Positions 1 to 64,000 of a stretch of 64,000 nucleotides of DNA are shown in pieces. The notes under the pieces were generated by a model. It was not told the DNA's origin. It did no database searches and worked only from the letters and a program-made list of their open reading frames with translations. The stretch spans positions 446,001 to 510,000 of the forward strand of contig NC_087391.1 of assembly GCF_963675165.1 (NCBI RefSeq), in the 5' to 3' direction. This stretch comes from Halichondria panicea (taxonomy: Eukaryota; Porifera; Demospongiae; Suberitida; Halichondriidae). Every line of letters starts with the position of its first letter. Within the stretch, counting starts at the first letter, position 1. The translations under genes were made by a program, and so were the position numbers.

Positions 1-627
1 GCATACAGAGTGAATCCCGATATGCCTCTATTCGAACACTGCTGTTCAATCCAAGATGCTGTTTATATCTATATCTGCAGTCATGCCAATAATGTCCATC
101 TATCGATTACCACTTGGACAATATGAATACGCAGGCCATGTCATCAACCTGCCACAAGATGTGGTGTCATTTGCACAATATCTTTCAGCAGAGTTGGATG
201 CGTCGCTTGCCCCATGGCGCTTGCGTTACCCTAGTTGTAGATTTTGATTTTAAAGCTTCATTGTAAGAGCTTACCTTGCACTTTGAATCACAGAGCATAC
301 AATTCTCGTCCCAACGACCCAATAAACTTCCCTCAACATCATAACATTGATTGTGTGCATTACCGTTCGCATCACTGTTGCACAAAGTGCTGGCTTGCGA
401 GTCTACATGTTGCGTGTCTGACCACAGCTGTTTTCAAAGCCTTGTCATTGCGTACAAATATGACTTTCTTCTGTATAGTGTACTCCTGCTAGATATAGTT
501 GCTGCTCAGTACAGCTATAGATTTCCATGTTCATACTGATTTTCACATAATTTTTACACTTTGCATGTATAATTGTGAGATGTTAAATGAAACAGCCGAT
601 GGTTTAGCTTCAATGCTCTGGTTTATA
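1..627. other. Intron 1 remnant upstream of transporter copy 1
   Basis: No gene is supported here. Bases around 390-500 match part of intron 1 of transporter copy 2 (about 6530-6630), so this stretch is the corresponding intron of copy 1. The first exon of copy 1 is not present in the window and would lie to its left. Short ORFs here lack any recognisable domain. Confidence 0.6.
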
Positions 628-1058
628 CAGTAGACTCTCATTAATCCGGTCACCCTTGGGACCATGCAGCTTGGCCGAAATAGCGAGGTGGCTGCAGCTC
701 AGGAAATAGGCGTGGCTTAAAAACGACCTTACCTCGAATCTAATGACTACTTTTGCGGTTCTTGTCTCGAGGATAAGGAATGATAATGAATCATTCTGTT
801 CTCTATTTAAGTGTAATCCAATTTTATTTGCTAAATCACACCCAAAACGTCATATCCGGCCGTAATACACGTATAAAATTACATTGAAAACCTTGTTTGG
901 GACAGCCAGCACCTGCCGGTAAACGGAATAGCGAGTGGCCGTACTTCAGAGTTAGTTTTGTGCAGTAAACATATAGCTAGCATTCCGTGCCAAGCCAAAT
1001 GGCCGGTATATATCGAGGTGGCCGTACTTCAGAGAGCCGGAATAGCGAGAGTCTACTG
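628..1058. mobile_element. pogo/Tigger-like non-autonomous element (MITE)
   Basis: The ends are inverted copies of CAGTAGACTCTC, and a TA dinucleotide flanks each side (626-627 and 1059-1060). The 431-bp interior has no long ORF. TA target duplications and a CAG-starting terminus are usual for the pogo branch of Tc1/mariner elements. It sits in intron 1 of the broken transporter copy 1. The family assignment rests on the termini only. Confidence 0.65.
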
Positions 1059-1568
1059 TATATGCAGCAACAAATTAATTAGTTATCACTCATTTCTAAT
1101 TATGTGGCTGTCAATCGATGTCTCTATTGAATATAGGTCTATCAACGGTGTGCAAAACTTTGCTGGCTATCTGGAGTACTTCGATCTTGGGAACAGCTCT
1201 GCAAATTCTGAAACCTCAGATTTGAAAGAAGATGACAGGATCATACTGGTAAGGTTTATAATGTAAGCATGCAGATTGTTGTATGCATGTAAGAGTTGCA
1301 TCATTATCATTATTTTAATAGGGATCCATCATTTCGATTCTGAATCTTGGTGGAGCCATCGGGAGCCTCTTTGCTGGCAGTAAAGTTCAATAAAACAATT
1401 CATGTAAATGTGTGATCTATAATAGTATTAAGATTCTTATCCACTATATATACAGAGCCTGCTGACTACTTTGGCCGTAAAGTAACTATTATGATGTCAG
1501 GAGTGCTGATGGTTCTTGGAGGATCCATACAGAGTGCTGCAGTACAGGGAGGACCATGGTATATAATT

Positions 1569-1716
1569 ATACTAGGTATACGCACACGCATGATTAGCCT
1601 CGCGCAGAGTTGTATTTAAGTACAATTTTAGGAGAAAGAAGAAGAGTAGACTTGACCTGCATGCTGTAGAGAGAATGATTTGGATATAATTATGCCTTAG
1701 TGCGCATGCGCAAATT

Positions 1717-1749
<33 letters not shown>

Positions 1750-3990
1750 ATATCGCATGTGTGTGATTGTCTCTCTGTACTGTGTAGACTGCTATACAGC
1801 TGCTCAAGGATCAATGAAGTGTAAGTAGTTTTTCTTGGATTCTAATTCTTGGATTTGCAAAATAATGCTTTGTTCTCGAGTTATGCCTAGTTTTGCTTAC
1901 TTGGAATGCATTGCAGAAGAGTACGTAGCAAAACTTGTCCACTGAGTGTAGGTAGCTCTGCACTATAACGCTATATAGCTATTGTTATACCACACTTACG
2001 TCACCACAAATTGATCTCATTGGTCAACAGCTGTAGGATATATAGAATAATTTATTAGCATACAGCCCCAGGCATACACAGTTTTTCAAGTTGTTTTTCA
2101 TTTGTTCAAGAAAGTAAGCAAAGAGAAAAGAGCCATGCTTGACGGTACTAAGACTCAAAGCGATGGCAGAAACAAGGAAGGTGCTCTCCAACAAGATGGC
2201 TAAGCTTCCATGGGTCCATGGGCGCGGTTTAGATACAAGAAGAGCTTGCAACTCCAGTAAGGGACGTCGAATGGTCAACGCTTGGACCAAGGAAGCTCTT
2301 GAGCATCTGTAGGAGTCAACATGTTGCTCAACTAGCTCTTTGACGGCTGCAAAATCCGGCATAGTCTTGTTCTTTTTTGCAATCTGCATCGTGATTGAAT
2401 TGTTGCTAGGGGGAGGTCCTTTTATAGTGCTGCGGTCACGTGGTATAAGTCAGATATGCCACACCTACTCGGAGGATATGCACCCTATATATCCTCCTCT
2501 TAGGTGTGGTATATCCTATACGTATAGGTGTGAGAAGAGAGCTGCAAGATTCTGCTGATGTACATGTAATGCAGCCATCAATTTTAGACTTGGACTTTTG
2601 GCATCGATCGTTTTAACGACGATCATGGTTGATCATAACACATTCATTCTGGATTTTTCATGCAGCAAAATTGATTCATCATTGTATAATGTGTGTATAA
2701 AACAGCTTTATGCTATGTGCAGCTTTATGTTATGTAGAATATACCTCCACCGAGGCATCAGCACCCACGGTGCTTTCATTATGAAAAACACATACATTCT
2801 TGGCTAGAATCAGTCTCTCAAGAACTCTGATTCCAAGAGTAGAGTATAGTGTTGTTGTTGGCTTTGTTCGTGTGAGACTCTTATATAGCTAGCTACAGCC
2901 GGCCAGCCTAAGCTAGCTAGCTCTAGCTCTTCCAGCTAGCTAGCTACGTAGCTTTCTTCTCCGCATAATTATGCCAATAATATTTCCCACCTACTACACT
3001 TTTGCCATGTAGTCTTGTGGGGTTTAACTGTCATAAATTGGCACCTCAGGGCTACAAGGGAAAATATGGCTCATAAATTGGCACCTCAAGCATATGCAGT
3101 AAAAATTAATTAATGGTGTTTTCGATGAATGAAAATGTCTTGCATGAGAAACAAAATGTCATAAATGAAAACATAGAGACAGAGGGTGTAGTCTGTAGAC
3201 TAGTTCATCAAAAATTCTGCTGTGTGCTTGCAGAAGGAGCTGCTTTAGAGACACTCTGGGAGAGGGCTAGGGCTCAGGCTGAGCCTTGCTCACTAGCACT
3301 AGTACTGCACGCACTGCACTAGGCCTGTTCAGCTTCTGTATTTAAATAAAAAGAAGCCAGTTTAGTAATAATATAGGAGTGGCTATTTTAAGCTTACCTT
3401 TGCTTGCCTAACAGCCTGGCATAGCTGAAGAGAGCTGGTCTAGACACCGTCTAGAGCTAGCTGTGTTGTTTCGTTGGAGGGAGGGGCTGACTAATTGAAC
3501 AGAGAGGGGGAGTGGCTCTGTACCGTTCGCTTTGGAGGGAGGGGCTGGCTGCTCATATTCTGTCCAGGCTGCGCAAGGATTTGAGTGTGGACAGCAGCCC
3601 TGGTGTCTCTTTTCCTAGTTGTCTTCTTGTTTGAATAGTGTTGCTATGTGGTAGTCATGCAGCTTGATGCATAGCAACCAGTCAGCCAATCAGATGGGAC
3701 ATATATCAATTAATGCATAGTGCCTCGGGGTTTATGACAGTAAACCACACCTCCCCCTCGGGCTTACGCCCTCGTAGTCGGGAGGTTTACTGTCATAAAC
3801 CCCTCTACACTGTACATTAACTAATACGTAGATCAGTTTGGAGGTAATAAAGATTAACTGAATGTAGCCACACCCAATTTCGCATTCCTGAAGCATGACA
3901 TTCCTGAGCGTGACATACATACATACATACATACAAAGGCTTTCTGAGATACGATGCAGTATTAGTTGCCTCGCGATATAAGGCGCTCGG
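1569..3990. repeat. 2.4-kb insertion of repeats in intron 4 of copy 1
   Basis: Intron 4 is only 48 bp in copy 2, but about 2.46 kb here, so about 2.4 kb was inserted. The left part (about 1690-1980) is a dispersed repeat also seen near 27250-27560, 28880-29010 and, inverted, 39540-39700. It includes a (GT)n tract at about 1721-1750. A minus-strand ORF at 2024-2389 (121 codons) has no recognisable domain. A region of gctagcta simple repeat lies near 2890-2955. I see no transposase, so the origin of the insertion is unresolved. Confidence 0.6.
3729..3803. repeat. Perfect-stem palindrome
   Basis: The outer arms are inverted copies of GTTTATGACAGTAAACC, separated by about 40 bp that contain a further short CTCGGGC/GCCC hairpin. 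It lies within the repeat insertion in intron 4 of copy 1. It is probably a small foldback element. Confidence 0.55.
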
Positions 3991-5678
3991 CAAGATATGA
4001 AATACTGAATTACCCATGCAGGATGGAAATCTTGGGTCGTTTTATTAGTGGACTTGGATGCGGGTAAGATTGTGTACAATGCTATAATTATATATATATG
4101 AGTCTCTTCATTTCTATGCAGCTCATTTTATATGGCTGGCCCTGTGTACATTGCTGAGATTGCTCCCATGCATATTCGAGGAACCTTGACATCTCTAATT
4201 GGCCCAACCATAGCAATGGGAATAATGACTGCCTATGTCACCAACTTCCTGCTGTACGATAAGCTGTTTGGTTGGAGGGTGTCTCGTCTACTGTCTTGTG
4301 TCTTTGGTTGTGTCTTCATTGCCGGCTTGACCGTGATGCCCAGGACCCCAAGGTAACTGTGTCTCTCAGGAATCCATGTATTTACACACTGAACTGCAGG
4401 TGGCTCATGGTGCAGGGGAGAGAGTCAGAGGCACGAGAGGTACTCAGAAAAACTGTCTCCAAGCTGGGACAGGAGGGAATTGAAGCTGAGCTAGAGGATA
4501 TTAGACAGACTCTGAAATCAGCAACAAAGCAAAATCTCTTTCAGGGAGCTTAAAGTGGTTTTGAAATGGAGAATCCTTAAACGGTACACCTGGTCTTGAA
4601 CATGCATACATTGTATGGTACCATATCTGGGTTAGTAATGCCGGGAAGGGATAATGTTGACTTACTGGCAGTGGGAGGGCATTATAGGGTTGCTTCAACT
4701 TGGAGGAAGAGAATAATGAAGTCGTTGGCTATATTGTTGTGTGTCTGGTTTGCCTCTTTATGTTAGTCTACTCATCCACCTGGTAGTAAGTTGATATTTT
4801 AGTCATTGTCTAGCTATATAATTCTTTGATTTGCAGTGTCATCCCGTTTGTTGTCACCAGTGAGATGTTTCCTTTAGAGGGACGAGGTGAGCTCTTGTTA
4901 CCTTATTATAATTATACCGTATCTAATGATTTAACAGGACTTGTTGCGGCCTTCTCCACGGCAATCAACTAGATCTCTGCATACATATTCACTCAAGCCA
5001 TTCTGGCCTCCATTAACTCGTCTGGTTCTCTGTACATGATCAGCTTGATTGACTTGGCTGCAGCTCTCTTCTTCTTATTCCTACTGCCTGAGACGAAGGT
5101 GAGTGTATATATAGTACATGTGTAGCTGTATCTTATCAATGTCCCTCTGTGCACACAGGGCTTCAGTCTCGAAGAAATGGAGAAAATATTCGAGAAACCG
5201 TGGCTTGAGAGGGTGGGGCTCACTTCCTGCTGCAGGTGCATAATCATTTTTTTGTATAATTATGTACATTTAATATAATTTTTTTTACACATGAGAATTT
5301 GCAGATTTTGTCATAGTTAAGATGTGGCTGAAGATGGTATCCCTAAGAGTGAACATGCTGTCAATGGAGTGGTGATGCTAGGGGACAAATCTGTAGAGCT
5401 TCAATATGCCAGACAAAAGAGAGAATTTGTGTTTGTGGAGGAGAATAGTAAAGACTGGGAAGAGTATTGGGAACGATACGATGTAGAAGAGACTAGAACT
5501 GCTAGCAAACAAACCACTGTGTGAATGCATGCTAGTAGTTAGTGTCAACAAGAGTGTATGAATGGCTTCATACACTCTGCATGGCCGGGGTCAAAAGTCG
5601 TTTCCTTTCATTAATTAAAAAATATGCGGTATTGTTACCAGGAATTGTTATAGTCATGCTATGCGCTAGTCGCTAGTC

Positions 5679-5757
5679 ATAGACTTGCCAGCCCCGTTTT
5701 AAACTTGTAAAACTGGGCTGGCAAGTCTACTCCAGTTTTAAACTGGTAAAACTGGGC
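5679..5757. repeat. Hairpin repeats 3' of transporter copy 1
   Basis: The motif AGACTTGCCAGCCC is followed by an AT-rich loop with AACTTGTAAAACT and then its complement. The second half is repeated once more. A similar hairpin follows transporter copy 2 at 9403-9447. The repeats therefore travelled with the gene duplication or are two members of a small foldback family. Confidence 0.5.
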
Positions 5758-5866
5758 TGGCAACTCTACTATACTGATAAGTAATTAGATCTACCTGAAT
5801 TATATGCATCTGTTTTGTATACTATACTGGTACTACACTGCATGGCACCGATTCACTGCATGTATC

Positions 5867-8800
5867 ATGGCAGCCAGAGACTGGATTTACGTTTCTTCTG
5901 TGGCATTCTTTGCTGCACTGGGTGCTTACCTGACTGGATACAGCGTTGGGTAAGTATATAGACACTGTATACTATACTGACTACTCTTATCTACTTGTCC
6001 CTTTTGATATATTAAAATGCTACTATAGTGTGTGCTTCTAAACTTGTGATAGCAGCTAACGTACTTAGAGTCATTTTGACGTGTAGCATTACTTGTTGTA
6101 AGATCAAAGGAACTATATAATACAAGATCAAAGGGACAATATGCCATGAATACACTCTGGTTTCACATAATATCGAGGCCTGGCTATGGTTATAGTTGAT
6201 GATTCTGAGTCTGCTCACGTGGATGCCATGGCGCTGCGTTTGCAGCATGGATAGTCTCGTGTTACTAGTAGATTTTGATTTTTCACCTCTACATGCACAA
6301 CGCGGCTATAGTTCGAGGCACACCATTGGCTAGCCTCGATCCTATGCCGCACTTCCTCGACCATTGGTATATTGCACATGCATGCACACTATTTACAGCC
6401 ATGTGATTATTAATTTTTGTTTTAGGGAAGAGACTCCACGCTTCTTGACTGACTCCGGTCCCACTGTATGTCAGGTGCTTTAATTATTTGTGAGTCTTTG
6501 CTGACTCGGCTGTGATTCTATAGTCTCAGTTCATGTGGCTTGCAAGTCTACATGTTGCGTGTCTGACCACAGCTGTGTTCGTCATTCCGTACAAATCTGA
6601 CTTTCTTCTGTATAGTGTACTCCTGCTAAGTCTAGTTGCTGCATGCTACAGACATGTTCATACGTACTGCACATAATGTTTATAAACACTCTGGTTGTGA
6701 TACGTTGAATATAAAACATGCAGCCGATGGTTTAGCACTTTAATGCTCTAGTTTATATTATTATGGCAAAAAAATGCAACAGTTAACACTCATTTCTAAT
6801 TGGCTATCAATCGATCTCTATATAATTTTTTATAGGGCTGTCAATGGACTGCAAAACTTTGCTGGCTATCTGGAATACTTTGATCTTGGGAACAGCTCTG
6901 CAAATTCTAGCTGCACTGAAACCTCAGATTTGAAAGAAGATGACAGGATCATACTGGTAAGGTTTATAATGTAAGCATGCAGATTGTTGTATGCATGTAA
7001 GAGTTGCATCATTATTATTTATAGGGAGCCATCATTTCGATTGTGAATCTTGGTGGAGCCTTTGGGAGCATCTTTGCTGGCAGTAAAGTTCTATTAAAAC
7101 AATTTCACGTAATTAAATGTATAATAGTATTAAGATTCTTATCCACTATATATACAGAGCCTGCTGACTACTTTGGCCGTAAAGTAACTATTATGATGTC
7201 AGGAGTGCTGGTGGTTCTTGGAGCAGCGATACAGAGTGCTGCAGTACAGGGAGCACCATGGTATATAATTATATAATTTATTGCGATATGAAATACTGAA
7301 TTACCCAGGATGGAAATCTTGGGTCGTTTTATTGGTGGACTTGGATACGGGTAAGATTTTATACAATGCTATACATGATATATGAGTCTCTTCATTTCTA
7401 TGCAGCTCATTTTATATGGCTGGCCCTGTGTACATCGCTGAGATTGCTCCCACGCATATTCGAGGAACTTTGACATCTCTAATTGGCCCAACCATAGCAA
7501 TGGGAATAATAACCGGCTATATCATCAATCACTTACTGTACGATGAGCTGTTTGGTTGGAGGGTGTCTCGTCTACTGTCTTGTGTCTTTGGTTGTGTCTA
7601 CATTGTCGGCATGACTGTGATGCCTAGGACCCCAAGGTAACTGTGTCTCTTAGGAATCCATGTATTTACACACTGAACTGCAGGTGGCTCATGGTGCAGG
7701 GGAGAGAGTCAGAGGCACGAGAGGTACTCAGAAAAACTGTCTCCAAGCTGGGACAGGAGGGAATTGAAGCTGAGCTAGAGGATATTAGACTGACTCTGAA
7801 ATCAGCAACAAAGCAAAATCTCTTTCAAGAGCTTAAAGTGATTTTGAAATGGAGAATCCTTAAACGGTATATACACCTGGCCTTAAACATGCATACATTG
7901 TATGGTACCACATATCTGGGTTAGTAATGCCAGGAAGCTAGGGATAACATAATTAGTGGCAGTGCATGGGAGGGCATTATAGGGTTACCAATACTTCTTG
8001 TGAATCCATACTTTACTATGTACTTTGTTCAGGGTCTTGCTGGGAGCTGTTATTCATATGTTTTCAGCTAGTTGTGGAACGGCAATATAGTGAGTTATCT
8101 GGTAATCATCAGTTGATATGCAGCATAATGATCATTTTCCTTGTAGTTTCTACTCTGAGCCATTGTTCTGTTCTCTGGGGATAGTTCCGTTTGTGACTGC
8201 TCTTGTGATTGGAGGATTGACTCTCTGTGGAACCACCTTCACGACCATCTTTATTGACAAGGTACAAAATAGTGAGGTTGACAACTGCACGTTATATGCT
8301 GGTCTGTTTATACAGCTTGGCAGAAAGCCGATATTGGTGGGAGGTGGTATAATGATGTTTCTCCTCTCTGGAACAGCTGCTACACTAGTCCATGCCTTCA
8401 AGTTGGAGGAAGAGAATAATGAAGTCGTCGGCTATATTGTTGTGTGTCTGGTCTGCCTCTTTATGTTAGTCTACTCATCCACCTGGTAGTAAGTTGATCT
8501 CTTAGTCATTGTCTAGCTACAAGCTTTACACTTCGATTTGCAGTGTTGTTCCGCTTGTTGTCACCAGTGAGATGTTTCCTTTGGAGGGACAAGGTGAGCT
8601 CTTGTTACCTTATTATAATTATACCGTATCTATTAATGTACATTTTCAACAGGACTTGTTGTGGCCATCTCCGTGGCAATCTACTGGGTCTTTGCATACA
8701 CATTCACTCAAGCCTTCCCCTCAATTTTGGGCTCCATTAACTCGTCTGGTTCTCTGTACATGATCAGCTTGATTGACTTGGCTGCAGCTCTCTTCTTCTT

Positions 8801-9230
8801 ATTCCTACTGCCTGAGACGAAGGTGAGTGTATATATAGTACATGTGTAGATGTATCTTATCAATGTCCCTCTGTGCACACAGGGTTTCAGTCTCGAAGAA
8901 ATGGAGAAAATATTCGAGAAACCGTGGCTTGAGAGGGTGGGGCTCACTTCCTGCTGCAGGTGCATAATCATTTTGTATGCACATTATACGCATGAGAATT
9001 AATTTTGCAGGTTTTGTCGTAGTCGGCACGGTTCCACTGAAGATGGCATCCCTACTAAGAGTGAACATGCTGTCAATGGAGTGGTGATGCTAGGGGACAA
9101 ATCTGTAGAGCTTCAATATGCCAGACAAAAGAGAGAATTTGTGGAGGAGAATAGTAAAGACTGGGAAGAGTATTGGGAACGATACGATGCAGAAAAGACT
9201 AGAACTGCTAGCAAACAAACTATTGTATGA
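5867..9230 (+). CDS. SLC2-type (MFS) sugar transporter, copy 2, intact
   Basis: Fourteen exons: 5867-5949, 6836-6956, 7025-7082, 7158-7260, 7309-7350, 7406-7636, 7684-7866, 8033-8089, 8147-8261, 8316-8488, 8544-8593, 8653-8822, 8883-8959 and 9011-9230. All junctions are GT-AG, the phases agree, and the 1683 nt give 560 aa. The start is the ATG of MAARDWIYVS, which opens the first membrane helix. Family motifs are visible: KPADYFGRK after helix 2, VYIAEIAPTHIRG in helix 4 and its loop, LGRKP after helix 8, and PETKG across exons 12-13. Members of this family carry hexoses or related polyols by facilitated diffusion or proton symport. The AEIAP and PETKG pattern resembles GLUT6/8 and plant ERD6-like carriers; the substrate cannot be read from sequence. 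The extracellular loop after helix 1 has NSSANSS glycosylation-type sites. The soluble tail is acidic and charged. Tandem neighbours on both sides are paralogues. Confidence 0.93.
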
Positions 9231-9456
9231 ATGCATGCATGCATGCACGTATGGTCATGAATCAATCAGTCATTAATTAAACTCTTTTGTGGTTAAATGT
9301 CGTTCCTTAATAATTATGTGGTGTTGTTGACCCAAATGCCATTCGGCATGCAGGCACTCTAAATGATTCGGCATGCAGGCACTCCAAATGATTCTCATAG
9401 ACTTGCCAGCCCAGTTTTAAACTGGTAAAACTGGGCTTGCGAGTCTACTATACCGG
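9231..9456. repeat. 3' flank of copy 2 with hairpin at 9403-9447
   Basis: No gene is seen. A direct repeat of ATTCGGCATGCAGGCACTC occurs twice near 9341-9385. The imperfect palindrome at 9403-9447 has stems AGACTTGCCAGCCCAGTTTTA and its near complement. The stretch ends at the CCGG target site of the Ginger element. Beyond that element, at 13898 onward, the sequence continues as in the region between copies 1 and 2. Confidence 0.55.
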
Positions 9457-9610
9457 TGTCATAGGAATGAATGACTCCCCTAAATAATGACTCCCGGTCA
9501 CTCCTACCTAGGCACCAGTGACTCCCGGTCACTCACGCCTAGGAATAAATGACTCCCCCGGTCACTGACTCCTAGTCACGAATGACTCCCCCCTGGAAAA
9601 AATGACTCCC
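9457..9610. repeat. Left terminal inverted repeat of Ginger element
   Basis: About 100 bp at the tip matches the inverted right end imperfectly. Inside the repeat the core AATGACTCCCC recurs many times with variants (TGACTCCCGGTCACTC), so it looks like a cluster of possible transposase-binding sites. The last units run on to about 9610. Confidence 0.8.
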
Positions 9611-10042
9611 CCGAAATTTATATATGAACACTGATCCATAGAGCTAAAGAGACTTCAGGGGCTATACTAAGTACATGCATCCTCAAAACCTGTCACAGTG
9701 TGACTATACAATCAAGCTCAAGACTGTTATCAGGACTGCATGCATGCTATCTGTGAGAGACCTGTTTAATACATAGTATGACTATAATTACAGCTGTTCC
9801 TTATATACTGTAAACTGGTTCAGTTTAGCTATTAGTACCTATAGTACTTATACTACATTGTACACTCTGTTCACATTTTCACACGTCTCACGGTCACTGT
9901 AAAGCAAAACTTATAATACAACAACATCCATCAAAATAACAAATAGATCTACAGTGCATGAAAAACAAACAAAACAACAGTGCAAATTAACAGTGTATAA
10001 ACAAAAACAGCTAGTGGAAGATAACGAAATGCTAAAAAAATT

Positions 10043-13000
10043 CTATCTAGATCTACAAGTAGGACAAAACCAATCTCCAAGTGGAGATACTTTAATACGA
10101 ACACATTTATAATGATACCACACAGTACATGTGTCGCACTGGACCATTTCATCATAACAGTCAGGGCGGAGACAAGGGCAGTATATCGTAATTACTATGC
10201 TGGAAAATCTTTCTGGTCTCTTGCGGCTACTAACATCTTTTGACTTTGGAAATCTTCTGAGTTTCTCATTTTCAAAGCAACGCACAAGATGTGGCCTCAT
10301 TTTGTCTTCATTTAGGGTGATGGTATCCAGATTGTCTCCTTGCAATGCGTGGTATGCAGCGGCAATTGCAAACAAACCACAGTTGTTACTGCCACTGCTC
10401 TGCTGTTGAATGGAGGCCACAGATAGTAACAGCCCATTGTGCGCTATTAAAGGCTTATACATCTGTGCGATTTGCAGCTCAGCACTTGGCTCCAGGTCTT
10501 TCCCATATTGGAAGCAGCTATCAAAGAGGAAAAGTTCCCCCTTGATGAGTGCTGTCGCAATCCAGTGATGCCTCTCTGTTACAAAGAATATCTGCACGGC
10601 TGTATAGGATATATATGATATAATTATTATACGGTACGGCCAAGGATGAGGATGAGGTATAATTATACCAATACTATAATAATACTACTATTAATTTAAG
10701 TAGAAATTATACCTGTGGCTTCACTACTAGTGACTGCAGGAAAGGACATCTTCTGAACCAGAAGAGTAGAATAACAGCCTTCAATATTTGGAAATTGCAT
10801 TCGCATCAGTTTGTGCGCAGCATACATATGACGGTCAGAAAGCATCCCGCTCTCAGCAAGAACTACATCCTTGTCTCCCGTCCTCAGGTCCAAATCCTTC
10901 ACCCAGTAACTTGAATTCTGTCGAATGTGCACACAATAATTATAATGAACGGTTTATAGTGTGCATGCACATAATTATTAATAATAATTGTAATTAACGA
11001 TAGCTCCTGTTAACAAGTATATAACTATATACCTTTCTTGTTACAGATTGAGTAGTCCTTTGCTTCTTCAAAGGTGGCTCCATAGAGGATGCAGTCTTAA
11101 CCTGAGAGAAGGGGGCGTCTCGCTTGCGAGAGGAGTGAGCATCTGGCTTGTGAGAGGAGGGGACGTCTGGCTTGTGAGAGGAGGGAGCGGCTGGCTTGTG
11201 AGAGGAGGGGACGTCTGGCTTGTGAGAGGAGGGAGCGGCTGGCTTGTGAGAGGAGGGGACGTCTGGCTTGTGAGAGGAGGGGACGTCTGGCTTGTGAGAG
11301 GAGGGAGCGGCTGGCTTGTGAGAGGAGGGGACGTCTGGCTTGTGAGAGGAGGGAGCGGCTGGCTTGTGAGAGGAGGGGACGTCTGGCTTGTGAGAGGAGG
11401 GAGCGGCTGGCTTGTGAGAGGAGGGGGCGTCTGGCTTGTGAGAAGAGGGAAAATCACAATTTTTTTCCCACAGCTTCTAAAAATGGAGTGTATAATTATA
11501 AAGAAACATGAAACATTAAATTAATATCGTAAAGAGAAATGTAATGTAATTATAATTAGCTTCAAAATCTAGAGACACATGCATTATACCTTGCTTGGGT
11601 CTTTCATAGGAGTACTCGTCAAAGAAGGGTTAAACTGATCGAGAGATTCATCGTGATGGTTGTCTGATAATTCGGAAGGATCCGAGAGAGAACTATGTTG
11701 ATCAAAGATAGGTTTTTCGGAGTCTGAGCCATGGTAATGCTTTAACCGCTGTTGGTTAACAGCCTTTTTTAAGGTCTTTCCAGTCTTAGGGTTGGCAATC
11801 TTAAAGACTCCCTTGTCCAAGCACTCCACCACCGTGTATGGGCCTAACCACCGAGGCTTCAGCTTGTCTCCCTTCTTACATTCCCTGGCTGAATTCCTCA
11901 GCCAGACCAAAGTCCCAGTCTTAAACACCTATATAATTAGAAAAATGACATGGCTATGACATTAAACGAGTAATGAAAATAGCCATGCTACGCTCATACA
12001 ATGATATAGCCTGCTCACCCTCTTGTCTGCATGCTTCCGATCATAGTACATCTTGTCCTTTTCTTGGGCATTGTCAATGTTCTTCTTGGCTTTGCTGTGG
12101 ATATCATCCTTTAACTTTGTAACAGCTCGAGCATGGGTCATAATGGCACTAATGTCCCAGCTCTGCTCAAGTTCACCCTCGCTGCCTAACTCCAGTTGAA
12201 TAGGGAGTACAGGTTTCCTGCATGTGGAATGTTATAACAATAATGCATGCATGCCAGATTATCATGTAATTATTATAATAATTATAATTATGAACAACTC
12301 ACCGACAGAACATCAACTCGAAAGGTGAATACTTCGTTGCCTTTTGCTTACTCGTCCTATAAGCAAAGAGAATAGCGGGCAAGTGGTAGTCCCAGTCGGT
12401 CTGTGAGTCATTCACATATTTGAGTAGTGCTGTTTGAAGTGTTTGATTGAAACGTTCAGTTAGCCCGTTGGTTTGTGGGTGGTAAGCTGAAGTGACCCTG
12501 TGCTCTGTTCCAGTGAATCGAAAAAGCTCTGTGTTGACCTGATTAACAAACTCACGGCCTTGGTCCGATATCAGCACCTCACAAAACCCAAACCTGCGTG
12601 CATGTATAACCATAATCATTAAATACGTGTTATTATAATTATGTGTAGAGATGCATGTGATTACAATTTCACACACATGCATAGCTTACCGACAAAACAA
12701 GTTGTACAGGAACATTGCCACTCCAAATGCAGTTTTGTCAGGGAGTGGGGCTGCTTCAGCCCATTTGCTAAAATAATCGACCAATGTTACCACATATTTG
12801 CTGCCATTGGGTGTAATCGGCAAAGGTCCTATCAAGTCTATGCCAACCTATAAAGTGAATTACATAATTATAATTAATATATGATTGTGCTCAAAACAAA
12901 TAATTATTATGCAATGCCATAAAAATTATAGTGTACATATACCTGATGCCAGACTTTGGGTTGTACAGATATCGGATGGAGTTTGGCATTTGTCTTTACA

Positions 13001-13467
13001 AATGCTGGGTTCATTCTCTGGCACTGGCTGCAGTTCTTTACATACTCTCGAATCTCCTCCACCATCGACTTCCAGTAGAATCTAGAACATATCTTGTCTA
13101 TAGTTCTATCTCTTCCAAAGTGGCCACCAGCTGTTCCTGCATGCATGCGTATAATAGATTACAAGCATACATAATTACATACATGCTCTATTACCTACTA
13201 TTATCATTTTACCAAAGCCATAATAATTATTATACCTGCATGGCAATCTTCGAGGATTCTTGATTTCTCCTCATTGCTGCGCACACATATCCTCCAGTCA
13301 GCTGCATCAGCAGCTTTGGTGTGCTTCTTGTAATATAGGCTACCATTTTCAAACTTAAAGTTCTGCCTGCATTTTCTTCTAAAGTTTGCCTTCTCTGTTT
13401 TGCTGTTAATAGTAGGAGGGTATTCTCCTTTTCGTAAATAGTTTTCAATCTCTTGTAAATTCTCCAT
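10043..13467 (-). CDS. Ginger transposase: integrase, GPY/F, Ulp1 protease, PHD finger
   Basis: Nine exons read right to left: 13236-13467, 12943-13136, 12690-12847, 12303-12593, 12019-12217, 11590-11928, 11033-11476, 10713-10917 and 10043-10599. All use GT-AG sites, and the 2619 nt stay in frame for 872 aa. Domains in order: an HHCC zinc motif (HAGTAGGH...CSQC, about 75-120); an integrase core with catalytic D146 (GIDLIG), D205 (SDQG) and E241 (GLTERFN), with the usual 35 residues between the last two; a GPY/F module (RWLGPYTV, about 385-405); a proline-serine repeat region with a basic PPLKKQR stretch (472-619); an Ulp1/C48-type cysteine protease with H699, D714 and C761 (NNCGLF); and a C-terminal PHD-like zinc finger (CDTCTVWYHYKCV). 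The integrase part cuts and joins transposon ends in the nucleus. The protease part may process SUMO or the polyprotein. Nothing in the frame is broken, so the element may be active. Confidence 0.9.
11125..11452 (-). repeat. 24-bp coding minisatellite in Ginger exon 7
   Basis: About 13 units of 24 bp encode an eight-residue repeat alternating PSSHKPDV and PSSHKPAA. Because each unit is a multiple of three, all frames stay open and unit-number changes keep the gene in frame. The chosen frame joins correctly to exons on both sides and ends in a basic PPLKKQRTTQ stretch. Confidence 0.85.
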
Positions 13468-13794
13468 TTCTTGCTGCCTTCTTCAAATGACATGACTGTG
13501 AACGATCACTGGTTTTATACCATAGATCTAGCTGTCACTTGCTGTCAACTACAGGATAGAACAATTAACCTTGCAACTCTGCTCTTCACACATTTATAGG
13601 TCTACATTCCAGCTGTCACTTGCTGTCTACTACAGGATGAACACTTGCTTCATTGCTACCTTGCATGCTACTACTAACCTTGCTCTTCATCCTGCATGGC
13701 TCTTCATTCTCTACTATATGTCTATGAGGAGTGCATGAATGTACTCTTGCTACTATATACTTACATTGATGGCAACATTGGCGGAACAAACATG

Positions 13795-13893
13795 CGCATA
13801 GGGGAGTCATTTATTCCTGGGGGAGTCACCCACACCTTAGGCAGGAATGACCGGGGAGTCACTCCCACCGGGGAGTCATTCATTCCTCTGACA
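13795..13893. repeat. Right terminal inverted repeat of Ginger element
   Basis: About 100 bp with repeated GGGGAGTCATT(T/C)ATTCCT cores in inverted orientation to the left end. It ends in ...CTGACA followed by the CCGG target copy at 13894-13897. Confidence 0.8.
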
Positions 13894-13970
13894 CCGGTAA
13901 CTATAAATTTAATATGCATCTGTTTCATATTTCATACTATGCATGCAGTAATTGCCTTTATCACTGTATC

Positions 13971-16900
13971 ATGGCAGCCAGAGACTGGATTTACGTTTCT
14001 TCTGTGGCATTCTTTGCTGCACTGGGTGCTTTCTTGTGTGGATACAGCATTGGGTAAGACTATACATAGGGGTAGGAAGATGTTTTACCTAAGGGGGGCA
14101 AACAATATGTTATACCAATATCACTGGTAGTACTACTGTCAGACAGACTTGAAAAAGTAATCTTGGCCTGATACATTGTTATTTTTGCCACATGCTCACA
14201 ATATTTTTTCAATTAGAGAGCAGTGCTGGCTAAGGGGGGCGAAAAAGCAAAATATTTGGCTGAGGGGGGCAACTGCCCCCCTTGCCCCCCTGGTTCCTAC
14301 GCCTATGCTATAATGTAGACACTACTGACTAATATGATGGTATTGTCCCTTTGATATTTATATATTATATCTATAGTGTGTGCCTCTATAATCTGTCTAA
14401 CTTGTTAATCTGTCTAACTTGTGATTGTAGCTACGGTACCTAGAGTCTACATGCGTCATTTTGACGTGTAGCATTACTTTATAAGATCAAAGAAAAATGT
14501 ACTTCGGTGCTCTAGTTTATAATTATGGTAAAATATGCAACAAATTAATTAGTTATCACCTATTTCTAATTATGCATGAGGCTGTCAATCGATGTCTCTA
14601 TTGAATATAGGTCTTACAATGGGCTGCAAAACTTTGCTGGTTATCTAGAGTACTTCGATCTTGGGAGCAGCACTGCAAATTCTAGCTGCACTGAAACCTC
14701 AGACTTGAAAGAAGATGACAGGATCATACTGGTAAGGTTTATAATGTAAGCATGCAGATTGTTATATGCATGCATGCATCATTATCATTATTTTAATATA
14801 TAGGGATCCATCATTTCGATTTTGAGTCTTGGTGGAGCTGTTGGTAATCTCTTTGCTGGCAGTAAGTTCAACACAACATCCGTTATTATTACACTGTTAC
14901 TATATATACAGAGCCTGCTGACTACTTTGGCCGTAAAGTAACTATTATGATGTCAGGAGTGCTGATAGTTCTTGGAGCAGCGATACAGTGTGCTGCAGTA
15001 CAGGGAGCACCATGGTAAAATCAAGAGTACTTTCATGTTCATTGCGATATGAAACACTTATTAATTACCCACTAGGATGGAAATCTTGGGTCGTTTTATT
15101 GGTGGACTTGGATATGGGTAAGAGATTGTTATTGGATTGCACAATGCATGCCATGAGTCGATCTGTGCAGCTCATTCTATTTGGCTGGCCCTGTGTACAT
15201 TGCTGAGATTGCTCCAACGCATATTCGAGGAACCTTGACATCTCTTATCGGCCCAACCATAGCAATGGGAATAATGACTGGCTATGTCACCAACTTCCTG
15301 CTGTACGATGAGCTGTTTGGTTGGAGGGTGTCTCGTCTACTGTCTTGTGTCTTTGGTTGTGTCTACATTGCCGGCATGACCTTAATGCCCAGGACCCCAA
15401 GGTAACTGTGTCTCTTAGGAATCCATGTATTTACACACTGAACTGCAGGTGGCTCATGGTGCAGGGGAGAGAGTCAGAGGCACGAGAGGTACTCAGAAAA
15501 ACTGTCTCCAAGTTGGGACAGGAGGGAATTGAAGCTGAGCTAGAGGATATTAGACAGTCTTTGAACTCGGGACCAAAGATTAATATCTTACAGGAGCTTA
15601 AACTAATTCTGAAATGGAGAAATCTTAAACGGTATACAGCTGGTCATAGAACATGAATTGTATGGTACCATACATGACTGTGTTACAGGGTTGCGTGGTT
15701 GCGTGGTAGTGCCCAGAGGGGATAATGTATAATTAAGGGACATTTACAGGGTAAATTCCTATCAGGGCATTATTGGGGTTGCCAAAACTACGTGTGAGTC
15801 CATGCATCGTTTACTGTGTACTCTGTATAATTATAGGGTCTTGCTGGGAGCACCTCTTCACATGTTTTCAGCTGCTTGTGGAACAGCAATATAGTGAGCT
15901 ACCTGGTAATCATCATTTGATCCGCAGCATAATTATTACAGTTATTATTTTCCCTGTATATAGTTTCTACTCTGAGCCGTTGTTCTGTTCTCTGGGGATA
16001 GTTCCGTTTGTGACTGCTCTTGTGATTGGAGGATTGACTCTCTGTGGAACCACCTTCACGACCATCTTTATCGACAAGGTATAAAATACTGACACATTTC
16101 TCAGTGCTTATTTAACACGTGCATGCTACTGTGTATATAGCGGGTAATTTTCGTAGGGCAAAATATCTGTGGTTTTTGTGGTTGAAGCCTAGCTGAGGAA
16201 GCTGCATGGGTTGAAGCTCTGACCACCAATATATTACCCACGAATGAAGCGACCTTGGTTACTTTTACCATAGATAGAACAGTAGGAGGGATTGGAAACG
16301 AAAATGTTTGCGTGAAATACTCCGTGTTATAGGGTGTGGCTAAAACTACAAAGGATTATTTTTATAGTCAGCATGCTCATTACCTGTCTTGACTGCTCTA
16401 CAATGTGCTGTGCATAGAAACAGTGAAATTGATCTGTGGTTTTTGTGGTTGAAGCCTAGCTGAGGAAGCTGCATGGGTTGAAGCTCTGACCACCAATATA
16501 TTACCCACGAATGAAGCGACCTTGGTTACTTTTACCATAGATAGAACAGTAGGAGGGATTGGAAACGAAAATGTTTGCGTGAAATACTCCGTGTTATAGG
16601 GTGTGGCTAAAACTACAAAGGATTATTTTTATAGTCAGCATGCTCATTACCTGTCTTGACTGCTCTACAATGTGCTGTGCATAGAAACAGTGAAATTGAT
16701 CTGTGGTTTTTGTGGTTGAAGCCTAGCTGAGGAAGCTGCATGGGTTGAAGCTCTGACCACCAATATATTACCCACGAATGAAGCGACCTTGGTTACTTTT
16801 ACCATAGATAGAACAGTAGGAGGGATTGGAAACGAAAATGTTTGCGTGAAATACTCCGTGTTATAGGGTGTGGCTAAAACTACAAAGGATTATTTTTTAT

Positions 16901-19578
16901 AGTCAGCATGCTCATTACCTGTCTTGACTGCTCTACAATGTGCTGTGCATAGAAACAGTGAAATTGATCTGTGGTTTTTGTGGTTGAAGCCTAGCTGAGG
17001 AAGCTGCATGGGTTGAAGCTCTGACCACCAATATATTACCCACGAATGAAGCGACCTTGGTTACTTTTACCATAGATAGAACAGTAGGAGGGATTGGAAA
17101 CGAAAATGTTTGCGTGAAATACTCCGTGTTATAGGGTGTGGCTAAAACTACAAAGGATTATTTTTATAGTCAGCATGTTCATTACCTGTCTTGACTGCTC
17201 TACAATGTGCTGTGCATAGAAACAGTGAAATTGATCTGTGGTTTTTGTGGTTGAAGCCTAGCTGAGGAAGCTGCATGGGTTGAAGCTCTGACCACCAATA
17301 TATTACCCACGAATGAAGCGACCTTGGTTACTTTTACCATAGATAGAACAGTAGGAGGGATTGGAAACGAAAATGTTTGCGTGAAATACTCCGTGTTATA
17401 GGGTGTGGCTAAAACTACAAAGGATTATTTTTTATAGTCAGCATGCTCATTACCTGTCTTGACTGCTCTACAATGTGCTGTGCATAGAAACAGTGAAATT
17501 GATCTGTGGTTTTTGTGGTTGAAGCCTAGCTGAGGAAGCTGCATGGGTTGAAGCTCTGACCACCAATATATTACCCACGAATGAAGCGACCTTGGTTACT
17601 TTTACCATAGATAGAACAGTAGGAGGGATTGGAAACGAAAATGTTTGCGTGAAATACTCCGTGTTATAGGGTGTGGCTAAAACTACAAAGGATTATTTTT
17701 ATAGTCAGCATGCTCATTACCTGTCTTGACTGCTCTACAATGTGCTGTGCATAGAAACAGTGAAATTGATCACTTTTAATGTTGATTTTTCTAAAAAGTA
17801 AAGAGAATCTAGCTCTAAAAAGTCAACTAAGCCACTCAGCCACTATCACTAAACAAATAACTGCTATAAAAAAAAAAGGAATAGCTCTTACTATGAAGTC
17901 GTGAGAGGTCAAGGCCCGTGGTGTGTCTAAAAGTATACTAAAAGTATACTAAAGCAGTCTGAAGGACTATACTGCAAACGTTTATGGACAGTATAACTTA
18001 TCCATAGCATGAAGCCATTCTATGTAGCACTTAGATACATAATAACCAAGTCAAGCAATGTACTTTGCTGTTTTGACTCCACAGCAAGGAAAGAGAAAAA
18101 AGTTGACATAGAGTAATTCAAGCTTAACTCAACAAAAATTGGAAACAGAGTAAATACAACGGACTCAGAGCTTGTCAGTGGTATAAACTTACTTCTCTAG
18201 AGTACCTCCCAGCTTCTGAGTGATCGCTAGTGGATAGGAGAGCTAGAAACAGTTAAAATACAACACAGAACGATCAACCACGAAAATATTTGCGAGCGCG
18301 AAATATAACGCGGAGTGTTACAACCTTTTACACAGGGGGGCCTGGTCGTTTCCAATCCCTCTTACTGTTCTATCTATGCTTTTACCTGCAGCAACTACGA
18401 AAATATTATCCACTAAATATTGCTCAACCACGAATTCCCCCCTCCCTAACATTACTCTCCATACAGTACACTTGTCTGTTTATACAGCTTGGCAGAAAGC
18501 CGATGCTGGTGGGAGGTGGTATAATGATGTTTCTCTTCACTGGAACAGCTGCTACACTAGTCTATGCCTTCGACTTGGAGGAAGAAAATGATGAAGTCGT
18601 CGGCTATATTGTTGTGTGTCTGGTCTGCCTCTTTATGTTAGTCTACTCATCCACCTGGTAGTAAGTTGATCTTTTAGTCATAGTGCTACAGGCTTTATAC
18701 TCTTTGATCTGCAGTGTCATTCCGTGGATTGTCACCAGTGAGATGTTTCCTTTGGAGGGACGAGGTACGTAAGCTCTTGTTACCTTATCCTCGCCACTGA
18801 AGTCTATTCCTAGTTATACATACACTATACTTATAGCCTCCATAATCAGCCATTTTGTGTAGCTATCTTTGAGAACCCATAATAATGTGTTGTGATTGCA
18901 ATATATAATAGCTCTCTGATTACAATTAAAGCAAAAGCTATAATTGTCGTTCACCATGCATTTGAAACAATTTAAAGCTGTACATTTATTCAACAGGACT
19001 TGTTGTGGCCATCTCCACGGCAATCAACTGGGTCTTTGCATACACATTCAATCAAGCCTTTCCCTCAATTCTGGCCTCCATTAACTCGTCTGGTTCTCTG
19101 TACATGATCAGCTTGATTGACTTGGCTGCAGCTCTCTTCTTATTATTCTTACTGCCTGAGACGAAGGTGAGTGTATATATAGTACATGTGTAGCTGTATC
19201 TTATCAATGTCCCTCTGTGCACACAGGGCTTCAGTCTCGAAGAAATGGAGAAAATATTCGAGAAACCGTGGCTTGAGAGGGTGGGGCTCACTTCCTGCTG
19301 CAGGTGCATAATCATTTTTGTATGTACATACGCATGAGAATTAATTTTGCAGGTTTTGTCATAGTCGGCACGGTTCCACTGAAGATGGTATCCCTACTAA
19401 GAGTAAACATGCTGTCAATGGAGTGGTGATGCTAGGGGACAAATCTATAGAGCTTCAATATGCCAGACAAAAGAGAGAATTTGTGTTTGTGGAGGAGAAT
19501 AGTAAAGACTGGGAAGAGTATTGGGAACGATACGATGCAGAAGAGACTAGAACTGCTAGCAAACAAACTATTGTGTGA
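13971..19578 (+). CDS. SLC2-type sugar transporter, copy 3, intact
   Basis: Fourteen exons: 13971-14053, 14611-14731, 14804-14861, 14912-15014, 15076-15117, 15171-15401, 15449-15631, 15837-15893, 15964-16078, 18488-18660, 18715-18764, 18997-19166, 19227-19303 and 19353-19578. Every exon has the same length and phase as in copy 2 except the last, which is 6 bp longer. The predicted protein is 562 aa. It keeps ADYFGRK, VYIAEIAPTHIRG, LGRKPM and PETKG, and has SYNGLQNFAG at the exon 1-2 join. The role is the same as for copy 2: a 12-helix facilitative or proton-linked carrier of sugars or polyols. Intron 9 is expanded to 2.4 kb by a tandem array and transposon-like sequence. Intron 1 carries a MITE. 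The very high similarity to copies 1 and 2 in coding and intronic sequence points to recent tandem duplication. Confidence 0.93.
14065..14307. mobile_element. MITE in intron 1 of copy 3
   Basis: The ends are inverted copies of CATAGG(G/C)GTAGGAA. The interior is rich in G6 and C6 runs (GAGGGGGGCAACTGCCCCCC). It has no coding potential. It is absent from the matching introns of the paralogues. The superfamily is not clear from the ends. Confidence 0.6.
16141..18440. repeat. Transposon-like sequence filling intron 9 of copy 3
   Basis: The left end (GCGGGTAATTTTCG) and the right part near 18276-18440 (CCACGAAAATATTTGCG, then an inverted copy of the AACAGTAGGAGGGATTGG segment, ending CCACGAATTC) resemble the inverted ends of the CCGTATAGC-type MITEs elsewhere in this window. 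The interior includes the six-copy 267-bp array. In copies 2 and 4 the same intron is about 50 bp, so all of this is an insertion. The exact element limits are uncertain. Confidence 0.5.
16165..17770. repeat. Six-copy 267-bp tandem array
   Basis: Units begin with ATCTGTGGTTTTTGTGGTTG at 16165, 16432, 16699, 16967, 17234 and 17502, and the array closes at 17769. Two units have one extra T in a T-run and one has a single C-to-T change; otherwise they look identical. Such uniformity means recent amplification or gene conversion. Each unit has a segment CCACGAATGAAGCGACC and the AACAGTAGGAGGGATTGG segment found inverted at the right end of the intron. Confidence 0.92.
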
Positions 19579-19914
19579 ATGCATGGTAGTTTGGTTTAGC
19601 CTGACAATCAAGCTGTGCATGTATAAGCAATCATTATTTTTGTAAAATTATTGCCCAGCTGATACCTTCACTGGCCTCGAAGTAAGTGCGGCCTAGGAGC
19701 GAGGATAATACGTTACAATAGAGAAAAGTCGGACTAGTCTAAGGGTCAAAATCTTGTTTACTTAGAGTCGACCCTTTACCATCTTAAGCTGTTTATAATT
19801 ACCTTAGCTTACAAGCTAGCTAGCTAGCTAGCTATAAATATCCAACACTCAAGCCTAGCCTTCTAGCAACTCGCTGTCAAACAACCGATAAATTAAAGTA
19901 TTACTGAACGTGAT
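19579..19914. other. Intergenic, likely DENND5 promoter and 5' leader
   Basis: This 336-bp gap separates the stop of transporter copy 3 from the DENND5 start. It includes a run of GCTAGCTA units at about 19815-19830 and ctataaatat at 19831-19841, which could act as a TATA-like element, but transcription starts cannot be fixed from sequence alone. Confidence 0.35.
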
Positions 19915-32722
<12,808 letters not shown>

Positions 32723-33384
32723 TTATCATTTACCCCACACAACTCTTAACCCACTGATCGATCTCTGTTGCTGTATACTTTATGCTGAACAAAATCTATC
32801 TATGTTAATCGTCTGTCCTTAATTTTGTGAATCATGCAATAATAATTATTATGTTCCCTGTGTATATGTATATATATATTGGGTATATCTGTCACTCTGA
32901 TCACTATATATAATCAAAACTAAAAAACATTTGCAATGTGAACGTTGCTAGAATTGCGAGGAAAAGAAAAGCGCGAAAAAGCGAAGAAACAAGTGCATAA
33001 CTTAGACATGCAGATAAAGGCTAACTAAGCTATCTGTCAACTCAGTTTCTTCCTGTGGCCTTTCCCTGCAGAAATAGAGCAGTCTAAACACGAGTCAAAA
33101 TTTGTGCAATAATTGAAAACTCACTACTGCACTGTCAATCCTGTGTACAACCTACTGTACTAATTATATAGTTATGCAGATTGTATAACTGTGCTTGCAT
33201 GCATGCAATTAACGTACTGTCTGACAACATTCAAATTGGCTGTAGGTAATTATACAACACAATGATACATTAGTGCAAACTAGATAATCATTATAAAATT
33301 ATATAATACAGCATAGTTAAACGAAATAATGTCAATAGCACACACACACACACACACTGTTATAGTTCACACCCAGGGGAGAGG
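32723..33384. other. Convergent intergenic region, DENND5 / presenilin
   Basis: Both genes end towards this 662-bp gap. It is AT-rich, with no supported gene and a short CA run at about 33339-33357. It should contain the 3' untranslated ends of both transcripts. Confidence 0.6.
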
Positions 33385-38087
<4,703 letters not shown>

Positions 38088-38250
38088 GTTGATTTTGTTT
38101 GCTAACCATGTACCCGGTAAAGATCGTTATAACTATAATTATACAATTCATGCAAGTTGAAACCTGGACAAGCTGGACAAGCAAGATCACCCACTTAAAT
38201 TATGGGGTTTCGGCCTTGTAATTGTATACACTATGCACATAAATAAGATA

Positions 38251-38483
38251 CCGTATAGCGCGAAATTTTCGAGGCACTTATATTTCGTGGATTGGCCTCT
38301 AAAAGCCATTTCGTTGCACAATGTTCGCGGAATGACTGTTTACCGGAAGCCACGCCTTTAAATATTTGCATGTAGCAGGTAATTCTTATTAACGAACACT
38401 TTTCGTGGACTTAATTTTCGTGTAGAATTCCAACCCACGAAATCCGCGAAAATTAAGCCCCTCGAAAATTTCGCGCTATACGG
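38251..38483. mobile_element. CCGTATAGC-type MITE in presenilin/transporter promoter
   Basis: The ends CCGTATAGCGCGAAATTTTC and the exact inverse are flanked by TA (38249-38250, 38484-38485). It occupies 233 of the 418 bp between the divergent presenilin and transporter copy 4 start codons. Inner parts have TTTCGTGG and CCACGAAAT halves. It is non-coding. Confidence 0.85.
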
Positions 38484-38505
38484 TATGTAACAGTGCTTGT
38501 GCAGT

Positions 38506-41500
38506 ATGGCAATTAGAGACTGGGCTTTTGTATCTTTTGTGGCGTGTTTCACTGCTCTGGGAGGTTGTATTTATGGACATGGAATTGGGTAAGCAGCCTG
38601 AATGCATGCATGCATGCACAATCATGTAGAAAGGAGTGCTTTAAGCATTAACATCAATAACACTGTGATTTCTATCTCCACCATGACTACAGTAGCTCTG
38701 CTCTAGGCCTTTTAAACGAACACTTTATCTAGTTATATCTGGTTGCATGAATCGATAGAGTCTATGCCGTAATAGTAGAGGGTACTATCCCCTCTACTAT
38801 ATATCTATGGTTACACGATCCTGTCAAATATCACGCCTAGCCAGAATTCTTTTCCTAAAAATATTTTTTCTCCTAGATCTATGAATGGTTTGCAGAACTT
38901 TGCAGGATTTCTGGAGACCTTTGAGTTGGGAGAAGAGAGCTCCAACTCAACCTGCTCTGAAACATCCAACATAGCAGAAGACAAACAACTGATACTAGTA
39001 AGAGAACCAATAATTACTGCTTGAATGGAACAATTGTACAGGGAGCCTTCATTTCAGTGGCGAGCCTTGGAACAGCTGTTGGAAACCTGTTAGCTGGAAG
39101 TATGTTAACAGTAATTGTTAAACCATGCAACAACGTCACTTGAATATGCTACCAGTCAGCCAAGTATAAGTGTGGTATTAATTTTGTTCTCAATACAGAG
39201 CCTGCTGACTACTTTGGCCGTAAAATTACTCTTGTGATGTCAGGAGTGCTGATTGTTCTCGGAGGATCCATACAGAGTGCAGCTGTTCAAGGAGCTGTTT
39301 GGTATATTTGTATATCAGTATAGCTATAACTTTTGTATCGTTTTCTTATTGTGTTTCAGGATGTTGATTGCAGGACGTCTCATTGCTGGACTGGGATATG
39401 GGTAAATATAATAGGATGGTTCTGTGTTCATGACTTTGAACAGATGTTACAGTATATAATAAAAGTACTGCGGGTAGGCGGGTGCTGATGCCTTGGTGGA
39501 TGTGTCAAAGCTCTTTTCTCACTCTTACAGCTACCAATATATAGCTAGCGTTATAGTGCAGAGCTAACTACAAGTTTTGCTATCGCACTCTTTAGAATTG
39601 CAAGTAAGGCAAAACTAGGCATAACTCAAACGATGCATTATTTCCACAAATAGAAAAGAAAGCGTGACTAGAAGCGTATAGAAGCCTTGATCCTTGAGCA
39701 GCTATGTAGCAACCGTCTACCATACACAAACACACTATACGTATGCTTCACTTGTGCACCAAGGCATAATTGGGGCGAGCAAAGCGAGTTCCTACCTAGT
39801 CTTCAACGTTGCAATTTTGTCTGTATGTATCCATACGTCATGGACCGGCACAATGATTTGCTTTTGGGACTCATGATCCTTGCCGACTTCCACCGTTGCA
39901 ATTTTGTCTGTATGTATCCATACGTCATGGACTGGCACAATGATTTGCTTTTGGGACTCATGATCCTTGCCGACTTCCACCGTTGCAATTTTGTCTGTAT
40001 GTATCCATACGTCATGGACTGGCACAATGATTTGCTTTTGGGACTCATGATCCTTACCGACTTCCACGTGGATTCAAGCTGAAATCTTACATTGGACGTA
40101 TTTGGCCAAAATGTAGCAGCAATTGCTGAAATAGATGAAGCCGAAGTCACTGCTGACAACCTAATCTCTGCACAGCCCTTCTCATGTTCTTATAATGGTA
40201 CTGTCATGAACTCAGTTACGCGACCTTGATAACTACCAGTGCGAATGTAAAATGCTTCTACTACGTATACTAAATTAATAACCTTGAATTTAAATACAAC
40301 ATATTTCTTTTAATTCGTAAAACAAGCATGTTTTCTTACGCTCGCCCCACAATGTTCAACATTCTCCTAGTAAATGTTGTGGTCATGCTAATTGAATTAC
40401 ATGGCTTGTACATACCGTACGGATAGAAAATTTCGAGGTGTGTTTAATTTCGCGTTTTTCGTGGGTGGTGGCTGCAGAACACGAAAATTAAAACCTGCGA
40501 AAGGCTTTGTTTACGCATGCGAGATAGTGACACACCCTAACTCCACGAAATTTACTACCCGCGAAATTTTCCAAATAAGACAGAATATTGAATTGCACGA
40601 AAATTTACACCCTCGAAATTTTCTACCCATACGGTACATACACTTGTAGAGTGATCTGGCTGGCTGGCCCTTTGTATGTGGCTGAGATTGCTCCCAAGAA
40701 TATCCGAGGAAGATTGACATCTCTCTTTGGCCCAGCCGCAGCAATGGGAATAATGACTGGCTATGTTACCAACTTCCTGCTGTACAACAAATCATTTGGC
40801 TGGAGAGTGTCACGTATTATGACCTGTGTGCTTGGCCTTGTCTATTTCTTTGGGATGATCCTAGTGCCTAAATCCCCAAGGTAACTCTCTTTTTAATTTG
40901 CACAGTCCTAGAATTATATGTGTGTACGTACACTGTATACTGAATGTGCCACATTGTTGTTGCTGTTAGAGACAACCTTATAATGCACTTGACTATTCAT
41001 GAAGGTGGCTCATGTTGAAAGGGAGAGAGTCAGAGGCACGAGAGGTGCTGATAAAAACTGTCTCCAAGCTGGGACAGGAGGGAATTGAATCTGAGCTAGA
41101 GGATATTAGACAGTCTTTGAACTCGGGACCAAAGATTAATATCTTACAAGAGCTCAACTTGATTCTGAAATGGAGAAACCTTAAACGGTACAACTAATAC
41201 AATGGTACAATTAATATTGAACATGCATTGTGTAGTTCGTCCTTTACCGGTGGTGGATCCAAACAGGTTCCATGGAACCCCCTTTCACACACTGCAAGGA
41301 GATCAACTTGCTATAGCTAGCAACTCAGCTTGAATGATCGTGATCTGTAGTTACTATAGCTATAGGCTGTTTCATGCATTTGATATGTGGGCAGGGCTCT
41401 CTAATGCGCATGCTCATTGCTTAGGAAAAGTGATGACCTTTTTTTAACTGTTTTGGAACCTCCCTCTCAACATTCCTGGATCCGCCACTGTTTACTGTCT

Positions 41501-42649
41501 CCTCTGTATATAGGGTCTTAATGGGAGCCTTTCTTCATATGTTTGCAGCTGCTTGTGGAACAGCAATATTGTGAGTGAATCTGTTAGATATAAAATGACA
41601 TCACTTTTATCACTGTATAGTTTCTACTCTGAGCCGTTGTTCTGTTCTCTGGGGATAGTTCCGTTTGTGACTGCTCTTGTGATTGGAGGATTGACTCTCT
41701 GTGGAACCACCTTCACGACCATCTTTATTGACAAGGTATAAATACCATTTGACACGTGCATGTTACTTGTCTGTTTATACAGCTTGGCAGAAAGCCGATG
41801 CTGGTGGGAGGTGGTCTAATGATGTTTCTCCTCACTGGAACAGCTGCTACACTAGTCTATGCCTTCAACTTGGAGGAAGAGAATGATGATATCGTCAGCT
41901 ATATTGTTGTGTGTCTGATCTGCCTCTTTATGTTAGTCTACTCATCCACCTGGTAGTAAGTTGATACTTTTAGCCTCTTTTTTAAGAGAAAATTGCACAT
42001 TCTTTGACAGTATCATCCCATGGATTGTCACCAGTGAGATGTTTTCTTTGGAGGGACGAGGTGAGCTCTCTACTTAGGTTCATATATATATATATAGTAC
42101 ATGCATAGGTATATGCACTGACAAGTAAGTAATTTTGTACAGAACATGCATGAAAGTTTCCCTTTTTTAACAGGAATTGCAGTTGCTATCTCCACGGCAG
42201 CCAACTCGTCACTAGTGTACTCAATGAGTCTAGCCTTCCCCTCACTTCTGGCCTCTATTCAAACGTTTGGCTCACTATACATGTTCAGTGTAATCAATCT
42301 AGCTGCAACTCTGTTCGTCATCTTCTTTCTGCCAGAGACTAAGGTGAGCACTTCATTAAGTTATGAAACAGACATTATTGTGTTGCCCTGCGCAGGGAAT
42401 CACACTCGAACAAATGGAGAAAGTATTTGCTAAACCATGGCTTGAGATGGTGGGACTCACTTCCTGCTACAGGTGGGTATAATTATAATAATTATTATTT
42501 CATGCAATTATGGATTTTCCCTATGTAGATCTAGATGTTATCAAACTCGCAATAATGTGATAGGTGATTCAGCAGACGTCAAGGACGAGGATAGTAATGC
42601 AATGAGTACCATCGTCGTGGTATCTACAGAGAAAACGAATATGACATAG
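38506..42649 (+). CDS. SLC2-type sugar transporter, copy 4, intact
   Basis: Fourteen exons: 38506-38588, 38877-38997, 39042-39099, 39199-39301, 39360-39401, 40650-40880, 41005-41187, 41514-41570, 41621-41735, 41783-41955, 42011-42060, 42174-42343, 42396-42472 and 42529-42649. Lengths and phases match copies 2 and 3 except in the last exon. The total of 1584 nt gives 527 aa with a shorter tail. Group-specific residues include MNGLQNFAGFLETF, YVAEIAPKNIRGRL, FGWRVSRI, LGRKPM and PETKG (exon 12-13). It belongs with copy 5 in a second subgroup. The role is a major facilitator carrier for sugars or related solutes; the substrate is unknown. Introns 5 and 7 hold inserted repeats. Its start lies 418 bp from that of presenilin in divergent orientation, so the two may share a promoter region. 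Confidence 0.92.
39530..39795. repeat. Dispersed repeat (inverted copy) in intron 5 of copy 4
   Basis: The segment CAAAACTAGGCATAACTC and flanking sequence match the repeat at 27245-27560 and 1690-1980 in opposite orientation, ending in GGGGCGAGCAAAGCGAG. Confidence 0.6.
39808..40068. repeat. 87-bp tandem triplication in intron 5 of copy 4
   Basis: Units starting GTTGCAATTTTGTCTGTATG occur at 39808, 39895 and 39982, nearly identical. The unit length is divisible by three, so several frames stay open on both strands. I see no domain and regard the ORFs as a by-product. Confidence 0.85.
40415..40634. mobile_element. CCGTATAGC-type MITE in intron 5 of copy 4
   Basis: The ends CCGTACGGATAGAAAATTTC and the near-inverse (GAAATTTTCTACCCATACGG) are flanked by TA at 40413-40414 and 40635-40636. 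It ends 15 bp before the acceptor of exon 6. Confidence 0.75.
41236..41492. mobile_element. Probable MITE in intron 7 of copy 4
   Basis: The left end CCGGTGGTGGATCCA and the right end TGGATCCGCCACTG are imperfect inverted repeats. The matching intron of copy 5 is only 72 bp, so about 250 bp was inserted. Family unknown. Confidence 0.5.
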
Positions 42650-42714
42650 GCTTAAAATTCATTTTTTATTTATAATGCTTACCTTTGTAATGTTCATGAT
42701 GTTTACCTCTGTAC

Positions 42715-43769
42715 TAGCTTCGATCCCAGGCCGAGTTTTCGCTTTTATAACGGTTAGGCAAACAACTGGGCCTGGTACTAGTTGTCTGCGCATGCGTCAA
42801 ATTTTCATTGTATATTTGTGGTCGGCAAAAATATTTAATAAATCAATAATAGAAATTTGTACACAGAAAATGCACAGAGTGAGTACACAAAAGATGCACA
42901 TAGGGAGCTGCTTCACAAAGGCTTGGGGAGTTGCCAGTTGTGCTGCAGCACAATTACAGTGACCCAGGGAAACTTCAGGATGATTGAATGCCTTCAAATT
43001 ACGTTTCAAAAAGATTTAGCAGGCTGCTGGACTTCTCTGATTCTAGGCCCCAACTCGTAACTCAGTTAAATTTTGCTTGAGAAAACGTAGATTCTCTTGA
43101 TGTCTCTGAGCTACCCAGCAACGCTCGAATGAGCAGGTCATACTCCAGTCCTGTGAGTATAGGACAATATTAAAAGAAACCAAAGACGGTTAAACCCTTA
43201 CCTCAAACTGTCCAGTCTCGTCCGTTAGTATAGCCAAGAGGAGCACTGTTGGGATAGCTGGATATTAGCCATTGCTCCTGTACAGAGAAGTAGACATTCT
43301 AAATACGTGTAGATCTATACATATTAAATTTCTCGTGTTATAGTGTCATTGTCGACGAGCTGATGATGGCAGCACCAAGTTCTCTAGCTCACACTCTTCA
43401 CTTGATCCACCATATTAATGATGAAACTATAGTCTACCTACCGGTAGATCTTGCCAAACATGAACAAGACTTGATAGCATAGCCATAGGGCCCACACAAA
43501 AATATCTGACCTTAACAAGCTTGACAAAGCTTTATACCTCTTCCCTTGTTGTTCAGTCTTCAGAATAAGCTTCAGAGAAGAGAGAAGCTTCAGCTAAGAG
43601 CCATTCCAATCGATTCCAATAATGATAAAACGGAAACTGACTTCTAGTACACGATAGTACACGAATATAAATGTCACGAACGACTGACACATGCGCAGAC
43701 AACTAGTACCAGGCCCAGTTGTTCGCCTAACCGTTATAAAAGCGAAAACTCGGCCTGGGATCGAGGCTA
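42715..43769. mobile_element. Mutator-like non-autonomous element, 9-bp TSD
   Basis: The element is 1055 bp. The arms begin TAGC(T/C)TCGATCCCAGGCC and remain about 96% alike for some 85 bp. CCTCTGTAC is duplicated exactly at both ends (42706-42714 and 43770-43778). The duplicate block near 51437-51445 shows the unoccupied site with one CCTCTGTAC. A 9-bp duplication with long arms is typical of Mutator-type elements. No transposase is encoded. Confidence 0.88.
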
Positions 43770-43831
43770 CCTCTGTACATGTACACATACATTGTAGCAT
43801 AATTATAGATAGCTGCCTGCCTGGTTGACCC

Positions 43832-44683
43832 ATGGCTGCTGGACTCGAGAGGAGACTGGACACGGGCCCTCAATCATGCTCTATATGTCTGGGGACCTCA
43901 CCTGCCCTGTGTGTACCAACTGTGGCCACAAGCTCTGTGCCAACTGTATGCTGAGTCACTGGCAGCACGATTGCTGGCCCAATGCATGCAGGTGCCCTAT
44001 GTGCAGGAGAGAGGTATAGCTAGTCTATATAATTATGACAATTTACCACTTGCACTCCCACACCCACACACACAGCCTGGTATATTCTATATGTTTTAGC
44101 TGGAATTTTCCGAAACAGTGTATTTAAATAGGTTTATGGCGTCTGTTTTGCTTCACAGGTAACTCTGTTGATGAGGGGAGGAATGGAATTCTATGGACAA
44201 CAGACAATCAAGTGGCAGAGTACAACCATCGAGTGTCTACCACCAACTCTGTAAGCAACTTGTTCAGTATAGTTCAGGGTGTGTACATGTACGTATGAGA
44301 GTACAGTAGATAATATTGACAATAATTATTATCAAATTTGATACCCTCTATAATTTTACTCCCCCCCCCCCCCACACACACACACCACACCCCCCACACA
44401 GCCTGGTATATTCTCCATGCTCAGATATGTTCCTGCAGTCTACCATCAGCTCTATAGGGACATGTTTCGACTGGGTGGCCTCCCTGTGTGCACCAGACTC
44501 TATATTCTACTGGTGCTATTCTTGGCAGTACTCTATCTGATCTCACCCATAGACCTCATCCCTGAGGCCCTGTTTAGAGTGCTTGGATTGGGCGATGACC
44601 TCTTTGCCATGGCGATGGCTCTACTGTATGGCGTGAACTTGTATAGAGAGTATATTGTACGTATTGGAGAGGAACAGAGATAA
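43832..44683 (+). pseudogene. RNF170-like RING protein, copy A, broken
   Basis: Three exon remnants (43832-44013, 44159-44250, 44402-44683) match the intact copy at 51481-52465. A G-run after CSICLG has four bases where the intact copy has five, which shifts the frame inside the RING finger. Exon 2 has lost 10 bp and gained local changes, so its frame is also broken. Exon 3 (DUF1232-type membrane part, SPIDLIPEALF) is still open. An upstream ATG at 43825 reads into the later zinc residues but lacks the first Cys pair. This copy probably makes no working ligase. Confidence 0.87.
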
Positions 44684-44791
44684 AAACGTACATTTTTTGA
44701 CGTATAGTTTTTTTCACATTCATTAATTTTTGAACACTCCAATTATAACTGAAATTAAAATTCCTATAGATCTAAGAGTTATTATGCCATG

Positions 44792-44965
44792 TCATGTGAC
44801 CCAGACGTCCCTCTGGTACCTAGCGGCCTTCTCCAGCTTCTCCATGTATTGTTCTGCCTCCTCTGTTCTCAGACCACCCCTCTCCTTCATCACTCCCAGA
44901 AGAGCCTCGTGTACATCCCCCGCCATGTGCACTGCATCACCACACACGTAGATGTGGGCACCCTC
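44792..44965 (-). pseudogene. Orphan last exon of a diflavin reductase (copy A)
   Basis: Fifty-seven codons after an AG acceptor encode EGAHIYVCGDAVHMAGDVHE and continue to KAARYQRDVW plus VT and a stop. This is the NADPH-binding C-terminus of the cytochrome P450 reductase / methionine synthase reductase family, with the YVCGD motif and an aromatic residue near the end. No upstream exon is found at higher coordinates, where presenilin pseudogene sequence begins. It is therefore a duplication scrap. Methionine synthase reductase is the closest type by eye, but this is not secure. Confidence 0.7.
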
Positions 44966-45120
44966 CTGTGATCATGTGTGTGAGAGAGAGAATAAATAGA
45001 CATTAATTTTAGAACTAGTTTGAGGGGTGAATGCACAAGTCCTGCTGATGCTGATGCTGATGTACATGAATTTTAAGGCCTTGTTTTGCTGAGAACATTA
45101 TTATGATTTGTACAGTATAA

Positions 45121-46878
45121 TTATGCTGCTATTTAATTCATGTAACTTGAGTTCTGATGGTCTAAATTCAACGATTTTCTGATTTTCTGAAAGCTTAGAA
45201 GGAGCCCATTCAGATGGTATGCACAAATCTCAAATTTTTTAACAGGCCATAATTTCCCATTTCCGTGAAAAAACCATGGGCTATAGCTATAATGGTATTT
45301 TGTCTCGCAAACAGCTAAAAATAGATTTTCACATCATCTGAATGGCCTTTCTTCTAAGCTTTCAGAAAATCATAAAATAAATGTTATTCGACCAACAGAA
45401 CTAAAGTTACGACCGCTCAAAGATACTATATTTAACGCTATAAATAGTACCATAGAGTGATATAGCAACGAGGAGGATCCAGGTGGTCCAGTCAGGCAGG
45501 TACTTGAGGAACGTGGTTGCCTGGATACATGGTAATAATACTTACACACAGCCACACTACAGTGTCACAGTCAAAGAAAGTGAACCCAGACACATACCAC
45601 TAATGCACTGGTGAGGATGAGGTAGGCCTGCTGCAGTCGGAGGGGGCCCTTCCAGTGGATGGACACCAACCCCATGGCACCAAAGTTCCATAAGAAGAAC
45701 GCAAATGACTATAACCAGGTTTTGCACTTGCAGGATGTTACTGAGGGAGACACAAGAGGCACAGTACAAGTATGATACACACATTGAATACACACATATA
45801 CACAGTACACGTGTAAGCTTTTGTTTATTTAAAAGTAACTGAGATATCAAAAAATGACATACATACATGTAAGTGCACAGCTAGTACCGCACACACAGAC
45901 ACAAAGCTCACACACACACACCCACACAGCTCACACACACACACAGCTCACACAGCTCACACAAAGAAGGCTCCTGCTATCACATATAGCAGCAGTGCAG
46001 AGGCCACAAGCAGCCACATATATGATACATACACAGTACATGTGTAAGCTTTTGTTCAAAGCGAATTATTTGAAAGCAACTGAGAGATCAAAAAATGGCA
46101 TACGTAAGTACATAGTGCTAGGGACAATGCTATAGTACTGCACACCCACACACACACAGCTCAAACAAAGAAGGCACCTGCATCACATAGGGCATACAAA
46201 TATGCTTTGATGCCTAGCTTACGCTATAATAATTATGGTCTGAACACACTCTTGAAACTAGTAGTAATATTAAAGTAGCACAACTACAGTAATTGATGTA
46301 ATTACAGCGCCAGAAAAAATTAATTCCACTTCTGAGTGGCGCATCTTTAGAGCACAAAAAATTGCGTTCAGCCCGCGCCTAAATTATGGTGACGCTTATG
46401 TTCAACAGCTAATATAGAATTTGTAGAGAAAATGGGCGTGGTCTGGCTCAGTTTCGCTTGCTAGCTGCACCGTTGAGAGCTGAGTGACTTGTGAATGACT
46501 GTAGCTATGGCGGGTTAGACAACTGTTTAGAAGTGAAGGAAGTCAAAGATGCAGGATGATTGTCTTGATGTCTCAAACAAGCCTTTTTTATAAGCGCCAG
46601 AAAAAAATAATTCCAACAACGGTTGGCACTTTTTTAGGACCTAAATTATGGTGGCGCTGTAATTACATCAATTACGGTAGTGTATGTTTATATAATTATT
46701 CTTACTCTTCCTGTGTATGTTAGTGAAGGTGTCTCTCCATCAGAAGCATAGACTGTGGCGGCACTGGCAGTGTGCTTGGGTGAGCTGTGCTTGGGTGAGC
46801 TGGGGAGTAGACCAGTGTTCTCAGACATGCTACCTCTCTTCTCTGTGTCTGTATCATCAAGGGCTAGCTGCCATGCCA
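45121..46878 (-). pseudogene. Partial presenilin duplicate
   Basis: Pieces of the presenilin gene appear in the same order. Exon 1 lies at 46706-46878, with an extra SSPKH repeat and a changed start region (MAWQLALDD). Exon 6 remnants are at about 45960-46020 and again at about 46165-46185. Exon 7 is at about 45595-45745, with an 8-bp loss that breaks the frame, and exon 8 is at about 45462-45530. Flanking intron sequence matches down to about 45121. Exons 2-5 and 9-13 are absent, including the GLGD aspartate. A MITE at 46283-46681 sits between exon 1 and the exon 6 scraps. It cannot encode a protease. Confidence 0.88.
46283..46681. mobile_element. MITE with TAATTGATGTAATTACAGCG ends
   Basis: Inverted arms ACTAC(A/C)GTAATTGATG, continuing TAATTACAGCGCCA, bound a 399-bp non-coding stretch. 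A second internal GCGCCAGAAAAAA segment suggests older internal duplication. It lies within the presenilin pseudogene. No clear target duplication was found. Confidence 0.6.
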
Positions 46879-47882
46879 TGTTGACGCTAAACAATGTAAC
46901 CGGTAAAGATCATTAACAAAACTAGAAAACTGGTAAAGATCGTCGTCTTAAGCTATGCTTTCATGGCCTTGTGAGCGTGCCCCTGTCAATATTGTTTATA
47001 GCCCATAACAGGAGTGCACTCCTGCCCTAGCCTCATTCCCAGGCCTTACTTTTTCTTGCTGTTGTCACTGTTCATCCATAAATCATAAGAAAGACATAGT
47101 GAGGCAGCAAAGAAAGAAATTGGGCGTACAGTTAAGAAAAAGTAAGGCCTGGTTTGGGAAATCGCGTGATCCACAATGATTTTTATGAACATGGGCGATA
47201 TGTAGCCCACAATCGTGACGTAAGGTATTCTCCCACGCGTTCAGAGTTTTAATAAGACTGTACTGAGACAACCACCAAGCTGTGCTGCAAGTCAGATCAG
47301 AGAACCAGCGTGGCCAGCTCTGGTGGCAGTAGCTACCTGCTATATGATAATGATGACTAAGCTATTCTTGATCTATACTATAGACTATAGCATGTAGAAA
47401 GACACAATGATAGTCTGATAGAATCTGAACACACAATTGCAAATTCAATCTAGACTAGTTACTAGTAGATCATCTAGCTAAGCCTAAGGTATAGCTAGCT
47501 CTATAGTGCTTGCAAACTTCCAGTTCCAAGTCCATGTCCAGCTTGCTGCTTTATTAGCCATAGATTTTTGCGTGGGCAGTCCAACATCTCTAGCTCAGCA
47601 TGCCCACGCTCATTTTCACCCTTCTACCCTCACGCGACTTCCCGATACAGGCTCTCCTTTTTCTTAACTCTAAGTCTATTTCTTTCTTTATTCCTCCAAT
47701 TAATACCGTATTTTATCTCATTGAACAATTAATACAGTATTTTATCTTATTGAACGATTGTGATAAAGAACAGAAAAAGGAGAGCCTGTGTAGAGGCTAC
47801 TCCTGCCCATAATTATATGATTATAATTATGTTAACTTATACCAAGTAGATAAGAGTATTGGTTATACTGAATTGCTACAGT
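46879..47882. other. Intergenic region with two small foldback elements
   Basis: No gene is supported. One pair of inverted arms, AGGCCTTACTTTTTCTT, spans about 47050-47148, and another, CAGGCTCTCCTTTTTCT, spans about 47648-47787. The outer edges carry TAGCCTC-type sequence as in the 9-bp-TSD elements. The region takes the place of the promoter between presenilin and transporter in block 1. Confidence 0.55.
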
Positions 47883-50800
47883 ATGGCAGTTAGAGACTGG
47901 GCTTTTGTATCTTCTGTGGCGTTTTTCACTGCTCTGGGAGGTTGTATTTATGGATATGCAGTTGGGTAAGCTACTGACAGATCTACATGAGAAATGAAAA
48001 TTTAAAGCATGACAATGTTCATATTATAACACTGTTACCTGTAAGATCATGCTCTTTGGTTTGGTAACCAGTCACACCATCAAATACCACGTTAGCCAGA
48101 ATTCTTCCCCCCTCTGAATCTACATGCAGATCTATGAATGGGTTACAGAACTTTGCAGGATTTCTGGAGACCTTCGAGTTGGGAGAAGAGAGCTCCAACT
48201 CAACCTGCTCTGAAACGTCCAACATAGCAGAAAACAAACAACTGATATTGGTGAGAGAACCAATAATTATTCTGGTTGCTGCTTGAATGGAACAATTGTA
48301 CATGCAGGGAGCCATCATTTCAGTAGTGAGCCTTGGAGCAGCTGTGGGACCCCTGTTAGCTGGAAGTATGTTATTGGTAATTTTTAAACCAAGGTCACCT
48401 GTATATATGGCATGGTCATTGTTTGTCAGCCGAATGAGTGTGGTCATGTGCTAACAATACAGAGCCTGCTGACTACTTTGGCCGTAAAGTGACTCTTGTG
48501 ATGTCAGGAGTGCTGGTGGTTGTTGGAGGGTCCATACAGAGTGCAGCTTTCCATGGAGCCGTATGGTGCGCTGTATATCAGTGCTATAGCTATTGTATCA
48601 TTTGCTTATTGTGTTTCAGGATGTTGATTGTAGGACGTCTTGTTGCTGGACTGGGATATGGGTAAATTAACTAATAGGATCGTTCTGTGTGACATGCACA
48701 TGCACGTAATGAATCTTGTGGTCATGCATGCATAATTGTATAATTATTTGCTGGTATAGTCATGCGCACACTTGCATGTAGAGTGATCTGGCTGGCTGGC
48801 CCTTTGTATGTGGCTGAGATTGCTCCCAAGAATATTCGAGGAAGATTGACATCTCTCTTCGGCCCAAACCTAGCAATGGGAATACTGATCGGCTATGTCA
48901 CCAACTTCCTGCTCTACGACAAGTCATTTGGCTGGAGAGTGTCACGTATTTTGACCTGTGTGCTTGGCCTTGTGTATTTCTTAGGGATGATCCTAGTACC
49001 TAGATCCCCAAGGTAACTCTATGTTTATCAGATTTTAATTTGCACAGTCCTTAAAATTAATGCAGGGCCGTAGCCACCATTCCGGTTACCAGTAGTCAGG
49101 TTTTGATTTTTTTTTAATCAAATACCTATAGCAGATATAGGTATAAATGTTCGCGGAAATGCCTTTTCTTTTTTCGTGAAATAGCACCTTTGCAGCATGC
49201 ATGCATGCAATATTAAATTTGCGGTTCATGCCTAATCCGTGAAAACCACGAACATTTTTATAGCCTCGAAATAATTATACCCGCTATACGTTAGGCAATG
49301 GTCGTCTACTGTAAAACACATAATGGATAAAATGGAGCGGGGCTTCCCACATGAACTCCTTCTGCTTGTCTGAGCATGTGCATGCAATTTCTATGAGAAT
49401 CTATTGCATGCTATTGATTGCTGTGAACATCATTCCAAGTTTTCCTTATCAGGCTCCAATCCAGCAAAGAATGTTATTGTTTGCATTGAAAAATCCAGCA
49501 ACAAATGGTACCGGAAGTGGGCGTAGCCCTCTGGCGCACGTATTTCTATCATTAACCTGACCAGTACAATTGCTGGCTACGGCCCTGTAATGTGTGTATA
49601 TATACACTCAAGAGTAGATAAGAGTAAGAGTGTTGAACTGCTATAGTAACAGCATTTGCCTGCTCCTGCGTCATCACTTGATAGTAATCAGTACTATGTT
49701 AGCAACACTTCCCAGAAACCACACATGCTGTGATTGCGCAGTTCAGTGCTACAAACCACACACCACAGTTTACTTAACAGCACTCGAATAGTGACGACAG
49801 TGATGACGCATGTTAAGGCAAATGCGGTTCCACAATTACTACAGCAGTTCAACACTCTTATCTACTCTTGATACTTAATGTGCCACATTGTTGCTGTTAG
49901 AGATATCCTTATAATGCACTGACTATTTATTCAGGTGGCTCATGTTGAAAGGGAGAGAGTCAGAAGCGCGAGATGTGCTGAGAAAAACTGTCTCCAAGCT
50001 GGGACAGGAGGGAATTGAATCTGAGCTAGAGGACATTAGACAGTCTTTGAACTCGGGACCAAAGATTAATATCTTACAGGAGCTCATATTGATTATGAAA
50101 TGGAGAAACCTTAAACGGTATATAGCTAGTTATTGAACATGCATTGTATGGTGCGTTATAGTCCGTCCCTTACTGTGCACTTTGTTCAGGGTCTTGCTGG
50201 GGATCGTTCTTCACATGTTTGCAGCTGGTTGTGGAACAGCAATATAGTGAGTGAATCTATTAGATATAAATGACATCACTTTTTCCCCTGTATATATAGT
50301 TTTTACTCTGAGCCGTTGTTTTGTTCTCTGGGGATAGTTCCGTTCGTGACTGCTCTTGTGATCGGATTGATGAGTCTTTGTGGAAGTACCTTCACGACCA
50401 TCTTTATTGACAAGGTATTATTATACTGAGATATAGTATTTGCACCTGCATGCTACTTGTCTGTTTATACAGCTTGGCAGAAAGCCTATGCTGGTGGGAG
50501 GTAGTCTAATTATGTTTCTCCTCTCTGGAACAGCTGCTACACTAGTCTATGCCTTCAGCTTGGAGGAAGATAATAATGTTGTCGTTGGCTATATTGTTGT
50601 GTGTCTGGTCTGCCTCTTTTTATTTGTCTACTCATCCACCTGGTTGTAAGTTTATACTGTAGCCTCTTTTTAGAAGAAAATTGAACATTATTTTGCAGTA
50701 TCATCCCATGGGTTGTCACCAGTGAGATATTTTCTTTGGAAGGACGAGGTGAGCATTAAACTCTCTACTTACGCTCTACCATGTACAGTTTTTGTGGATA

Positions 50801-51360
50801 CTATCTACGGTGTATGCTCATGAAAGTTACCATTTTTGACAGGAATTGCAGTTGCTATCTCCACAACAGCTAACTGGTCGCTTATATACGCATCCACGCA
50901 ATCCTTCCCCTCACTTCTGGTGTCTATTAAATCATTTGGCTCCCTATATATGTTCAGTTTAATTAATCTAGCTGCAGCTTTGTTCGTCATCTTCTTTCTG
51001 CCAGAGACTAAGGTGAGCACTTCAATATAGTTATGAAACAGACATTATTGTGTTGCCCTGCGCAGGGAATCACACTCGAACAAATGGGGAAAGTATTTGC
51101 TAAACCATGGCTTGAGAGGGTGGGACTCACTTCCTGCTGCAGGTGGGTATAATGTTTGAATTGTAAATTATGGATTTTCCCTATGTAGATCTAGATGTTA
51201 TCACACTCGCAATAATGTGAGAGGCGATTCAGCAGACGTTAAGGATGAGGATAGTAATGCAATGAGTACCATCGCCGTGGTGTCTACAGAACATGACAAA
51301 GAAAACGAATATTACATAGAAAATTACCTAAGACATCAAAACTTAACAGCTAGCTTGTGA
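47883..51360 (+). CDS. SLC2-type sugar transporter, copy 5, intact
   Basis: Fourteen exons: 47883-47965, 48130-48250, 48308-48365, 48463-48565, 48620-48661, 48782-49012, 49935-50117, 50190-50246, 50300-50414, 50473-50645, 50699-50748, 50843-51012, 51066-51142 and 51189-51360. The 1635 nt give 544 aa with all phases consistent. It is closest to copy 4 (MNGLQNFAGFLETF, YVAEIAPKNIRGRL, PETKG followed by ITLEQM). Its tail is 17 residues longer, reading past the point where copy 4 stops. Differences from copy 4 in helix 7-8 (IGLMSLCGSTFTT) and helix 10 could alter substrate preference, but that is a guess. The exon 4 donor is GTGCGC, which is weaker than its counterparts. Intron 6 carries two inserted elements. 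Confidence 0.92.
49063..49587. mobile_element. Element with CAGGGCCGTAGCCA ends in intron 6 of copy 5
   Basis: The inverted ends CAGGGCCGTAGCCA are flanked by TAATG on both sides (49058-49062 and 49588-49592). The 525-bp interior includes a smaller nested stretch (about 49128-49292) resembling the CCGTATAGC MITEs. Intron 6 of copy 4 is only 124 bp and lacks it. Confidence 0.7.
49609..49870. mobile_element. Foldback MITE in intron 6 of copy 5
   Basis: The arms CAAGAGTAGATAAGAGT followed by GTTGAACTGCT are inverted over about 70 bp with small gaps, around a central GCGTCATCACT. It is non-coding and follows the previous element by about 20 bp. Confidence 0.65.
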
Positions 51361-51480
51361 ATTATCAGAATGTTCAATACAAATTCATTTTTATTTATGA
51401 TGCTCTTTTCCATTTAGTTTACCAGTAATTTTGTTTACCTCTGTACACATAGCATAGCTAGCTGCTTGCCTGGTTGACCT

Positions 51481-52465
51481 ATGGCTGCTGGACCCGAGAG
51501 GAGACAGGACACGGGCTCTCAATCATGCTCTATATGTCTGGGGGACCTCACCTGCCCTGTGTGTACCAACTGTGGCCACAAGTTCTGTGCGAACTGTATG
51601 CTGAGTCACTGGCAGCACGATCGCTGGCCCAATGCTTGCAGGTGTCCTATGTGCAGGAGAGAGGTACGTAGGTACACCTGACAATTTAATATATTCACAC
51701 ACTTGTATAACTATGTTTAGCTGGAATTTTCCGAAGCAGTGTATTTAATTAAATATTAGTTTTGTGGCGTCTGTTTTGTTTCACAGGTAACTCTGTTGAT
51801 GGGAGGGGAAGAATGGAATTCTGTGGAGAACAGAAACACTTACAATCAAGTGGCGGAGTATAATCATCGAGTGTCTACCACCAACTCTGTAAGTGTATTG
51901 TTCAGTAGTTCAGTGGTGTGTACATGTACGTATGAGAGTACAAACTATTACAAGTTCTAGCTGAGCTATTTCTAACTTGATACCCTATAGACTACTATCA
52001 GGAGTTCATACACTCCCTCCACCACACACCCTTCACCACACACACACACACCCTCCACCCCCCCACACACACACACCCTCCTTCCCCCACACACACACAC
52101 ACCCTCCCTCCCCCCCCCACACACACACACCCCACACTCACACACACCCTCCCCCACACACACTCCCCCCCCCACACACACAGCCTGGTATATTCTCCAT
52201 GCTTAGAGATGTCCCTGCAGTCTACCAGCAGCTCTATAGGGACATGTTTCGACTGGGTGGCCTCCCTGTGTGCACCAGACTCTACATTCTACTGGTGCTA
52301 TTGTTAGCCATACTCTATCTCATCTCACCCATAGACCTCATCCCTGAGGCCCTGTTTGGAGTGTTTGGATTGGGCGATGACCTCTTTGCCATGGCGATGG
52401 CTCTACTGTATGGTGTGAACTTGTATAGAGAGTATATTGTACGTATTGGAGAGGGACAGAGATAA
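51481..52465 (+). CDS. RNF170: RNF170-like RING-type E3 ubiquitin ligase, intact
   Basis: Three exons (51481-51663, 51787-51888, 52184-52465) give 188 aa. A RING finger with CSICLGDLTCPVCTNCGH and CANCMLSHW...CRCPMCRRE occupies about residues 16-59. Then comes a short linker with NTYNQVAEYNHRVST. The C-terminus is a DUF1232-type hydrophobic part (SPIDLIPEALFGVFGLGDDL, then a second helix ending in NLYREYIVRIG). This is the layout of RNF170, an ER-membrane ligase that ubiquitinates activated IP3 receptors. Vertebrate RNF170 is longer (about 258 aa) with an extra N-terminal helix that I do not see here. Intron 2 is filled with C-rich and CA-rich sequence. It is the only one of three local copies with all parts intact. 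Confidence 0.9.
52010..52183. repeat. C-rich/(CA)n tract before RNF170 exon 3
   Basis: Mixed CACACA, CCCTCC and C-run units fill the end of intron 2 and supply the pyrimidine tract and CACAG acceptor. Proline-histidine and Cys-Val-Gly ORFs in this stretch are artefacts. Confidence 0.85.
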
Positions 52466-52579
52466 GAACATTACAATAATTTGTTGTATAATTTTTTCAC
52501 ATTCAGTAATTTTTTATAAACACTCCAACTGTGGTGAATCGAAATAAAACCTAAACTCTTGTAATTAATTATAGTAGAG

Positions 52580-52783
52580 TTAATTGTCTAATATAACGTT
52601 CATATTATGCCATGTTATGTCCCAAACGTCCCTCTGGTATCTAGCGGCCTTCTCAAGCTTCTCCATGTATTGCTCTGCCTCCTCTGCACTCAGACCACCC
52701 CTCTCCTTCATCACTCCCAGGAGAGCCTCATGTACATCCCCCGCCATGTGCATTGCATCACCACACACGTAGATCGATGTGGG
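52580..52783 (-). pseudogene. Orphan last exon of a diflavin reductase (copy B)
   Basis: This is the duplicate of the exon at 44792-44965, with YVCGDAMHMAGDVHEALLGV and KAARYQRDVW. A 4-bp insertion (CGAT) before YVCGD breaks the join to the acceptor side, and the stop is displaced so the tail reads DITWHNMNVILDN. No other reductase exons follow. It confirms that this scrap was part of the duplicated block. Confidence 0.7.
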
Positions 52784-52859
52784 AATCCTCCTCCTGTGAT
52801 CGTGTGCGTCACAGGTGTGAGTGGTGTGGGGGTGGATGTGAGTGTGTGACTTGAGTGCT

Positions 52860-53212
52860 TGAGGGGGGTCTGTGTGGAGGGGGTGTCGTTATGAAAAGCT
52901 ACAAACTGCAATCCAATTGCTCTGTAATTTTATATTTTCGAAGTTTGAATTTTGATGAGGCTCCATTTATTGTCCATAGCCGTACGTACGAGACAATTTC
53001 TCTCGTCCACATTTTATGGGCAGAAAATATCACAACCCTTAGTTCATTTGCCAAAACCCAACCACACGCATCATATCAATCATGCAATATGATTTTACAG
53101 CAATAGACATACACATGTACAGTGCATGATAGATTTGATATGATTACATAAAATAAGTGATGCTGAGGGCAATCCTGATTGAACAGGTTACCAAAAGTAT
53201 TATATTAACTAC
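52860..53212. other. Unassigned sequence between duplicated block and LINE
   Basis: I see no gene or clear repeat in this stretch. It marks the edge of block 2 before the retroelement region. Confidence 0.4.
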
Positions 53213-55460
53213 CTAACGCTTAAGAATGCATTTGCAACAAGGACATTTCAAATGATATGAACAGTGGTTTTCCGAGTCAAAGTTTGATATAAAGTGAGAC
53301 CAGAAGAATTGTTTCAGATTGTGCTTAATTGTTGAGGTTGAAAGTGGTAAATCTGTGGAAGGTAAATTGTTCCATAATCTGGATATCCTGTTAAAATAGA
53401 AGTGATGGTGTTTACTTGAACTGGCAAACTTATGTTTGATGGTGGTTTTGTCAGAGCTCCTAGTTTTCCCTGTAGAGATAGAGACATACTTACTGATGTC
53501 AAAACGATTTGATAGGTTTTTGAAAGATGTCACAAAAAATACAACATCCAATAGCTCCAAATTACATCAGTGGAAGTAGGTTCAATTGAATGAGCCTCTC
53601 TTTATATGACAGGTTAGAGTTGTATCCTACTATGTATTTAGTTGCCCTGCGTTGAATCTTTTCAAGTGAAACAATATGCTTAATGAGCATTGGTCACCAT
53701 AATTGGTCGCCATAGGAGAGCTGGGACCTTACTAGGGAGAGGTACAGTTTTTTTTTGGGTTGAGATGGAGTTTGAGGTAGAAAATGTTCTCTTAATTAAA
53801 CCAAGTTTCTGGTAAGCCTTCGCTGATATTGAGTCGTAGTGATGATCCCATTTCAAGTTCTCTTGCAATATAATTCCTAGATCTCTATGGAAGTTTAGTT
53901 GTTTAACACTATTACCAGCGATGTGGTAGGAAGAGTTGATGGATGGTTGAGAAGAGGAAAAAGACATGCTAATACACTTTGAATCATTGAAGAAGAGAGA
54001 CCATTTCATACTCCAGCTATACAGACGATCCAAGTCTTCCTGCAAGTTAGAGACATCGTTCCAACATATGACTTGTTTTGAACACTTTGTGTCGTCAGCA
54101 AACAAATGTATAAAAGAACACAGGGCAGAGTTAGGTAAATCATTTATAAAAACCAAAAATAGCAATGGACCCAAGATGCTCCCTTGAGGGACACCCGAGG
54201 TCACCGGAAGAAGTGAAGACCTTACCCCATTGATAGAAACTAGCTGTTTCCTGTGTGAAAGATATTCTAATAACCACTTTAAAAGTTTATTACCAATTCC
54301 TAGAGAGTTTAGTTTGAACAGTAGACCACCATGCGACACTTTGTCAAACGCTTTCTTGAAATCAAGGTATATAACATCCACCTGCGTTCTTGCATCAAGA
54401 GCAGAGGAAACATTGCACAGAAAACATAAAAGTTGTTGTACACAGGAGTGGCTCTTAAGGAAACCAAATTGTGCTTTTGAGATTTTATTACTGAGAAAAC
54501 TAAAAAGTTTATCATAAACCAATCTCTCCAACACTTTTGAAACTGAGGATAATAAAGATATTGGGTGGTAATTTGAGACAGAGCATTTATCGCCAGATTT
54601 GAATATAGGAACTATACAATGAATTTTCCACTCTGAAGGAATTGAACATGTTATTAGAGAGAGGCTAAACAAATGGTGAAGTACTTCATGAAGGCCGAGA
54701 GAGCAAGTTTTGAGAATTTTTGGCCCGATAGAGTCCATACCAGAGGCTTTCGAAGGGTTTAGACTTGAAAGTGCAGAAAGTACCTCTTGCTTGGTGATTT
54801 CTATAAAAGTTAGAGATGGTGTGGATGAAGAGGTAGCTTTAAATTGCAAATCAGAGTTTTGAAAGTCAGATTTGGAATAAACTGAGTTAAAGAACTGATT
54901 GAACAGTGAGGCCTTTTCTAAATCACTTGAGGCAACTTTAGATTCTAGATACATGCACACAGGTAGACTGTTGCACTTTAGTATGCTGTTTATGTACTTG
55001 TATATCTTGCTATCATTCGAATATTCAAAATTTTGAACCAGATCTGCCTCAAAGTTTAATTTAGTAGCAGACATAAGTTTAAATAGGTGATGTTCTTCAC
55101 TTTCCAAGCGTGCAATGTTACTAAAAGTGGGACGAAGCTTTACTTTTCTCCGAAAGTATCGTGTACGGTTGATAAGATGCTTAATCTCAGGGGTATACCA
55201 TTTGGGAAAGCAGGTCTTGGATTTGAGTTTGACACTAGGAGCAAAGAGGTGGACTGCATTAATGATAATGGTCTTGAGTTGGCTCCAGACAAGCTCAACA
55301 TCAAGGCAGGTTAAGCAAGGACTAAAGTCAAAACTAAACAGATAGTCAGTTAGAGCATTAAAATCAAGCTTAGAGAAGTCAGGAACATAACTTGGAGACT
55401 GAGTATTTCGGAAGAAACTAGTGCGAGACTGACACAAGGAATGCGGCTCTAACACATGGA
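53213..55460 (-). mobile_element. 5'-truncated non-LTR retrotransposon (Jockey/CR1-like)
   Basis: A long minus-strand ORF (53680 to about 55460) contains a reverse transcriptase. Visible blocks are SLNPSKASGMDSIGPK, WKIHCIVPIFKSGDK, VIYLDFKKAFDKVSHG, SGVPQGSILGPLLFL and the catalytic FADD (HLFADDTKC). The frame then breaks near 53690-53700, and the C-terminus continues in other frames to a stop at 53213 (ISRLWNNLPSTDLPLSTSTI and a final Cys-rich CPCCKC). The apurinic endonuclease that should precede the reverse transcriptase is missing, so the copy is truncated at its 5' end. The first 30 or so codons of the open frame belong to the neighbouring plus-strand element. It is not able to move by itself. 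Confidence 0.85.
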
Positions 55461-55499
55461 TTAATGAGCAAATGGACCTATCTGAGCAGAGTAATGCCT

Positions 55500-56639
55500 G
55501 CCATTGGTCAGCTGTTACAACCACTTGATGAATGTATCCAAGCAAACCTAATCCCAGCCCTTACGGGGAGACCACCACCAAATGACCTCGAAACAACCCT
55601 ACGTATGCACTACCTGCCAGCCTAGGGGGACTGGGCATCAGCATTCCATCGAAAAAGGCAGAAAGGGAATTCCGATCCTCACTAGCTATTTGTGGGCCTC
55701 TCATTGATGGAATTCAATTGCAGGACCATGCTTATAGATTGGAAACTCTTGACACACAACTGGCCCAGAAGAAAGATGTTAGGAGATTGAATAACCATGA
55801 GAACAAGTCAAAAGCCACTGAGCTAAATCAACTTCTCCCAGACACTCTGCAAAGAGCAATGGATCTTGCCAGCGAGAAGGGAGCTTCCTCATGGCTGACG
55901 GCACTCCCACTGTCAGAACATGGCTTTACCCTACACAAGGGAGCTTTCCAAGATGCCCTAGCATTGAGATATGGCTGGAATCCAACAAACACTCCAGCAA
56001 ATTGTGACTGCGGCAAAGCCTTTTCTACTGAACACGCTCTCTCGTGTGCCAAAGGAGGTTTTCCGACTATTAGGCACAACGAGATAAGAGACTTAACCGC
56101 GGACCTGCTCACTGAAGTATGTAACGACGTTCGCATAGAACCGGACCTGCAGCCAATTACTGAAGAAACACTCCGGTGTGCTACAGCCAACACTCAAGAG
56201 GGAGCTCGTCTAGACATCTCAGCAAACGGGGTATGGGGAGGCAGACTGGAAAAGACCTACTTCGATGTAAGTGTTCAATCCCCATGCCCCATCAAACAAA
56301 GGCCCACTAACAGCTTGCTACAAGAAACATGAAAGAGAGAAGAAAAGATCCTATGAACAGAGAGTACGAGAAATAGAACATGCATCATTCACACCCTTGG
56401 TAATGTCTACTACTGGAGGGATGGGCAGAGAGGCCACAACCTTCTATAAACGATTGGCTTCCCTGCTCTCGCACAAATGGGACAATCAGTACTGCAAAAC
56501 CCTCAACTGGCTAAGATGCCGCCTCTCCTTTTCTCTGCTTAGATCCTCGATCCAGGCAATAAGAGGAGCCAGATCTTCTCGCGGCAAGGCAGTTATCGCT
56601 GCGGAGCTGGCTACAGTGGAATCAATGCTGCAACAATGA
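55500..56639 (+). mobile_element. Decayed retroelement 3' part with endonuclease-like domain
   Basis: Two overlapping ORFs (55718-56332 and 56271-56639), plus open sequence before them (GISIPSKKAEREFRSSLAIC), form one protein tail split by a one-base loss near 56270. It has a zinc motif CDCGKAFSTEHALSC followed by RHNEIRDLTADLL, then GARLDISANGVWGGRLEKTY, which has a D...ExK pattern like PD-(D/E)XK nucleases, and a basic end. This resembles the C-terminal zinc knuckle plus restriction-like endonuclease of R2-type retroelements. The reverse transcriptase part is missing, and the LINE abuts it at about 55460-55540. A 3' untranslated part seems to continue to about 56750. Confidence 0.6.
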
Positions 56640-56931
56640 ACACCTTACTTGTTATAATTATTTTTATTTTTTGTCTTTTGTGTTTGCTTTAGTTTTTGTT
56701 TTTGTTTACTGTTTTACGCCCCGAGATGGAATGCAAAAAAAACAAAAAAACATTTGAGGGTGGTCGGTGGTCGTCGTCTTGCCACGCCCACTCCGAGAGT
56801 CCACTATAGAGACATGAGCATGGAGGGTAGGAGGGTGGTGTAGTCGTCAGGTGACCCGTCACTGATGCTAACCAACACCTCCACAAATGCTGAACCAAAG
56901 TTACCTGTGTTACAATCTATAGATTGTGGAG

Positions 56932-57126
56932 TAGCCTCGAGACCAGCAGTTCGTTATCTGAAAGAACGCCTGGTCAAGTTCTAATGTGCAACTTGTCCAG
57001 CTGAGTCAGCGTTTTATAGCATCATAATGATATTCATGGGTAATACACCTTGGGCGGACCTTGTGCGGGCAATTAGGAACTTGACCAGGCGTTCTTTCAG
57101 ATAACGAAAGGCTGGTCTCGAGGCTA
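56932..57126. mobile_element. Short Mutator-like element, 9-bp TSD
   Basis: Arms TAGCCTCGAGACCAGC through AAAGAACGCCTGGTCAAGTT (about 50 bp, few mismatches) face each other over 195 bp. ATTGTGGAG is duplicated at 56923-56931 and 57127-57135. The terminus TAGCCTCGA matches the element at 42715-43769. Confidence 0.85.
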
Positions 57127-57174
57127 ATTGTGGAGTATGGCCCGCGAGACTACCTGTACGTGTGGGGGCGTCGT

Positions 57175-57256
57175 TAGTTGGGCGTGGCCCACCCTGGACG
57201 CGAATGCCTGTCAAGTTCCAATGTAGCACTTGTCCAGGGTGGGCCACGCCCAACTA
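57175..57256. mobile_element. 82-bp miniature element, near-perfect 9-bp TSD
   Basis: The perfect 25-bp arms start TAGTTGGGCGTGGCCCACCC. The flanks GGGCGTCGT and GGGCGTCTT differ at one base of nine. The core between the arms is about 32 bp. Confidence 0.7.
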
Positions 57257-57296
57257 GGGCGTCTTAGGCCTTCCTTTTTCAGTTATAATGCTAAGT

Positions 57297-57956
57297 CAGA
57301 GGAGGGAGGACACGATTAACCTTAGCTCTAATTAGCTAATTATCACGACCTTTTAATTACATTCTTTAAACGATTCATCTTTTCTTTCTTTATAACCTCT
57401 ACATATTGGGACACACAGAACAGTACTGTAGTATGAGTGACAGGCAATTCTTGCAGGCACAGAGCAAACCATACAAATATAAAGGGGTGCTAGAAGCTGA
57501 GACTGTTAGTGTCATTGATGTTCTTCATGTTGGAGACACTCTGAACTAAACAATTCCATGTTGCAGCTTTATCACAGAGACAGGAGTGCCTGGGGTGCTT
57601 CTCACAGGGATCTTGTAGACAGGAGTGCCTGGGGTGCTCCTCATAGGGATTCTGTCTCCAGGATCAAGAGTGCTTCTCACAGAGACAAGATCAGAGATCA
57701 AGATCAGCCTGGGATGCTTCTCACAGCGATCTTAGAGATAGGAGTACTTGAGGTGCTTCTTATAGGGGTCCTATTACCTTCAGGTCCTGACAACTTGGCC
57801 ATAGGGGTACCTCCAGTAGGAGAAAAGGCTCTAGCTCTTGTGTCCAATATGTAAAGGTTATAAAGAAAGAAAAGATGAATCGTTCAAAGAATGTAATTAA
57901 AAGGTCGCGATAATTAGCTAATTAGAGCTAAGGTTAATCGTGTCCTCCCTCCTCTG
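57297..57956. mobile_element. Mutator-like element with 118-bp arms, 9-bp TSD
   Basis: The 660-bp element starts CAGAGGAGGGAGGACACG. The arms are about 118 bp and differ at only a few positions. ATGCTAAGT is duplicated exactly (57288-57296, 57957-57965). The interior has short imperfect repeats of GGAGTGCCTGGGGTGCT and no transposase. The high arm identity suggests a recent insertion. Confidence 0.88.
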
Positions 57957-58156
57957 ATGCTAAGTCTTGGATCTGCTACTGACGTAGCCAAATTTAATTG
58001 AGCGTGGGCTAGAGTAAACCGCAATATCTGTCCTCCCACGTGACCAAAGATATAGGAGAGAAGCAGAGAGGAGGATGGACACAAGCCAAAAAGTTAATAA
58101 TGACCACAAGAAACCACGCCCTAATATCTGCGCTTTGTGTGATCTGGTAGCTTTGC

Positions 58157-58398
58157 TAAACATCGACCTGGTCTCTAAACATCGACCTGGTTGCTAAACA
58201 TCGACCTGGTTGCTAAACATCGACCTGGTCTCTAAACATCGATCTGGTCTGCAAAGATCTGGTTGCTAAACATCGATCTGGTTGCTAACATCGATCTGAT
58301 AAGCATAAATTTGTCTCTAAACATCGACCTGGTAGGTAAACATCGACCTCAAACATTGATCTGGTAGGTAAACATCGACCTCGTTGGTAAACATCGCC
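58157..58398. repeat. 20-bp minisatellite (AAACATCGACCTGGT)
   Basis: About 11 imperfect units of (T/G)CTAAACATCGACCTGGT-type sequence with small changes and spacing of about 20 bp. No coding role is seen. Confidence 0.85.
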
Positions 58399-58399
58399 T

Positions 58400-59471
58400 C
58401 TTTATTAGTTTTGAGACAAACGGCACCCCATACTTCCCTTCCTATATCTTTGCTGTGACACAGGAGCGTATTTACCAGGAACTGGAGGCAAAGCAGTGTG
58501 TGAAGCTACAGAACACAGTATGTAGAAGTTAGCTCTACAAGATGAATCATGAAAGGCTAGAGTACTACTGTATCTGATAATAGCCCTTGTCAAAAGGACC
58601 TGGGCAAAGAAGGAACCTATGATATCCCAGATCCTGGACAACTCACAGCAATACTTTTGACATGCCAAAATAGAAAAATCCTACAGATCCCTTCATGTCA
58701 TCAGAAGGAATGTTTTAGTCCAAGTCATAACAAAGAAGAAGAAGATTGCCCTGGCACAATCACACTATCCAAACAAGGGCAACCAATTTTATCCTCGGAT
58801 AATTACAGTAGAACTACAGCAGGACTACAGACTACAAGACTCGCCTTATCAAACTCAATGTGCTCCCACTCTCAAGACCTCAATCTATTACATGTATTGA
58901 ACTAAGGGAAAATTCGACATTGGTGCTCGTACCCCTGTGAAAACTGTCTCATGCACACAAATTAGTATGGTTTAGTCACTCTGTCAGTACTCATGAGATC
59001 ACAACCTTGCAACATTGTCATGTCATTCTCAAATACACTGTTTCTAGACTAGACTACTGCTCAATAATAACTCAAGCCAATTTGAGGCTTGAGGATAGGC
59101 TCTTAATGAAGCGTAGAATAATTGTGGAGGACGATAACTGTGCCACCGTCACGCGACTTAGCGAGGCAGGCTCTCCTTTTTCTTGGACGGTTCGTTCTTT
59201 CTTTCTTTGTTCCTCCAATTCTTACCGTAATTTTATCTTGACAAAAGCAGAAAAAGGAGAAGTGTTAGCCAAGTGTTATTTTAGAGACAACTCGGCCCAG
59301 CATGGGCGGGGCATTAAAGAAAAATCTCTCTCTGCGCATGCCTCACAAAATGGGAGGGGGCGTGAAATCTTGTGTGCATTTATGGCTGCATGTACGGCTG
59401 CATGTACTATATGTTGTGCAAATTATGTATACAGTCTGACCAGTAATAATTTTCTAGTGGACCTGATCTAT
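58400..59471. other. Gene-free stretch upstream of RING copy C
   Basis: No supported gene. At about 59150-59265 a segment with GGCAGGCTCTCCTTTTTCTT and a degenerate inverse resembles the foldback element near 47648-47787. The short ORFs at 58405-58905 have no recognisable domain. Confidence 0.5.
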
Positions 59472-59934
59472 ATGGCTGCTAACGAATCATGTCCCATATG
59501 TCTGGAGGACTTCATCTGTCCCATCTCCACCAACTGTGGCCACAAGTTCTGTGCTAGGTGTATGCTAAGTCACTTGCAACACGATTGCAGGTGTCCTATG
59601 TGCAGGAGAGAGGTAGCTATAAATGATCACACACTTGTATATTTGTACTTGTATCGTATATGTATAGTATGTTTTTTAGCTGAAAATTTGCAATACAAGG
59701 TAGTTTTATGGCGTCCGTTTCGCTTCACAGGTAACTCTGTTAATGGGAGGGGAAGAATGGAATTCTGTGGAGAACAGAAACACTTACAATCAAGTGGCGG
59801 AGTACAATCATAGAGTGTCTACCACCAACTCTGTAAGCAACTTGTTTAGTATAATAATAGATGAAGTGTGTACGTTAGTTGTTGTATGGTACTTGGTCGC
59901 ATATATAGTGGCGGACAACAAGAAGCAGAGGTGA
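59472..59934 (+). CDS. Truncated RING protein (copy C) with new tail
   Basis: Exon 1 (59472-59612) encodes a complete RING (CPICLEDFICPISTNCGH, CARCMLSHLQ, CRCPMCRRE). Exon 2 starts at 59731 after a good acceptor and matches the linker exon of the RNF170-like genes (WNSVENRNTYNQVAEYNHRV). The normal third exon with the DUF1232 part is absent. The exon 2 donor (TCT|GTAAGC at 59833) has no partner, but reading through keeps the frame open to a stop at 59934. This adds a hydrophobic run (VCTLVVVWYLVAYIV) and then ADNKKQR, which is in-frame presenilin exon 2 sequence. The product would be about 114 aa, a possible membrane-tethered RING. Expression is unproven and it may be a pseudogene. Confidence 0.6.
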
Positions 59935-59952
59935 GGGCTCCTCATTCCCTGC
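59911..59952 (+). pseudogene. Scrap of presenilin exon 2 and donor
   Basis: GGACAACAAGAAGCAGAGGT and the following GAGGGCTCCTCATT match the end of presenilin exon 2 and the start of its intron (minus strand, about 37550-37585). The match stops abruptly on both sides. Confidence 0.8.
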
Positions 59953-60164
59953 TTGAAGTTTTCCCTTCCGTTTTATTAAAGAAAAATTGGCCTGGTAACA
60001 GTGCAGCTTTGCAGCTCATTCTGAACTAATAGCTAGCGTTTCAAAGTGCATTACACCAACTACATTATTCATTATTTGATTGTATTGGTATTTCCTGAGC
60101 TGCTTCTTGATAAGGCTGTTTTTGATTATTCCTGAGCTGCTTTCTTGATACTACCATCATGAAA

Positions 60165-60252
60165 TCATTAACACTATGCCGTACAAAATGAATTTATTCA
60201 TTTTGTCGTCTAAGACTGTTTTTAATTTATTCATTTTGTCGGCATAGTGTTA
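60165..60252. repeat. Palindromic foldback
   Basis: The arms AACACTATGCCG...CAAAATGAAT and inverse ATTCATTTTGTCGGCATAGTG flank a short centre. It is probably a MITE remnant. Confidence 0.6.
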
Positions 60253-60361
60253 TAATGTATTCATGATGGTTTGCAAGCATATGAATGTATGAATGATGAA
60301 TGTAAGGTAATGAATGCTCTTGCCATATCTCATGGAATAACAGCACTGCATAATTATTACC

Positions 60362-60547
60362 CAAGGCGCGCGTGGGCGGCCACGGGTATAGTAGTCTGTC
60401 TGTTTGTTTGTTTGTTAACCCGAGGCGCGTGGGCGGCCACGGGTTATAGTAGTCTGTCTGTTTGTCTGTTTGTTACCCGAGGCGCGCGTGGGCGGCCACG
60501 GGTATAGTAGTATGTTGGTCTGTTTGTTTGTTTGTTTGTTTGTTTGT
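60362..60547. repeat. GC-rich tandem repeat with GTTT tails
   Basis: Three units of about 57-60 bp contain CCCGAGGCGCGCGTGGGCGG and CCACGGGTATAGTAGT followed by variable (TGTT)n. Their base composition is far richer in GC than the surroundings. No coding role. Confidence 0.8.
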
Positions 60548-62362
60548 CACAGGTATATCTACTCACCTGGATGCCACATCACTGCGTTTACAGCATGGAT
60601 AGCCTTCACACAACAATATCTTGATTTAAATAGTGGCAGATTTTGCTGTTAAAGCTTCTTTGTCGAGCAAAAGCTAAGAAGCTTGAATAAGCTTGTGACT
60701 AGGTCTGCTTACCTGGATGCTCTAGCACTGCGTTTACAGCATGAGTAGCCTCCACACAACAAGTTAGCACTTTTGATAGTGGCAGCTTTCGGTGTTAAAG
60801 CTCCTTTGTCTAATAAAAGCGAGCAAAATGTAGCTTGAACAGAACTTGCACATGCGTTACTTATAACTGAAGTGATCCTGTACCAAGAACGATGGAACAG
60901 GGTCACTAAAGTAGAAAGCTGTATATACCAGGAACAATGGAACAGGGTCACTAAAGTATATAGCTCCTGCTGCTGACTGGGATCCTACTCCATGCAGAAC
61001 CTGGAGCCATACTTCTCTGAGACTCCAGGCTTCTTTACTGTGATTACTGTGATCCTAATCCACAGTGCATATCATCTATAGTAGTCTACCACTACCTGTT
61101 CTCAGCATGCCTCCAGTCTGGTTTAGTTTTATTGCTCCTGAGTTGCTGTGCAAGTCATACATGATAACAACATCACTATATGCACTGCATTATATTTCTG
61201 GTTTCTTTATAATCATGTCACCAGCCGAGGGTTTGCACTTTAGTGCTCTAGTTTGTTTGTTTGTTTGTAACGAGTATATCTACTCACCTGGATGCCATAG
61301 CACTGCATTTGCAGCATAGGTAGTCTTCACACAACAATATCTTGGTTTAAATAGTGGCAGATTTTAATGTTAAAGCTTCTTTGTCGAGTAAAAGCGAGCA
61401 AAAGCTAAGAAGCTAAAACTTGCCACGTGGCCTTGAGTCAAGGTACAGGATCACTTCAGCTGAAAATACGTAGTCAAGGCTTGATTATGTATTTTCAGCT
61501 GAAGTGATCCCGTACCAGGAACAATTGTCAAGAAAGTAGAATTGTGACTGGTTGTTGACTGACTCTGGATCCTATACGTACTCCAGCCTGGAAGGAGCCA
61601 TACTTCTCTTAGTCTAAGACTCCAGGCTTCTTTGCTGTGATCCCAGTCCATAGTGCATGTCTCATGCATGTACGTTGTTAGTTTAGTTTTATTGCTCTTG
61701 AGTTGCTGTGCTAGCGCATGCTAGTCATACATGCTACATGCACTGCATTATCACTCTTCTGGTTTCTTTATTATCACGTCACCAGCCGAGGGTTTGCACT
61801 TTAGTGCTCTAGTTTGTTTGTGATTGGCTTTTCTACTCACCTGGATGCCACAGCACTGCGTTTACAGCATGGATAGCCTTCACACAACAATATCTTGGTT
61901 TAAATAGTGGCAGATTTTGATGTTAAAGCTTCATTGTCGAGCAAAAGCTAAGAAGCTTGAAGCAGCTATATAACTAACTACTGCCTTGATTACGTAGTTG
62001 CAGCTGAAGTGATCCGTACCAGGAACAATTGTAGTAGAAAGCTAAAATTGTGACTTGTTGTTGGCTGACTCTGGATCCTATACTCCAGCCTGGCAGGAGC
62101 CATACCTCTCTAAGTCTAACACTCCAGGCTTCTTTGCTGTGATCCCAGTCTAGTCCACAGTACATGTCTAATGTGACATGCATACCATTGTACTAGTTGG
62201 GCGAACCATGTACCACTAGCACTCAAAGTTTCAGCATGCCTCCATAGTTTTATGAGTTGCTCATACATGCTACATGCACTGCATTATCACTAGCTCTTCT
62301 GATTTCTTTATTATCATGTCACCAGCCGAGGGTTTGCACTTTAGTGCTCTAGTTCTAATAGG
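60545..62362. repeat. Dispersed repeat in tandem copies of about 555 bp
   Basis: The segment CTACTCACCTGGATGCCA recurs at about 60560, 61281 and 61833. GAGGGTTTGCACTTTAGTGC recurs at about 61229, 61788 and 62328. Each unit also has GCAGATTTT(G/A)(C/A)TGTTAAAGC and GAAGTGATCC. Related single pieces occur near 1-290, 595-620 and 6220-6300. Open frames are short and shared only as repeats. Confidence 0.7.
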
Positions 62363-63340
62363 CACCTTTATAACAATAGTGAGGCAGGTTTTGAAAGTAT
62401 ATACAGGTCATGTATTATACAGTCATGTGGCCATTAGGATGCTACTTGTGCGATGACATGGGTTGTGCTTTGGAGGAATAATGTAGGAATAGGAAAAATT
62501 TGAAAAAGAATAATAGGCTTTATTGCTTTTTAATAAGTGCTGACATCAGCGTTTTACATTCAAATTGCACAGGAAGCGACTCATCACCTACTGTGCAGAT
62601 ATTTTTCCATATTGCACACCCGGAAGTATTATTGCACACTTGTTATTGCACACTAGGAAGTGATCCTTATTTGGAATAAAACGTTTTCAGCAGTGAGAGA
62701 ACAAGAAAAACATAGTTTACACACTTATAATTATGCATTGCAATGTTTATCAGTCTCTTTTCTTGTTTTCTGATGCTCTGTATCACTTCTGTGCTCTTTT
62801 TGCAGTGAAGCTGAGGGTCAGGAGGTTGTCAGTGTTCATATTTAACGCATCAAACAGGCATCAGTGTTGGAAGTGGGTGCTTTGAGCGGAGTATTGCACA
62901 TGTAGAAGTGTACTGCACCACCATATAAGCCTGTTCAGGCTTGTATAAAGTCGTTTTGGCTTCAAAAATGGTTGTCACACTTTTCTTCAGCTATAGCGGT
63001 GCATGTTTCCTCTTCTGATACACTGGAGCATGATAGAAAGCAAACACATGCTGTTTATCCTTCAGAACTATCCATTTTCAAAACGGGTTGCTGGTTGTCA
63101 ACGTTTTTCTTGTCTTTTTTCTTGTCTGTTCTCTACAAAATCTTTAAGTAGCCTTCTGCAAGCTCTCTTGGTGTTCTAGAGTCTTATTTCTTTGTCTTTC
63201 TAGCTGTTTTCTTTCTCTTAAACTCGTCTTCAACTGGGAGAAATCAATTTTGTTGCTACGCATTCTTCTGGTTGATAAAGCAACCGCATGTTGCGCATGC
63301 GCAGATTCAACCTGCATTTTGGTTGCCAAGCAATAAATGC
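62363..63340. other. Gene-free AT-rich stretch
   Basis: I see no supported gene. The minus-strand ORF at 63144-63329 (61 codons) is charged and has no recognised domain. A direct repeat of TTATTGCACACT occurs near 62630-62650. Confidence 0.45.
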
Positions 63341-63463
63341 ATTATCCCATGGATACTGATGATTATCACTTGTCCGTGCCTAGTAACTGTCACTCGTGCC
63401 TTGCAGGCACTCGTGCAGTTACTGGCACAGACTCGTGATAATCTTCAGTATCCATAGGATAAT
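63341..63463. repeat. 123-bp imperfect palindrome
   Basis: The arms ATTATCC(C/T)ATGGATACTG continue as GATTATCAC and GTAACTG with small gaps around GTGCCTTGCAGGCAC. The transcript of either strand would fold into a long hairpin. It may be a MITE. Confidence 0.65.
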
Positions 63464-64000
63464 ATCATAATATAGCTGTTAACTTTAGCAGGTAATATCT
63501 CGAGCATAATCTACCAACCCCTAGGCTACAGCATGCGCACCACTAGGCCCTGATAAATTATGCTTTTTTTTCACCCATTATTCTATTCTTTAATTCTTGA
63601 AAAATGTGCCTATTATTCTCATAAAAAATCCGATTATTCTCTAATTATTCTCATAAAAATCCAATAACAAAGTTAAGACGTATATAATACTATTATAAAC
63701 ACAACACACATGTAACTTATCAAGATGTATTATGATTCTGTATTTTCTCGCTGACTTGAAATATTCCGACACTCAAAATTAAGTCTTTCTAAAAGAAGGG
63801 CGGCTGATTCATGAGACACCTTTAGCTTTTTTACTTTACCATGGGGTGCAGTCATAGTGTGTGTGTGTGTGTGTGTGTGGGGGGGGGTGCAGTCACGCCC
63901 CTTTATTGAAGGGGTGGGGCAATTACAAAGCCACTAAACAGCATTTCATCTCATTTTCATGTGCACCTCACGAAAATATCCCGGCCCGCTACTCCACCAG
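63464..64000. other. Gene-free end of window
   Basis: This end contains repeated TTATTCTC runs near 63600-63650 and a (GT)n-G9 tract at about 63859-63888. No gene is supported. Confidence 0.5.

Follow-up and report, generated by a model that had tools for sequence, protein, structure and literature searches.

The 4,437-bp element at positions 9457–13893 of the window (the whole 64,000-nucleotide stretch of DNA analyzed here) is probably a complete and autonomous Ginger1 cut-and-paste DNA transposon that was amplified very recently, and we put the probability of this sequence-based reading at about 0.94. It is identified as Ginger1 because of its ends, its target-site duplication, the order of its protein domains, and the lack of a detected reverse transcriptase (RT). 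The element is a good further Ginger1 of a known family and not a novel type of element.

Ends and target site of the element

The gene lies on the minus strand, and the limits of the element are exactly those given in a preliminary description of this DNA, which had regarded it as an intact, full-length Ginger1. The element ends are TGTCATAGGAATGAATGACTCCCC and, reversed, TGTCAGAGGAATGAATGACTCCCC, with CCGG directly outside on the left (9453–9456) and on the right (13894–13897). The termini (TGTCA...TGACA) thus have the TGTNR form of Ginger1. A self-match of the ends and their alignment delimited the left (9457–9558, plus strand) and right (13801–13893, minus strand) terminal inverted repeats (TIRs), which are imperfect: 102 left and 93 right positions were aligned, and 73% were identical. 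Six TGACTCCC motifs are present in the first 155 bp (9472–9610, plus strand; starts at 9472, 9488, 9519, 9550, 9583, and 9603), and four are found in the last 93 bp, on the minus strand of the right TIR. All of them face inward, and the motif is absent from the remainder of the element, with a total of 11 in the window. The TGACTCCC repeats are described here as candidate transposase-binding repeats. When the genome was searched with CCGG plus the 24-base terminus (≤3 mismatches), a pattern that favors CCGG sites by including CCGG, 66 matches were found, whereas the reversed pattern gave none, indicating that the element ends did not arise by chance.

Predicted gene and protein

Joining nine GT–AG exons on the minus strand, from 13467 down to 10043, reproduced the nine-exon transposase of 872 codons plus stop without a frame break that had been proposed previously. 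The exon model was chosen by frame, GT–AG borders, and homology, and it is a prediction from DNA rather than from RNA. Exon 1 (13236–13467) begins with the start codon at 13467 and contains a candidate YPYY-like stretch; by inspection, EYPP occurs at residue 16, and SLYY precedes the zinc-binding domain. Exon 2 (12943–13136) encodes the greater part of the H2C2 domain, which binds zinc. The catalytic residues named in the preliminary description, D146 in exon 3 (12690–12847) and D205 and E241 in exon 4 (12303–12593), are all present in the spliced protein. Exon 5 (12019–12217) is followed by exon 6 (11590–11928), which covers the GPY motif region; RWLGPYTVV is read in the protein, and a weak SH3_Tf2-1 match of Pfam lies at the same place below the cut-off. 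The linker with eight-residue repeats is encoded by exon 7 (11033–11476). Exon 8 (10713–10917) precedes exon 9 (10043–10599), which encodes the Ulp1-like protease residues (H699, D714, Q753, and C761) and the PHD finger (residues 828–869).

In the window protein, Pfam detected H2C2 (PF17921, 5.7e-20), rve (PF00665, 1.3e-09), and PHD (4.5e-07). Among solved structures, the best relatives of the first 426 residues were Ty3 Gag-Pol (3.4e-30) and prototype foamy virus (PFV) integrase (1.2e-21). Peptidase_C48 had no Pfam match in the window protein itself, in which the four Ulp1-type residues follow the core and precede the PHD finger. Its 50%-identical counterpart in a second Ginger1 family (L053) matches Peptidase_C48 above the cut-off (3.8e-06), and the H, D, Q, and C residues are common to both proteins. 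Through this relative and the shared residues, the tail is assigned as Ulp1-like. The Pfam scan of 10 further ORFs of the element revealed no other family.

Exon 7 contains a 24-bp coding minisatellite (11103–11449, minus strand) with 14.5 copies by TRF. The number of SHKP units is 10, 11, or 13 across the 13 intact copies of the element, and copies that differ only in this repeat number provide a built-in comparison. The second Ginger1 family also has a 24-bp minisatellite of different sequence in the same linker (22.8 copies in L054 and 8.8 in L049). Because both families hold such repeats, the linker seems to favor eight-residue repeats.

Sister copies and recent movement

The genome searched comprises 131.5 Mb in 39 contigs, and the DNA search with the element gave at least 112 matches. 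Twenty near-full-length copies, including the window copy, were collected with 600-bp flanks; 18 were matched in one piece of ≥4.1 kb, and the remaining two were in two pieces. The search for near-identical further copies was successful, and sister copies lie on many chromosomes besides that of the window. One other copy, on another contig, is identical to the window element over 4,437 bp, and three differ from it by one substitution without any indel over the same length. Another copy has a 4-bp insertion but no substitution outside the minisatellite. In 13 of the 20 copies, the frame is uninterrupted between the ATG and the stop codon, the exons have GT–AG borders, and 848 to 874 residues are encoded; the changes in coding length among the open copies are multiples of three. 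One of the open copies (L024) lies inside the diverged group (dS 0.030 and dN 0.009 versus the window copy), and thus intact members occur in two lineages. Eight copies have several coding changes, and their dN/dS versus the window copy was 0.20–0.32 (L022–L026 and L028), 0.39 (L021), and 0.49 (L027). These values suggest constraint, with the qualification that the ratio of a diverged copy blends the time before and after inactivation and that dead copies drift.

A matching 4-bp duplication was found in 16 of the 20 copies (nine CCGG, three CCGT, two ACGG, one TGGG, and one CCGA), so that CCGG or CCGT/ACGG accounts for 14 of the 16. No matching duplication was readable in the other four copies (L014, L025, L026, and L028). 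The base before the duplication is A in 10 of the 16 cases, and the base after it is T in 11.

Near-identical, open copies with duplications at unrelated sites indicate that the family was mobile very recently, as far as genomic sequence can tell. The sequences could also have been multiplied by segmental or assembly duplication instead of transposition, but we consider this highly improbable. A separate 4-bp duplication accompanies each of the 16 copies, and their 600-bp flanks are unrelated at E ≤ 1e-10 except for one pair, the right flank of L020 and the left flank of L024, both of which abut another repeat that they have in common. Segmental duplication was rejected on account of the unrelated flanks. 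A more serious alternative is a burst that has finished, so that copies of recent origin would belong to a family that has since been silenced or become immobile. The seven broken copies among the 20 are consistent with such an end, whereas the open-frame copies that occupy unrelated sites and are identical or differ by one substitution argue against it, and we regard it as possible but rather unlikely.

It is similarly very hard to uphold that the element is the remnant of a Gypsy retrotransposon integrase without LTRs, and not a DNA transposon. The resemblance of the integrase part to the Ty3 and PFV integrases would agree with this origin. However, the terminal repeats are inverted and not direct, no RT family was detected in the ORFs scanned by Pfam (8, 1, and 10 proteins), full-length sister copies have target duplications and open frames, and the Ulp1 and PHD tail is that of published Ginger1. 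For the window copy, the Gypsy remnant was ruled out by the inverted ends and the absence of RT from the scanned ORFs.

A recently mobile Ginger1 transposon is thus the preferred interpretation. The preliminary description had considered the element a good candidate for activity, and this proposal is strengthened by the near-identical copies and the 13 open frames; among candidates for an active Ginger1, the window element is an unusually good one. The accompanying statement that most copies are decayed does not apply to the near-full-length copies of this genome. In the available excerpts of the description of Ginger1 (PMC2836005), activity was inferred solely from low divergence. With 13 open, near-identical full-length copies, the activity of an integrase-like Ginger1 transposase becomes directly testable.

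Deleted relatives of about 1.2–1.6 kb were also observed (L029–L048), in which the left end up to element position 1053 is joined to 4108–4437. This joint is present in at least nine of the 20 loci, which suggests one old deletion that was later mobilized in trans.

Proposed transposition mechanism

Here, we propose how the element may move. The spliced 872-residue protein would bind the TGACTCCC repeats near both ends. The integrase-type DDE core would then excise the element and join it to the target at nicks staggered by 4 bp, with a probable preference for (A)CCGG(T). Repair of the 4-bp stagger would then duplicate the four target bases. In the tail, the Ulp1-like and PHD parts may act on SUMO/ubiquitin-like marks and chromatin of the host, a guess from the domain names. 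A gain of copies by a cut-and-paste element would stem from transposition during replication or from templated gap repair.

Comparison with known elements

Among DNA transposons, Ginger1 encodes the relatives of retroviral and Gypsy integrases, and these transposases have been domesticated on more than one occasion. The window protein resembles the Gypsy/Ty3 integrase in its fold and in the order of the zinc-binding domain, DDE core, and GPY region, Ty3 being the best solved match, and the element differs from Gypsy/Ty3 in the lack of a detected RT, in the inverted repeats present instead of LTRs, and in the Ulp1 and PHD tail. With Ginger2/TDD, it shares an integrase-type DDE transposase, TIRs, and a 4-bp duplication in metazoan members. 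In the excerpted text of PMC2836005, Ginger2 targets AT-rich RTATAY and is without GPY/F and YPYY. The element described here has a CCGG target and LGPY, and these two features ruled out its identity as Ginger2.

The domain content and target preference had been said to follow published descriptions, and the ends, duplication, and domain order, with no RT detected, bear this out. As far as the excerpts of Bao, Kapitonov and Jurka (2010, PMC2836005) extend, TGTNR termini, 4-bp CCGG or CCGT duplications, and an integrase with H2C2, DDE, and GPY/F are common to Ginger1 and the window element, which also lies within the Ginger1 ranges of TIR (40–270 bp) and length (2.6–7 kb). The published target duplications in this text are CCGG in 75% and CCGT/ACGG in 24% of cases, and the single TGGG and CCGA duplications found here are outside these classes. 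The Ginger1 C terminus contains OTU or Ulp1 and, in some members, PHD; Ulp1 plus PHD, as in the window element, is listed for Ginger1-9_HM in Table 1 of the same source. The same table gives 0 to 4 introns, whereas eight are predicted here, and no mention of a coding 24-bp linker minisatellite was found in these portions of the description. Imagin and other domesticated Ginger1 genes originate from the same transposase family; according to the excerpts of PMC12863088, Imagin no longer has the catalytic E and exists as a host gene in single copy, whereas the element described here is multicopy and has D, D, and E.

Other Ginger1 families and abutting elements

The second Ginger1 family (L049–L055) has the ends TGTCATAAAATTTTGGGCCCCC and encodes Ulp1 and PHD in addition to its own 24-bp coding minisatellite. 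It is about 45–47% identical to the window family in the core, and 260 of its termini were found genome-wide (≤2 mismatches). A third Ginger1-like family (L059 from 2043, and L060) starts with TGTCATAGGATAGAACC after CCGG, and in the core its protein shares 55–58% identity with the window protein.

A search for the second-family end, followed by four bases left free (N) and TGTCA of another element, gave 15 matches that represent 11 distinct junctions (C2:3340243, C6:145722, C8:844033, C17:2971127, and seven others). The four bases common to the abutting elements read CCGG at 10 junctions and CCGT at the remaining one. The abutting elements belong to the same or different families and are arranged head to head or head to tail; the window element's family takes part in four junctions, at least four join the second family to itself, and the third family takes part in one. 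Because ...CA-CCGG-TG... creates the favored A-CCGG-T, one insertion may offer the next insertion its target. The junctions of abutting elements bear on target choice.

Palindromic 4-bp insertions

The small insertions in diverged Ginger1 copies are mostly of 4 bp and self-complementary. Each distinct 4-bp indel whose 8-bp flanks were identical was counted, and the expectation was obtained from random tetramers in the same places. Self-complementary tetramers accounted for 44 of 61 distinct events versus ~5 expected: 22 of 28 in the window family (expectation, 2.5), 14 of 21 in the deleted derivatives (1.8), five of five in paralogous window stretches outside the element (0.4), and only three of seven in the second Ginger1 family (0.5). 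Such events were noted in exons and introns of L014–L028 and at window positions 4015, 7868, 14796, 48301, and 52772. Most of the palindromic insertions are accompanied by a 2-bp duplication, XY → XY.rc(XY).XY, as in TG → TGCATG, AG → AGCTAG, TT → TTAATT, and TC → TCGATC; TA → TAATTA is a variant. Six of the seven broken copies carry a palindromic insertion in an exon, and L026 has none. By a hand recount, these insertions account for 8 of the 16 distinct sites at which the exonic frame is broken in the seven copies and are the commonest such lesion there; the other exonic frame-breaking changes are of 1, 2, 7, 10, and 22 bp.

In the window minus the element, XY.rc(XY).XY words were 1.81 times as frequent as expected (0.82–1.03 in 20 simulations). 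The ratio was 1.68 in three arbitrary 8-kb stretches of the genome (simulations, 0.74–1.14), in which the rank-first count of 4 of 16 was within the simulations (0–4). Other XYNNXY words were mildly raised in the genome (1.17–1.18). In a 50-kb control from Escherichia coli, the ratio was 0.58, below its simulations (0.80–0.99). Among the 16 dinucleotides, rc(XY) ranks first for eight, fifth or sixth for CC, GG, and TA, and last (16 of 16) for AT.

These data raise the idea, to which we give roughly even odds, that the genome has a strong genome-wide mutational habit of inserting self-complementary tetramers with a 2-bp duplication. Against this idea stand the low palindromic share in the second Ginger1 family, the ranks for AT, CC, GG, and TA, the rank-first count in the arbitrary stretches, the E. 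coli ratio outside its own simulations, the mild rise of other XYNNXY words, and the frame-breaking changes of other lengths. Hairpin-type end repair is known from P nucleotides, and the pattern looks like the result of hairpin opening (P-nucleotide-like) or of templated end joining at breaks with a 2-nt stagger, which are possible causes. A literature search of titles and abstracts, limited in coverage, retrieved no description of a palindromic or 4-bp insertion habit. If true, the habit would help explain the richness of the genome in GCATGCATGC and TAATTA. These self-complementary 4-bp insertions point toward a repair mechanism that merits its own study, and together with the abutting elements they may matter more than the Ginger1 copy itself.

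Genomic neighborhood

Tandem sugar-transporter genes span about 5870–19600 of the window. The element is located in the spacer between two members of this array, just upstream of the ATG at ~13972, and the exons on either side of it match Pfam Sugar_tr (1.1e-14 and 1e-14). A paralogous empty site had been reported near 5760–5800. The joined flanks of the element match 5732–5960 (plus strand), and a paralogue without the element is indeed present there, but it is diverged (77.7% over 233 bp) and reads CTGA, not CCGG, at the target place. By its sequence, this site is an element-free tandem paralogue and not an exact empty allele. Six 267-bp tandem repeats with 99% matches were also observed in the sugar-transporter gene region (16165–17771), and each of them holds a similar minus-strand ORF.
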